DNA from: Eremomyces bilateralis CBS 781.70
Taxonomy: Eukaryota; Ascomycota; Dothideomycetes; Eremomycetales; Eremomycetaceae
Direction: 5' to 3'
Length of the DNA: 64,000 nucleotides
Assembly (NCBI RefSeq): GCF_010015585.1
Contig: NW_022985071.1
Coordinates: 209,292-273,291 of the forward strand
The notes below the pieces were generated by a model, which saw only the letters and a program-made list of their open reading frames with translations, was not told the DNA's origin and made no database searches. A program made the position numbers and the translations under genes. This document shows positions 1 to 64,000 of the stretch, piece by piece (positions within the stretch are counted from its first letter, which is position 1; every line of letters begins with the position of its first letter).

Positions 1-195
1 GACCTCCGCGATGACGAGTACGTGGACACGTGGGGCTCGTCGGCGGGTCGGAGTCTACCACCCAGCGGTGTGAGCAGTGAGACCTCCCCGACGGTCATGG
101 GAAGTTCCCTGGTGAGTCCCACCAGCGCGACGAGGTCAACACGACCGAGTCCGTTGGCTGAGCATGTGAAGCCGGTGGAGAGGGGGCAAGATTAA
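1..195 (+). CDS. C-terminal end of an unidentified protein (5' truncated by window edge)
   Basis: An open frame runs from base 1 to a TAA at 193-195 and encodes the last 64 residues of a protein. The segment is rich in Ser, Thr and Pro (for example SSETSPTVMGSSLVSPTSA) and ends in a charged tail, VKPVERGQD. This composition is typical of the disordered C-termini of fungal regulatory or scaffold proteins. No domain is visible, so no function can be given. GC-rich third positions support real coding sequence. The start lies upstream of the window. Confidence 0.55.
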   Translation, partial: DLRDDEYVDTWGSSAGRSLPPSGVSSETSPTVMGSSLVSPTSATRSTRPSPLAEHVKPVERGQD

Positions 196-2241
196 GACTT
201 CTAATACCCCCAATCATGCGCGACGCTGCATAGGAACAAGAAGACGCGCTTGGTGAAACCTGGCGGACCTTAAATTTCGCTATCTTTTCGACATTTCACC
301 AAAGTGGTATATTCTTCGGTCATTCACTCTCTTCCTGGAAAACCCCGCGGTGGCCATATCAGTAAATCTGAGTTGCAAATCCCTTTGAGCAGGATGGGCC
401 TGAGAGGGTGTAGTACGTGAAAGGACGTGCAGCGGAGCGAAGACTGGGATGACCATGACGGGAAGCACAACAAGTGCCTGGCCTACCAATTGGACAAGTC
501 TTGGAAGATTTATCACCGTCTCCACTTATGGCTGAACGTCCGTTGCACGTTCCGACCGTTCACTTGACATAGTCAGGGGGTAATAGCACCGGATTCGCTT
601 ATGATAGTGGTGTGTGTAAAGGAGTAAAGACATTTTGGAGGATCTAGGAGTGTATATACCGATGGGTTGTTCGGGTGTTTCGTGTATGGGTCGGTGTTTT
701 CCTGACTAGTTCCCTTGTTATTGACCGGCGATCTTTCAGGTCCATTCCAGCACAAAGACTTCTAGTGGGGTGTGATAGAATCCCTTTATTACTTGCATTT
801 GAACATGTCTATGTTGTATTCACCCCATTTGAGCGAGCTTTGTCTAGGGTGTCAATGATTTAGCAGGCTGATAGAAGCCAATATTGAAATCATAGGTAAT
901 GCCACTGAACCATCCGCCGTTTCTGTGCTTCACCGAACGCCATGAGCTCCTTTGGCCTCGCCAATATCTTTTCCTCAAAATCCTGCACCCGGCAGTGAAT
1001 GGTTAAAAGGTTGTTATGTCACACAACATCCGGGGTTGGTACTGGAGTCATGCTTCCGCCTCCAAAAACTATGAACGCTACCACTGCAAGTCGCCGTCGC
1101 CAGTACGGAGTGAGCACGGACTTCATCTCTGGACAGACACGGGGCTTGAAGACCGTTGGTAGCCCACGGTCAAGTGAAAACGTCTCCCGGTTACGGCTAC
1201 GGGGAGTAGGAAGAAGAACGAGGATATGGCAGAGGCGAAGGAGGTGATATATATGCTTACATGTCTAGCGTACAGATGACCTGAATAATAACCTACTACT
1301 AAACTTTGACATGTCACCTCGTCCAAAGTGAAATATGCTAGTGTCCCATATCTCTTCCAATCCCTTCCCCGAAGGCCTACGCCAGGCAGAGCAGTCGATG
1401 AAAAGATGTGTGCAGCACAACGGTCTGGAGGCAGTGTAATACCAGAGTCGTACTGCAGTGATTCCAAAGATGGGTGCCACCAATTGCACGCTTGGACCGC
1501 CAGATTCGTTCCCCGTACTGGAACTGGAATCTGGTGCCAGTAACACTGATGAGACTCAGTGGTTGGACATGGCCAGTCAAGCCAGTCTGTCCGCTGGTGG
1601 CGGGACGAATGGACCGATGTTACGAAATGACTGCCAGGCGGCATGGAATATGGAGAAGAGCAAAGGAAGTTAAGTTGCATTTTGAAGTGTTTTAGTATTT
1701 ACATCAGGAACACGGAAAAACCTGTGTTAGTCATCTATCACTACACTGAACTGGCAGGAGCCACCTTCGAACATTTTTAACAACGATAATCAGTCACTAA
1801 TGCCGGTAATGTGAGCTTTACACCAGCATCAACACCACCTTGGCTCTACCAAAACTTATACAGAATGGATTCGAATTAGCCTGGATTAGATAGTTCTCTA
1901 TTGGAGCGTTGAGATGATAACCAACCTTGTATGAGTGCTCCATGGCGTGCAGGATGTCACGTCGAAACAGAACTCAATCCGAATTCGAGAATGAGCTAGC
2001 ATCTCGACAGTTGAAAAGAGCTCGCATGAAGAGCAATGGTTGAACTCGGGGAACGTGAGAACATAGAGTGCCCGATCATCTTTATTCCTCTTTGGATTAT
2101 CTTCGGTGTCGGAGACTACCCTCTGGAACTTACTAGATTCGAGAGACGCAGTAGAGGGAGAAGGGGCTCGAAATAATGACGAGGTTCGAAGAGGAGTTGG
2201 ACTGAGATCAGTAGGATCAGGTAGTATTGTTTCGGGAAACC
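196..2241. other. Intergenic, no supportable gene
   Basis: Only short open frames occur here, overlapping on both strands, and none shows a recognisable domain or a plausible intron chain. A minus-strand frame at about 1900-2290 continues beyond the coding-like remnant at 2242-2900 and could be decayed sequence of the same gene, but this is not provable by eye. Confidence 0.5.
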
Positions 2242-2900
2242 TCATCCACAGCGTGTAGTATGACATAGCATGAGCTCTCTCGCGCTCGGACACTCGTTAT
2301 TACGGGTCGCTGAGAATTTCCGGTATGATTTCTTCGGGTTGACTTTCAGCTCATACGGCATCTCGATCGCTTGGAGTTCATCCTCCGCGTATAAATTCGG
2401 GAGGGTGCCCCAGATCGTTGCGATACAGGCGATCTTGCTCCGTTCGATGCGCTTGAATATGGCCTTGTCCTGGAGCTTATCCATGGAATGCACCACGGCC
2501 CAATAATCCTCGTCGATCTGCCCGGCAAAGGTGCCGTAGAAGTATTTGCGAAATGGAATTGTGTGGATTTCAGGAGCCAGAGGCTGATATGGCTTTCTGG
2601 TTTGTTGTTGTTGGTTGTGGTCGTGGCGCCACCTCTCTGGCCCAACATTCCCGCGTTTAGGTTTATTTCGTTCTCACCCCTTTAAGGATGAGACAGCATG
2701 CCCCCATCTTGGTTGCTATCCTCATTCTCCACGGCGATCGTGTTTGGACCTTCATTGGATAGAGAAACGGTAGCTTCAATGCCACCGAAGTAGATGGTGT
2801 TCGTCACATCGAAATCAAACTCTATCCCCACTCGATAATGTGGCGGCACATTATTAAAGAGATTCTCATCCTGGGGGCTAGCGATTTTCCTGGCCTTTCT
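2242..2900 (-). pseudogene. Unidentified coding-like remnant, possibly a decayed gene
   Basis: Two minus-strand segments look protein-like. The upstream one (about 2900-2690) reads through VGIEFDFDVTNTIYFGGIEA and ends at a TAA. The downstream one (about 2640-2242) reads FRKYFYGTFAGQIDEDYWAV and then KIACIATIWGTLPNLYAEDE before a TGA. No ATG-initiated frame joins them: the candidate intron between them (GTGAGA donor near 2680, CAG acceptor near 2640) leaves a stop in the upstream part. I do not recognise the family. It could be a real gene with a structure I failed to resolve, or a broken copy. Confidence 0.3.
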
Positions 2901-4625
2901 GCCAGTTAATTATAGGCTGCAAGGAACCCCAAATTGTATAATTTGCGATGCATTCTTCTCAAGTCCAATTTTACACCTTGGTGATGCATTCAGTGTCTTC
3001 AGTGTGACAACGATTGGATAGTACTGTAGTATCCGAAAATCTGCTCGTTAATATAAAAAATATATAAACGGTAAATGTTACGTTGTCATAATTTAGAGCC
3101 TACGACCGTAATGTAGAAAGAAAAGCTTTCGATAACTATACGAACTTAACTACTCTAGAGCCAAGGAAAAAAGAAAATACAAACGGGCGCTAACGATATG
3201 GTAAGTAAGCAATCAATTCATCACATGAGGTATGAACACACTCTGGGGCATCCTCTACCTTTCCTCTCATAAACTAGTAGTACACCAGCTCCTCACATGC
3301 ACAGCGGTTCCTCAGCCCACTGCAGAAGTCCCCCGGACCTGTAGCTCAATATCCTCTATTTTCTTCCGTGGATCCCTGTCCCTGATACTCTGGCGCATAT
3401 AGACATCGATTCCTCACATGCACAGCGATTCCCCAACCCATTGCAGGAGTCTCCCGGGCTTGCAGCTCAGTATCCTCCATTCTCCTCGAATTTCCTTGAC
3501 CCCTAAGGAGACCTGGTGAAGAACCTCTTAACCGTCGCTCCAAACTTTTGAAGCATCCCTTTCTTGGCGACCTTCGCGGCAATCCCCGCTCCATCTTTCG
3601 CCGCGACGACATAGTCCAGACCGATGGAGAAAGCTTTTGAATCGAGTTGGAACGCGGCGTTCATGAGAAAAACTCTTCAATCCTCGTCCTGTCACTTATA
3701 TTGAGACTTGGACTCTCCGTGGCGGCGATGACCGGAAAATCTAGCTTTTCAGGCAAGGCGATAGTAGCGGAGTCGAATTCCTCGGTGGTTTCAACTGGCC
3801 TGACTTGAGCATACTCGGAGCTATGTAATGCCACAATGCTCTTCTCAGACGCGGTATGTTCAGACTTGCTCTCACCGCCGTGGCTCTCGATATCGGGAAT
3901 GTTAAGTTGTAGGCAAATATGGCCATGTTGCCGATTGACAGGACTTGAAGAGATTACTGAAACAAAGTATTAAGGAAAGATTGTCCATTCTAGTCGCTCC
4001 TCAAACTTTGAAGGCCTAGGCAATTTGAAGACAGAGAAAGAAATTGGCAGGAGTACTGGCACCGAGAGATTGTGGACGCAGCGTGAAACCTTCCGAGCAA
4101 GAACTGGACGAAAGGAGGACTCCAAGACAAGAACGGGACTCTGGCGAACATAGTTTATCGAATGGCAAATGAGAGCAGGCTTCTTTTCGATGTAGTTTGC
4201 AGGCGAAACATATAGTTACGATAATTGTGGGTGGCCTGAAGCAAGCAGAGTACAACAATTATTAGAGCCCCCACATCCATCGAGGTTTTGCTGATGATAC
4301 TAAAGCGTGATAATCGGTCATCCTATGGAAGAGTATATTTGAACGCAACTGTTTTACTGTCACCGCTTAGTCGTCTCTCATCGCTGGTAATAGTAGGTTG
4401 ATCAATGAATGGAAAGAGACATGGAATACAACCCCCATCCCTTCCTAGGTAAAGGGCACATTCAGGATTTGGGAAGATCTTGTAAATACCAGGAGTTAAA
4501 GGAATTCTGTGGCATGGTAGTCAGTGGTGCAAGCTGAAGGAGGTCGAAGTGGGTATGGATAATTATCGGCGATTTGATACGATACTATCAATCAAAAGCC
4601 ACCTTATTAGTTGGCCTACGGCCCT
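2901..4625. other. Intergenic, AT-rich in part, contains a diverged direct repeat
   Basis: No supportable gene. The part around 3040-3200 is visibly AT-rich. It holds the direct repeat listed at 3291-3484. Confidence 0.5.
3291..3484. repeat. Direct repeat of 73 bp (two copies, offset 121 bp) differing only by transitions
   Basis: Copy 1 is 3291-3363 and copy 2 is 3412-3484. Both begin CCTCACATGCACAGCG. By eye they differ at about 12 of 73 positions, and every difference is C/T or G/A. There are no gaps. A transition-only pattern is what repeat-induced point mutation leaves in duplicated fungal DNA, but CpG or other deamination could also give it. Confidence 0.7.
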
Positions 4626-5285
4626 TTAGAATCGGAGTTGATCCATCTCCTCGATTTTCCAATATTTCCGCATATTCTCAGCGGTAAGTTCATCCACTTC
4701 TTCCTTCATATGTGTCCATAGGATGTTCCCGAACTCGTCCATGATGGCCTTCAACTCCTTCAACCTCAGCTCCTGCTCACCATTCCTGCAGCCCTCCAGA
4801 TATGCCTCCATTCTCTCCAAACCCGGATGAATGAGGTCATGCTGATTTAGTAGCTCAGGACCATCTGTGGAACCATCTGCTAGCTTCCTCGACATATGGC
4901 GCTTGAATGAAGGCATCCGTTTCGCCAACTTTGGGAAGACATAGGATTCTTCAATGCTATGATGCATCTAGAACGGTCAGCTGGTATCAAACACTTAACT
5001 GAGGGACGTATCGTACACTAAGCTTCGTGCAAAATTCGAGTCCAAGTTGGATAAATTGACGAATGGACATGCCCGCAGGCCGCTTGTTGGCCTTACAAGC
5101 GTCATGCAAAGTGGTCCACGACTGTCGGAAATGGTTGTGCTAGGCACCGGTGAGCAAATGGTATCGGAATATCATGTTTCCCATACATAGTACTCCATCA
5201 TCTCTGCCAAGTGGTTATATCTTTTGAACTCCGCCGCTGAAAGTGGTGGCAATGACTCCGCCATATCCTTTTCGGTTGCCGCCAT
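4626..5285 (-). CDS. Hemerythrin-domain (HHE cation-binding) protein
   Basis: Three exons (5285-5187, 5139-5017, 4967-4626) give 187 residues; both introns (47 and 49 nt) are in phase 0. The protein has the spaced histidines and acidic residues of the hemerythrin/HHE fold: YNHLAEMMEYY at about 23-33, HNHFRQSW at 34-41, MHHSIEESYVFP at about 75-86, a His in NQHDLIHPGLERME, and LWTHMKEEVDEL near the end. In this family these residues bind a di-iron or other metal centre; fungal members are soluble and mostly uncharacterised, with suggested roles in oxygen, iron or redox handling. The ATG at 5285 was chosen because it directly precedes the charged N-terminus (MAATEKDMAESLP) and gives a continuous model. 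The specific function is unknown. Confidence 0.85.
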
Positions 5286-6178
5286 ATTCAGATTCGAACG
5301 ACGACAGCTTGACCCAACGGAATAACTAACAGAACTCTGAAATTGAAATGGAATGAACAGCTGAAAAGCCCTTCGTGCGATACTATGAATTATATACCGA
5401 CTCCTTGGCCAAACGATACATCGCTGCATTTGCTGACAATTGTTCGGATATCGTAGGTTCTGAAGTGAGAAAACGCTGTAGATGTAATATTTGGTGGCGA
5501 GCTGACCTTGAACGTTTCCTAGGGAGGGCTCTAGCTACTAAGAGCTCTGCGCCTTTGTTCGAGTCGGAATACCATCACCAGTTCATCACCGGGGGACGTA
5601 GCATTTGAAGATACCGATATTTGAAAGACCGAGGCTCGATATAAGCTATAGGATTCAGTTCCGTCCGATGACGGACTATAGTAGTTCATTCTCCTACCTA
5701 TAACTAGTGTTTTGGGGTTGCCTCCTTGGTGGTGCCAAGGCAACAAGCTGAAGGCATGATTAGGCAGCAGATCTTGCTGCCCGACTCAAATCAATGCAGG
5801 GGGTTAGATCATGTGCAGGGGTCATGTGGCTGATCGACATCGAATGTGGCTTGACACTGCTCAGATCCCAGTCCAGCTGGGGAAGTCGCGATGGACGTCA
5901 GGTCAAGAAGGTCGCGGCAAGTTCGGAATATCTGTTTGATCCTCCATCTCTCTTTTGAATCTCAATACCCCTCCCTCATGCCTGGAGACTGGATCATCGT
6001 TTAAGATCCATCTAGGAAATGCGAAGTCGATCATCGGGCCGGGCAGTTTCGCATATTGTTCGACAATCGCTGCGGCGCGCATTGCATGCCAATACGGAAT
6101 CCACTGGGATCAATTCAAGCGTGAAGAGCACCGCACAATGATGCACTGAATACACGCACAATCGAAAACGACGCGGAT
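5286..6178. promoter_or_regulatory. Divergent intergenic region between the hemerythrin gene and mis4
   Basis: About 890 bp separate two divergently transcribed genes. Short frames on both strands show no domain. It presumably holds both promoters, but I see no clear TATA box or factor site that decides this. Confidence 0.4.
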
Positions 6179-9100
6179 ATGGATCAAGCAGAGACTGGCA
6201 AACTGGCCGGTGGGCACAATGCAGATACCCGATATAGACCGCCAACTCTGGAGGAGGCTCTGGCATACACTCCAGTCACTTCGATCTTGCCTTTCAATCC
6301 AGGTACGATATGGTTCTTAACTATACGGACGCAATTCAATGCTATTTGCCTTCTCACGAGGAAGCATATCCTGTTAACGCGTGTCTGCATGTCAACTCTT
6401 GCATAAGGTCAAGAGTGACTGTTACCTCTGAGTAACTGGTTTGAAGCAACTACTGACCGGTAATCTGATTATAGAGATCATAAGCGCCCCATCCGTGAGC
6501 CCCCCGATCTCATCGACAGCTTTTACACCTTCGAAGGAGCGCGAGACTGGCAAAGTGGAGCTGGAGAACCTCGGTCGATTGGCACAAGAGGCACCAACTT
6601 CAGTCAGACTGGAACAGACTTTAAAACACCTAGGTGATCTGCTACAGAGAGATGGGTTGACTCAATATAAGTTTGCGAAACCTCCTGGTTTCACTTCGGA
6701 AACAGCGGCATCGTCATCGAGGCCTTCTAAGAAGCGAACAGGCCAAAGTGCTCTCGATGAACTGTCACCCTTCGCGAAGATGGTCTTAAAGCGAACCAAT
6801 GTCGATTTTGCATATTCGAAAGCACCGGCATCGACTGCCAAGTCGCGACAGCAGAGAACGCCATCAACGACTCCAGTTTCCATGCAATCCCCGGGCACTC
6901 GTCAAACCATCAAGGCGGAAAGCAGGACGCCTACGGTTGAGAGGAAGTCACCGCTTCCACCACCAGTTCGATCGGCGCATATGGAGGTCAAACCGCGCGT
7001 AACACCACCACATCTGGAACGGGCACCCTCGAATAATCAATCCCAAGTATCCAGTATGGGATACGTGGAAGTTCAATCTCAGAACGCGACCGCCATCGAC
7101 CATAATGCATCGATGACGATCAATCCATCTTTACTGATGAAGGCCCCCCCTCAGCCAACTTCACAAGTCATTATTCCGCCGCCGTCGAGCCCTCTGAGTA
7201 GCGTTCCTCCATCATCTAACCCCCAGCCTCCATCCCAGCAGTCTACTTCAAAGCACAGTGCTCCTCCATCTCAAACTCCAAAAGAGCCCGTTGTCAAGCG
7301 TCAGTTGAATGGGAATGACATGATCATGACCCCGTCCATTCCGAGCTCCTCTCAAGCCGACTACGTTGCGGATCCACGAATTGATGCTCGCGTTGCTGCT
7401 AGAGACACCTTTAATATCTCGAAGAAACGAATACACGATGAGATGACAGGCGGTGAAGGTTACGTCTCAATGAGCGTCGACGTCCGACACAAGGCAAACG
7501 CAGAATTACACAAGTTGTTGGAGCTGGTGGAAGACCTGCTAGAGACAGAAAATGCATGGGATCCAGACGCATCACAGGTCAATCAATCAGATGTTGGTCG
7601 CTACTTCATCATTGGTGCATCATGGGTCGACCAAGATGCACCTAGCTCGTCTGTTCCCCGTTTGCTTCCCCAAACGCAAGCAAAGCTGGACAAGGCTATA
7701 CAAACGGTCATCTCGGCCAAGAGGTTCCAAGAGGTATCCGCGGACAGCTTGGTGCGAATACAAAGAATGTGCGAAGCATCAATTGTGCCGGTTGAAAGGC
7801 TGAAGCTTCTTGTGAGTGGCTCCTGGACCGATCAGGATATTCAAGATTGGGCCGGCAGCCTTGCCACTGCGGAGCATGGAATGCAAGCAGCAAAATTGCT
7901 ATTGCGTATCATGTGTGCAGGAAGAGAAGAGAAGGTCCTGTATTCGGAACATTTGGTCCGCCAGACTCTTGACGCGGTGAAACATGTGCTTGAGATGTGC
8001 CTATTGCCAGCAGTCGAGACGAGGAATATGGAAGCTCAAGCCGACGTATTCCGTATATTGGCTACACACAAGAAGCCATTGTCCAACCTCATGGCGATAG
8101 TCGGCCGCGTCTTCAGGCTTCTTGGCGATCTTATTGCGAAGGTGGACGTCGCGGAAACGGCTATCAATTCAGTCGAGGACACTGCCGTCAAGCTCATCTT
8201 TGTGGAAAATGCTCATGCAGAAAGGGACTCGGCGCTTGGCACACAGAAATATGAGACACTCCGTCGTACCGCCATGGACACTTTGGCGCGAGTGTTCGCC
8301 AAGTACTCCGAAATGCGACAGGGAATTTTCAACGACATTCTTACCAGCCTGGAACGGTTGCCGGTGCAGAGGCAGTCCGCGCGGCAGTATCGCCTCATTG
8401 AGGGCAAACCCATACAACTCGTCAGTGCTCTGCTGATGAGATTGGTTCAAATGGCTGGCGCACCCCTGCGTGAAGACGCCCGAAGGAGGGCAAAGGCTGC
8501 AATGGCCAATGGTGGAGAAAGTTCGGATGAAGACGAGGAAGACATCGAAAGTGATGAAGAGCCACTGGCGAAAACCAAGCCCCAGGCTGTTGTCCAAGCT
8601 ATGGACCTTGATATGGTTGGTGACATGACTATCTCCACTGCAATGAAGGAGCTTAGGAGTATTAGTACTCCTTTGTTCTCGAGTGCACAGCAAAGTGCGA
8701 GACACCTGGTTGGTTTCCTCGTCTCGAAAGCTCTAGGCGCTACCAAGACTGGAGATACTCCGTTCCGAAATCTCCTGGACATTTTTGTTGAAGATTTCTT
8801 GAACGTTCTCGGTCACGCGGAATGGCCTGCAGCCGAACTGCTTCTGCAGACCCTCCTGACGCAGATGGTCGGTCTTGTGGAAACCGACAAGATGGCCACC
8901 AACGCAAAAGTCATGGCTCTTGACCTGATGGGATTGATGGGCTCTGGCATCTCCGATGTTCAGTTATATGTGCAGCACAATTACCGGTCTCTCGATACTC
9001 GGGATTCCGATCTTTCTGTCAGACTATCGATCATCGCCGATACCGTCCTCGAAGAGCGACAAGCAGATCTCGACGGCCTGGAATTCGACGGCCCCTATCG

Positions 9101-12100
9101 AACCGCTATTGAATATCTTCACACGAGGGAGAGTGGAAATGATCCCCAGAATCAGAGCGCAAGAGGCTTCACCATGGCCCAATGGGCGGCCCAGCTTTTG
9201 GTAGTGTTCGAAACAGCGCGAAAGAGAGGCGATGACGCCGATGCAGAATTGCCACGCGATCTTCTCCTTCAAGTCCGGAACATGATCGCGGACGACAGTT
9301 GGCTCCAAACGGAATACGAATTCGAGACCGTGTCCGACACCCAAGGAAGGATCGCATCCGCACTCGTAGCGTTGAATCTACCGTTCTGCAGATCTTTCAA
9401 ACGGATATTCCACACGCTGCTCCTGTCAATGAATAGTGATCAAGCATCTCTCAAGAGCCGGAGTTTGAAGAGCGTGGTTCAACTCCTGGAGAAGGACCCG
9501 AAGATTCTCGACAAAGGCAACCATGTCATCAACCACATCCTTCGGTGCATGGGAGATCCTTCGACAATGGTCCGAGATTCCGCGCTAGGACTACTAGCAA
9601 AGTGTCTGACACTGAAACCATCGCTCGAGAACGAGGTCTGTGATCGTATCATAGCTCGATCTGCGGATGCGGCCGTTGTAGTCCGAAAGCGCGTAATGAA
9701 GACCCTGAAGGACATCTACTTGAGGAACGAGAGTCAAGATGTCAAGGCCGCCATCGCGGATACTCTTCTTCAACGGATTCGGGATACCGAAGAATCCATC
9801 GCAGATATGGCGAGACAAACCTTCGAAGAGATCTGGATCACACCATTTGTCGAGTCCAAGGGAACAGACGAGGACCCGCACATGAATCTACGCCTCAAGA
9901 AGCAGGTAGCGCTGATTGTCAGGACTGTACAACGCGGGGATGGCGTACTCAGCGTCCTCGAGTCACTTCTCCACAGTGCTCTCTCTCCCCAGTCGAAGCA
10001 TGCATCTATCAACACCGGGGTTTGCAAGACCATGGTTGCAGCGATGTTTGACGCGATTATCGACAACGACCAAGCGTTCAGCGGTCTGCCGCAGCACAGT
10101 ATCCTTCAGACAATGGCAGTATTTTCCAAAGCCAGCCCGGCGCTCTTTACGGCGGATCAATTGAAGCTATTGGAGCCGTATATTAAGAACCTTTCGAACA
10201 CCGACGATCTATTAATTTACCGATCGGTCATCAGCATCTTCCGATATACGATGCCGTCGCTGTCCTCTCTCCAGAAAGGATTTTTAGAGAACGTCCAGCA
10301 AGCGCTCCTCAGCAGCGTTGCGAAACTTGGAAAAAGCGAACTCGAAGAGGTCGCTTCATGTCTCTGGATTATTGATAGCGTCCTTGAAAATACGGAGAGA
10401 CTTATCCGGCTTATTGTGTCCGTGATTCGCGGCATCGGTGCCAAGAAACTGGTCAACTTCAATGACGCTGCACAGGCCGTGGAACTCAACCGAGTCAAGC
10501 GGTACATCATGATTGCTGGCTACTTCGGAAAGGCGTGTGATTTCGAGAAGTATCTCAACGTTTTCAAGAAACAGTTGGGCTATCCAGGTTCTACCGTATC
10601 AGGCATCATCATTGATGTCCTCATCCCGTTTGTGAAGACAAAACAGCCGATCGATCTTCGTGAAGCAGCCCTCGAGAGTATCGGCATGATATGCCAAGCT
10701 TGGCCACAACAATTCAACCGGCCGGATGTCACTCGAGCCTTTGACTTAGTCTTTATCAACGATGACATGAAGCTGAAGTATGTCGTGCTCCTCTGTATAC
10801 GCGACTTTTTTGCCGCCGAAGAGAAGCGATCCGAGACAGGTGCAGAGATCAAGGTTGGTGAGGGTGTGAAACACGGCCAGGCACGTCTTCAAAAGTCACT
10901 CGCGGCCAATGAAAATGATGGCGTTTCGACCTGTCTTGCGCAGAATTACCTCCACTATATTCTCAAGCTTGCGTTGGCCAAGCCGGATGAACAGGCCTTC
11001 CTTGCGACGCAGATCATTGCAAGTATCAACCGACAAGGCTTGGTGCATCCTAAGGAATGCGGTCCGGCCCTTGTCGCGCTCGAGACCTCTCCACATGAAC
11101 AAATTGCTGCGATTGCCTTCCAAGAACACCGCAGCTTGCATGAAAAGCACGAGAGCATGTTTGAGAAGGAGTATATGAAGGCAACCAATCAAGCCTTCAC
11201 ATACCAAGCGGATGTGCTCAGCGACTCCAAGGGCACCACGGGCCAGCCACCCGTTGCGAAGATGAAGCCGCTTTACGAAGTGCTCAAGATCGGAAACAGC
11301 AAAGTGCGCAAACGGTTCTTGCAAAATCTCTGCTCGCGATGCGATATTGAGCCGGTGAAATTTCAGAGCAATCCGGAAGGTAGTCGGCATGGACATTTCG
11401 TCCGGTTCTGCATGGAGAACCTTGCTCTTTTCGACTATTCTCGGGTCGATGAGCTGCTTCATGTGGTTTCCTGCATGGAAAAGCTAGTTACCTCTAGCGG
11501 AACGACAGTAGCCCATAGCATCGAGACGGAGATATTAAAGATGGGCATGAACAGCCAGCAAAACCCGACGAACAGTGGACCGCAAGCCGATATAGCGATG
11601 CAAAATGGTGATGTGCAAGTCAACGGGTTCGACTACGCACAAGCCAATGGATTAGCGGTGGGCGATGTCGGAAACCATCAATCCCTTCCAGCAGTTCCCG
11701 ATATCGACCCAAGCCGTCTCAACACGCTCTCCTTATCGGCCGTCATCCTGTTGACGATCTGGGAAACCCGCAGCCACCTCCGCCGTGCCTGGAACCTCGC
11801 GAAGCCACACGCCTCCAAGCAATCCAAACCGAGCGTCAAAGACATGAACAAGACCCCCATCCGCAACCCCGCGTTCCCCCACGACAAGTTCCTCGAGCGC
11901 ATCGCGTCCCTCCATCACCTCCTCGCCACCCCTGCATCCGAGATCGAAGCCTGCCAGTCCCTCGTGCACCTTCTCAGCGTCGACAACGAGCATCGCATCG
12001 TCGACAACGAGGACGACGACGAGGTCGCGCGCATGGCCGCCGGGTACGAGACGCCGAGCGACGCGGGGGGCGGCGCGAGCGAGAACGGCGGCAGCGCGGA

Positions 12101-12260
12101 GAAGCGGGGCCGGAAGCGGAAGAGCAGTATTAGTCTGGGGGGGCATCTGGGCATGACGCCGAAAAAGAAGCGGGGGCGGCCGGGGAGCGCGAAGAATAAG
12201 GGTGGCGCGGGAGGGAGGAGGAAGAGTACTAGCAGCGGGGACGATGATGGGTGGGATTGA
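6179..12260 (+). CDS. mis4: Cohesin loader subunit Mis4/Scc2 (adherin, NIPBL/Nipped-B family)
   Basis: Two exons (6179-6302, 6475-12260) encode 1969 residues. The intron (172 nt) has donor GTACGA and acceptor TTATAG after a CTGAC-type branch site. Known role: with its Mau2/Ssl3 partner, Scc2 loads cohesin onto chromatin and stimulates its ATPase, so it is essential for sister-chromatid cohesion and loop formation. The N-terminal third is Pro/Ser-rich and disordered, as in other fungal Scc2 proteins. The middle and C-terminal parts are continuous helical repeats of HEAT type. The segments NHILRCMGDPSTMVRDSALG and KKQLGYPGSTVSG match the conserved Nipped-B/Scc2 core. An acidic stretch (SSDEDEEDIESDEE) interrupts the repeats. 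The last 60 residues are very basic with AT-hook-like RGRK and KKRGRPG motifs, suggesting DNA contact. Length fits the family. The first exon matters: without it the protein would lack a proper ATG. Confidence 0.93.
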
Positions 12261-12586
12261 ACTTGAGGGTATCTGAGGGGTCTAGAGGCGCTAATACGGG
12301 CGCGAGTTTCGGATCAGATGAATGTGGAGATCCACGGAGTAATCGGGGTATGTCTTCGAGCATAGGAAATCGGAGGCGCTTCACTGGGAAATGATCATGG
12401 CTCAATGGGACTGCATAGATTATGGCTGCATACTGCTACTTAATATATATTCACGGCATTAAGACGGTTTAGACGGATCGGAAGTGAAGGAGACGACGAG
12501 TGAAATTTAGACAACCATAGTCTACGTTGCTACGGTCATGCGGAGATAAAACCGTTATGTTGGGACAGTGCCCTGTGATAGATGCA
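12261..12586. other. 3' intergenic of mis4
   Basis: No coding signal; presumably the 3' UTR and terminator of mis4 facing the end of the broken minus-strand gene. Confidence 0.4.
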
Positions 12587-13177
12587 CTATACAAGATAGC
12601 AATGAGCCTCCTCCGTCCGTTCCGATCCATTCGCTAATGCCCATGTCTCGTTCGAATTCCGAACCCCCAAACCCATCCTAAGGTATCCAGCCGCTCCAAA
12701 CTCCATGATATGCACAAGACTTGCATCCCAATGTATCCTCCCTTGCGTCCAATAATGTCCTGCAATAATTCCGCCTGGCATACCAAATGCATATCGTAGC
12801 CGATGCGATTCAAACGACTGCCTTCGATGACTCAACTGGTGCAAAAGGGTCAGCACAGCCCAGGCATCGAACACGATGTAAGAGAAAAGAAAGTGGAGGA
12901 CGCGAGCCCTCGTCAGACTAGGAAAAGATTCATAGAGGCGTCCGAGTAGAAGGCTCTAATGGGTATGCCAATATCACTTACAACTGCGTGAATTCTTCAG
13001 CGGGAGACCCAAAGCCTGGAAGCACATGCTCAGGTGAGAATGTTTTATGGACAGCAAAGGAGATGGTGATGATGAAACGTCCAGCCAGCACGCTGCTGAC
13101 GGAGAAAAGATCGCCAATCCTAACTTCCGACGAGTACAGCAAAACGACATCAAAGTCGGACTTTCATGATTGTGCAT
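12587..13177 (-). pseudogene. Unidentified gene, probably broken (hydrophobic protein remnant)
   Basis: Two minus-strand blocks join across a good intron (donor TTGTAAGTG at about 12982, acceptor TTCCTAG near 12920) in phase 2. They read AEEFTQLFLTRARVLHF and on through FDAWAVLTLLHQLSHR to a TAG at 12587. The upstream block reads YSSEVRIGDLFSVSSVLAG in the required frame, but a TGA lies just before it. The adjacent frame, with an ATG (MHNHESPT), runs into it only after a one-base shift. Either there is an undetected first exon with a weak AAG acceptor, or the gene carries a frameshift. The family is not recognised; the hydrophobic stretches hint at a membrane protein. Confidence 0.35.
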
Positions 13178-13258
13178 AGTAGTGCTGGGGCCGATGAACT
13201 GGAGGTTCGTGACTGTGAACGGTTAGAAGGAAGAGAGAAAAACAGTGTGCCTATCATA

Positions 13259-15733
13259 CTATCGTGGACGCACATCCACAGGGCGAGGTCGATCCCGCGG
13301 GAAATCCATTAAGTGGGTGCGATTTGTGGTGTTGACTGTGCGAATTCTTGCCTCTTCAGGCGCCCTTACCGCCCTTGCGGCTGGATTCGGGTGCGATTGA
13401 AGTTCAACGTAGCCAGGCGGACTCCTCCGCTCCATCCCATATATCTCACGATGACTAGGCTGTGACTCGAAAGCAGGTCTTTCAGACGGATGATGAGGAT
13501 GAGGATGAGACGAGTAAACACTACGCTCAACAACACGCGGACTTTCTCTTCTGCGGTAACTGTGACTTAGAATAGAAGACTCGGGAGGAAAGGCAAGACG
13601 TCGAGGTGCTTCAACTGCCAACGCGCCCCTACCTGGGGATTCAACGTAATGCGGAATGGGACGAGAAATATCATGCGCTACAGGTAGTCGATCCTGCCCT
13701 CGTGGCGACTTTGGCCGATTAAGGCTGGGATAGGTGAGGTCCACAACCTTTGGTGGTGTCCTTCGACGCGACGATTCCACCAGTTGTGCACTTTGGTGTG
13801 CGCCAGGGTAGTCAGGGCGAACGCGCTTGTATGAAGGGTCATGAACCTCATCAGTATAAGCGTCATGCCAAGACTTCCGTTTCACCAGCAGATTTGGTCT
13901 TCCCTGAGCTGCAGTGCTAGCCTGTTGCCTAGGACCACGAGCTTCTGGAATAGCCTGACGTGGGTCATACGGCTCAACTCGATCACGAGGGGGTTCATGA
14001 CGATTTATCCTAGCATACTGATCCTTTGCTGGATCACTGCTGAATGGAACGTTCTGCGGACTGGCCGCCTCAATGGATGGTAGCGCGACATCTTCATCGC
14101 GAACTTGCCGGGGAGGACTCTGTCTGGTGGTGGGCTGAGTGGGCTGGCTACTAGTTGGAATAGGTTCTCTATGTGTTAGTTCGGGCGCACGTCTGGAAGC
14201 ATGATCCTGGATATGGCTGTCCTCTACGTAAAAACGTGATGGAGGCTGTCGACGCTGCTCAAGATGAGGTTCAGAGACTTGCAGCGCTCTTACTGGTGGC
14301 GGGATTGGTCGATGAGATCTCTGTCGTGAATAGTAAGCACATCTAATTATATTATTGCGATCTCGGGAGGACATACCTCGTACGCATCATCGGGGCGAGA
14401 CCTCGCAAGTTGCCGCGGTATGTCGTCGACATATGGATGCATTGGTCTTGTGGGGTGCTGCGGTGACTCATAGATGAATCGTTCGGATTGTGGAGCAGCG
14501 TACACTCCACGAGGTGGAGGCGCTGCTTCAGAGACGTACACACGCTCAGGTCTCGTAGGAATTAGCCGGGGAGGAGGCTCGTATGCTCGAGGGCGGGTGG
14601 ACAGAGTGGGTGGAGGAGGATATGGTAGCCGCATACGACCAGGGACGCGGATGAGGTAAGTCCCACGATGCCTTCGAGATTGAGGATGAGGCACCCATTC
14701 AACATTATCTGGCTCATCCCATCGGATATCTTGGTGCCGCAGTGGACGCGACGTGATCTCAACGCTCTCATGGCGTTCTTCTGTTTGGTCGTCACTTGTG
14801 GTGCCGTCATCTTCATCCTCGGAATCATCGATGACGATGATTTCGCGGAACATCTCCTCGAGCTCACGCTTGCCAGAGTCATTCTCGCCACGCCATTTCA
14901 TGAGTCGATCAAGTGTCGTCGGTTCAACCCTCGACCGAGCTTCATGATACGTATTTTGCTTCAGCAATTTGTCGTAATTGGTATATTCGTGTCGGATATG
15001 TGCGACCACCGCGAGTTGAACTCGCCGAGGGAGGGAAAGCTCTGCGGCATTTCCTACACGGGAGGTTCCGTTCCGAAAGGCGTGTTTGATGATATTATCA
15101 AGATCTTTTTTTGGGATTTTGGGGAATAGATCGCGAATGGCGAGTCTAACTTGCTCGCTCGTTTCCTTGGAACTATGCGATTGCAAGGATTTGGCCAGTC
15201 TTGATGTGTCAACTGTATCTTTGTTCTTCCGGAATTGACCATGATGGATGGTATATCCCTCCCATTCGCAGGCGAGATCAACGATATCATTGGGAAAGTG
15301 ATGACCTATTCGATGAACATGATGGGCGATCTTTTCGGGGTTATTGTGAGCTCGGTTCTTTGGTGCTACCTACATGGATGTCAGATATTGTTCAAAACAC
15401 AATTTAAGCTCGGACGATGCGACTTACCGAGACAACATGGACATCGAGTCCTCGCTTCCTGCAAAGCTCTTTACATCGAGCAGTGAGCTCGGGGGCGCCC
15501 GTGGGAACGAATGTATATCCTGGAGGGGCATTTGCATTATATGAGATCTGTAAGACTTGTTAATAATAACACCAACGGACGGAACAACATCTGCTGACAA
15601 TGGACTGGAGTTTCTTCTTCTCTTGGGTTACATGCTCCAACACAATTTTGTACGGCTTTTTCTTCCTTTGCGTATGACGCTCGCCAAGGCGAGGTAGCCT
15701 CGAGGCTAAAGAGCGATCGTTCACTCTCGTCAT
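13259..15733 (-). CDS. DUF2293-domain protein with long Arg/Pro-rich tail
   Basis: Four exons (15733-15599, 15547-15428, 15369-14377, 14320-13259) encode 769 residues with introns of 51, 58 and 56 nt, all in phase 0. The N-terminus (KKKPYKIVLEHVTQEKKKLQ, then APPGYTFVPTGAPELTARC) and the following AIRDLFPKIPKKDLDNIIKH / RVQLAVVAHIRHEYTNYDKL block match the fungal DUF2293 family. The end of that domain is near VEPTTLDRLMKWR. After it comes an acidic patch (IIVIDDSEDEDDGTTSDD) and about 500 residues of low-complexity Pro/Arg/Ser/Tyr-rich sequence. The family has no established function; the basic disordered tail suggests a nuclear or RNA-associated protein, which is inference. The ATG at 15733 is the first true ATG of the exon. 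It is divergent from the LYR gene. Confidence 0.85.
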
Positions 15734-16037
15734 GTTCGTCGCAGTGTCCGTGAATGCGAACACCCCATCTTCCAATCACAGAAAGGTTCCGAGGTAATAG
15801 GAGGACCTGGAGATTAGCATGCCATTAACTGGAGCAAACAAGGACAAGCAGACGAGAGATCTCTAAAAGAGAAGGAGGAATCTAATGCAACTACGGTTGC
15901 CTCTGAAGCTACGACACTATGGGCACTTGTAAAGTGATGAAGTGCGGATGGAAGATGCAGGAGGAAAGTGAGGCGGTTCAAGGGCGAGTTGTTGGTGGTG
16001 ATAAAGAGTATTGGTCCAACACAGATGCACCGGCATG

Positions 16038-16084
16038 CACGTGACTTTAGCAATCACGTGCCTTGATAGGCGTCATGTCACGTG
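16038..16084. promoter_or_regulatory. Cluster of three CACGTG E-boxes in a divergent promoter
   Basis: Perfect CACGTG palindromes lie at 16038-16043, 16055-16060 and 16079-16084, within 47 bp, in the 584-bp space between the DUF2293 and LYR start codons. The last two are preceded by T, giving the TCACGTG form bound by Cbf1-like bHLH factors in yeast. Such a cluster is a plausible shared regulatory site; binding is inferred. Confidence 0.5.
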
Positions 16085-16317
16085 CAGATCTATCAACAAA
16101 CATCTCCATCATCCCTGTCGAGTGAACGCTGCTAGAGATTCAGCAGTAGTGAGAGGTATGGATACAGGTATGAGCTTCAAGTTCCAACTTTACTCGCCAA
16201 ATGCTAATAAAACCATAGTAATTTGGGCGGACAAGCATGCAGGCCCTCTCCCTTAGGCGTATACTTCCTAACCCATCTCCCTCCATCCCAATCTCGTAGT
16301 CCCAATCCCGTATCACC

Positions 16318-16713
16318 ATGCCTTCTCCCCCCCAAATCATCCACGCTTACCGCACCCTCTATCGCACCGGCCTCCGCGCCCTCAAATACCACCTCCACCA
16401 CCGACGCGCCCTCCTCACCCACCTCCGGCACGCCTTCCGCACGAACCCCCCCTCCGCCTTCTCCCCCCAAAAGATCGCGAACACCGTGACGTTCCTGCGG
16501 GTGGCGGCGCGGCGGCAGCCGGCGAGCGTGGAGTATCGGGTGTTGGTGAACTTGCTGAATGCGGGGTATCATCGGGAGCGGCGGCTGGCGAAGGGGAAGG
16601 CGATGCCGGTAGTGGGGACGGTGGAGAGGGGGGTGAGAATGCATAGAGTGTATGAGGGGTTGGATTGGGAGGTGAGGATGTTGAATGAGAGTATGGGGAT
16701 GTGCTTGCAATGA
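16318..16713 (+). CDS. LYR-motif small protein (mitochondrial Complex1_LYR-like, DUF1763 type)
   Basis: This intronless gene encodes 131 residues. The N-terminus IIHAYRTLYRTGLRALKYH carries the LYR signature (Leu-Tyr-Arg) followed by a basic amphipathic helix, as in LYRM proteins that bind the acyl carrier protein in mitochondria and help assemble respiratory complexes, Fe-S clusters or mitoribosomes. A second conserved-looking helix reads ANTVTFLRVAARRQPAS. Which complex it serves cannot be told from sequence. The ATG at 16318 follows a CACC context. The gene is convergent with the CCDC25 homologue, with only 166 bp between stop codons. Codon use shifts from C-ending to G-ending along the gene, as in its GC-rich neighbours. 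Confidence 0.75.
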   Translation: MPSPPQIIHAYRTLYRTGLRALKYHLHHRRALLTHLRHAFRTNPPSAFSPQKIANTVTFLRVAARRQPASVEYRVLVNLLNAGYHRERRLAKGKAMPVVGTVERGVRMHRVYEGLDWEVRMLNESMGMCLQ

Positions 16714-16879
16714 GGTGGACTGGGCTGGAAGGAAAGGGTCGTATATACCCCTCAAATATGTATCAACACGCGTTGCATTGGATAGACAGCATCAGGCGCT
16801 TTGGGGTCCACGAGATACCCAACAACCGTCTTAGCCATCTATGTAACTCATTAAATAATCCCCTCCCTCACGAATCTCT

Positions 16880-17919
16880 TCACCAGAAGTCATCTTCCTC
16901 ATTCGCCCCTCGATTCTGATTACTCGACTGCTCCATCGCCTCCTCCGAAAACAAATCGTCGTACGCGTGATCCTTCTGATACGCCTTCTCCTTCCGCTCC
17001 TTCGCGATCCGCACCTCCTCCTTCGACTGTAGATCTTGTCAACACGGCCCTGCAATCGGAAGACCTCTCAAGTGCGGTGAATTTAAACTTACCCTCGCCT
17101 GCCGCGCCGCCTGATCCCGCCGCCGCAAGTCCTTCTGCCGGTCCTCTTTCTCCTCCCGGAGATTTGGATGCCGTTCGACTTTCGTCTTGTTCAGGCGATT
17201 GACGATGGGGTTTTCGCGTTGGGGGATGTGGATTTTCTTGACCTGATGGCCGTTAGATACCTTATGACAAATTGTTACGATGATCTCGAACGGTACCTTC
17301 TTGTTGTCCTTGAAGCCCACCTGGCCAGCGTCCATACGGCCGTCTTTCTTGAGGTTGGACCATGGAGTGTAGATGACGGTGACGTTGTCCTTTTTGTTTC
17401 CTGGTTAGGAGGTTAGACTAGATTACACGAACACTTCGATCTGGATGATCTCCCAGGTGGCATACCTTCTATAGAATTCGCCTTCGTCAACTGCGCGCAG
17501 TCTTCCAACAACTCTGTCGGAATTTCATTCCACGTCTGCCCGTCCGGCAACCGCAAGTAGACATGTGCACTCGACAAATTGTCGACGTGGAACTATATCG
17601 AGTACTCTAGTCAACCCAATACTCCGTGCCGCCATAGAAAATTTATCGAGCTTACCCTACAGCGCAGTCAGCACCCATATAAACCCACCCAGACAGGCTC
17701 GAAGTCGGCGACAACACTCACCACACATCCTCCTCCCAGCCAAATTTAATCAATTCTTCATCTGATACAGAAACATCTGTTAGCCTAATCCGTTCTTCCT
17801 CGATAAATCGGCGGATGCGTGCCGCGAAGGGATCGTGAGCATGTACTTTCAAATTTGTCTTTCCCCACATAGATGAAGGCGGAGGGCGACACCACATTGC
17901 TGGTGAAGAAATAGACCAT
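16880..17919 (-). CDS. CCDC25/Jlp2 homologue (NFACT-R, formerly DUF814, domain), with a 1-nt exon
   Basis: Model of eight exons: 17919-17847, 17761-17722, 17656 (one base), 17592-17466, 17400-17297, 17242-17093, 17026-16880; the seven multi-base exons plus the single G give 213 residues. The start [12 protein letters not shown], then [79 protein letters not shown] and the [20 protein letters not shown] block track the CCDC25 family almost end to end, and the length (human about 208) fits. The C-terminal third is a charged coiled coil ending DDFW. Known relatives include human CCDC25, a membrane-reported DNA sensor, and yeast Jlp2; the NFACT-R fold is linked to RNA or ribosome contacts. Its role in moulds is unknown. 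The conserved Trp-Phe-His codons (TGG TTC CAC) can only be formed if the single G at 17656 is kept. Confidence 0.9.
17593..17721 (-). other. Twin introns separated by a one-nucleotide exon
   Basis: On the minus strand the first intron is 17721-17657 (65 nt, donor GTGAGT, CTGAC branch, acceptor CTGTAG). One G (17656) follows, then a second intron 17655-17593 (63 nt, donor GTAAGC, TTGAC branch, acceptor ATATAG). Removing the 129 bases as a single unit would give TG joined to TTC and break the frame; retaining the second intron meets an in-frame TGA. Both units have normal length and complete signals. Confidence 0.8.
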
Positions 17920-18303
17920 GGTTACGCCCGTGCGGGGATTTGTAGGAAAATATAGTGGGCGAAGGGGATGGTCTGTTGAAGATGATTTTATTATCGGTCG
18001 TTTGGAGGGAATGCGGCGATATAACGATGTATTCGGAGGTCTTCTCTTAGGAGGGGAAAAATGGTAGAGCAGGCAATCACTGTAAAACGAAGGGGTTGGC
18101 CTATGACAATCTTCACCAAGAGTTAATATAAAACAGAGACATTATTTTCTCGATCGTAACGCTGCTTTACGCATGATAAACGTGATAATATCTACAGAAT
18201 AATCGATAAAACACTCCTGGTTCAACCATGAAGCCTACGTCCAAAAACGCCAAATTCCCATCCCAGCCATACGCCTAATACTCTATCATCACCCCGCCGA
18301 AAA
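17920..18303. other. Intergenic between the CCDC25 homologue and ynd1
   Basis: About 380 bp between two head-to-tail minus-strand genes; it should hold the CCDC25-homologue promoter and the ynd1 3' end. No further gene is seen. Confidence 0.4.
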
Positions 18304-20539
18304 CTAATCCACACTCTCCTTCTCCCTCACATGCCATATCGGACTCCTCCCCCCCCTCACCGGACTCCCCGTCCGACTCCTCACCAACCGATCCCGACTC
18401 TCCACCCGCGCCATCAACCCCTCCCCCCCTCTCCCTTTCCCCGGACTCCCTACCCCCAATCCCAACGCCACCCCTTGCCCGATCAAATCCCCTCCCGACG
18501 GTCCATCCCCCCTCGGCGTCGCCCATCCGGAACTCCGCCCCGCCGCCGACACCAATCGTGAACTCGACGGCCGCATCGCAGACGCGGATACCGGCGACTC
18601 GTCGGAGTACGCCTCCTCGACGTCGCCGAGCTCGAAGGCCGCAGGGTCGTCGAGGTCGGTGGCGGCGACACGCTCGTAGCGGGGATCGCGGTGGGAGCCG
18701 AAGACCTGGGTGACGAGCTTGAGGGGGCCGGCGCGGTGGCGTTTGGTTGGTGGGGGCGGGGCGCGGCGGAGTTTGGCGAGGAGGGAGGAGCGGCGGGTGC
18801 GGCCGAGGAGGAGGTAGGTGGCGAGGAGGAGGATGAGGGCGAAGAGGAGGAGGCCGGGGATGCGGCGGGGGGAGTCAGTGGAGAGGGGGTCGGGACGGTC
18901 TTTGGGGGGAAGGGGGGAGGTGGTGTGGTTGGTGGAGGAAGAGGGGTGGGAGGGGAGAGAGGAGCCGCCGGCGGGGTGCCAGTCGGGGGTGGTTTCGACG
19001 TTGAGTTTGTTGGGGCCGAAGCCGACGAGGTAGGGATCGGTCATGGCTTTGGGGGCGGGGGGGACCTGGGAGGAGGCGTAGAGGATCATTTTTCCAAGGG
19101 TCCAGGAGACCTCGACTCCGTCGATCTTGTCGACGGCTTGGAACGGGTCAACGTAATCGGTGGTCGACTTTGAGCTCGCGGACAGACCGTGCTTGTCGCC
19201 TTTGGATTTGCTGTGTTTTAGGGTGGTGTTATGGGAGGATTGCTCGATCCCAACGCGAGGCACGCCGATCCCCTCGTGAAGCATGTTGATGAGCCAACTG
19301 GCCTTGAAGCACACTTCCCTCGCCGTCTCCTCGTCCACCTTTTTGCCCCATTGCTTGCCGACCTGGCCGCTCTGGATCGCTCCCCACGGCTGGCTGCAGA
19401 ATTGGTCTACCATGGCTTGATAGCTTTTGAAATCGTAACCCCGGTCGGTGTGCGCCATCTCGAACACTTGGTGGGTGGTATGCCAGTACTCGCTGACGCC
19501 AACGAAATGGTTCACATCGAAGTCGAGCGCTGGAGTGTGTACGCCGTGCACGAGACATGGCTTGTCGGGACATGGTGCATCCTTTTCGAGGAGCGGGTAC
19601 GTTGCGTGCAAGCATTCCGAGAAGATTCCGGTGCCCAGCAAGTGCGGCTTGCGTCCAAGCCACTCCTCCGACCCCTCAGTAATCGGTTTTCCTTGCGTCG
19701 TGACGTTGAGTCCCTGAGGCAAGCATGGATCGGGCACCTCTGCGAGTTTGTGTTCGGTGTAATCCAGCAATTTGTTGACGTATCGTTCCCGTGCTTTGTT
19801 AACGCCGAACTCCAGCCACGTTGTCACGAAGACCCGGTACTCTTGGGGCAACCCGTCCATGGTTCGCAATCGGAGGAGCGTCAGGTCGTTCGCATGCTTC
19901 TCGGCTTCGGTGGTGTTTGGCGCGAAAGCAATCTGTGCCGATGCACCCCCCATATCCAGGAACCCATACGTATGATGATCTTTCCCATGGTCATGGTGTT
20001 CCGGTTCATCAAAGCTCTGTAGTAGGTAGTTCGCAGCGATCCAACCGTACAGCCCTTCGGTCTCTCCTGGGATGATCTGAATGTGGATGTCGCAGTCTGG
20101 GAGGTGGAAGTTGGTGTGGGATTGTGCATAAGCGCAGACTTCTTTTAGGATGGCCGATTGTTCATATGGTTGGAGGAGTCGCATGCCAGCCGTGGCGAGG
20201 AGGAAGATCGGGGTATTGGCGACTTCATCTTTTTCGACGATGTTGAGAGCATGCGAAAACAATTCTTCTAGATAGCCGCCGACCTCTTCCGGCTTATCGT
20301 TGAATGTGGATATCCCTAGGAGAGAATTAATCTCGACAATTGCAATCGTGGCTTAAATATACCGTACCAGGCTTCTTCTTGACGGTCCAGTCCTTTCTGG
20401 TTTCGAGTCTCGGAAGGCTACGCAGGTCTTTTGCGTTGGCCTTCGCGCGGGCCTTATCCGGCTTCAACCATTTGTATACATGGAGTCGAGTGCCCGATGA
20501 CCCGGCATCCAAAATAACCCCGTAACTCCACTTGCCCAT
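18304..20539 (-). CDS. ynd1: Golgi apyrase, GDA1/CD39 nucleoside phosphatase (Ynd1-like)
   Basis: Two exons (20539-20368, 20315-18304; intron 52 nt) encode 727 residues. All apyrase-conserved regions are visible: ACR1 ILDAGSSGTRLHVYKW near residue 9, ACR2 LLATAGMRLL near 96, ACR3 ETEGLYGWIAANYLL near 143, ACR4 FLDMGGASAQIAF near 176, and ACR5 with WTLG near 462. One strong membrane helix follows at about 544-561 (GLLLFALILLLATYLLLG) and then a cytosolic Ser/Arg-rich tail of about 165 residues. In yeast, Ynd1 hydrolyses nucleoside di- and triphosphates in the Golgi lumen, which removes the GDP/UDP made by glycosyltransferases. Unlike yeast Ynd1 there is no hydrophobic segment before ACR1, so topology is as in Ynd1 with a C-terminal anchor. 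The GT90 enzyme at 38.4 kb would be a consumer of the same Golgi nucleotide-sugar cycle. Confidence 0.93.
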
Positions 20540-21743
20540 CTGCTTGCATGGATCGCGTTATCGTTAAGAAGGATGTTATGATGGCAACGTCATAGGGAGA
20601 GCAGGAGAAAGAATTTGTAGGGTATTAACGAGTGACGGATACAAACGATTGTTAAGGAAAGCGCAGCGCACACTCAATGACACAACAATGGCATGAATTG
20701 GGTGGAGCGGGATCCGATGGGTGGAAAGCCAGGAGGAGAGAACCAGGAGTTGTTGTAAGGAGGTTGGCGAGTTCCACGAGATTCAGCAACGCATCACGAT
20801 TGGGAGATTGGGACACGACGGGATCAGATCAGGAAGGAACAAGGAACAGAATCGATTGCACGACTACGCGTCACCCAAAAATACCAGCCACTCAGAGATA
20901 GGCCGACGTTTATCCCCCATGTTTCAACGCCACACACTGACAGGGGGCATGGCCCGGTGTTGCATCCGTCGTATCGATTATCAGCATCCTCCCCCATCCC
21001 TCTCCTCCCTCCATCAGATAATTGTCATTCTCCAATCCGGTAATGTTGCCTCTCAAGCTGATGCATCGTACCTTTGCTTATATGTGGCGAGATCTATATT
21101 AATAGGATCTGCCCGTCCACGCAGCTCTCGGCTGTGTACTCCATGCTTCGGCCTTGATCACCAAGTTCGCTTCTCAGATTCTCTCCTAGCTCGGGTGACA
21201 TAATCTGTCGAAACAGCGACCCCTCACTCCCCTGGCAACGATGCAGAGCGAGTGGACGAGAGGAATGGAGGCTGCAGGCCGATTTTGGTCGAATGCTTAC
21301 TATGGTACTTGTAACTAGTGCTCAACATGCCTGTGCGCATTCTATGAAGTCGGAATCAGAGTTCCGAATCTTGGTGACTGGTGGTTTTGATAGGCTACTG
21401 AGTGATACTGACTTATCGATATCGGTACCTAGGTTCGTAAGGAGGACGGCACTGATCCGACTCCTGCAACCCAAAGCGCGGGTTTGAACTTCAAAGAGTC
21501 CGCTAACTGCGCTTGCCTGCGTACCCTAGAATGGGAATTGCGTTGTAGTGATTGGTTCATGTCGATGGCATCAGGCAGCAACTTTATGAGGATATTAATC
21601 GAAGGGAAGTCGGAAGTGAACTGGTTTTCTCAAAACGTAGGATAAACAGTCCTGTATTCACCAAGTCCATCCGTTTAGTCGTGTCATCTTCTGCCAGCAG
21701 CATCTCAGTACACATCTGTATCAATCAAAATCCAATACTCACC
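20540..21743. other. Intergenic, no supportable gene
   Basis: Upstream region of ynd1 and of the truncated methyltransferase. Short frames only, without domains. Confidence 0.45.
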
Positions 21744-22284
21744 ATGGCCTCCCTCCCCCAACCTCACCCCCGCCCCTGCAGACACCACCTTGACCACCAC
21801 ACCTCCACCGGCGGCCACCTCACCACCCTCCTCGACGCTGGCTGCGGCCCAGGCATCGTCATCCGCGCCCTCGCCCCCCACTTCACCCATGCCATCGGCC
21901 TCGACCCCTCCGAAGGCATGGTCTCCACTGCCCGCTCTCTCGGCGGCACCTCCTCCACCGCCGAACCCATCCGCTTCGAGATCTCGACGGCCGAGGAGCT
22001 GGGAGTAAAGCTCGACCCCCCGGTGGAGGAGGGTAGCGTCGATCTAATCGTCGCGGCCACCGCGGCGCATTGGTTCGATATGGAGGCGTTCTGGCCGCGG
22101 GCAGCAAAGGTTCTGAAGCCGGGAGGGACGGTGGCGTTCTGGTACCGATATCTTCTGCTTTAGTACCTGCACATAAAAAATCGGCAGTTGACACATAATT
22201 ACACCACATGCCAGCCGGTCATGGAAGTTTGCCTCTCCAGGGGTTGCTGTCCGCATCAGCTCACTCTATCGAAATGATACATAG
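21744..22284 (+). pseudogene. Truncated SAM-dependent methyltransferase (class I, methyltransf_11 type)
   Basis: The ATG at 21744 opens a frame that ends at 22163 (139 residues). It contains the SAM-binding motif I LLDAGCGPGIVIRALAP, the acidic loop IGLDPSEGM, and the later strands VDLIVAATAAHWFDMEAFWP and KVLKPGGTVAFW, as in fungal methyltransferases resembling trans-aconitate methyltransferase. Two faults are seen. The N-terminal helix region before motif I is shorter than usual and low in complexity (SLPQPHPRPC). After AFW the frame stops; an intron 22142-22240 (GTACCG to CTCCAG) would restore Trp and give a Cys-Cys-Pro-His stretch like the family's, but it hits a TGA after 12 codons. The C-terminal half of the fold is therefore missing. 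I read it as a decayed or truncated copy. Confidence 0.55.
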
Positions 22285-23373
22285 ATCGCGGAGGCACTAT
22301 CAAACTCGGTCCAGAATGGCATCTTGCTTGATTCCGTCATTCACCAGCTATTCGACACTTGCTGCATTTCAATTAATCCAGACGTACGTTGTATACCTAT
22401 TTATGGAGGTTGTAGCTAATGTTCTATCGCAGGAGAACTACAAGGTCGTAGCCTTTAGGCCTAACATCAGAGGCATTGGTAGCTATCAGCTTGATCAGGA
22501 GTATTTTGCTCGTCCTAATGCACCTCTTGATTCGCTTCTACGGTGACATTTCAAACAGGCAGTCTTAGCAAACATGAGGAATGAGGGGGAGCCGATATTT
22601 GAGCACGATTTCCCGCCTGGTTCCAATATTATTGGAAATATACTCCATGGTCCAAAGGCAGCTGGGAGAATGGAGTCTGAGCTATCTGGCCGCCTTGGTG
22701 CTCAAACGGAGTTATTCCCCTGAGCGCCTTGCCATTACACCGAACAACTCTTAAGTTGTTCCCATCTCCCCAGCAGTATGAAAGAACATCGCTACTCTCA
22801 ATGAGGCGTGGACAAGTTCAAAGTTTATGGGAAGCGATTGTCTGTCATTCGGGAACGAAAGAAAACGACACTCACCGGGCGCCAAGGGTTGATAGCGATA
22901 ACGGCGATCATATTTCGTAAATTTCCAGATTAGACCATGATCGATTCTTTCTATCGTCAGCACGAGACGCGTAACAACCCAATGGGAGCCGAGAGAAAGT
23001 GCATGAAGAACTTCACAAAGCTGATATGAAAGGCCAAAACAGACATGGCGCTTAATGGATAACAGGCTAATGGAAAACAGGTTAATGGACAACAGCAGTT
23101 CCTATCTACAACATCAGGACATCACGGCGACCAGAGTCTCTTCAGAGGGAGGTATATGGATGGAGGAGAGGGGAGGGAAAGGGGAAAGGCTGTGACGCGA
23201 ATATCACGATGGAGGGGAAAGAGTTAAGTGGACCATAGACGCCCACAGTGCAATAAGTTTTTTGAGACCATCAAGGTCAATATCCATGGCATATCGTACT
23301 CTAGGTGAACCAGGATCAAAATAATTTCTGTCCTACGCCTTGTTTTGTGAACCCTCCCAAAAAATCCTTCAAG
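22285..23373. other. Intergenic, upstream of lia1
   Basis: No supportable gene. The part near 23145-23220 is purine-rich (GGAGG/GGAAA runs) shortly before lia1 and may belong to its promoter. Confidence 0.4.
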
Positions 23374-24408
23374 ATGGCCGAAACCCTCGAAAAAACCGCT
23401 GGCGACACCGTGTCCAAGCTTCGCGCCGTCCTCACCTCCGAATCCCAGCCCCTCGCCCACCGATTCCGCGCCCTCTTCTCCCTCAAGCACGTCGCCTCGC
23501 AACACCCTCCCACACCCCAGACACGCCCCGCAATCGACGCGATCGCCGCAGCGTTCGCTTCGCCCTCCGCTCTACTCAAACATGAACTCGCATACTGCCT
23601 GGGCCAAACGCGGAATCAGGCCGCGGTGGCGTATCTGGACCAGGTGCTGCGGGATGTGACGGAGGATGCGATGTGTCGACACGAGGCGGCGGAGGCGTTG
23701 GGGGCAATTGGGGATGTGGAGAGTTTGGGGGTGCTGAGGGAATTCCGGGATAAGGAAGGGGAAGAAGTGGTGGTCACGGAGACGTGCGACATTGCGGTGG
23801 GGAGGATCGAATGGGAGACGTCGGAAGAGGGGAGAAAAGAAAAGCTAAAGGCTAGGTGAGTTCATGCTAACCAATTTTTTTTATTTGTGTATCTGATTTG
23901 TTTTTCCAGCGATTTTGCCTCAATAGACCCGGCGCCACCAGTCCCGATGGCCACAACACAACCCGAAATCAACGAGCTAGAATCCCGTCTACTAGACCGA
24001 AACTGTCCGCTCTTCGAACGTTACCGCGCTATGTTCGCCCTGCGCGACCTCGCATCCCCGCCTGACCTCCCGACGGCCGTTCCCGCCGTCCACGCGCTCG
24101 CCAAAGGTTTCACGGATGGATCAGCGTTATTCCGGCACGAGATCGCGTTTGTCTTCGGGCAGCTCTCGCACCCGGCGTCAATACCGAGCCTGGTGGAGGC
24201 GCTAAGCAACACGAAGGAGGCAAGTATGGTTCGACATGAGGCTGCGGAGGCACTCGGCAGTTTAGGGGAGGAAGAAGGGGTGGAGGATGTGTTGAGGCGT
24301 TTCTTGGACGATGAGGAGCAGGTGGTGAGGGAGAGCTGTGTGGTTGCCTTAGATATGGCGGAATATGAAAGAAGCGGGGAGGCAGAGTATGCGATTGTAC
24401 CGTCATGA
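23374..24408 (+). CDS. lia1: Deoxyhypusine hydroxylase (Lia1/DOHH)
   Basis: Two exons (23374-23855, 23910-24408; intron 54 nt, GTGAGT to TTCCAG, phase 2) encode 326 residues. The enzyme hydroxylates deoxyhypusine on eIF5A, the last step of hypusine formation needed for translation of difficult peptide bonds. It is built of two four-repeat HEAT halves. The four di-iron His-Glu motifs are all present: LLKHELAYCLGQ, MCRHEAAEALGAIG, LFRHEIAFVFGQ and MVRHEAAEALGSLG. The linker between the halves (FASIDPAPPVPM) falls at the exon junction. Length agrees with other fungal Lia1 proteins. The gene converges on rpa12, and a tandem duplication lies just beyond its stop codon. Confidence 0.95.
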
Positions 24409-24413
24409 ACGAC

Positions 24414-24606
24414 AATTGCCCACCCCGTTCTTGTTAGATAAGAGGTAAACCACATGCATGAAAAGAGATATGCGGGTCCGTATCCAAGGTTGCCTTCCGG
24501 CACATTCTGCTTTGTGCCCAAACCGTTGTTTGATAGAGATAGACCACCTGCATGAAAGGCATACACGGGTCCGTATCGCAGCGTTGCCTTCCGGCCCATT
24601 CTGGAT
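24414..24606. repeat. Tandem duplication of a unit of about 95 bp in the lia1/rpa12 3' region
   Basis: Copy 1 (about 24414-24510) and copy 2 (about 24511-24606) share GCATGAAA, CGGGTCCGTATC and GTTGCCTTCCGG in the same order. They differ by transitions, transversions and small gaps, so the copies are old. It may lie in the 3' UTR of one or both genes. Confidence 0.7.
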
Positions 24607-24656
24607 GGGCCCTTTCGTTTACAATGAAGACAACCCACGCAAATGCAGCGGGGCTT

Positions 24657-25234
24657 TCAATTGTTTGTGTTCCATCTACGTGATAACCCATCAGCTTGGC
24701 CCTCAAAATTTAGAATTGCGATCCAACTTACGAATGACCGCAATCGCAGTTGTAGAAAATAGTAGACCCTTCGTCCGCGCTTCTCAACTGGACCGTATGA
24801 TATCGAACCTGCTCTCTCCCACACTTGTCGCACGTCTCATCAATCAAGGCATCTTGCTGAAGATCGTCTTCGGAGATCTTCTGCACTTCTGATCGCTTGG
24901 CTCTTAGCGCGGAGGGAAACGCTGTGTCTTTCGATCTCGTGATGATCACTTTTGCTGATGTATCTAGACATGGTCGTCAGCCACGGTTCAACAGAGGCGA
25001 ATGGTCTGTAGGATATCGGCTCCCGACGACGGCACCGCGATTATAGGGACAGAAGAATACCGCGAAACAAACACGGGCGAAGAGATCTTCCGCGCTCCCA
25101 AGGAGCATAGGACTCGTACCTTTATTCTTCGTTCCGCAGACGCCACAGTCGAGGACACTGCGCGCGATCTCGGTGCTCTTGTCCAGCAGACTGCCACATG
25201 CGGTGCAGAACACGCACGATCCGATGGACGTCAT
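24657..25234 (-). CDS. rpa12: RNA polymerase I subunit A12.2 (Rpa12)
   Basis: Three exons (25234-25120, 24963-24732, 24675-24657) encode 121 residues; introns are 156 and 56 nt. The N-terminal zinc ribbon has FCTACGSLLD and CGVCGTKNK. The C-terminal TFIIS-like ribbon has CDKCGREQVRYHTVQLRSAD with the catalytic-loop Arg-Ser-Ala-Asp, then YNCDCGHSWNTNN. In Pol I this subunit gives RNA cleavage during backtracking and helps termination. The last exon is only 19 nt and supplies WNTNN and the stop; without it the protein would stop within the intron and lose its conserved end. The ATG at 25234 is chosen over an upstream in-frame codon because MTSIGSCVFC is the family's usual start. Convergent with lia1. 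Confidence 0.93.
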
Positions 25235-26357
25235 CTCGCCTCTGTTGCGCACGGCAATTCCTTGCTCTGGTTGTGATGCGTCTGTTTCTGTTAACACAGT
25301 CGGAAAAAGTTTGGGATAATTTGTTGCTGTCACAGTCCGCAGGGATTGTCATCTCGGCGACGTTAAATCTTGCGGGGGTCCCTCGTCGATCTAAACCCGT
25401 TGTGGCGCAGATCCCCGTTTTATCTCGACGTCGCCAGTTTAATCCGGCTCCTCTGCTATTTCTTTGTTTCTTCCTCTTCCTCTCTCTTCTTCTCCTCGTC
25501 ACATCTTTATCTGAAAATATTAGAGATGCGACTTGTCAGGCATGTTGTTGTCCTCAAGGATTCATGGCTCAATATCGGAAGAGACACGCTGTTTGGCGAT
25601 AATGTATACGCTATTGGTTCTCCAAGGAACTCTTGACATATATCCGCAGGCCTCCTTAACATATGGACCCCTTCCTTCTCTCTGAGTCTTTCTCTTGCTG
25701 GAGTCTACAATGTGTTTCTGTAGTGGGAGTCTTGCTCCAAGTCATCGTCTGTTTTCAAAACTCAATATCGGGGTTATGCGAAAAGAGCATGGATAAAAGC
25801 ATAATATTTCGTCCGAAGATGAAGACGATGCTTCCCCTCATCTTCATGTTGGTGTGTTGAGTTCGTCGATAAGTACTACGGTTGCGGTGGAGATGTACGT
25901 GGTACGTACGGGTACTGCGTCGTACTGTACCAGCACGTGCACTTGCCCCGAGCGACGCCTCATCCCATATCGACTTATTAGATCATCGGAACAGGAATAG
26001 CGTAGCCGTTTGATATCACTTTGTTACGCCTACGCCTTGCTTTATGTGATTCACATATGATCATAAATGCGCTAAGCACAGCACGTCACTTTCAGATGGA
26101 ATACAGTGAACGCCGCCCGCTCATCGTGAGAAGTTGATTTCGCACAACCTTTCTCAACCTTCTACCTTGTGCTCACACCTTCTCTCATCCTCTACCCCTT
26201 ATTTCTCACGCTTCATCATATAGATCGTGTGGAATCTGATCCATTAATTGATATCACTGGGAGATCCACGGCCAGCCCCTGGGCCCTCCCATTATCCGTT
26301 CTCTGAAGTCAGCTCATCTCATCGACGCGCTAACGCTCACAATCCAACCGAACCCAC
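25235..26357. promoter_or_regulatory. Divergent intergenic region between rpa12 and the MFS gene
   Basis: About 1.1 kb, no gene supported. The last 250 bp before the MFS start are pyrimidine-rich (CTTCTC and CATCATC runs), as in many fungal promoters. A GCACGTGC palindrome lies near 25933. Confidence 0.4.
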
Positions 26358-28529
26358 ATGGGGAACGTCATCAGTGCCGCATTAGCGGCGACAACAGCCC
26401 CTGCCAATGGCACTGGGCCATCTATGCCTATGTGGCAGTGGATTCTAATTGAATTTGGGTGAGTGATGCATCAGTGGTGTTCACGAGTTGTGGTTCGCAG
26501 TGGACTTGCGTGAAGCAAAAATCAGTCGACTCAGTCGCAGTTCCGTAACAATGGGCATTCGAATAGTTAACTACGTGTTAGTATCTGCATGGGTGTCTTT
26601 ATCTCCATTATGCAGACAACCGTTCTCAGCCCTGCGATGGAGCCAATTGAGAAGGCCATCCGCGCACGGCCCGGACAACCTGACTGTGCTGCCCTTGCCT
26701 ACAATCTTGCCTTTATCGCATTCGCGTCGTTCATGGTCTCTTTGGCGGATGTCTCTGGCCGGCTTTTCATGTACTTCTTGTCTGCTATGCTCTATATCTT
26801 TGCGTCCCTTGCATGCGGAATTGTACGCACAGTTATTCCACTCATGGTACTTCGTGCGCTCCAAGGAATCGGCGGCAGCGGACTTTACGGGATAGGTGCT
26901 GTCATCGCGACGGAGGTTACTCCTATCAGCATGATCCAGTTCAATAGTGCCTGTTTCGGATTCGCCATTGCGGTTGCTGGTATGACGCCCTCTTTTGAAT
27001 TGAAGGTGATGAACTATACTGACCGAACTCAGGTGTTTGCGGTCCCCTGATTGGTGGTGCCATTGCCAAGCTGAAGTGGAATTGGATCTTCTGGATGAAG
27101 TTGGTCTTCCCACTATTCAATGGCTTCTGTACTGACAGTATCTAGCTGCCTTATCATCACCGTATCCATGACAATGGTCATGTACTCCCTGCCCCGTAAT
27201 GGTAGGGCGCGACTTCACCTACAGGTCCCCTTCCGGAGGATTGACTTCTTTGGCCACCTCCTCTTCGCCATCATCTCGGTGCTGCCGATCACTGCCCTTC
27301 AACTCATAGGAATCAATCTCTACACCACCTCAACCCCCGGAGTGACTCTCTTCTCCGTTCTCATGAGCATCGGGGTTGTCTGCTTAGTTGCGTTGGCCTT
27401 CTGGGAACGATGCCAGACCCAAGTGCAGTCCGGACGATCTACCGCCCTGGTGCCGATGAGTTTCATGCGAAACGGCGCGTTCGCGGCAACTCTCATCGCC
27501 ATCTTCTTCAATGGTTGGATCTATTTCGCCATCGTCTTTGGCCTGCCTCTCCGCCTGACTATCGTCAACAAGTTCACGAGCGCGAGAGCAGGGCTCGCCT
27601 TGGCGTCGGTGCTTCCTGCAGTTGCACTTGGATGCATCACGGCGAGCTTATGCTCACGCAAGCTCAATCGCACCACTCTAGTGATGACCCTTGCTGCAGT
27701 CCCCGTGCTCATCGGTACGGCACTACTCACGTGGCTCGGCGATATAGACAGTGTCAGGACTGACCCAATCTCATCCAAAGTGTTGCTCGCGCTCCTCGCC
27801 CTGGGATTCGGGCTTGGACTCACCATCTCCTCCGCCACCCTGGTCGCCAGCTTCGAGAGCGGTCTGTGGGACTACGGCTCTGCCCATGCCCTGCTCGGCC
27901 AGCTGCTTGTTTTCGGCGGCACCTTAGGCGTCGCCGTCAACACAGCCCTCGTGGGCGTCGCCGATCTCAAGCACCAGATCCTGCAGCTCTCCTGGCTCCA
28001 CGCCTACCGCACCACGATGATCATCTGCTCGGCGCTCGCCGGCGTAGTTCTGGTGATCATGCTCGTCTCCTCCGCCTTCTGGCCCACCCGCTACCCCTGG
28101 GTCTCGAAGCAGAAATACATCGAGAACCAAATGTCCGCATGGACGACCGCGAACCCGCCTCCTCCTCCGCCCACCGCACCGGCGCCACACACGACCCTAC
28201 AGCTCGCTCTGATGCATATCGGGTTTTCCCACCAAGCGCCCGCACCGCCTGCTACATCCGATGTGTCCAATACGGGGTCGGCGCATGATCTCTCGAATCT
28301 TCCTCAACCGGCCGGCAACCAGAAGCAGCCGGAGGGGACCGAAGGCCAGAGCCTGACCAGCGTGTCGAGCCAGACCACCTACGCGACCGGTAGCGAGACC
28401 ACCTACGCGACCAGTAGCGAGACCACCGATACGACTGGTGGCAATACCACCGACGGGGACCGAAGCTATACCGCCCCTAATGACACGAATGGATACCCGC
28501 GTCCCATGTCCGTGTACCAGCTCGTTTGA
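26358..28529 (+). CDS. Major facilitator superfamily transporter (drug:H+ antiporter-like)
   Basis: Four exons (26358-26458, 26582-26979, 27033-27099, 27146-28529) encode 649 residues; introns are 123, 53 and 46 nt. The first helix starts at WQWILIEFGICMGVFISIMQ. The MFS motif A-like loop LADVSGRLFMY follows helix 2, and LRALQGIGGSGLYGIGAVIA resembles the antiporter region of helices 4-5. Further hydrophobic segments continue to about residue 510, giving roughly 12-14 helices. The last 140 residues are a hydrophilic Ser/Thr/Pro-rich tail with near-repeats of ETTYAT. The substrate cannot be told; close relatives export toxins or metabolites. No biosynthetic genes lie next to it. The donor of intron 3 (GTTGGT) is non-ideal but is the only choice that keeps the frame. 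Confidence 0.85.
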
Positions 28530-28616
28530 GGGTCACCCACCTGCTCTTTATATGCGATGGATGTACAAGGGCGCGTGAAGGTGTGGGATTGGTGGTTGCG
28601 ATTGTGGGATTGATGG

Positions 28617-28980
28617 TTATGGTGGAGTATGGTGCTGGTGTGATATGGTCGGTCGAGTATGGCGTTCCGGTCTACAGTTCTTACTGAACTGGACTCTTGT
28701 ACCCGTTGGCCGTTGCTTTAATGATGGCTTTCAAGAGGATGATGAATTGTGGCTTACGAACTGCTTGGTGAGCAGTGTTCATGGCTAAAATTCAATAATT
28801 ATGGCGGAGTTGGCGCTGGTGTGATATGGTTAATGGAGCATGGCGTTCCGGTCCGCAGTTCCTTGCTGAACTGGACTCTTATACCCGTTCACCGTTGCTT
28901 CAATTACTTTCGAGGTGGATGATGAATCGTGGTTCGTGAACTACTTGGTGAGAAGTGTTCATGGCTGAGATTCGACGGAT
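28617..28980. repeat. Imperfect tandem duplication, unit about 182 bp
   Basis: Copy 1 (about 28617-28798) and copy 2 (about 28799-28980) share GCTGGTGTGATATGGT, ATGGCGTTCCGGT, CTGAACTGGACTCTT and AGTGTTCATGGCT in order. Substitutions are mixed and there are small gaps. It fills most of the space between the convergent MFS and suv3 stop codons. Confidence 0.75.
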
Positions 28981-28999
28981 ATGTACAATAATTCCTCCA

Positions 29000-31626
29000 C
29001 TACGTGCTAGTACCAATGCTCTTCCTTTCCTTTTCTTCTACACGTTTATCTTGCTCCGTGTTGAACTTAAACGACCTATAAGCCAACGGTTCACCATCTG
29101 CCCCATCACGCTGACCTTCCTCATCTCTCGAAGTCTTCGGGTCCGAAACCCCATCCTTCGCCGTCTGATCCAGCAAAGCATTAGCCAGCTCCTGCAAATG
29201 CCTCTGCTTCTCCTCCCACCGCTCCCGCCCCGTCATCGCCGCCAATGTCCCCAGCGACTTCTCAATCTGCTCCTGCGTCATCTCCTTCGCCTTCACCGCC
29301 ATTGCCCGCGCCGTGAACACCCCGTTGAATCGATAACTCAGCCACAGATACAGCACGATCGCCTTATGCAGATCCTCCAGCGCGCTCAGACCCAGCGCCG
29401 AGTTCTCCGGGCCTGGCGTCAGCGCCTCCAGCGGAATCTCCTCCATGTCCGCGATCGTCACCGTGCGTCCTTCCGACACGCAGCGCGCGAGCGCCACGAT
29501 GATCTTGATGAGGAACGGGCTGCGGCCGGCAGGCGCGAGGCTGAAGACCGTGCGGTCGGTGAAGGTCAGGTCGACGGATTCGATGGCGTCGGCGATGGCG
29601 AGCTTCTCGTCGATGTCGCAGAAGTGGAAGACGGAGCTGAGTTGGGAGTGTTCGACCAGCTTGCGATAAATGTAGCTGAACGGGGTCCCCGGTTCGAAGA
29701 AGCCGGCAAAGTCGTGGAGCATCCAGGAAGGGGGTTGGAGGCCGGCGGTTTCGATCGGTTCGGCCTCGCCTTCCATGGCCTCCACGAGGATGGGGTGGTC
29801 TTTTTCTAGGAGGGTGGTTACCCAACCGATGGTTTTCGAATTCTTTGGCGCGACCTTTTCTTCTCTATTGGAATCCGTAGTCTCGCCCAATGGTTCATCA
29901 TCGGCTGCAGGCGAAGCATCGATATCATCGATTTTGGCAGAGCCTTCTACTTCGATCGGAATTTCGGCATCCAAGGCGATACTCTCCGGTTCGGGGGTCC
30001 CAGTTTTCACATCTTGGTTAGCAGCGCGATATCGCCCAGCTCTGCCCGCGATCTGTTTGATCTCGTTGATAAACAGTTGCCGTCGACCTCCCTGATGCTT
30101 CTTGGACAGGGTATGGAAAATCACGCGCTTGATGCTCCTGGAGGGTGTCAGTCGTCATTTGCTCAGGTTTGGAAAAGTCTTACAGGTTAAGCCCCATTCC
30201 AACAGCATCGCTAGCCACAAGATAGTCGTAATCATTGTCCGGGTCATTGAACAGTTTCGCTTGTTGTGCACGAGTCTCAGGGGGCAGTGCGCCATATACG
30301 ATTGCGACGTTCTTCCCGGTCAAAATCTGGATTTTACGCTTCAACCTGTGGATCTGCACGACGGAGAAGCAGACCATACAGTCTCCTTTACGCAATTTCT
30401 TCAAGTCTCCATCGAGGCTCTTGGGCGCAACTTTTAAAGGGCTCAGTCGCTTGTATCGGTGAATCTCCAGTTCGTCACCGGTAAACGCCGCCAGCTTCTG
30501 GATGATGGGCAGTGCACGCTCCTCACCACATAAATGCAACTCCCTGGCATCCGCACCGAGAATGATGTCTGTCCAACCACCGCCCCGATAGTCGTCCCCA
30601 ATCATCTGGATCTCATCGACAACCACGACGTCTACGGCCTTTTTCGGCGCCATCTCCACCGTGCAGCTCACCTTGGACACGGACTGGTCGTTGTCCGGGT
30701 ATCTTCTGTCGTCGCCGGTTAACAGGGCACATTTCGTGCCTTGCGCATTTAGCCGGGTATACACCTCGTGGGCCAGGAGCCGCAGAGGACCGCAGTAGAT
30801 TCCCGATTGCGCCTGCTCGAGCCTCTTCAACGCGTTGTAGGTTTTTCCCGAATTCGTCGGTCCGATGTGTAGAACGATTTTCCTCCGCATGCGACGCGCC
30901 CATGCAAACCATTCGTTGGGATATCGAAGGTTTGCCGCCTTCGTCACCAACTCCCAGTCGATGCCGGAGTATTGGGACTCGGCATACCATATATAGAATT
31001 CGGATCGGATCACCTGCTCCAGCGCTTCAGGGGAGTCGGGGGACACCTTTTTCGACATGGCATTCTTTGCGGCGCGGACAATCCGGTCTCTCCGGTTATA
31101 CCGATCGGAATTGGGTGGAGTAAAATCGACCGTCAGGGACCGCCAAAACGCGTTCAACACATTCGGTGAGGCGGGATATGAATCGTGTCGAAGTTTCGCG
31201 GACGGTAACGGCTTATGCTCGATTTCTATCATGCGCCCGACATAATGCCAGGCATGACCGATGGCAGCGAGCACTCCCGGGGGAATGTTTCCTTGACTTA
31301 GGCTGATAATGCTCTTATAGTCCTGTGAGCCCGATTAGTATGTTGCAGCGATATAGGAAGAGACGAATCCGTACTGCATCCACCCCATCACCAGGGACAT
31401 CATCTCCTACAGCTCGCTGGGCGGCAATCAGCCGATCCTTGACGAATGACGGCCGATTGATGCCATGTTTTGCCTGACAGGAGGCATCGCCGGTAAATTT
31501 TCGAATTAGACTCCATCTAGCATTGACGAGACGACGATGAAAGGGGATTGTCGGCGTGAAGGATGAGAGCGAAGAGACTATGGATCTGCCGGCGACGACA
31601 TGATTCCGTCGCATGCCCTTTAGCAT
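29000..31626 (-). CDS. suv3: Mitochondrial ATP-dependent RNA helicase Suv3
   Basis: Three exons (31626-31375, 31322-30184, 30137-29000; introns 52 and 46 nt) encode 842 residues. Suv3 is the helicase of the mitochondrial degradosome, which decays and turns over mitochondrial RNA. The N-terminal 45 residues are basic and lack acids up to residue 45 (start MLKGMRRNHVVAGRS), fitting a mitochondrial presequence. Walker A is HIGPTNSGKTYNAL near 236-249, the DEIQ box VVVVDEIQMIGDD near 316-328, and motif VI QIAGRAGRYR in exon 3. The Suv3 C-terminal helical domain is seen around AIVLYLWLSYRFNGVF. An acidic insert of about 80 residues between motif VI and the C-terminal domain (rich in E, D, P, S) is longer than expected. 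The tail after GDGEP-type sequence is low in complexity. Divergent from sec1. Confidence 0.95.
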
Positions 31627-32044
31627 GCAGGAAGCTCCCTCCAGGCGCTGGCCGGGATACCAGAAGAATTATGACTCGCGAGGATTAAATGATGGGATAA
31701 TTGCTATGCAAATGTGGAGGAAACGAGAGAACCATAGTAGTTACTAGGGAATAAAAAGTTAGATACGGAATGATCTGATACTCGTCAGGGATAGACGACG
31801 TCAGGGCTCCGACACTGGCTGAATCGCACAGACAGCTGCTCCTCCTCCTCATCCCTTCCCACTGTCCCCTCATGCACATGCAACAGGTTCCGAATTTCGA
31901 ATCCTGCAATCAATTACGACTTCTTTAATCAACCGTGTGAGCCCAAGCTATCGGTAAGCATCAAGTGTGACGCCCATATTGGACTCACGGACACGGCACG
32001 GAACTGGCTCGTAACGCCTCGATGAAACCCTCTCCGCGGCCGCC
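31627..32044. promoter_or_regulatory. Short divergent promoter between suv3 and sec1
   Basis: The two start codons are 418 bp apart. A purine-rich/pyrimidine-rich stretch lies near 31840-31870 (CTCCTCCTCCTCAT). No specific site is called. Confidence 0.4.
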
Positions 32045-34442
32045 ATGAGTGCTTCGATTTTCGATATACAGAGAGAACGTGAGTCATTCGCGGACGGAGT
32101 CGAAGGTGTCGACTAATGGATTGCCAGTTATTCTCGACACCATCCGAAAGAATGCACCGGGAGAGGTAGTTCTCGCCATCCCCCCTCGATCCGAGATGCT
32201 AGCTGCTGAACGTCACATAGTGGAAAGTCCTCATCCTCGATCAGACCAGCCGGAAGCTGGTCGAGAACGTCGTCAATGAGGACGACATCATCAAAGAAAA
32301 TGTCTTGAGTATGCTTGTTGGCTCTGTATTCATGGACGGATCTGATCCGGCGTAGAAATCGAAGACATCGAGGCGCGACGCCAGTCCGACCCTGAGAGCG
32401 ATGTTATATATATCCTTACCCCCGAGCAGCACATTGTGGACTGTCTTATGGCGGACCTGGAGAAGAGGAGGTACCGGAGAACATTCCTAGTATGGACATC
32501 AAGTCAGTGTGGATGCTCGTACCGACATCGTCAATTGCTCACGAATAGCAGTATTGCCGCCAGAGCAGAGACAGCGTATCGATCGCTCGAGCTCAGGACG
32601 AGATCAGATTGCCAAACTTGGGATCACGCATCTGGATTTCTATCCTCGAGAGTCACATCTCGTCACATTCCGAGATCCATGGAGCTTTCCGATCCTATAT
32701 CATCCGAGGTGCAGCAATTTGGTCCAGAAACACATCTCGGACCTGGCTCAAAAGGTATGATCATGACATTCTTCTCGTTATTATATGCTGACAGTGCTTA
32801 AGATTGTCGGGATCTGTATTGCCCTAGGAGAATACCCTACGATCCGCTACTACAAACCGAAGGATCCCCTCCCTTCGCACGAGGCGCATGTTCTCAGCGA
32901 CTTCATCGCCCAAGCGGTCCAAGATGAGATCGATATGTATCGTAAATACCACCAGGACAGCTTTCCACCGGCCACCACTCGTCCCAAAGGCGCACTGTAT
33001 ATCCTCGACCGGTCGATGGATCTGTTCTCGCCGTTCCTCCACGAATTCACCTACCAAGCCATGGCGCACGACCTGCTGCCGATCCGCGACGGCGATAAAG
33101 TCACGTTCCGCACACTGATCAACGAAGGGCGACCGGATGCGGAAGAGAAAGAGATGGAGATCGGGGAGAAGGATCAGCTCTGGGTGGAGAACCGGCATCG
33201 GCACATGCGGGACACGCTGGAGAAGCTGATGAGCGATTTCAAGAAGTTCTTAAAGGAGAACCCGCATTTTGCGAATAGCGGCAACGCGAGCAGCCTGAAT
33301 GCGATCAAGGATATGCTTGCGGGGCTTCCGCAGTTCCAGGAAATGAAAGATGCGTATACGCTTCACATTAATATGGCCGAGGGCTGCATGGAAATCTTCC
33401 AGAAGCACAAGCTGCCGGAGATCGCGCTCCTAGAACAGGTACGCATCCTTCGAACATTTCTAAGCTCCACACTGATCGTCGTAGACACTCGCAACCGGAC
33501 TCGACGAAGACTATCGCAAACCCAAAGGCCTTGCCGACCAACTCGTCCGCATCGTCGACGAAGCGGACGTCACCCCCGCAGATCGCCTCCGCCTCCTCGC
33601 CCTCTTCTCCATCTACCAAGACGGTCTCATACCCGCCGACCGCAACCGCCTCTTCGCGCACGCCGCCCTCCCTCCTTCCGATGAATCCATCCTCCTCAAC
33701 CTCTCCCTCCTCGGCGCCCGTAGCGACCGGCCCCTCGGCACCAAACGCCCCCCCCGCCCGCCAACCCGCCCTTCGCGCTCTCCTCGACGCCCACGTCACC
33801 GGCTCCCTTGACCCCCTCACCTTTCCTTTCGCCAAGCCCCACGAAGCCAACGAGTTCCACGCCCTCACCCAGGAGAACGCCTCCAGCGCCTCCCTCCGCA
33901 CCACCGAGCGCGCAAAGCCCACCTGGGCACGCAGCCGCCTCAACTCCGTCGAGCCGCGTCAGCGCGTCGTGGTGTTTATCGCGGGGGGGGCGACGTTCAG
34001 CGAGGCGCGTGCGTGCTACGAGGTGTCGCGTGCGACCGGGCGCGACGTGTATCTTGCGACTAGCCACATGCTCACCCCCGCGCTGTTTCTGAGGCAGTTG
34101 GGGGATCTGTCAAGGGATCGGGCGCAGTTGCGGATCCCGGCGTTGATGCCGCGGCCGAAGGCGCCGGCGCATTTGTTTGAGGAAAGGCCGGCGGTGGGGT
34201 CGACGCCGTCGGGGGGAAGTGGGAGGTCGGGGAGGCCGGTGGGGATGGCGGGAGGGCCAGGACAGGGGTTGCCGATTAGGCCGGGGGCCAGTCGGTCGGT
34301 GACGGAGGAGAGCCAGGCGCCGTCGTCGTCGGCTACTTCGCAGAATGGAGGGGGGAATGAGCGGAATGAGCGGAATGGGGGGAAGTTGACGAAGGATCCG
34401 GATCGGAAGAAGAAGAAGCTCCATTTCTTGTCGAAGAAATAA
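32045..34442 (+). CDS. sec1: Sec1/Munc18-family exocytosis protein, with a frameshift at a C8 run
   Basis: Seven exons: 32045-32078, 32128-32165, 32221-32308, 32356-32502, 32549-32754, 32803-33438, 33485-34442; six introns of 46-55 nt. Sec1 binds plasma-membrane SNARE complexes and promotes fusion of secretory vesicles at the hyphal tip. Recognisable Sec1 blocks are SIFDIQRELILDTIRKN, KVLILDQTSRKLVENVV, HLDFYPRESHLVTFRDPWSF, GALYILDRSMDLFSPFLHEF, TYQAMAHDLLPIRDGDKV, VVVFIAGGATFSEARACYEV and SRDVYLATSHML-like GRDVYLATSHMLTPALFLRQ. In the last exon the frame carrying LLALFSIYQDGLIPADRNRL runs off the family at RPLGTKRPP, and the +1 frame picks it up at RQPALRALLDAHVTGSLDPL. The switch falls at a run of eight C (33748-33755); one C less would give 701 residues, the normal length. 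Read literally, the protein stops about 30 residues after the run. Sec1 is essential in yeast, so a sequencing error is likely. Confidence 0.88.
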
Positions 34443-34752
34443 GTGGAGGGAGGGGGGATCGCTGGCGACGGTGTCTAGGATGGCATTGGATCGCGTGTCT
34501 CGTAATGGAAATGTGATGCGGCACTTATTTATGATGCGGGACGTGACACCGGATAGCCGAATGTATGTCGGGTAGAAGTGCATATTTCACGAAATTTGTT
34601 TTCATTGTAACGATATCTGAGGATGTTCTCAACCGTACTTCATCCACCGTCTCAGAAAATCGGTATCATTTCTTAGGAAATCTGCATTCACTCTACAGTG
34701 ATGTCACCATCCCTCCGCCCACAGCTCCATCACAACATCCTCCCACATTCTC

Positions 34753-35297
34753 TCACGCCGTTGCCCCCTCCCCATACCCCTTCTGAATCGCCGCCTCCAA
34801 CGCCTTCGGATTCGCGCCCAACACACTGCCAATATTCTCCCCGTTCTTGAACAGCAGAAACGTCGGCATGGCGCGGATGCCCAGCTCGAGGGCGACGTCG
34901 GGGACCTCGTCGACGTCGAGCTTGTAAAAGCGAGCCTCGGGGTAGGCGTCGGAGAACTTCACGACGGTGGGGGCGATCACTTTGCAGGGGCCGCACCAGG
35001 TGGCGAAGCAGTCGAGGACGATGAGGCGGTTAGTTTCGGCGAGGGCTTCGTCCCAGTCGGATTTCCTAGGTGAGGTTAGAGGTGAGTTTTGGGGGGTGAG
35101 AATGGGGGTGATGCTTACTTGGCGAGGTTGTGGACTCCTTGCTTGGTTTCAGACATGGTGAAAAATCGGGGATGGGATAGAGGTTTAGAGAGGTGTTGGA
35201 TCGTGAGGAAGGATGGACGTTTGCTGGTTGCAGAGGCTGTTCGGGAGGCAGCGATTAGCGTTCGTCGGATGGCGATGGTGGAGATGGCGGAGTACAT
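34753..35297 (-). CDS. Thioredoxin with N-terminal mitochondrial-type extension
   Basis: Two exons (35297-35119, 35065-34753; intron 53 nt) encode 163 residues. From the internal ATG at 35156 the product is a standard 116-residue thioredoxin ([14 protein letters not shown]). The active site is [15 protein letters not shown], and the cis-proline loop is [15 protein letters not shown]. It reduces protein disulphides with electrons from thioredoxin reductase. The longer form adds 47 residues in the same frame ([20 protein letters not shown], then Ser/Lys/Arg-rich sequence). This has no acidic residue and looks like a mitochondrial presequence. Both starts may be used. Yeast has a separate mitochondrial thioredoxin (Trx3) and cytosolic Trx1/2; here one gene could serve both sites, which is inference. 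Confidence 0.9.
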
Positions 35298-35761
35298 GAA
35301 AGCGAGGAAGTAGATGGAAGGAGATGAGGATTGATGGTTTTATATACAAGGAGCTGGTGGCGGGGTTGTTCGTTGGGGGAGAGAGAGCTGTGTTGGTGAA
35401 GAATAGAGCTGATTACTCCTAGTGAAGATTCTAGAGGGGATGGCGGCATCGGCAAACCCTCGGAGATGGGATGTACGGATGATGTCAACCATGAAATGGG
35501 AGCATTACTTACAGTGAATAAGATGTGAGATAGCTAGTTGTTACGAGAATCTTCGTTCACGGTGATTTGGAATATTCGGTTATTACTGAACTATTAAGCC
35601 AGAGAGAAGAAATTGTATACAGATAGAGAGAGATACCAAGAGCTGCTTACAACACAGCGACGATCCAGACTCGATGACGTGACCACCCAACCGATGACAA
35701 TTCCTGTAACCAAGCCAGCGCGCAATGTTTGACAAGAAAATTCGTATTATTAAGGCAGGTA
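35298..35761. other. Intergenic between the thioredoxin start and the MITE
   Basis: Promoter side of the thioredoxin gene; no gene seen. Confidence 0.4.
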
Positions 35762-35770
35762 TTAATCTAT

Positions 35771-36187
35771 GGGAAATGCTTCATGTACATTCCTACTTTG
35801 GTTGAGTATTACCCTTCGCATACGTACCTTTCCGCTTCGACATACATCTCAATCATGTGATGTAGGAATCTTGTGCTCTGATTGGTCAATATCGAAATAA
35901 ATGGTTTAGCACGTGACTGGTGTTGACAAGTCCTTACTACGTGGGCACCCCCACCACACATTTTAGGCACGCTATACCGCCTATTTCGGGCACTCTCTAC
36001 CGCCTGTACGGCCCCGGCCACATATACATTCCATGGCGAACGGCTTACTATTTTAATCTATTATTTTCTTAAATAGGCCAATCATAGCACAAGATTCCTA
36101 TATATCACGTGATTGGGATATATGTCGAAGCGAAAAGGTATGTTTGTAGATGGTAATAGGGATGTATATGTACATGAAACATTTCCC
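35771..36187. mobile_element. MITE-like element with long inverted arms and 9-bp target duplication (Mutator-type features)
   Basis: The 417-bp unit starts GGGAAATGCTTCATGTACAT and ends with the inverse complement of GGGAAATGTTTCATGTACAT (one mismatch in 20). It is flanked on both sides by TTAATCTAT (35762-35770 and 36188-36196), a 9-bp direct repeat. Inside the ends, a second, better matched pair of inverted arms lies at 35825-35887 and 36076-36140 and shares CGCTTCGACATA and TAGGAATCTTGTGCT. The centre holds no open frame of use. Nine-base target duplications and long inverted arms are the marks of Mutator-like (MULE) elements, so this is best read as a non-autonomous derivative of one. No transposase is present in the window. 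Confidence 0.8.
35825..36140. repeat. Inner inverted-repeat pair of the MITE (about 64 bp per arm)
   Basis: Left arm 35825-35887 and right arm 36076-36140 are inverse complements with about nine differences, most of them C/T or G/A. Each arm carries an E-box-like ATCACGTGAT (right) or ATCATGTGAT (left) and an inverted CCAAT (ATTGG). Confidence 0.7.
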
Positions 36188-36349
36188 TTAATCTATTCGC
36201 ACTGAAGCCCGATCCTCATATCTCATCCCCTATATATCCAAACGAACCTGCCGTCCCAAAAAATCTGTCGTAAACTGTCCCAAAAGCAAACTCCAAACCC
36301 CTTCCCTTGCAGACCTAATGCTCGATGGTATCATTCCCGTCTCTCATCT

Positions 36350-36625
36350 CTAAGCCTGCGGCGTAAACGTCCCCTCCTCTACCCTGCTCCCCTGCCGACT
36401 CTCGTCCGAGCTATACGTCCTGGCACCGTAGTAGGTCATATACGCCTCATTGACGCTGTGATGATGCTCGCGGGCTTTGCGGGCGACGTTCTTCAGCGCG
36501 GATTTGAGGGAGGAGGTGGACTTGGTGGAACTGGCGAGGGTGGGGGTAGAGGTGGAGGGGAAGGTAGCGGTTTTGTGGTCCATGGCGTCGGGGCGGGAGA
36601 GATGTTGGAGGGTGACAGATTCCAT
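36350..36625 (-). CDS. Small conserved-looking hypothetical protein (91 aa)
   Basis: This is an intronless frame with a good ATG. The protein starts MESVTLQHLSRPDAMDHKTA, has a Ser/Thr-rich spacer, then a basic helix (SSLKSALKNVARKAREHHHS), and a Tyr-rich segment VNEAYMTYYGARTYSSDES. The overall plan (short leader, basic amphipathic helix, Tyr-rich end) looks like a genuine small fungal protein, not a random frame, but I do not recognise a named family. No signal peptide or membrane segment. Confidence 0.5.
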   Translation of the reverse strand: MESVTLQHLSRPDAMDHKTATFPSTSTPTLASSTKSTSSLKSALKNVARKAREHHHSVNEAYMTYYGARTYSSDESRQGSRVEEGTFTPQA

Positions 36626-36763
36626 TGCGAGTTTGGTTGGTTGGTTTTGTTTTAGCTGGTGGTGAGGTGGTGATGGTTGGTGGAGGTGGTTGTGTTGTGG
36701 TGGTTGATGAAGGCTTGATATAGGACTTGATATGCTTTGAAGGTTGATTGACTGATGCGATAC

Positions 36764-36816
36764 TTTGATGCTTTGATGCTTTGATGCTCTGATGAACTGA
36801 TGAACTGATGCTCTGA
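36764..36816. repeat. 8-bp tandem repeat, TTTGATGC type, about 6.5 units
   Basis: Three perfect TTTGATGC units are followed by the variants TCTGATGA, ACTGATGA and ACTGATGC and a partial unit. The array lies about 140 bp upstream of the small-protein start at 36625. Confidence 0.8.
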
Positions 36817-37524
36817 AATATTATCCTACCTTTTGCCGACTTCTTCAGCCCTCTTTATACTTTTCTAGATGTCCATCCATCATGTAATATTCACACCCTT
36901 CAGAGCTGCACATATGACACCACGTCCATGCGTTGTTGGATTGTGACTCCAAAATCTTGTCACGGCATCAATTATTAAGCTGTACCCTGCGCATCCATGG
37001 CGCATCAGGCACTGCGAAACGGCTGGAAATGCTGAAAATGCTGAAAACGGTGGTGAGAAACGTATTGGTCAGCGTCGAATTCACGATGCTGGGCGGTGGT
37101 GGGGACAGGGGGGGTGTCATTGATTGAGTGCGAAAGGCGTGGTTGTTCATGTAAGCAGGTTGACATAAAGACAATTGATTGGTGGGATGGGTGACAGGGA
37201 CGGTGTCATATTGCAGATGGACCAGTGAAATCTCAGAGTGACGCCGCTTTGTCAGGAATTGCTCTTAGGGGACGCTAGTTGTCGTGTTGACAGTATGCAT
37301 TTCACGATAACGCGCCCTTTACTGGACGTTTGCGCTGTGATGGAGCGCATGAAGCTTGGATATACGAGCTCGTGTTGGCTGCAAGCGTGAAACGGTGTCT
37401 TAATAATGCCATTGCGACATCGCTATGATGGGCATTATTTGCAATTACATATCGGCTCTGCACCTTCCGCTAGAAGCACCTCCAGTCATGTAATACCCGT
37501 ACAAAGACAGAGAACAAGGAGGAG

Positions 37525-37575
37525 TCCATCTTCCATCTTCCATCTTCCATCTTCCATCTTCCATCTTCCATCTTC
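37525..37575. repeat. 7-bp minisatellite, TCCATCT, about 7 units
   Basis: Perfect TCCATCT units run head to tail with no visible variant, which suggests recent expansion and probable length polymorphism between strains. Confidence 0.9.
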
Positions 37576-38424
37576 TAGTTCATCCGTCTAGGCATTTGTC
37601 CACCCCATTGTAGCTTGTATCTAGGATTCAAGTCCATACGTCGCAATTGACTACTATGGTAATAATGTTGCAGAGATTCGCAGCCTATGATGTACCAGTA
37701 CCCTCCTCGCCCATCGGCAACATGTGGCGGAGGCTGAAGCTCCGGGTTGCATACCAAGAAAATGTACGTACCTAAGATCCCCGTGCTGCAAGTTAATTTC
37801 ACAAGTTTTCTATGCACTGTACATAACACATTCGAAACACCTCACCCTCATCCGCAAATATATTGGGATCTATCTTCATTTCTTATTTATCCATCATTGA
37901 ATGCAATATTGGGACATTTTAATCGCGTTGCGACTGAAGAAGGATCGTGCTGAATAGATAGGATACGTACTGTGCTTCGTAAGTCTCCTGAATCCACTCT
38001 GCCCATCTGCATACATATACCGTGGTCCCTGCATTCAATCCGTCCTTGCTAGTGAGAGCGAGCCTCTACAGTATCATTCGATCAACTTTAGGCCCGTTAT
38101 TCGATGGAAGTCGATAGCAATGCCACCTCTAAGATCACCTACATTGGTGAAGCATGGCGCAAGAAATCTTAAGATACAGTTGCACGCTGAGCATTGGGAG
38201 TCGTGTGCTTAGGACTTATCGCATTTCATGTCTCCTCCTTTAGCATATCAGAATGGATTTCAAGTGTGCAAATGGGACAGTGGGAACTGAACCACTAACT
38301 ATTGGACAGGATATTCACATCGATCATATTGAATGGGGTCAAAGTTGCAAGGCTGGCCTTGACGCTGGGACGCGGACTCCAAGGCGAGAAGTAAATCAAA
38401 AGAGCAAGGTCTACACGTCCGATC

Positions 38425-40254
38425 ATGCGCATCCAAGCCTCAAAGCTCTTCTGGCGCTGGCTGCCCGTTCCCCTCTTCCTCACCATCCTCTTCTTCCTCG
38501 TCGTCCTGTTCAACGACCATGCCCCGGCCACCCCCCTGGACCGCGGCGACCATCCCGTCGACCGTCTGATGCGGCACGCGGACGACGAATTCGATGTCCT
38601 CACCGGAGATGCAATGAACGGCCATAGGTCGCCGGCAGACGTCTACCGTGCGCAACGGGGACGGCATCCGCCCCCGGGCTTCGACGCGTGGCTTGCCTTT
38701 GCCAAAAAGCACAACGCGCTCATCCACGAGCGGTTTTTCGACCGCGTGTACGACGACCTGCGGCCGTTCTGGGGCGTGAAGCCGGCGAAGATCCGAGGGT
38801 TTGCCGCGGGCTTCGGGGATGCGTTGGTGGTGCGGAACGGCACGGTTACGATTCGCTCGGACGGGGTGGACCGCCCGTGGCTGGGTCCGTGGGCGGAGAT
38901 GGTGCAAGAGGTGGCGGAGCATCTGCCGGACTTGGAGATGGCGATGAACGTGCTGGATGAATCGCGGGTCATCGTGCCGTGGGAGACGATCGCGGGTGCT
39001 GTGGAAAAGGAGATAGCCGGTCGCAAATCGCCCGAACAGCTCTTCGAGTCGTTGGCCTCGTACCGCACTGAGTATGATCTGACGTGGCCCGATGAGATGT
39101 CCCGAGGGGTTCTGTCGTCAAGTGCGCAGTTTGTGACCGCTGGGAAGTACTGGGATCTTGCAAAGCCCGGTTGCCACCCCGCGTCCCTGGCGCGCAACGA
39201 TCCCTTTCCCAATTATTCCGGGGCCTATCCTCCTCCCACGCAATTCCTCACGCACTTGTTCAACGACTACGTCTCGAACTGGACCCGAGCCAAGGACCCC
39301 TGCTCGCAACCTCATCTCCGATCGCGCCACGGCACCTTTATCGAACCTCTCTCCATCTCCACCACCACCGACCTCGTCCCCATCTTCGGCGGCTCCAAGC
39401 TCTCCATGAACAACGATATCCTCCTCCCCGCCGCCATGTACTACCATGACGTCTCTCCCGGCCACGTCTACTCCAGCAGTGGCACCGAGCCTCCCTGGGC
39501 CAAAAAATCCACCAAGATGATCTGGCGGGGCGTCGCTTCCGGCGGCCGCAACCGCCACGACACCTGGCCGCACTTCCACCGCCACGGTTTCGTCTCCATG
39601 GTCAATGCCACCGCCGCCCACCTCGTCGAGACCGGCTCCAGCACCCCCGCCCAAACCTTCCGCCAGCTCTCTCCCACCGCCCACCTCCGCATCCAACCTC
39701 TCCGCGAAGGCCGCCTTGGCCAATGGCTCCCCGCCTTCTCCGACGTCGCCTTCACCGGCCTCGAATGCTTCCCGCAGGAACCCGGTTTCGGCTGCTCTTA
39801 CACCGACCCGTACTTCGCCCTCGCCACCCCGCTCCCGTTCGCGGAGATGCTCACCGCTAAATACCTCCCCGACCTCGACGGGAACTCGTACAGCGCGCGC
39901 TACCTCGAGTTCCTGCGTTCAGGGTCACTGCCCATCAAGGCGACGCTCTATAATGAATGGCACGACGGGCGGCTGGTCGCGTGGAAGCACTTTGTCCCGA
40001 TGGACAACACCTTCATCGATATCTACTCCATCATGGAGTATTTCATCGGGTATGGCGAGAAGCCGCCGCACGATCGCGCGGCGAGGAAGATCGCGACCGA
40101 GGGGAAGGAGTGGGCGGCGAAGGTGTTGAGGAAGGAGGATATGGTGCTCTATACGTTTCGGTTGTTGCTGGAGTACGCGCGACTCTGCGACGATGGGCGC
40201 GAGGAGTTGGCGTACGTTGGTGACCAGGCGGACCGTAGCGGAGCGATACGTTGA
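38425..40254 (+). CDS. Glycosyltransferase family 90 (CAP10-like) type II membrane protein
   Basis: This intronless gene encodes 609 residues. A short basic cytosolic tail (MRIQASKLFWRW) is followed by one membrane helix (PVPLFLTILFFLVVLFN, about 15-31), the type II topology of Golgi glycosyltransferases. The lumenal part carries the CAP10/GT90 blocks: FVTAGKYWDLAKPGCHP, VPIFGGSKLSMNNDILLPAA, KKSTKMIWRGVASGGRNRHD and WLPAFSDVAFTGLECFP, then EFLRSGSLPIKATLYNEW and IDIYSIMEYFIGY near the C-terminus. GT90 members include the Cryptococcus Cap10 family, xylosyltransferase Cxt1 and animal POGLUT enzymes. Donor and acceptor cannot be read from sequence; a role in wall or glycoprotein xylosylation or similar is inference. 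Third-position GC is high throughout. Confidence 0.9.
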   Translation: MRIQASKLFWRWLPVPLFLTILFFLVVLFNDHAPATPLDRGDHPVDRLMRHADDEFDVLTGDAMNGHRSPADVYRAQRGRHPPPGFDAWLAFAKKHNALIHERFFDRVYDDLRPFWGVKPAKIRGFAAGFGDALVVRNGTVTIRSDGVDRPWLGPWAEMVQEVAEHLPDLEMAMNVLDESRVIVPWETIAGAVEKEIAGRKSPEQLFESLASYRTEYDLTWPDEMSRGVLSSSAQFVTAGKYWDLAKPGCHPASLARNDPFPNYSGAYPPPTQFLTHLFNDYVSNWTRAKDPCSQPHLRSRHGTFIEPLSISTTTDLVPIFGGSKLSMNNDILLPAAMYYHDVSPGHVYSSSGTEPPWAKKSTKMIWRGVASGGRNRHDTWPHFHRHGFVSMVNATAAHLVETGSSTPAQTFRQLSPTAHLRIQPLREGRLGQWLPAFSDVAFTGLECFPQEPGFGCSYTDPYFALATPLPFAEMLTAKYLPDLDGNSYSARYLEFLRSGSLPIKATLYNEWHDGRLVAWKHFVPMDNTFIDIYSIMEYFIGYGEKPPHDRAARKIATEGKEWAAKVLRKEDMVLYTFRLLLEYARLCDDGREELAYVGDQADRSGAIR

Positions 40255-40637
40255 TGGGTTGTTGGATAGTCCCCGGCGTCTGGGTTCTGGTGTTTCTCGC
40301 TGATCTAGAGCTCGGGCACAGGACAGGTGCCCGTTGCCATTAGACGAGCAATATCATTGATTTAGATATCAGTTTCTGCATTCCACCCCACCCGACCTTC
40401 TCCAACGCCACGTTCACCCCCCTGTACGTCAACCAGGAGCGCGGGCGGAGAACACCGCCTCGACTTTTGTAGGTACCTAACAAAAAGTTATGTTATCTCG
40501 TCGCATTTATTACACAGTGCACGCTACTGTTTTGCAAGGGGATCATAGCACTCGGAGGGGATGGAGTCGTTGGAACCCATGCTAGCTATCAAATGATTGA
40601 TTGATGAAATATTCCAACGAATACGAGTAGTGTACCA
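40255..40637. other. 3' intergenic between the GT90 gene and the zinc-finger-like gene
   Basis: Convergent 3' ends; nothing else seen. Confidence 0.4.
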
Positions 40638-41529
40638 TTAGAGGGACCGTATATCCCTAATTAAGCTCAATGCGAGGGGGTCCACATGCATCGCATGCTT
40701 AAATTCCATCCCCTGAGTCTCCCCGTAGCAACGCTCAAAATGCCGCGCCGCCTCGATGCCCTCGTACGCGCGCTCGGGGTAGAGGCACCTGGCGTTCCAA
40801 CACCGCACCGGGCCGCGTCCGGCCATGTCGAAGCCTGCATCGGGTGCTTCGGGGTGGATAATCATCAAGTGGTCCAGGAGTTCCATGCCTCGGAAACGCT
40901 CGTCCGGAGTGGGGCAGGAGAGCTCCGGGCACCGGTATTCGGGGATGCGAGAATGGAACCAGAAGATATGTGTGTTGAGATCATCGGCGGTATAGAAAGC
41001 ACAGGAACAGTCGCACTCGAAGAATGCGGCGCATTCAACGGCTTCGCGACTAGGAAATGTAAGCGAGTGCGTGGCGGGCGCGCGATGGGGTGTTAAACCT
41101 CTCTTCTCCATTGCTATAGAGCGGATCGCCTTTCGTCGGGTGTTGAAACCGCCAATGGGTATCGAATTCCCATCCCGCATTGCAGATCAAACGACAAGCT
41201 CTGCACGAAACCAGCGTGTCCATCCCCCAATAGTCCCTACCCATCCCCCAACGGACCTCCTGCCACCTCGCGTACGAGCCCATCTCGGGACCAGGAGCCC
41301 ACAACCAGCACAGGACTCCGAGCAAGCTCCTTCTTCGATCCCAGTGTAACGGCGTTTGCCGCACGAGATCCCGGTAGTTTTTGAACATGAACCAGTCCCC
41401 CTCGGAATAGGAACGGAGACTGCGAATGGAGCGGGACGGGTGGGGAGGGATTCGTTCTTCAAAAGCTGCGTGTTTGGAGGGATGGTCCACGTGCGGAACT
41501 CCGGGCGGGGTGCTGTTTGCTTTTGTCAT
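40638..41529 (-). CDS. Cys/His-rich (C2H2-like) protein of unknown function
   Basis: Two exons (41529-41099, 41049-40638; intron 49 nt, GTTTAA to TTCCTAG) encode 280 residues. Paired Cys and His suggest zinc fingers: CRACRLICNAGWEFDTHWRFQH; a second group CDCSCAFYTADDLNTHIFWFH; and a third, CPELSC with HLMIIHPEA. The first and second have C-x2-C or C-x-C followed by an H-x4-H pair, close to C2H2 spacing. The N-terminal part is Trp/Arg-rich. It may be a transcription regulator or an RNA-binding protein; no family is firmly recognised. The donor is weak, but the join restores a continuous frame (GEE-S-REAVECAAFFECDC). Confidence 0.65.
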
Positions 41530-42897
41530 GGTGGATGTCGAATAACCGTGAGCATAAGCATGCAGTGACTGCGGGTCATGGTGGAGCGGGAGCGTATCTG
41601 TCGTGCAGACGGTATCACTGTAACTTTAGCGAATGTAGACACCAAGGCATTCTGATAGAACGAAAGGATATGGATCGATGGTTTGGTATCTGATGTTGTG
41701 ATAGTAAAGTATATCGTTTCGATTTCATGATGGTTGTATTTGACCTCATGTTACTATCGCAGCTGCTTCGCAAAATGAAATACATTGACAGCAGCACGGC
41801 AGGGGCATTCATGCTACTGTACCAAGGACATTGTCCACGGATCAACGTGATATCCGAGGACCTGAAAATGGTTGTTTCCAGTAACAAAAACGAGAAGAAC
41901 AGCGAAAGTACCATTGATCAGCAGGTCGAAAAAGGAAGTTCCAAACAGAAACCAAGCGAGCAAATGACAGATTTGACATGAGAACTTGAAGCACGCAGAA
42001 CATAGACAACGAATGAACACTTTACAAGACATATATGTGTCGCCGAGGACAGATGGACTAACGGAAAGGCGAAGCGGTATGGTGAATTGGTCAAAGGCGC
42101 CTTATGCTGGCGGGTTGCTGAAAACTCGCAATCGTTCTAGGGGATTGGGAATTGTTATGACCAAGGTTCCACGTGAGTGGACTTTCAGAATGTCGAGACG
42201 ATTCGTGCTAAGGTCAGTTAGCCAGTCCAGTTCATAATCAATCCGATATCCTGATGGATAGACATGGAGCCTGTCGGCGAGGATGGATTTGTACATGGAC
42301 CGCGGGACTGAAGTTGATCAGATTGCAACAAGACACCGGCATGTAAATTAGATGCCCCAACAAAGATGCACCATTGGTGGACAGAATGAATTCAACACGT
42401 TCCATTACAAGGTGATACACTGCGAAACCCGGTCGATTCCCAACCAAACCGGGTATCGAACTCGGTCTAACACGAAAACAATTCCGGTGATATCCTTGCA
42501 CACACATTGTTATCACAACAAGTCCTCCATCGAAAGAACTGGGAGGGATGCGTCGGGATGTATAGAAGAGAGAAAAGGGGGGAGTGGGGAAGTTGAGGAA
42601 ACGAGGCAATAGTGCCGATGGCGTGATGACTCTGCGCGACCTAGTTGTGACGATGCTGCTGCTACGGAATGCTGAGGGAGAAGCGTACGGAATACCGGTG
42701 AAAACCATAAGGAAAGGAAAGGAGCGACAGATACATGGGAAAGGTAACGAGCGGCAGTCGTATCAACGACACGAAACAGGCAAGGAAATCCTCCACAAAG
42801 AGCGACAGCACGCTCCATCCCAGCATCGCAGCAGCATAGCACCTCGAAACAGGTAGCAGAGTCAGTAAATCAAATCAGCACCTCACCTCATCCCCAC
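41530..42897. other. Intergenic, no supportable gene
   Basis: About 1.4 kb between two minus-strand genes. One plus-strand frame at 41727 (84 residues) has an ATG but no domain or coding-like codon use and was left out. Confidence 0.45.
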
Positions 42898-45800
42898 TCA
42901 TCTCCCCTCCTCCACACCCGGCTCCCCTTCTACCACCCCACTCGCCCCACTCGCCCCACTCGCCCGCCGACTCTCCGCCCGCCGGATCTCCAACAACTTC
43001 GCGCTTCCTGCTGACAGATGTCGCACGTGTAACCCCTGCTTCCCCAGATCCACCGATCGCGCCCGCTGCACCACGAACGGCTCCTCAGGGTGCCCGGTGT
43101 CGGACGTCGGCGAGCCTTGCTCGGGGGACGAGGATCGCGAGGGGCGGTCGGTGGGGATGCTCAGCGGATCGTCCGTCACCGCCTCATGCGCGCCCGCGGT
43201 CGTCTGCAGATCTCTTGTCTCAGGCTGAGGTGTCGCCTCCGGCGTCGCCAGCTGCATTTCCTCCACCTCGGCGACCTCCCCTTCCATCTTGCCGCGTCGG
43301 AACTCATTCAGCAACCCCTCTCGGCTCTTCATGTGCGGTGCACGATGGACTAGCGTCGGCTGCCGCCCCAGCCCCGACTTCATCACCTCGCCGCCCGCGT
43401 CGTCGTGTGCGGGCGGATCGGCGACGGGGGCGTCGCCAGGGGAGTACTCGACGAACGGGGGCTGCAACGTCTTCGGTGTCTGATTCGGGTCGACGTCATC
43501 GTCCGTCCCGCCATCATGTGCGTCATGCGTCGAAGCCTTCCCGCTGATGCCGCTGACGCCCGAGCTCCGCGCCGTGCCGCTCAGACTTTGCTTCGCGCGC
43601 CCGCCTAGCTTCCCACTTAGCCAGCTGCCCTCGCTATCGATGCTTGCGAGGCTGCGACTCATGGGGTTGCTGGCCCGGCTGTGCCCCACGCTCCCCGATG
43701 CGCCGTCTTCCTCGTCCGCGTCCACACTGCTGCTCTTTGCCCCGACGCTGCTAATTCCCGATTCATGCTTCTCCTTGATCGCCATGTTTCCGATGGCGTC
43801 CGGCGCCGTGGTCGCGAGCTTTTTCGTGGGACTCTCGGGATTATCGGTGGGAGTACCACTCGCGCCCCACGCACGCTTGCTACCCGTCCGCACTAGCGCC
43901 TCCAACGATCCACCCGGCATACCTCTCCCATCACGCCCGCCGGTGCCGACGCTCACGCTACTGCCATTCGCCGGCACCGGACTCTGCACGCGCGACGCAC
44001 CGCGACTCTCTGGCAGATCTTCGCGGAACTTCGACATGGTGCGCACGGGCGCGCCGGAGCGGCCGCTGATGGGGGACATCGCGCGCAGGTCGTCGCGCGG
44101 GTTGCCGAAGGTGGTCACGAGGGGAGCCATCGGGATTGGGAGTGGCGTGGACGTCGGTGAGGACGCCTGGCCTTTCACGGGTGACGCGGGCGGGCTAGGG
44201 AGCATACCGATGACACTGAGGTTCGGAGGTACGGTTTCGGATTTGGACCGCATGTGGTGTGCGCTTGGCACAGCTGCTTCAGGTGGTCCGTGGCCTTTTA
44301 GCCCCCATTCCGCACGGTGTCGCTCGATGCGGTCGCGGGATTCGTTCATGAAGCCGCGCTCGGCGGTGGCTTCTTTCAAGTTCCGCGAGCTCTTGCTGCG
44401 GCGGCCGCGTTTGAAGAGCATGACGGCGACACCAGCCAAAAAAGCGCCGGCAGCGCTGCCACGACGTTTTTTGCCGCGTTTGGCTTGCTCGTCGTCAGAT
44501 GCGGTGGGCACTAAGGGGGCGGGGAGCGCGGTCAGGCGGTCGGTTGGTTGGGGTAGTGCGGTGACGGGCTCGTCTTCGTGGTAGAGGGAGAGCTGGGGGA
44601 TTTGGGGGGGTTCGTCGGGGATCTGGGAGCGCGTGGATGGGGTAGGCGACATGCGTTTCTGAAGCTTCTTGCGCTGGTGAGGTGGAGAAGGAGTGCGGGA
44701 TTGGGATTTGGTTAGGGAACGGCGGCTGTTTCGGGGAGGAGTAATGGTGTTGGCGGCGACGATCGCGGCGTCGGAATCGACGGGTGGAGATTTCGAACGA
44801 GGAGAACCGGTGTTTGATACGCCCTTGGACATATCGGGATCAAGAGCGGGCGGTATTGACGGTGCAGGTTGGCGAACGGTCTCAGACCTATCTCCATCCT
44901 TCTTCGCCTTCGAGGGTGACCGTGGAAACGTTCCGTGTTGGGGCGACGGGGGTAGTGAACTTCCGGCCTGAGCACTCAGACTTGCATGCGAGTAGCGCAC
45001 TTCTTTCGCCGTCTCAATCACCGGCTCTTCTGTGAACGGAGACTCCGGCGTTGCAACGCCCACAGGCACAGGAGATGCGGGCTCTGGTCTCGATTGCTTG
45101 CCGCCTGGCTTCGATTGACCGTCGTGGGGTGTCCGAATGGGTTGAACAGGCCCACCCGTCAGAGCGGCTTCGGTCTTCTCGAGTTCGATATCCCGCCGGT
45201 TCTGACCGCTGATCGCCGTATCCACCCTCTCCTGATCCCGACTATCCCTCACGTCCACCTCCCGTTCCGCTCGACTCTTTCCTCTCCCACCTGCCGGCCT
45301 TGCCGATGACCCTTCGATGCCCAGACCGACCCCGTTATCCTCAGCTCCAGCTTCTGTCGCTTCTTCACTCTTCGCTCTTTGCTTCGCCGCCCGTTTCTCC
45401 AGCCGTCGGCGCACCCGCTCCTCATCCGCCTTCCTCTTCTTATCTTTCCTCCTGTGTTCCCGCTCCATTATTTCCCTCAACCCCGCTGCGTCCAGGTCGT
45501 CCGCCAACGCATCAATCCGCTTCGGCAACTTCCCAATCTCTTCCGTCTGCTCTCGCCGTCTCTTCGATTGCGCCCGCGCGATACTTTCTCCAAACTGCTC
45601 CATCTTGATCTCATCCTCCTCCTGTATCGGCGGGTTTCTCCGCTTCCGCCCCTCCGTCCCGGCCCCAAAGATTCCCTGATCCGTCTGCCGTCGGCCCGGT
45701 GCCCCGAAAGAATACGCCACCAGCGTGGTTCCTCGCACATCCTCCTCCTGCGCTGCCAACCGAAGTTTCGGCCGCGGCGTCCACACCGACAACCCACCGA

Positions 45801-46968
45801 CACTGTACTCCCGCCCGTCACTCCCACTCATATCGCTGGCGATGCTCTCTTGAAACGGCAGGCTAACGTCGCTTCCGGCTTGTTTCGTGGATTTCAAACC
45901 ACGCCATATTTTCTTCCCCTTTCGCGAGCCGGGTCGCTTGGTAGACTCACGTCGGAGGAGTTCGCCGGCGGTCGAGTACGTCGCATGGGGCTGGGGAATC
46001 GGCAAGGGCGCGGCCATGGCGCGGAACTCCTCCTCGCGGATGGAGGTGCGAGGTTTCTTTTGCTTGGGCTTTGTGGACCGTCGTCGAGGGAGGAGGCTAG
46101 ATGAGCGGGCGTCGTCGCGACGGGAGTTGCTTCGGGAGAGATGAGGTTGGGACTCGGAGCGATCGGGGAGGACATACTCGTCGGCCGAGGTGTCTGCGTT
46201 GGCAGTGCCGGAGCGCGAACGATGAGGGTTGGTGTGAGATCGGGAGAGGTGGAAGTTGTACGGGATGATGCTGGATGCGGTGGATGAGTGAGTCGCGGGA
46301 CGGAGATGAGGCGAGGTACGGAGCGGGACCGATGCAGGAAGGGCCGTGATGGATTCGGAGGATGAGGAACGGCGATGAGCAGCGTTATGGGTGCCTCGCG
46401 GCATCTGACTCGTCTTGTGAATCGGATTTAGAGGTGGACTCGGGGTGTTGGCCCTTCCTGTCCGAGCGGCGGTAACGTTTGTAGGAGAAGCCGTTGTAAG
46501 AGAAGCTGATGTAGTTGGATGTTCATCTCGAAGATAGTGTGACGGATGGGCCTCGGGGTCAGACGGGTCCAGATTTGTTAGACTTTTAACCGGACTCGCC
46601 GCCCCTGGACTTGAAACGTAGCTCCTTGACATCTCCGGCCCAGGATCAGCCTTGTCGATGTCATTTTCCACCCTGCTTATAAAATGTGTCGTGACTCCCC
46701 CTCCTGACCCTCCCGAATTTCTTTCAGACGCCCTTTTCCGCTGCTGACTTCGTCGTTTGTTCAGCTTCCGTTGTGCAGTGCCTTTCGGCGGTGTGTCATG
46801 GTGTTGCAGCACCTCGCTTTCGCCAACCGCCCGATTTCGAGGCGTTCGCGGTCGTGATGACGGTGCTGTTTTGTCCGCGTCGCTTGTCCCGTGGCTCACG
46901 AGATCGCTGGATGTGGAAAGGGTGTTTGCGCGCCGTCGAGCCTTGCGACCGAAGGGCCACACAGGCAT
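42898..46968 (-). CDS. Large disordered protein with basic coiled coil (conserved fungal type, unknown function)
   Basis: This intronless gene encodes 1356 residues from the ATG at 46968 (MPVWPFGRKARRRANTL). A longer frame exists upstream but begins without ATG, and the MP-WPFGRK opening is the natural start. Almost all of the protein is low in complexity: Ser/Arg/Pro/Thr-rich with many SP and TP sites, so heavy phosphorylation is likely. A charged coiled coil covers about 450-540 (IMEREHRRKDKKRKADEERV and following Arg/Lys/Glu). One short hydrophobic patch, GSAAGAFLAGVAVMLFKRGR near residue 850, could be a membrane anchor. The C-terminus has repeats of GASGAS. No enzymatic domain. A scaffold at the nuclear or cell periphery is possible but speculative. 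Confidence 0.75.
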   Translation of the reverse strand: MPVWPFGRKARRRANTLSTSSDLVSHGTSDADKTAPSSRPRTPRNRAVGESEVLQHHDTPPKGTAQRKLNKRRSQQRKRASERNSGGSGGGVTTHFISRVENDIDKADPGPEMSRSYVSSPGAASPVKSLTNLDPSDPEAHPSHYLRDEHPTTSASLTTASPTNVTAARTGRANTPSPPLNPIHKTSQMPRGTHNAAHRRSSSSESITALPASVPLRTSPHLRPATHSSTASSIIPYNFHLSRSHTNPHRSRSGTANADTSADEYVLPDRSESQPHLSRSNSRRDDARSSSLLPRRRSTKPKQKKPRTSIREEEFRAMAAPLPIPQPHATYSTAGELLRRESTKRPGSRKGKKIWRGLKSTKQAGSDVSLPFQESIASDMSGSDGREYSVGGLSVWTPRPKLRLAAQEEDVRGTTLVAYSFGAPGRRQTDQGIFGAGTEGRKRRNPPIQEEDEIKMEQFGESIARAQSKRRREQTEEIGKLPKRIDALADDLDAAGLREIMEREHRRKDKKRKADEERVRRRLEKRAAKQRAKSEEATEAGAEDNGVGLGIEGSSARPAGGRGKSRAEREVDVRDSRDQERVDTAISGQNRRDIELEKTEAALTGGPVQPIRTPHDGQSKPGGKQSRPEPASPVPVGVATPESPFTEEPVIETAKEVRYSHASLSAQAGSSLPPSPQHGTFPRSPSKAKKDGDRSETVRQPAPSIPPALDPDMSKGVSNTGSPRSKSPPVDSDAAIVAANTITPPRNSRRSLTKSQSRTPSPPHQRKKLQKRMSPTPSTRSQIPDEPPQIPQLSLYHEDEPVTALPQPTDRLTALPAPLVPTASDDEQAKRGKKRRGSAAGAFLAGVAVMLFKRGRRSKSSRNLKEATAERGFMNESRDRIERHRAEWGLKGHGPPEAAVPSAHHMRSKSETVPPNLSVIGMLPSPPASPVKGQASSPTSTPLPIPMAPLVTTFGNPRDDLRAMSPISGRSGAPVRTMSKFREDLPESRGASRVQSPVPANGSSVSVGTGGRDGRGMPGGSLEALVRTGSKRAWGASGTPTDNPESPTKKLATTAPDAIGNMAIKEKHESGISSVGAKSSSVDADEEDGASGSVGHSRASNPMSRSLASIDSEGSWLSGKLGGRAKQSLSGTARSSGVSGISGKASTHDAHDGGTDDDVDPNQTPKTLQPPFVEYSPGDAPVADPPAHDDAGGEVMKSGLGRQPTLVHRAPHMKSREGLLNEFRRGKMEGEVAEVEEMQLATPEATPQPETRDLQTTAGAHEAVTDDPLSIPTDRPSRSSSPEQGSPTSDTGHPEEPFVVQRARSVDLGKQGLHVRHLSAGSAKLLEIRRAESRRASGASGASGVVEGEPGVEEGR

Positions 46969-49892
46969 GATGGGCGATGGCTGATCGGACACACGACGAG
47001 TTGCTAGGCGATGTCTGATATTGCGCCAGTGGTGATGCGCTATCCCTTCTCTCCAGATCTCGCCTTCGTCGTTCTACATGCGATGGTGGATGAGGTATGC
47101 ATGAATGCTAAGAGGTTTGCGCTCGTGATGAGGGTCGTTAAGCTGCGTCGGGGCACTCAAAGTCGCAGGGTGTTACAGTTCAGCGAGTGAAGTTTCGCGA
47201 GTTCAAGTCTAGAACTCCGCGAGATACTATCCGAGAGTTAGGATAAGCTTCGGTGGCGATATGGCTGACGACGCCGTGAGCAACGACGTCACTATCCGAC
47301 TCGGGGAATTAATCGGCGCTTCGTTGGGGCTCGACACCCGATCGCGTGGGTATTAAATCGTTCTGGTATACAGCGAGTGATAGAAACAGTCGTAAAGGCC
47401 ACAAACGAGAGGATAGACGAGGCGACACGGGTGAAGGGGAGGCAAGGTGAGGAGGAACGTGCGAAGGGAGAGGGCAAGAATCACGAGATGAAAAGGGCAA
47501 AAGGAGGGAGCAAGAGAAGAGAGACAAGGTGACTGGTGACTGGTGACAGAGCGCAGAGGAGCACAGACGACGATCCGACGGGTAGTAGCAAAGCCTTAAA
47601 AAGATGGTGGGAATTGGCCGTTGCCCATTGGGATTTGGGATCAGATGGGTCATGGACAGCACGCCAGCACCAGGATCGTCGGCAAGCCATGAGCCAGTCC
47701 ATCAATCGTCCGTCATCCAGATTCCAGATTCCAGAACGGTCTCGCGCCCACGCATCAATGGCGTCCGCTAATACGGCCTGTACAGAGCCGAGAAATATTT
47801 CAAGTTTCAACCATCCAATGATCCAATCTATTCGTCTCCCACCATTGTCACAACACACCAAGAGCTCCGTCGTGGCGTCTTCTTGTTGATGTTATGATTT
47901 CCCTTGGACCCCACCCTACCTCGACGATTGGACTTTGTCATTTTTAGTTTGAAGGGGGGACTAGGCACCTAGCTGATAGCTCGAGAGAATGAGCGATAGT
48001 GCGGGATATGGGCCTAGTCGCCGAGACGGGAGGGGGTCTCGCGATCCGGACGGGTTAAACTTTAAAGGCGCGGGCACTTAATTAGTCTTGGACGGTAGAG
48101 GGTTCGAGACGAAAGAATGGTTACGACTCCATACGTGTACCGAAGCTGGAGAGTACACAGTGCACGGTGTCTATGTGGCTAACATAGTATGTCCTATGGT
48201 GCTATGGAATATTACCCATGGTCTATTATTATTTAATATTTATTACCACCGGATAGACCAGCTCCAGCATAGCATGCATTCGATAGAAGTCGGAAATATG
48301 GATGGAGACTCAGAGAGCACACCAGTAGTACAGAACGGATAAATGTCAAACGAGTTTCTCCCCTACCGATGACATGTCAGATAATTACCGGAAACAGAGA
48401 AAGATAGGTCGACCCTGCAAACTCCATATTAACGGCGTCGCAACGTGCAGCCGCTCGATCGTTCCGCAACCATTTATCCGACCTGCAGCCATCCGCCCCA
48501 TCGACCCTCCCCTTGCTCCTCACTCGTACCGCTCCCGATCCACCAACCAATGCAAGGGGGCATCGGAGAGGAAAAGCACAATTCCGCAAGGTACGTGCAG
48601 GAACATTTTCGCCGGCCGGGAATTTGGACCTGTGGTGACCTGTCCGTGTTGGTAGCGAGTCCTCCCACGTACACCGCATGAAATGGATCAACAGCGGTCG
48701 ACGCGAGGAAGACACGGAGGAATGGGAATGGGTGAAGGAGCTGATGATCGAACGAGGCGACCGATGGGACGGCAAATGCAGGGAAGAGAGGCAGACCACG
48801 TTGGGTTTCGTTTCGACTTTCGAGGCCGTTCCTCAGGTTTTATCGCGAATATTCACGTCGCTGCATCTAACGGTGAAGAAACAGGGCATGTCCATGGCCG
48901 TCAAGCCGGGATGAGTGGATGACGACCGCAGAGTTGCAGACGGCGAAGATTGTCAGAATGCCAGCAAGATGGTCTGGAATCCTGGAATCTGGGTGGATCG
49001 GCAGGCGAGACTTGTCGCTTTGGAATCTTCTATGCTGCGGATCGTCGGTCCAGAGTCTAGAAGCCTAATAGAGTAATATTAAGGAAGAGTGAAAGGGAGC
49101 ATGTTATCCATATTTCTTGCTTCATTTCCTTGAGACACTCATTATGGCCAGAAGAAACTGAAACCATACTTCAAGGGTATGATACCATCGCCAGTTACAA
49201 ACGAACCTTTAGTCCAACAACCAACTCCAACGTGTCAATTCCTCCGAGAGCCATCCCACATATTTGGGTCCTCGCCCGCGCAAGCACGCATCACACAGGA
49301 TATACGTGTCGCTTCTCATCTTGCTCGGTGGCGGAGGAAGCCACCGTCGGATGCTTTTTTCCATGCACCTCTTACTCTCCTGGGCAGCTTCTCCGGAGCA
49401 CCGCATCCCGTAATCTCAGGGACTGCTTAAACGTCGCTTTCAATCATTGCGACCAAACAGCGCCATCGAAATCTTATCTGCCGATTTCAAACCAATAATA
49501 ATGTCGGTGATGCCCGTTTAAATCACTCCGACCGATTAGCTGAGTGCACATTGATACGGAGTGTCCGAAGGCACAATTTCGTCTCCCAATGTCAGTCGCC
49601 AATCATCCCATCATGAACATCGACGAAAAGAACCTGAAATATGGTCGTGGCTGGCTTGAGAGTTCCCACCGGAAAGTAGGAAGCGAACCCGCTCCAGCAC
49701 CACGGTTGCCATCATGACGGACGGGATGGAGTTCCGCCGATCTTGGATCATCCGTGCCGGCGTGGGCCTTCGGCTCCGGCGCTCCCCACCGTGACCCTAG
49801 GCTGGGGCTTCAGGTCGCCTACATCTCGACCTCCTCCGGCTCTAATATCGATAAGTAGTTCAATGTACCTTTGATTCTTCATCACTTGCACA
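46969..49892. other. Long gene-poor stretch
   Basis: No gene could be supported in about 2.9 kb. Some frames of 80-140 residues exist but overlap on several frames and lack domains. An imperfect hairpin with TCGCGAGTTC / GAACTCCGCGA arms lies at 47195-47222. Confidence 0.45.
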
Positions 49893-50066
49893 ATGACAAA
49901 CCAGCGATCGAACCGATCGAACCCGTCTCACCGTGCTGACGGCCTCCAACCAGGTTCTCCGCACGCAACCCCGTCCCCAGCTGTCATCAACGCATCGGAT
50001 GACCCACCATCAGTTCCTGACCCATGCTCTTGGCCTGAATACCCCGAGTCCCCGACTACTATGTAA
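49893..50066 (+). CDS. Short ORF, possible N-terminal remnant (57 aa)
   Basis: An ATG in CACAATG context opens a Pro/Ser-rich frame (MTNQRSNRSNPSHRADGLQP, later SVPDPCSWPEYPESP) that stops at TAA. Codon use is coding-like, with many C-ending codons. No downstream exon could be joined. It may be the first exon or remnant of a truncated gene; function is unknown. Confidence 0.3.
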   Translation: MTNQRSNRSNPSHRADGLQPGSPHATPSPAVINASDDPPSVPDPCSWPEYPESPTTM

Positions 50067-50808
50067 ATCGCGCTCACTTCTGGGTGAGTAATATTATTGG
50101 ATCCCGGTTAGAATGAAGATTGGCTCGCGAGTCGAGGAGAACTCAGCGGTCGGTCGCCCTGGGAATCCGTAGTTGTGGTGGGATTGTAGGGGATTATGGC
50201 GGACGGTATCAGCGGTGAAATCGCTTCATTTCCGTTGGATCAACCAAGTATTGTTTTCAGTATGTAAGTGGTCTGAGTGGCGTGCATGCTGCAGGAAGTT
50301 CTTTATGCTCAGCTTTGTTTATTTGTATACCATGGCGCATATCAGAAGGTCTTCGGATGGGTAGGGCTGGGGAGTTCTGTAATCTATTCAGGGTGCTAAC
50401 GTCATGCCAAATTCCCATTCTTTGGTTCTAATGATAGCGATATTCTGCGTCGAGCACTTCCTACTCTAGAAAATTCACGTTATTACTACCGTATAGAGGA
50501 TTATCTACCCTTCAAGCTTTTAATCCCAGGATGGGGACATTATCTGGCCGGAAGTCCTTCTCTAACAAGTGCGTGGCCATACCAGGCAATTCCAATGGGC
50601 GCCAAATTGATAAAGTCGGACGCCTGGCGATCTCATTGCATGATGTAGTTTGCCAATTCGTCCCGTATCGGGACACAAAGGTGCCCGATCAACCATTCTT
50701 CCAAAGCAGGAATATTCCAAGGTGGACCTCGTTGGTTACGATCCAACAATCTCGATCTGGGAGGTTGGAGGACTCACTTCCGTCTGCAACACGTGTAAGT
50801 AGCTCCTC
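50067..50808. other. Intergenic, no supportable gene
   Basis: Only short frames; nothing recognised. Confidence 0.4.
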
Positions 50809-51288
50809 CTAGCAACGTCCCCAACTGCGGCCGGATACCTTCGCGCCCCCTGTCTTCTTCCCGTGTATACTGTTTCTCCTTGCGACCTCGTAGTTCGCGG
50901 ACGGTAGCGGCGGGGATGGACTCGGTTCTCTGCTCGCGGCGCGACTACATCCCGCCGATGAGAAACCGAAGGGGTCTGTCCGCTCCGGCACGCGGTCGCT
51001 CAACCAGGAGTAGTATAAGTTTCTCTTGAGGCTCTGCTCGGAGATGGCGACTGAGTCGCTGTGCTGGATGTTCTCTGTTGAACTGTGGTTGTTCTGATCT
51101 GGAGGATTACGAGAGTTGGCTTGCTTGGGGGAAGTATGCTCGGCCTTGTCGAGCGGAATATCCAGCTCGCGGAGAGGCTGAGCCGAGGGTTTCGGGTACG
51201 TGACCTCGAGGAGTATATGATGAGTGTGGCTTTCAGACTCGACAGTGTCGACCCTCAAGTTTGCGTGGTGGTCGACAATGAATGTCAT
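50809..51288 (-). CDS. Hypothetical protein, 159 aa
   Basis: This intronless frame has a true ATG and a biased, C-ending codon choice typical of coding sequence here. The protein starts MTFIVDHHANLRVDTVESES and is hydrophilic, rich in Ser, Pro, His and Asn. It contains LKRNLYYSWLSDRVPERTDP, the only segment with bulky residues, and ends in a basic tail (SIHGKKTGGAKVSGRSWG). No domain, signal peptide or membrane helix is visible. It lies in a gene-poor stretch and may be lineage-specific. Confidence 0.45.
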   Translation of the reverse strand: MTFIVDHHANLRVDTVESESHTHHILLEVTYPKPSAQPLRELDIPLDKAEHTSPKQANSRNPPDQNNHSSTENIQHSDSVAISEQSLKRNLYYSWLSDRVPERTDPFGFSSAGCSRAASREPSPSPPLPSANYEVARRNSIHGKKTGGAKVSGRSWGRC

Positions 51289-52601
51289 AGTTATAATTGT
51301 GGTGATGATGGTGTGGTGTTAGTTATCTCTAGAAAGCGAATGACAGGAGGCCAGCAGCCACCCTGATTATATTGGCATCCTCGAGCGGCGGAGCCAATGG
51401 CCATTCTGTGCAATATCGGTCTTGGAACCGTGCGAGAGCCTTCTCGATACTAAATGTCTCCTGACTGTCCGGCACACCGATCCGGGCGCTATCGTGACCT
51501 TAACGAGAGATGACGAAATCATAAGGCAATCTCGTCGATATCTGTCTAGAATCGACAGTATGTGACTCATAGAGACTTTTCAGTGCGGTACTGGTACGCA
51601 TGAGTCCTCCACCAGTATCGAAGTAATGTAACTTTGCCAGTGGTTCCTGAAACAGGATGGAGTTCTTCAAAGTCTTGTATTGTACCCTGAAATGGCTAGA
51701 CCAATAGATCGACATGGGTGAACTTCGGAGGTCAGCTGAGATCACGTTCAAATAACGTAAGCCGACGCTTCCCAACGACAACTTTCTACTCCAAGTTCAC
51801 ACTCACGATACCCAATGGCTTTTTGTTATCTCGTTACGTGCCCGAAATATCCATCGAGGGAGGACGTGGTGCTGTGCTTGTGATCTAACGATCCACCATG
51901 CTTCGCGTTTCGTCTCACCTTTTTCGGCCCCCTGCGTCGGGGAAGTCGCACGATGCAATGAACGCCACGATATGGACAATACGCATTCATTCGAAGATGT
52001 TGTGCTCCGTATTGACGATACGAGTCATAGGAATCTGTGTCCCTGGAGTTAATACTGTTTGTAAAGATTGTTACATTGTTTGGATTCTTACTTCCCGTCT
52101 CTGGCTTTTGGTTTTTCGTACTGCATGCTTCATCGCCAGATACAGTGAATGGATGGTTCTGTCTAGACCTATCCTGGCTCAGGCGACTGTGATACCATGA
52201 TGAATTAGTATTATATCTATTTTGAGATTTGACGCCAAACTCTAGCCTTGGATTTGAGAGAATTCGAAGACGTCGCTTGGATATCAGAGAAGTAGACTCT
52301 CCAAAGTGGTCTTGATGTCCACCAGATGCGTCGGATAGCCCTCCGGCCATCACAAGGAAGACAGCACAAATTTGACATGTCCAGATACACAATTTTCACC
52401 GGCGCTATGCAATAAAACCCTCACAATGCCGGCGCTTGAAACGCAGCAACACGAAGACATGTCACGCTAGACCGAGGAAATAATGACGACAGCAAACCTC
52501 CCTTGTTGAAACAAATATCAAAGCGACAGAACCTCCCATATCAAAAATGACGGACAATTTTCATATCAACACGAAGATGAAATGTGTTGGACCCATGGAG
52601 C
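51289..52601. other. Intergenic, no supportable gene
   Basis: Minus-strand frames at 51500-51781 and 51826-52392 lack ATG starts at their beginnings and show no domain. A further exon of a neighbouring gene cannot be excluded. Confidence 0.4.
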
Positions 52602-53446
52602 CTAATCCAACGACAAAGTCGACAGCTTTGACCGCATGGATTCGTTCTCCTCCCGCAACGATGTGTTCTCTTCCTTCAGCGATGTGTTTTCCTCCTTCAT
52701 CAGTCCTAGCTCCTCCAGCTGTTGCTCCAACTCTGCAACCTCTTCGGTTCTGCGGCCGAGCCAATCGGCCGCTGCAACCAACACACCCAACTTGCTCAAC
52801 CGCACTTGGCAGTGGCAGTCCGAATCCCTCTCAGGCTCCTTCGGATTGTGCGGCAGAGCCTTTCGCAGTTGTTCCATACCCTGGTTCAAACTGTTGCGGT
52901 ATTTCTTCTCGACTTCGGTGTGTGGCTGGCGTCCTCGAGCGGCCCGTGGTAGGGTCGGCACCGCCGGTTCGTCTCGGATTTTTCTAGGTCGACCTCGTTT
53001 ACGTCTTGGGGGCTCGACCTCGATGGAAGCCTGGAACGGGTTTGATATCCCCCGGTCGAGGATGTCTGATGATGGAGTTTCGTCGGACTCTTCGAGAGAT
53101 ATCATCCCCGGATTTTGATCCACGGGGAAGTCGGACGGGGTGGAGTTGTTCCACGAAGGAGCATCGTATTGCACCCAATCTACGGTCTCTGGCGGCAGCT
53201 GCTGATCAAGCTGCAAGTTGTTGACCAGCATCGATGGGTTGTTTAGACTCGACATCCCTTTGCCGAAATTGACATCTCCACTCCATCCCGTATCCAACGG
53301 GGTGTCGAAGAAAGTCTGTGGCAGAAGGGATGCTGCTGGAGTCATTGTCGCCATTTGGTCTCCTCTCATTTGTTCGGCCGTGTAAAATGCTGTGAGTACG
53401 GGTCAGTACAGCCAAAATCGAAAAACAAAAGACTATACTCACTCAT
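52602..53446 (-). CDS. bHLH transcription factor with AT-hook, SREBP-like basic region
   Basis: Two exons (53446-53443, 53389-52602; intron 53 nt, GTGAGT to CTCACAG) encode 263 residues. The first coding exon is just ATGA; the second starts by completing Thr (MTFYTAEQMRGDQMATMTP). The N-terminal 120 residues are acidic and Asn/Pro/Ser-rich, a likely activation region. An AT-hook-like patch PPRRKRGRPRKIRDE precedes the bHLH. The basic region HTEVEKKYRNSLN has the His, Glu and Arg contacts for E-boxes, with the Tyr typical of SREBP-type factors. Helix 2 is VRLSKLGVLVAAADWLGRR. The loop is long (NPKEPERDSDCHCQ). A leucine-zipper-like coil with a duplicated heptad (KEENTSL) ends the protein. There is no membrane segment, so it is not membrane-tethered like true SREBP. 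The target genes are unknown. Confidence 0.85.
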
Positions 53447-56400
53447 GATTCATAGGGATCATCTTCGGAACGGAATTGAGACAGACACAAAAATTGAAGA
53501 GAGGCTTTGATATAGGATGCAAGGCTCAGGGTCTGTTGGGTCCGCGACGTCAACACTTCGTAAACTGACGTTAATATACTTCTCGAACCCCATGCTCGGA
53601 AAGGAACGAAAAGCTCCCTGAACTGGTTCATGGATTCGATTCCCAAGGTCGCAGTTTTATCCCGTGCCCTTCCAAACGGCGCATTCAACCATGGTAAATC
53701 CACCCAGTTGCCTATCAGAGCCAAATTCAATCAACCCTCCACCCGTCCTTCTCCGAATAGCACAAATGGTCGTACACCCATTCAGCATAATAAGCTTGAA
53801 TCTAGTTTCGAACTGCAAGGTACCCATTGCAGCACCATTTCGGGTCACCTTCGACTTGCATACGGGGATTGCATGGTCTGGCTTGTATGCAGTGTGCGAT
53901 GGAAGTTGGGCTGAATCCAACCATGTTGACTTCGTAGTGGCCGCGCCGGAACAGGAAACTCGCTAGACGGTAGTCCCTAATCAGGATTCTATATTACCAA
54001 AGATGCTGGTTAGTAACCAGTTACTGTCCGGAATCCTCGTTGTAGGCTATGGTTCAATTGGCTGCGATATAACATAGTAATACATCTACCCCGTACAATC
54101 GACAGGCTCCATGGTTTGGCTACTTCGGTCAGTTGTGTGGGACCTCCTATTCCTTCGACCAAATAAAAGCTCGATTCGTCAATTCTTCCCTACAGATGCA
54201 TCCATCGGCTGGTCGACTAGTCTCACTGAACCGAATAGTTACTCTCAGGTTGGAGCCCGAGCCGTGACTTAGCGACTCCTTTCCCCGAAACTGCTCTGTA
54301 AAAATAAGATTTGAGATGGCAATGTCCGTTCCTTCAGGGTGCAATGGCGTCGGTATAAAGTCATTGCAGGTCTAGACTCTCAATTTCCCTTTTCAATTTC
54401 CCTTCTTCCGGAGTTATCCTTCTGGATTCTAATCACAACTGGTTGACTGTTGTCAATAGGGCGCGAGCCCTCTCTTGGTAGCTGGTTATCTTTATAGTCC
54501 AGGTACCATACCTAGTTACAAACCTGCCTACGGTACTGCCAGGATCTGCATATCCGCGGTACAATCTTCTCAACTTGCGTGCTCGACCACAGAGAGCGAA
54601 GTAGTGATGTGGTTGTCTGCCAACGGAAGATCATCGATCCTGCACAGAATGTCTCTTCGCAGTATGGTCTATCTGGGTGGAATAAACTGAATACCCAGCC
54701 TCTGGTGGCTTGGGGCAGCAGAAAGGGTATTTTAAGTACTTTCGCCCCTGATCGACGGTCGATCCCCGACGCCTTCTCTTCATTTTTGGCTCCAAGCACT
54801 GCGAAATTTAAGCCTCAGAACAGATTTCGAACTTTGCGGAGAGCACCAAATGTCCCGCTACGACTAGAGACAATGCCAATGTGATCCCTCTAGCGGATGG
54901 TTTCATTGGTAAGATGATCCACTCGTGAGAACCTGTGGGACTTCAATCGGTTTGCCAATAGTTCACGACACGTCCATGTTCTTCGAACCCTCAAATCCAA
55001 GGATGCAGTCTTAGTTACTAGGCCCCCCGCTTCGCATACAATGTGAGAGACTGGACCTGATCCAAACCTGCATTTTTCCGATCGAGCATATTCGAATCGT
55101 CTCCGTGGCCGTCTAGTACGCCCATTTCGAGTCGGTCGTACCGCCTAAAGACGGGCACTATGAAATCGACTGGAAGGATACGTTTCATTCAACGTACTTG
55201 TGCCATTCGCTGCGCTCTGTATCAATGCAAGGTATCACTCGGGAGAGGGGGGTTGAAAGAAAGCTTTTTGGTGGTGCAAGGTAGGGTACTGACTACATCT
55301 CGGACCTTGGATTCCCCAAATATGCACCCGACGAGCTGGCTCACGCTAACTCACATTCTGACTTTGTCACTAACCGCTTGCTTAGATTCGTAGTGAGCTG
55401 AGCCTACACCCATGTTTTCGAAATCTCCTTTATCCATTCCATTCTCGATGAGCCGTGGGCCTGTGGTCAATTGAGAAGCTTAATCTGGAGAAGGCCGCCG
55501 AACTCAGACGGCACATGGGAAAGACAAACTTTTCCTACTACATGTGCCTCCCTTATGCTGTACATTAGGCCGTAAGGGGTGGGTTTGTCGAAGCATAGCA
55601 CTGATTTGATCGGCATATCGCCCGCAGAAGAGGCCGCGTGGTATCCGAGTCTTCATCGCGGAGCTAGAACTAGGCGACGGAGTATGCCTTTTGCTCCTTG
55701 ACACCTGAGATCCTCTCGCTTTAACGTCCTGACAGACACTTGTTTAGCGCCTGTGGGTTTCCCATGCTACCACGATAGGTAGTTCCGGTTTATTGGCTTC
55801 GTCGGAGCGGAGACTCTCCACCAGGTCGATAGTGTTAACCAGACCTGTGTTCAGTGAACTGTGGGCGCGACATGAATGAAGAGGCCACGACCCACGGCTA
55901 ATCCCCTTTAGCTACCCCGCAGTCCCATTGACTAGTAACGGGGCTAGATCCTCACATTGCGCATGCTCGCGCGGATAATGTCCACCCGAACAGTGAATCA
56001 CCACTAAATGTCCATCTACAAATAATTCAGAACTAGTCCATCATAGGTAAGAAGTACCCTTATAGAATACTTCTCGTGTTCTTATTGATCTATACTATAT
56101 GGCCTAAATTTCTAATAATGTATACATCGCTGACCAGCTTACAGACACCCCAATGGATATCCTGCACCCCTGAATTGGACTATCCCTCACTACTAAATAA
56201 CCCACTGAAACTTCCGTGATCAAGTATATTCCTGTTGAGCCGAAGTGCTGCCCACACTTTGGCCATTCGCTAGCAAGAGTCCGGAAGAAACCCATATACC
56301 GAAGTGGGTTGAATTCGAAAAGAGTTAGACGACCAATGGCCGGTACTAGTTTACCAGTGTATGGAGGGGTTTGAAGACATCTTCAGGCTGCGGTGTATAA

Positions 56401-56726
56401 GAAACCGCGAGACACTGGCCTGGAACGATGCCAGCCGACGCCAGCCGTGTTCGCGAGCTGCTAGACTTCCAGGGTTGACTTCATGAGTTCCCTGATTTCA
56501 ACTCGTGGTAAACCTGCATCTTTCTAAACCACGGCAAACTCCTGCGGCAGATACACTGGGTACTGTGCGGCTGCGGATCCTAATTGGCTCGCTGCCAGAC
56601 TACAACGCGCTCATTGGTGAGTGCCAGCAACAGGAGTGTTCAGGAGAGCAAGTCTCAAAGAGATCGTCGCCTTCTGTGCGATTCTCTGAAGACTTTGCAT
56701 CGTCTTGATGGCATCCTACCAAGGCT
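53447..56726. other. Long gene-poor stretch
   Basis: No gene supported in about 3.3 kb. Frames of up to about 100 residues lack domains, consistent exon chains or coding-like codon use. It could include relics too decayed to read by eye. Confidence 0.45.
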
Positions 56727-57638
56727 TCATCCGTGGCTACCCGTTGTGTGGTGTAGAACTCTGGACCATCCGACTAGGCGCAATATCCGGCTCAGTGAAC
56801 TCCGGCTCAGGATATGCCCTGTCGATTCCAGCGCATCGTGACCTATCGACTGAGGTGCACCGTGATATATCGATCCAGACCTGTCGTGGCTTATCGATTG
56901 AGGTGCATCGTGACCTATCGATACAGGGGAAATGTGTCCCGTTGGCCCAGCCGCATTGTCTATTGTCGATCCAGCGGGACTAGTTCGTCGCCCCTCGTGT
57001 GAAGTAGCTCTCCTTGTTGCGGTGCTGCTTTCTCCGTTCGTTTTCAACCACGGCAAGACGTTTCGATGGCACAAAGGGCAGAAGTCATGAAATCCTTTGA
57101 ACCAGTGGTCAAAACACGCCCTATGATAGAGGTGTCGGCAGCTCAAGGCTCGGATCAACTGCGAGCTCTCAATCGGTTCAAGACAGATGACACTGTAATC
57201 GAACCAGTCAAAATGTTTGAATAAACTTAAAGTCCCTGCTTTTCACGTACCAGACTTGATCTTCCAGGTCAACTTTCGAAAGCTCCGGGTGGCTTTTTCG
57301 TTCATGCTTATACCAGTCTTCGAACAGTTCTGGTCGAGCTGCACGGTCTAGTTGCCGGAGGCGCTTTTTCAGAAGCCTCTCCCTGACCTTCACCGGATTG
57401 TCCCGTATCCTAGACGCATACGCCGCAATGCTTCTGACGTAACCAGTCAACTCAATGCACTTACAGCCTCTGACTTTTGCAGAACTCACAGTATCACCAC
57501 AATAAGGAACGCGAGCCCAACAAGCGCACCCATAGCTACTTGGGGAGCTAGCCCTACACTCGCTGACGGCATTGAAGGTATTGAAGGCCACTGCGTAAAG
57601 TTGTATACACTGGGCTCCGGGTTATTTGAAACAGACAT
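56727..57638 (-). CDS. RING-H2 membrane-anchored E3 ubiquitin ligase-like protein
   Basis: Three exons (57638-57490, 57433-57251, 57192-56727; introns 56 and 58 nt) encode 265 residues. The N-terminus has one membrane helix (MGALVGLAFLIVVIL, about 35-50), which the first intron follows. A charged segment VRERLLKKRLRQLDRAARPE and then LFEDWYKHERKSHPELSKVD lead into the RING. Its ligands are in C3H2C3 order: CVIC, C-R-H, LYH, C and CPLC, with the H2 pair of RING-H2 fingers. The splice at TG|T exactly restores the first Cys. Such proteins act as E3 ligases on membranes; substrates are unknown. The tail after NVLPWLKTNGESS is not conserved-looking and consists partly of 8-residue repeats (SIGHDAPQ type) encoded by 24-bp repeats. 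Confidence 0.82.
56844..56939. repeat. 24-bp in-frame tandem repeat in the RING gene
   Basis: TATCG landmarks fall at 56844, 56868, 56892 and 56916, an exact 24-bp period. In the protein this gives SIGHDAPQ, SISHDRSG, SIYHGAPQ and SIGHDALE in succession. Length variation would keep the frame. Confidence 0.8.
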
Positions 57639-60050
57639 TTTGGTCTTTGCCGATACACCAACGGTCTTTGATTTGTTGTTTGGATGCGAGGTTTTAGGCT
57701 TCCTGTAGTTCGCGATATGCGATAAGGAATGAATATATGGTATGATATGCTAACTGTTGCACTATCAAGCAATTGTCGGTCGCAAAGGTCATGGCCAGTC
57801 CATCCTGCTCTTATACACTCACACAACATCCTTACTGGCTTTTTCTGCAATGTCGCGTGCTTTGCCTGGCATGCTTACTTTCGGTCGGGTTGGTGGTGCT
57901 ATCAAAAAGTTTCGTACGAAAGTGGTGGCACCACCAGACCAAAACTTCAGTGAGAGGTCAGCTCCAGCCCTACCAACTAGCACCAATAGCCTGGGAGCAC
58001 CCCTCTCAGGTTTTTAAGTTCTTTTACCAGCATTCAGCACCAAAACACCTGATCATTCGAGCAGGCATTCCCAGGAGAAATTTACCTCATTAGTCAAGCA
58101 GCATAGGAAGGAAATCTGTGTCGATGCAGCCTAAGGATTGCACTAGTGGCTCAGTCACTCAATGGAACCGTATCTCGTTTTCATTCTTTCACAATTCAGT
58201 CTTCGAAACTTGGCCCTTAAGTACCATCCAATGCCCCTGATTTCACTGTGGATTCAGAAACGGCGCTTATATTGCTAGTACGATCCCAAGCAGAGGAAAA
58301 TTAACCCAAATTTTAGCAGCAACCCACACCCGCCACCAAGAGCGGCTCGTCCCGCCCGTGATCTGCGCCAGGTGAGGAGAATTATGGACCATGGGGAACA
58401 TCACACTCATTTGACCATTGTCAGGAAACCTTTTAATGCAAATGCTGATCAAGGACATACAGAACCGTATCCAAGGCTCCTAAAACAAGAAGCAGAGAGG
58501 CCTTTTGAGACGTGTGAAATAAACCGGACCGTCGTCGATTTTAACATCGCAGCACATAAACAGAGTATCCTGGTTTGCCAGAATGGCTTTCATTAGGTAG
58601 GATTGATCTCCTGAGATCACACCACTTTCATCATTCAACACCATGCTCTATGTAGTTACGAACCTGTGATAGATCGCCGCATTGCATTCCGGTCGCCGAT
58701 ATCGAATTTATCCTTTCGCCGATTACGCCAAGAATGTCACGCCATGAGCCCGTTTCGAGGACGAGCCACTGCCGTCATTGCCGCCTTCACATCACCGTGT
58801 CTCGCCGGACGAGTAGTGAGGAATAGGGACATTCCAGTATCATGACTGCATTCATTGGGTCCAGCCATGACATTGGATAATCGATAGCTTTCCTCGTCCT
58901 CCGGCAGATGACGTGTAGTAAGGCATGGACGAACCTGCCGAGCGACTAGTTCGGTTCCTATGGTACCAATGAACACTACCCATCCCACAAAGCAAGATAC
59001 CTCAGCGACATGACTTCCGAAACCCTCTACATTGGCAAGCGTACAATCCTAAACTTCAAGCACCCGGCTGATCCAGCGGAGCCAGGGTATAAGGCCTCCC
59101 TACCAGCAACATTTGCTTCTCTCCCCCTCGCCAAGGAGGATGCGAGAGGGGGGAATTCGTGGAGTATGATGAGTTCTCTGAAGTGAAAGAGGGATCTGGG
59201 TGTGAACGTTCTTCTCCCCGGGTGAATGAGGGCGGTCGGAACATTCTGGTGTCGGTCATTCCGAGTAGTTAAGTACTCTGAAATAGAATTCATCGAGTAG
59301 TTGGCTATAAAGGACTAATAAAGCCTTGAAACACTCGATTTCGGTCTACCACACCTCTTCAGATACCTTTGCTAGGCGCCTAGCTATTTTGCTGCCCTGA
59401 GCTCAGTTCATCAGTCGATGGATTTCTGTTATTAGGCTGCTATGTTTGATACCCACTAGGATAACTAGTATGGTACCCGGTACCAAACAATACCGTCTCT
59501 CTTACTCTGGGACGCCCAATAACGTCCCGGATCGGAGTTCGGTCCACTCGAATATAATTCGGTTCTTAACCACCCAAGAGCAACAACCCGCGTCATCTTT
59601 CAGGGGAATCCAATCCCTTATCTAATAGGTTTATACACACCTGAAATCCCACCAATCCGTTAATTTACTAGACCCTGCGGCATTCTACGGGAAGTACCTG
59701 AATCTCGGTAGAGGGCTACCTTTCTCCCTCACTGTTCTTTGGTTCTCGAGAACGGCGGCGCCATGGTTGTCCTGTCTCAATGGCCTGAGTCGGTCTTTCG
59801 AGGTTTAATTTCAGATCATGACACCGTGGAAATTCGAGGGATTTGACGATGCCGAAGCTTATCCAAAACCAGTGATTCGCCTTTATCTCAGATGATGCAG
59901 GTGATATTTTCTCTGCTTTATATAATCCAGCGGACGGACTCTCGTATGGAGCACTTCCACCAGATTGATTCATATCAAACACACACACACTATTCAGTAC
60001 CCGATACCTAGACGCACTGGTCCCTTGACAACACTGGCGATGAAGTGCCA
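57639..60050. other. Gene-poor stretch with minor ORFs
   Basis: About 2.4 kb without a supported gene. Two short plus-strand ATG frames are noted: 57850-58017 (55 residues, spanning the hairpins) and 59010-59186 (58 residues, reading RTILNFKHPADPAEPGYKAS). The latter is coding-like but stops early and could be a remnant. Confidence 0.4.
57892..58008. repeat. Two adjacent hairpin-forming inverted repeats
   Basis: GGTGGTGC (57892-57899) pairs with GCACCACC (57928-57935); in its loop is the perfect palindrome TTTCGTACGAAA (57910-57921). Just downstream TGAGAGG (57951-57957) pairs with CCTCTCA (58002-58008), with further partial pairing inside. No gene contains them with confidence. Confidence 0.55.
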
Positions 60051-60710
60051 ATGACCTCCAAGTGCGGAATTCATACCCCGACTCGCCGTCTGGAGCAGGA
60101 CAGTAACCAATCTTCGCCTCGGCCGATCGATATGGCGGCGCATCCGCCCCTCCCAACCTTTTCCACCCTGGCCGCGATTCAAAACAAGATCCGGTCGCTC
60201 CAGCCTTTCGGGCACATGCTCCAGCAACGGCTTCATTCCGAGGCCACGAAGATCGAACCGGACCTCCGGCGGCTGTGCGCCACCGCCAATTGCCTCGACC
60301 GGCTCCGAGCCGAGCTTGATCGTCTGCGGGTGGACTTGACGATGATGCAAATGGCCCTGGCCGAACGGAAATCCGAGTCGGAGGCTGCGGCTCGCGCTAG
60401 GGCCGATGCTGCTGCACGTGAATCGCAGGACGATTGGCGGAAGGTGATAGGGGTGATGAACTCGGACGACTCGGATGACGATTCAGACGATTCAAACGAT
60501 TCAGACAATTCAGACGATGACTCAGATGACGACCCTTACGACGACCCATACGACGATTCGGATGATGAGCGAGAAGACGAAAGATTTACGTATATCGCTC
60601 ATAACGCTCCTGACGTGGTCAACGGCCCTAACGTGGCCAAAAGGGGGGCCGTGGTCACAGTGGTCCCTATCGAGAGCAATGAGACCGACACAGTGGGCGT
60701 TGTGGAATGA
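60051..60710 (+). CDS. Hypothetical protein with helical core and acidic Asp/Ser repeat tail
   Basis: The intronless frame runs from ATG 60051 (219 residues) or from the better context ATG at 60132 (MAAHPPLPTFSTLAAIQNKI, 192 residues). The N-terminal half is predicted helical and probably coiled coil (CLDRLRAELDRLRVDLTMMQ, then ALAERKSESEAAARARADAA). The second half holds a run of about 45 Asp/Ser/Asn residues encoded by a degenerate 9-bp repeat of GACGATTCA type, followed by DDPYDDPYDDS. The family is not recognised. Composition suggests a nuclear or chaperone-like acidic protein, but this is only composition. It lies 0.65 kb upstream of the HET-NACHT-WD40 gene on the same strand. Confidence 0.5.
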   Translation: MTSKCGIHTPTRRLEQDSNQSSPRPIDMAAHPPLPTFSTLAAIQNKIRSLQPFGHMLQQRLHSEATKIEPDLRRLCATANCLDRLRAELDRLRVDLTMMQMALAERKSESEAAARARADAAARESQDDWRKVIGVMNSDDSDDDSDDSNDSDNSDDDSDDDPYDDPYDDSDDEREDERFTYIAHNAPDVVNGPNVAKRGAVVTVVPIESNETDTVGVVE

Positions 60711-61357
60711 GAAAATGATGTTAGCTTTGGAAACGCAACGGACACGGAACAGGACCCGGCGTGGTGCGCTCTGGGAAATTCAAAGGCAATATATACCGGA
60801 TGAACAGAAGAGTTCTAGTACCGGGTCGCGAGATTTTAATCGCAGAGATAAATGGAGGCCATGATTGTATGAGTACGGAAGTATTAAGTATAGAAGTACC
60901 TAATAGGCTAATAGATTTAAGATGATAGAAAACGGCTGTCTATGCTGTAGATCTGGACAGTGAAGGTAAAGGAAAGGGAAGCATTAGAGAAGAGGGTTGG
61001 CAAGGGTTCAACAGAGGTCCAACGAAGAAGATGCCACAGAATATCTGTGTTTCTTGGCGTTTCCCCATCTGTGTAGAAAAAGCTGGACCCCACGCCGCGT
61101 TCTGCCTCACTGCGTCAATATTTGGGCTGGGCAGCCAGAAACCCCCAGCCCCCGGCGAGGCTGTCCAAACCAAGCTTCTCACAAGCAGTCAATGATTCGA
61201 CATAATGAATAATTGTTCTTACGTAGTACTTTGCCTCTACACTTGTTAACTTGGAGAGCTAGGTACGGAATTTCGCCGATGGCCGCACCACACTACTGCC
61301 TCTAAGCCCTACCATTCCCGATCCTCATCGCTTGCTAGTCAGCCTCCGCACGCAGCC
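60711..61357. promoter_or_regulatory. Upstream region of the HET-NACHT-WD40 gene
   Basis: About 650 bp without a gene; presumably the promoter. No defined site is called. Confidence 0.4.
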
Positions 61358-64000
61358 ATGCGACTTCTACAACGCAGCGAGATGGGCGAATTCAGGGTCA
61401 CTAAGGACTTGGTTGGCGACGATCTAATCCCTCCTTATGCCATACTTTCGCACACATGGGATCCGGATAACCGGAAGGAGGTTACCTTCGAGGACATGAT
61501 AAATGGCACCGGCGAGGAAAAGCGTGGATATGAGAAGATCCGGTTCTGTGGAGAACAAGCTAGACAAGATGGTCTACAATACTTTTGGATTGATACCTGC
61601 TGTATTAACAAGAAAAGCTACGGCGAACTCTCGCGCGCCATCAACTCCATGTTTCGGTGGTATCGGAACGCGACTCGATGCTACGTGTACCTGTCCGATG
61701 TTTCGACTAAGAAGAGGAAAAGGAGTGAGGGCGCAAGAGACACTTGGGAATCGGATTTCCGGAAAAGCAGATGGTTTACTCGGGGTTGGACGCTCCAAGA
61801 GCTCCTTGCCCCAGCTTCAGTCGAATTCTTCTCCCAGGAACGCAAGCGACTTAGTGACAAGAATTCTCTAAAGCAACAACTTTACGAGATAACAGGTATT
61901 CCTGAGTCAGCGCTTCAAGGAGACCTTTTATTTCAGTTCAGCGTTAATGAGCGATTTTCGTGGATAAACTCTCGCCAGACCAAGCTCGAAGAAGACGAAT
62001 CGTACTCATTATTGGGAATTTTCGGCGTCTATATACCCCCTCGTTATGGCGAAGGGAGGCCGAGTGCGTTTAAACGGCTCCAAGAGGAGATCGATAAGCT
62101 GGAGAAATGCATCCGAGACGTACGCCTCACCGATCCCCGGGATGACAAGAAGCGTATAGAAGATACCAAGGGCGGCTTACTAGAGGACTCGTACCACTGG
62201 ATCCTCGAAAATTCCGAATTCCAACAATGGCGCAACAACCAAAACAGTCGGCTACTATGGATTAAGGGCGATCCCGGCAAGGGCAAGACGATGCTACTCT
62301 GCGGCATTATCAACGAGCTGAAGAAGTCCATGGCTAATCCGGATCTTCTATCGTACTTCTTCTGCCAGGCTACTGACTCCCGAATCAACAACGCCACGGC
62401 CGTGCTACGAGGTTTGATATTTTTGCTTATCGACCAGCAGCCATCCCTTATCTCGCATGTACGGATAAGGTACGATCACGCTGGAAAATCGCTCTTCGAG
62501 GATGCGAATGCGTGGGTTGCTTTGTCCGAGATCTTCACCAACATCCTGCAAGACCCAAGCTTGAATATCACGTACTTAATTGTCGATGCCCTCGACGAAT
62601 GCGTGGCAGACTTACCGAAATTGTTAGACTTCATCGTCCAGATGTCGTCTGTATCCCGTCGTACCAGGTGGATCTTCTCTAGTCGAAACTGGCCGAGTAT
62701 CGAGAAGAATCTCGACAATGCAACGCAGATGGTGAGACTATGTCTCGAGCTTAATGAAGAATCTGTCTCCGCTGCTGTCGCAACATATATCCAGTTCAGG
62801 GTGGATAGGCTAGCGAAGCGAAACAGATACGGCAGTGGTACACGGGACGCTGTCCAGCGCCACTTATCGCTAAACGCAAAGGACACTTTTCTTTGGGTGG
62901 CCTTAGTCTGCCAAGAACTATCCCATATTTCGGGATGGAAGGCTCAGCAGAAGTTGGCGTCGTTCCCGCCCGGACTCGATGCCCTCTACAGGCGGATGAT
63001 TGATCAGATCCGGGATTCGGAGGATGCTGGGCTTTGCAAACGGATACTGGCTGTTGTTTCCGCTGTGTACCGGCCCGTCACGTTAGACGAGTTGGCGTCT
63101 CTCGTTGACTTGCCTGATGGGGTCGCCGACGGATACGATGATCTATCGGAGATCATTGGCCTTTGTGGATCTTTCCTGTCGCTCCGAGAAAGCACCATCT
63201 CCCTCGTTCATCAGTCAGCGAAGGACTTTTTGGTTGAAAAGGCATACAATGAGATCTATCCTTCTGGGATAGAATGTGTGCATTTTACCATCTTCTCGCG
63301 ATCGCTACATGTCATGTCCGAGAAACTAAGACGCGATATCTACGGCCTAGGTGCACCGGGATTTCCCGTTAACCAAGTCAAGCAACCCGATTCAGACCCA
63401 CTCTCCCCAGCACGATACTCGTGTGTCTATTGGATTAATCACCTAGCCGACTGTAATCCCGCCAGGAATGCGACTAGCGATTTCCAAGATGGTGGATCTA
63501 TTGACAAATTTTTACGTCGGAGCTACCTTTACTGGCTCGAGGCTCTAAGCATTTGCAGAAGCATGTCAGAAGGGGTTGTATCAATGGCGAAACTCGAGGC
63601 TCTCTTCCAAGTAATACTTAGTCTACTTATTACCAACATATGCTAACGTAAAATAGGCAACAGCAGACGAATCTGGATGTTTTAAACTAGTTCAAGACGC
63701 GCGACGATTTATCATGTATTACAAGCAGGGAATAGAGAACAGTCCTCTTCAAGCATATGCATCTACTCTCTTGTTTAGTCCAGGCCGCAGCCTCATAAAG
63801 GATCTTTTCAGGCACGAAGAGCCGAAATGGATCACGATACAGCCGGCTATAAGAGATGCATGGGGCCCCTGCCTGCAGACGCTGGAGGGGCATAGCAGTG
63901 TGGTATTGTCGGTGGCCTTCTCACATGACTCGACCCAACTCGCCTCCGCGTCGGGCGATAGCACGGTCAAGATCTGGGAGGCGCGCAGCGGCGCGTGTCT
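61358..64000 (+). CDS. HET-NACHT-WD40 NLR-like protein (HNWD/HET-E type), 3' end outside window
   Basis: Exons 61358-63610 and 63657 onward (intron 46 nt, phase 0) give 865 residues before the window ends. The N-terminal HET domain starts at about residue 25 (PYAILSHTWDPDNRKEVTFE) and includes YFWIDTCCINKKSYGELSRA and FTRGWTLQELLAPASVEFFS; this is the death-inducing effector of fungal incompatibility proteins. The NACHT ATPase follows: Walker A GDPGKGKT at about 304-311 and Walker B YLIVDALDEC at about 406-415. A linker domain then leads to the first WD40 repeat (CLQTLEGHSSVVLSVAFSHD, from about 823), which has the usual GH and the WE/WD end at KIWEARSGA. In Podospora, HET-E and HET-D of this architecture trigger cell death on meeting non-self HET-C variants, with recognition set by near-identical WD40 repeats. 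The target here is unknown. The frame is open to the window end, with no inactivating change seen. Confidence 0.9.

Follow-up and report, generated by a model that had tools for sequence, protein, structure and literature searches.

A putative one-nucleotide exon in the CCDC25 gene of Eremomyces bilateralis, with signs of the same junction across Pezizomycotina

The CCDC25 gene and its exons

The window analysed here is a stretch of 64,000 nucleotides from the genome of Eremomyces bilateralis CBS 781.70. The CCDC25 gene is located on its minus strand, from 17919 to 16880, and has seven exons when a single base (G17656) is counted as one of them. The spliced product retaining this base has 213 aa. 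It contains a full NFACT-R_1 domain in Pfam (E 1.2e-34), and its best match to the solved CCDC25 chains has an E of 2.9e-60; by domain and homology it belongs to CCDC25 (NFACT-R_1). The deposited protein of the same strain (P0001) is identical to the predicted product at 213/213 residues, and contains a Val-Trp pair including Trp38. The initial annotation of the gene as a CCDC25 homologue is borne out by the domain match, the solved chains and this identity; its placement of the DNA in Eurotiales was wrong, since E. bilateralis belongs to Dothideomycetes, Eremomycetales. The features of the gene are listed below by their positions in the window.

17847..17919, minus strand: CCDC25 coding exon 1 (ATG at 17919), translation identical to P0001
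17762..17846, minus strand: ordinary intron 1, 85 nt, donor GTACAT
17722..17761, minus strand: coding exon 2, 40 nt, ending in TG (bases 1-2 of the Trp38 codon)
17657..17721, minus strand: intron A, 65 nt, GTGAGT...CTGTAG
17667..17671, minus strand: candidate branch point CTGAC of intron A, by motif match only
17656..17656, minus strand: putative one-nucleotide exon G, base 3 of the Trp38 codon TGG, sole GT-AG route to the correct mRNA
17593..17655, minus strand: intron B, 63 nt, GTAAGC...ATATAG
17610..17614, minus strand: candidate branch point TTGAC of intron B, by motif match only
17466..17592, minus strand: coding exon after the intron pair, beginning TTC CAC (Phe39-His40)
17297..17400, minus strand: coding exon
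17093..17242, minus strand: coding exon
16880..17026, minus strand: last coding exon and stop codon, from the translation

Elsewhere in the gene, a possible acceptor (TTGCAG, last base at 17050) precedes the assigned one in the last intron (17027-17092, minus strand); splicing there would lengthen the mRNA by 23 nt and put it out of frame. A second NFACT-R_1 gene is found in the same genome (G000:C2:1827514-1827855) within an open frame of 1,097 aa, which, judged by its size, may be of the Rqc2/Tae2 type.

Splice routes around the single base

The coordinates and lengths of two complete GT-AG introns (65 and 63 nt) around the single G17656, as given in the initial annotation, were confirmed. 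Exactly one base lies between the AG end of intron A and the GT start of intron B, and this base is required for the reading frame of the conserved protein. The Trp38 codon would be split over three exons, namely the TG of exon 2, G17656, and the boundary immediately 5' of TTC (Phe39). All of the partial or skipped products stop early in the 214 codons. As had been proposed, the removal of all 129 nt breaks the frame, with a stop at codon 73, and the retention of intron B leads to a stop at codon 53; with intron A or both introns retained, the stop falls at codon 39. The mis-spliced products would thus probably be degraded. The deposited protein is consistent with the presence of G17656 in the mRNA through splicing at both predicted introns.

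Splice paths with 0, 1 or 2 introns were enumerated; an intron had to start with GT or GC, end with AG and span 40 nt or more. The one-nucleotide exon model reached the top score (384) among 10,359 paths, 524 of which were open and in frame, although the scoring target P0002 contains Val-Trp, and the score thus favours models that keep this pair. The runners-up were a path scoring 362, which loses the Val, and a path scoring 357 with a single 134-nt intron (17726-17593, donor GTGTGG), which loses Val-Trp. The latter is in frame and open. It would stand for one normal intron behind a weak donor and a protein truly devoid of the pair; however, the motif recurs in animal CCDC25 and, in the form WFH, in bacterial relatives, with both of which Trp-Phe-His is shared, and the deposited E. 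bilateralis protein has Val-Trp.

Among the one-step routes (GT, GC, AT and TG donors), only a 128-nt TG-AG intron (17720-17593), which keeps G17721 instead, yields the identical mRNA; among the two-step GT-AG routes, introns A and B alone do so, in either order. The earlier claim that the codons can be rebuilt only by keeping G17656 therefore holds for GT-AG introns, and fails once this TG-AG intron is admitted. Since both give the same mRNA, reads joining 17722-17656-17592 cannot separate them. With the TG-AG intron, the inner AG-G-GT would be decoration, a reading that appears very improbable. A TG donor falls outside the known U2 classes; the strong donor GTGAGT one base upstream is left unexplained, and so are the inner second donor, acceptor and branch points, as well as the translated read-through P0198 described below, which has one solution.

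The inner signals were compared with chance by dinucleotide shuffling of the 129-nt interval, 20,000 times and with fixed ends. AGNGT by itself, leaving 45 nt or more on either side, occurred in 3,346/20,000 shuffles and AGGGT in 1,205/20,000; an AG-N-GT whose two halves each had donor, YAG and branch-point motifs occurred in only 3/20,000. A one-base assembly error in the exon beside one long intron (129-130 nt) would turn these signals into coincidence and would leave the failure of relatives at the same junction unexplained; it is extremely improbable. One detail of intron B counts against the two-intron model: two AGs are located at 17608-17605, a few bases downstream of the candidate branch point.

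Donor strength was estimated without annotation. In 264 kb of the E. bilateralis genome, made up of the window and 20 other stretches, GT hexamers were ranked by their enrichment ahead of CTRAC...YAG motifs. The most enriched hexamers were GTAAGT and GTGAGT. Among 240 GT hexamers, the donor of intron A (GTGAGT) ranked 2nd, that of intron B (GTAAGC) 18th and the rival GTGTGG 219th. The predicted pairing with the 5' end of U1 was -11.1 kcal/mol for donor A, and -8.9 kcal/mol for donor B with intron A present (-9.2 after its removal). The other four introns of the gene ranged from -3.0 to -10.0 kcal/mol, and GTGTGG gave -3.3. Intron 1 (17762-17846, minus strand) has a poor donor, GTACAT (rank 198/240, predicted pairing -3.0 kcal/mol), which is much weaker than the donors flanking the one-base exon. 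Introns were also called ab initio from hexamer-scored flanks. Only 4 were obtained in the window, and the 31 with a branch point in the 264 kb had no recognisable donor consensus; both sets were rejected. The donor scores from the 264-kb set placed GTGTGG at the 58th percentile, between A (32nd) and B (65th-71st), and were set aside as giving no separation.

The initial annotation also proposed that the excision of intron A creates the donor of intron B, by the logic of stwintrons or recursive splicing. The analysis did not support this. Donor B is already complete with intron A still in place, as the two predicted pairings (-8.9 vs -9.2) suggest; it is one base past the ligation point and stays the same after ligation, so no donor is regenerated there. 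The enumeration gave no nested two-step route, and neither intron interrupts the donor, branch point or acceptor of the other. A [D]-type stwintron or recursive splicing is accordingly very improbable here, although the introns are almost back to back and stwintrons have been reported from Pezizomycotina (PMC5639578). The CCDC25 introns resemble the stwintrons described there in being two close U2 introns of Pezizomycotina for which successive removal and intron definition would apply; they differ in that neither interrupts a splice element of the other. Judged from its sequence, the feature is a one-nucleotide exon and not a stwintron.

In the one-nucleotide exon model, two independent and complete U2-type introns would flank G17656. 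Each of them is probably recognised over its own short length (intron definition), and the one-base exon would therefore need no binding as an exon. Only one base separates acceptor A from donor B, so the two removals should be successive; stepwise removal is likely for steric reasons. Either order would be workable, and the sequence does not force one.

Comparison with known one-nucleotide exons

One-nucleotide exons are already known, also in fungi. The plant APC11 and VPS55 exons were reported to be conserved throughout the land plants and to have been missed by annotations (PMC8831610), and that of APC11 was demonstrated by reporter constructs (PMC4674806). In Fusarium CYP621A, a G exon in AGGGT was reported with 18 SRA reads (PMC12940212). 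The putative CCDC25 exon is like the plant cases in having a single base between two canonical introns, in being apparently absent from many annotations, and in its probable conservation with intron loss in some lineages, which for APC11 are the monocots (PMC4674806, PMC8831610). It is like CYP621A in being fungal, with the same AGGGT core, a G exon within a conserved motif, and wrong annotations (PMC12940212). However, the plant exons belong to other genes and another kingdom, and are described as verified by RNA-seq, RT-PCR or reporter; the Fusarium exon belongs to another gene, a rarely expressed P450, and was reported with reads from one genus. The putative CCDC25 exon, in contrast, belongs to a conserved gene with signs in eight classes. 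No earlier report of it was found in the literature searched, with most subscription journals outside the scope. New are the gene concerned, how deep the exon seems to reach within Pezizomycotina, and the breakage of relatives' gene models at precisely this junction.

The Val-Trp junction in relatives

Among the 120 nearest homologues (query included), 16 internal indels were found, and 14/16 are located at residues 37-38: nine are exact losses of Val-Trp and five are other changes. A second search, deliberately aimed at Val-Trp-less proteins, added 75 proteins. The resulting 195 proteins include 67 without exactly Val-Trp, six with other indels at the site, and 122 intact ones; 67/195 is not a frequency because of the aim of the second search, and 14/120 is the fairer rate. 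The intact pair in most of the relatives (122/195) does not show the exon there. The Val-Trp-less models come from eight classes of Pezizomycotina, as assigned by the taxonomy of one or two representatives per class: Pezizomycetes (Wilcoxina), Geoglossomycetes, Lichinomycetes, Sareomycetes, Lecanoromycetes, Eurotiomycetes, Dothideomycetes, and Sordariomycetes. Sister annotations also disagree over the pair in Phyllosticta, where P0125 and P0071 are otherwise identical over 211/211 aligned residues. The initial suggestion was that the pattern may be fixed in its lineage; such fixation seems to extend much further than was guessed.

These changes could arise from gene prediction. A gene finder unable to use the one-base exon in TG/GT...AG/G/GT...AG/TTC (slashes mark splice boundaries) would have to take another in-frame route. 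If the donor shifted by four bases, to the second GT in GTNNGT, a GTRAGT donor would bring a stop (TAA or TGA) into frame; the Val codon would then supply the GT, with loss of Val-Trp. The observed loss fits such a donor, joined to the phase-0 acceptor before TTC. With a GTTYGT or GTGGGT donor, no stop would arise and one residue would be added. An extra Phe (WF) is present in two Sodiomyces proteins (P0049 and P0078), which was read by hand as TG+GTTY/GT, and an extra Trp (WW) in Remersonia (P0104), read by hand as TG+GTGG/GT. The Aphanocladium protein P0233 reads VC-AHIY, by hand a TG joined to AG/Y GCA CAC inside the next exon. These three kinds of change fit a phase-2 donor TG/GT by hand reading, not scored against chance.

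Three Val-Trp-less models have a counterpart among unannotated ORFs that contain the pair: P0123 (Exophiala dermatitidis) is identical to P0166 over 210/210 aligned residues, P0138 (Glonium) is identical to P0027 over 211/211, and P0118 (Cenococcum) agrees with P0017 at 210/211. The ORFs have no break at the position of the modelled intron, and therefore probably derive from spliced RNA. Judging by these pairs, Val-Trp is present in the proteins whose gene models lack it. The single intron with donor GTGTGG could have drawn on the 67/195 deposited relatives modelled without the pair; but in the three matching cases the ORFs retain it, and together with the low rank of the donor and the shared Trp-Phe-His this makes such an intron highly improbable.

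Fragments were searched with ten slices of the exon after the intron pair; 120 proteins were listed, 118 of them new. Among these 118, 55 read VW/FH (or a variant) unbroken, some of which are Pleosporales-like, a result that counts against a shared exon; 53 lack the searched motif, most of them starting inside the exon; and ten are other cases. One fragment, P0198, nearest to Tolypocladium (Hypocreales), appears to be a translated read-through, with 41 residues upstream of the Phe (...MLTIAQGKS...HQLTPSQ/FHVD). Read from its amino acids, with the bases deduced, it has one solution compatible with AG/G/GT, in which intron B would be 50 nt and two branch points would lie at the same distance before both acceptors. 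Only 1/3,000 shuffled peptides was compatible with AG/G/GT. P0200 (...NIQ/FHAD) and P0281 (...HLQ/FHVD) fit a CAG/TTC acceptor, but neither is long enough to be sure of reaching the G. No full AG/G/GT solution was found in P0245, P0226, P0235 or P0281, some of which are too short or outside the group, and P0235 (...LFR/FHAD) fits an ordinary phase-2 intron instead. Scans of viral contigs and genome contigs found no fungal DNA encoding the relatives.

From the broken gene models we infer a shared one-nucleotide exon, with support from the E. bilateralis DNA and from the one translated read-through. It is considered likely that Trp38 is split over three exons by independent introns flanking G17656, an arrangement probably inherited from a Pezizomycotina ancestor and lost in some lineages. 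A fuller history is also favoured, with less confidence: the exon would have arisen before the classes of Pezizomycotina separated, would have been kept by selection on Trp-Phe-His in many lineages and lost with the introns in others (the Pleosporales-like and Leotiomycetes-like fragments), and would be mis-modelled in dozens of deposited genomes. If so, no other one-nucleotide exon known in fungi would be as widely conserved, and an exon of minimum size would have persisted in a conserved gene for much of the time over which a large fungal group evolved. This would also argue that exons of this size are spliced reliably in filamentous fungi and that intron definition is enough for it, and would provide a natural test of splicing for two introns sharing a one-base exon. 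Many deposited CCDC25 proteins would then be without two residues of a conserved motif through a systematic error. The distribution of the intron pair among species would let gain, loss and splicing order be tested in culturable fungi.

Some of the fragments may reflect such losses. P0203-P0207, P0210, P0211 and P0214 are unbroken, and their nearest proteins are such as P0103 and P0178 (Pyrenochaeta, Bimuria), which suggests that both introns may have been lost in lineages of this kind. P0221, nearest to Amorphotheca (P0164), also runs through unbroken.

Other arrangements at this site were also observed. The protein P0087 (Elsinoe australis) has five extra residues (VRDMI) between Trp and Phe. 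These could be read as GTN CGN..., with a phase-0 donor directly after TGG; speculatively, this lineage may have kept only intron B. In P0235, P0279 and P0284, an Arg directly precedes the Phe. This would fit AG/G TTC, meaning that other lineages would have a phase-2 intron of the ordinary kind at the Trp codon, and intron A may accordingly be older than intron B.
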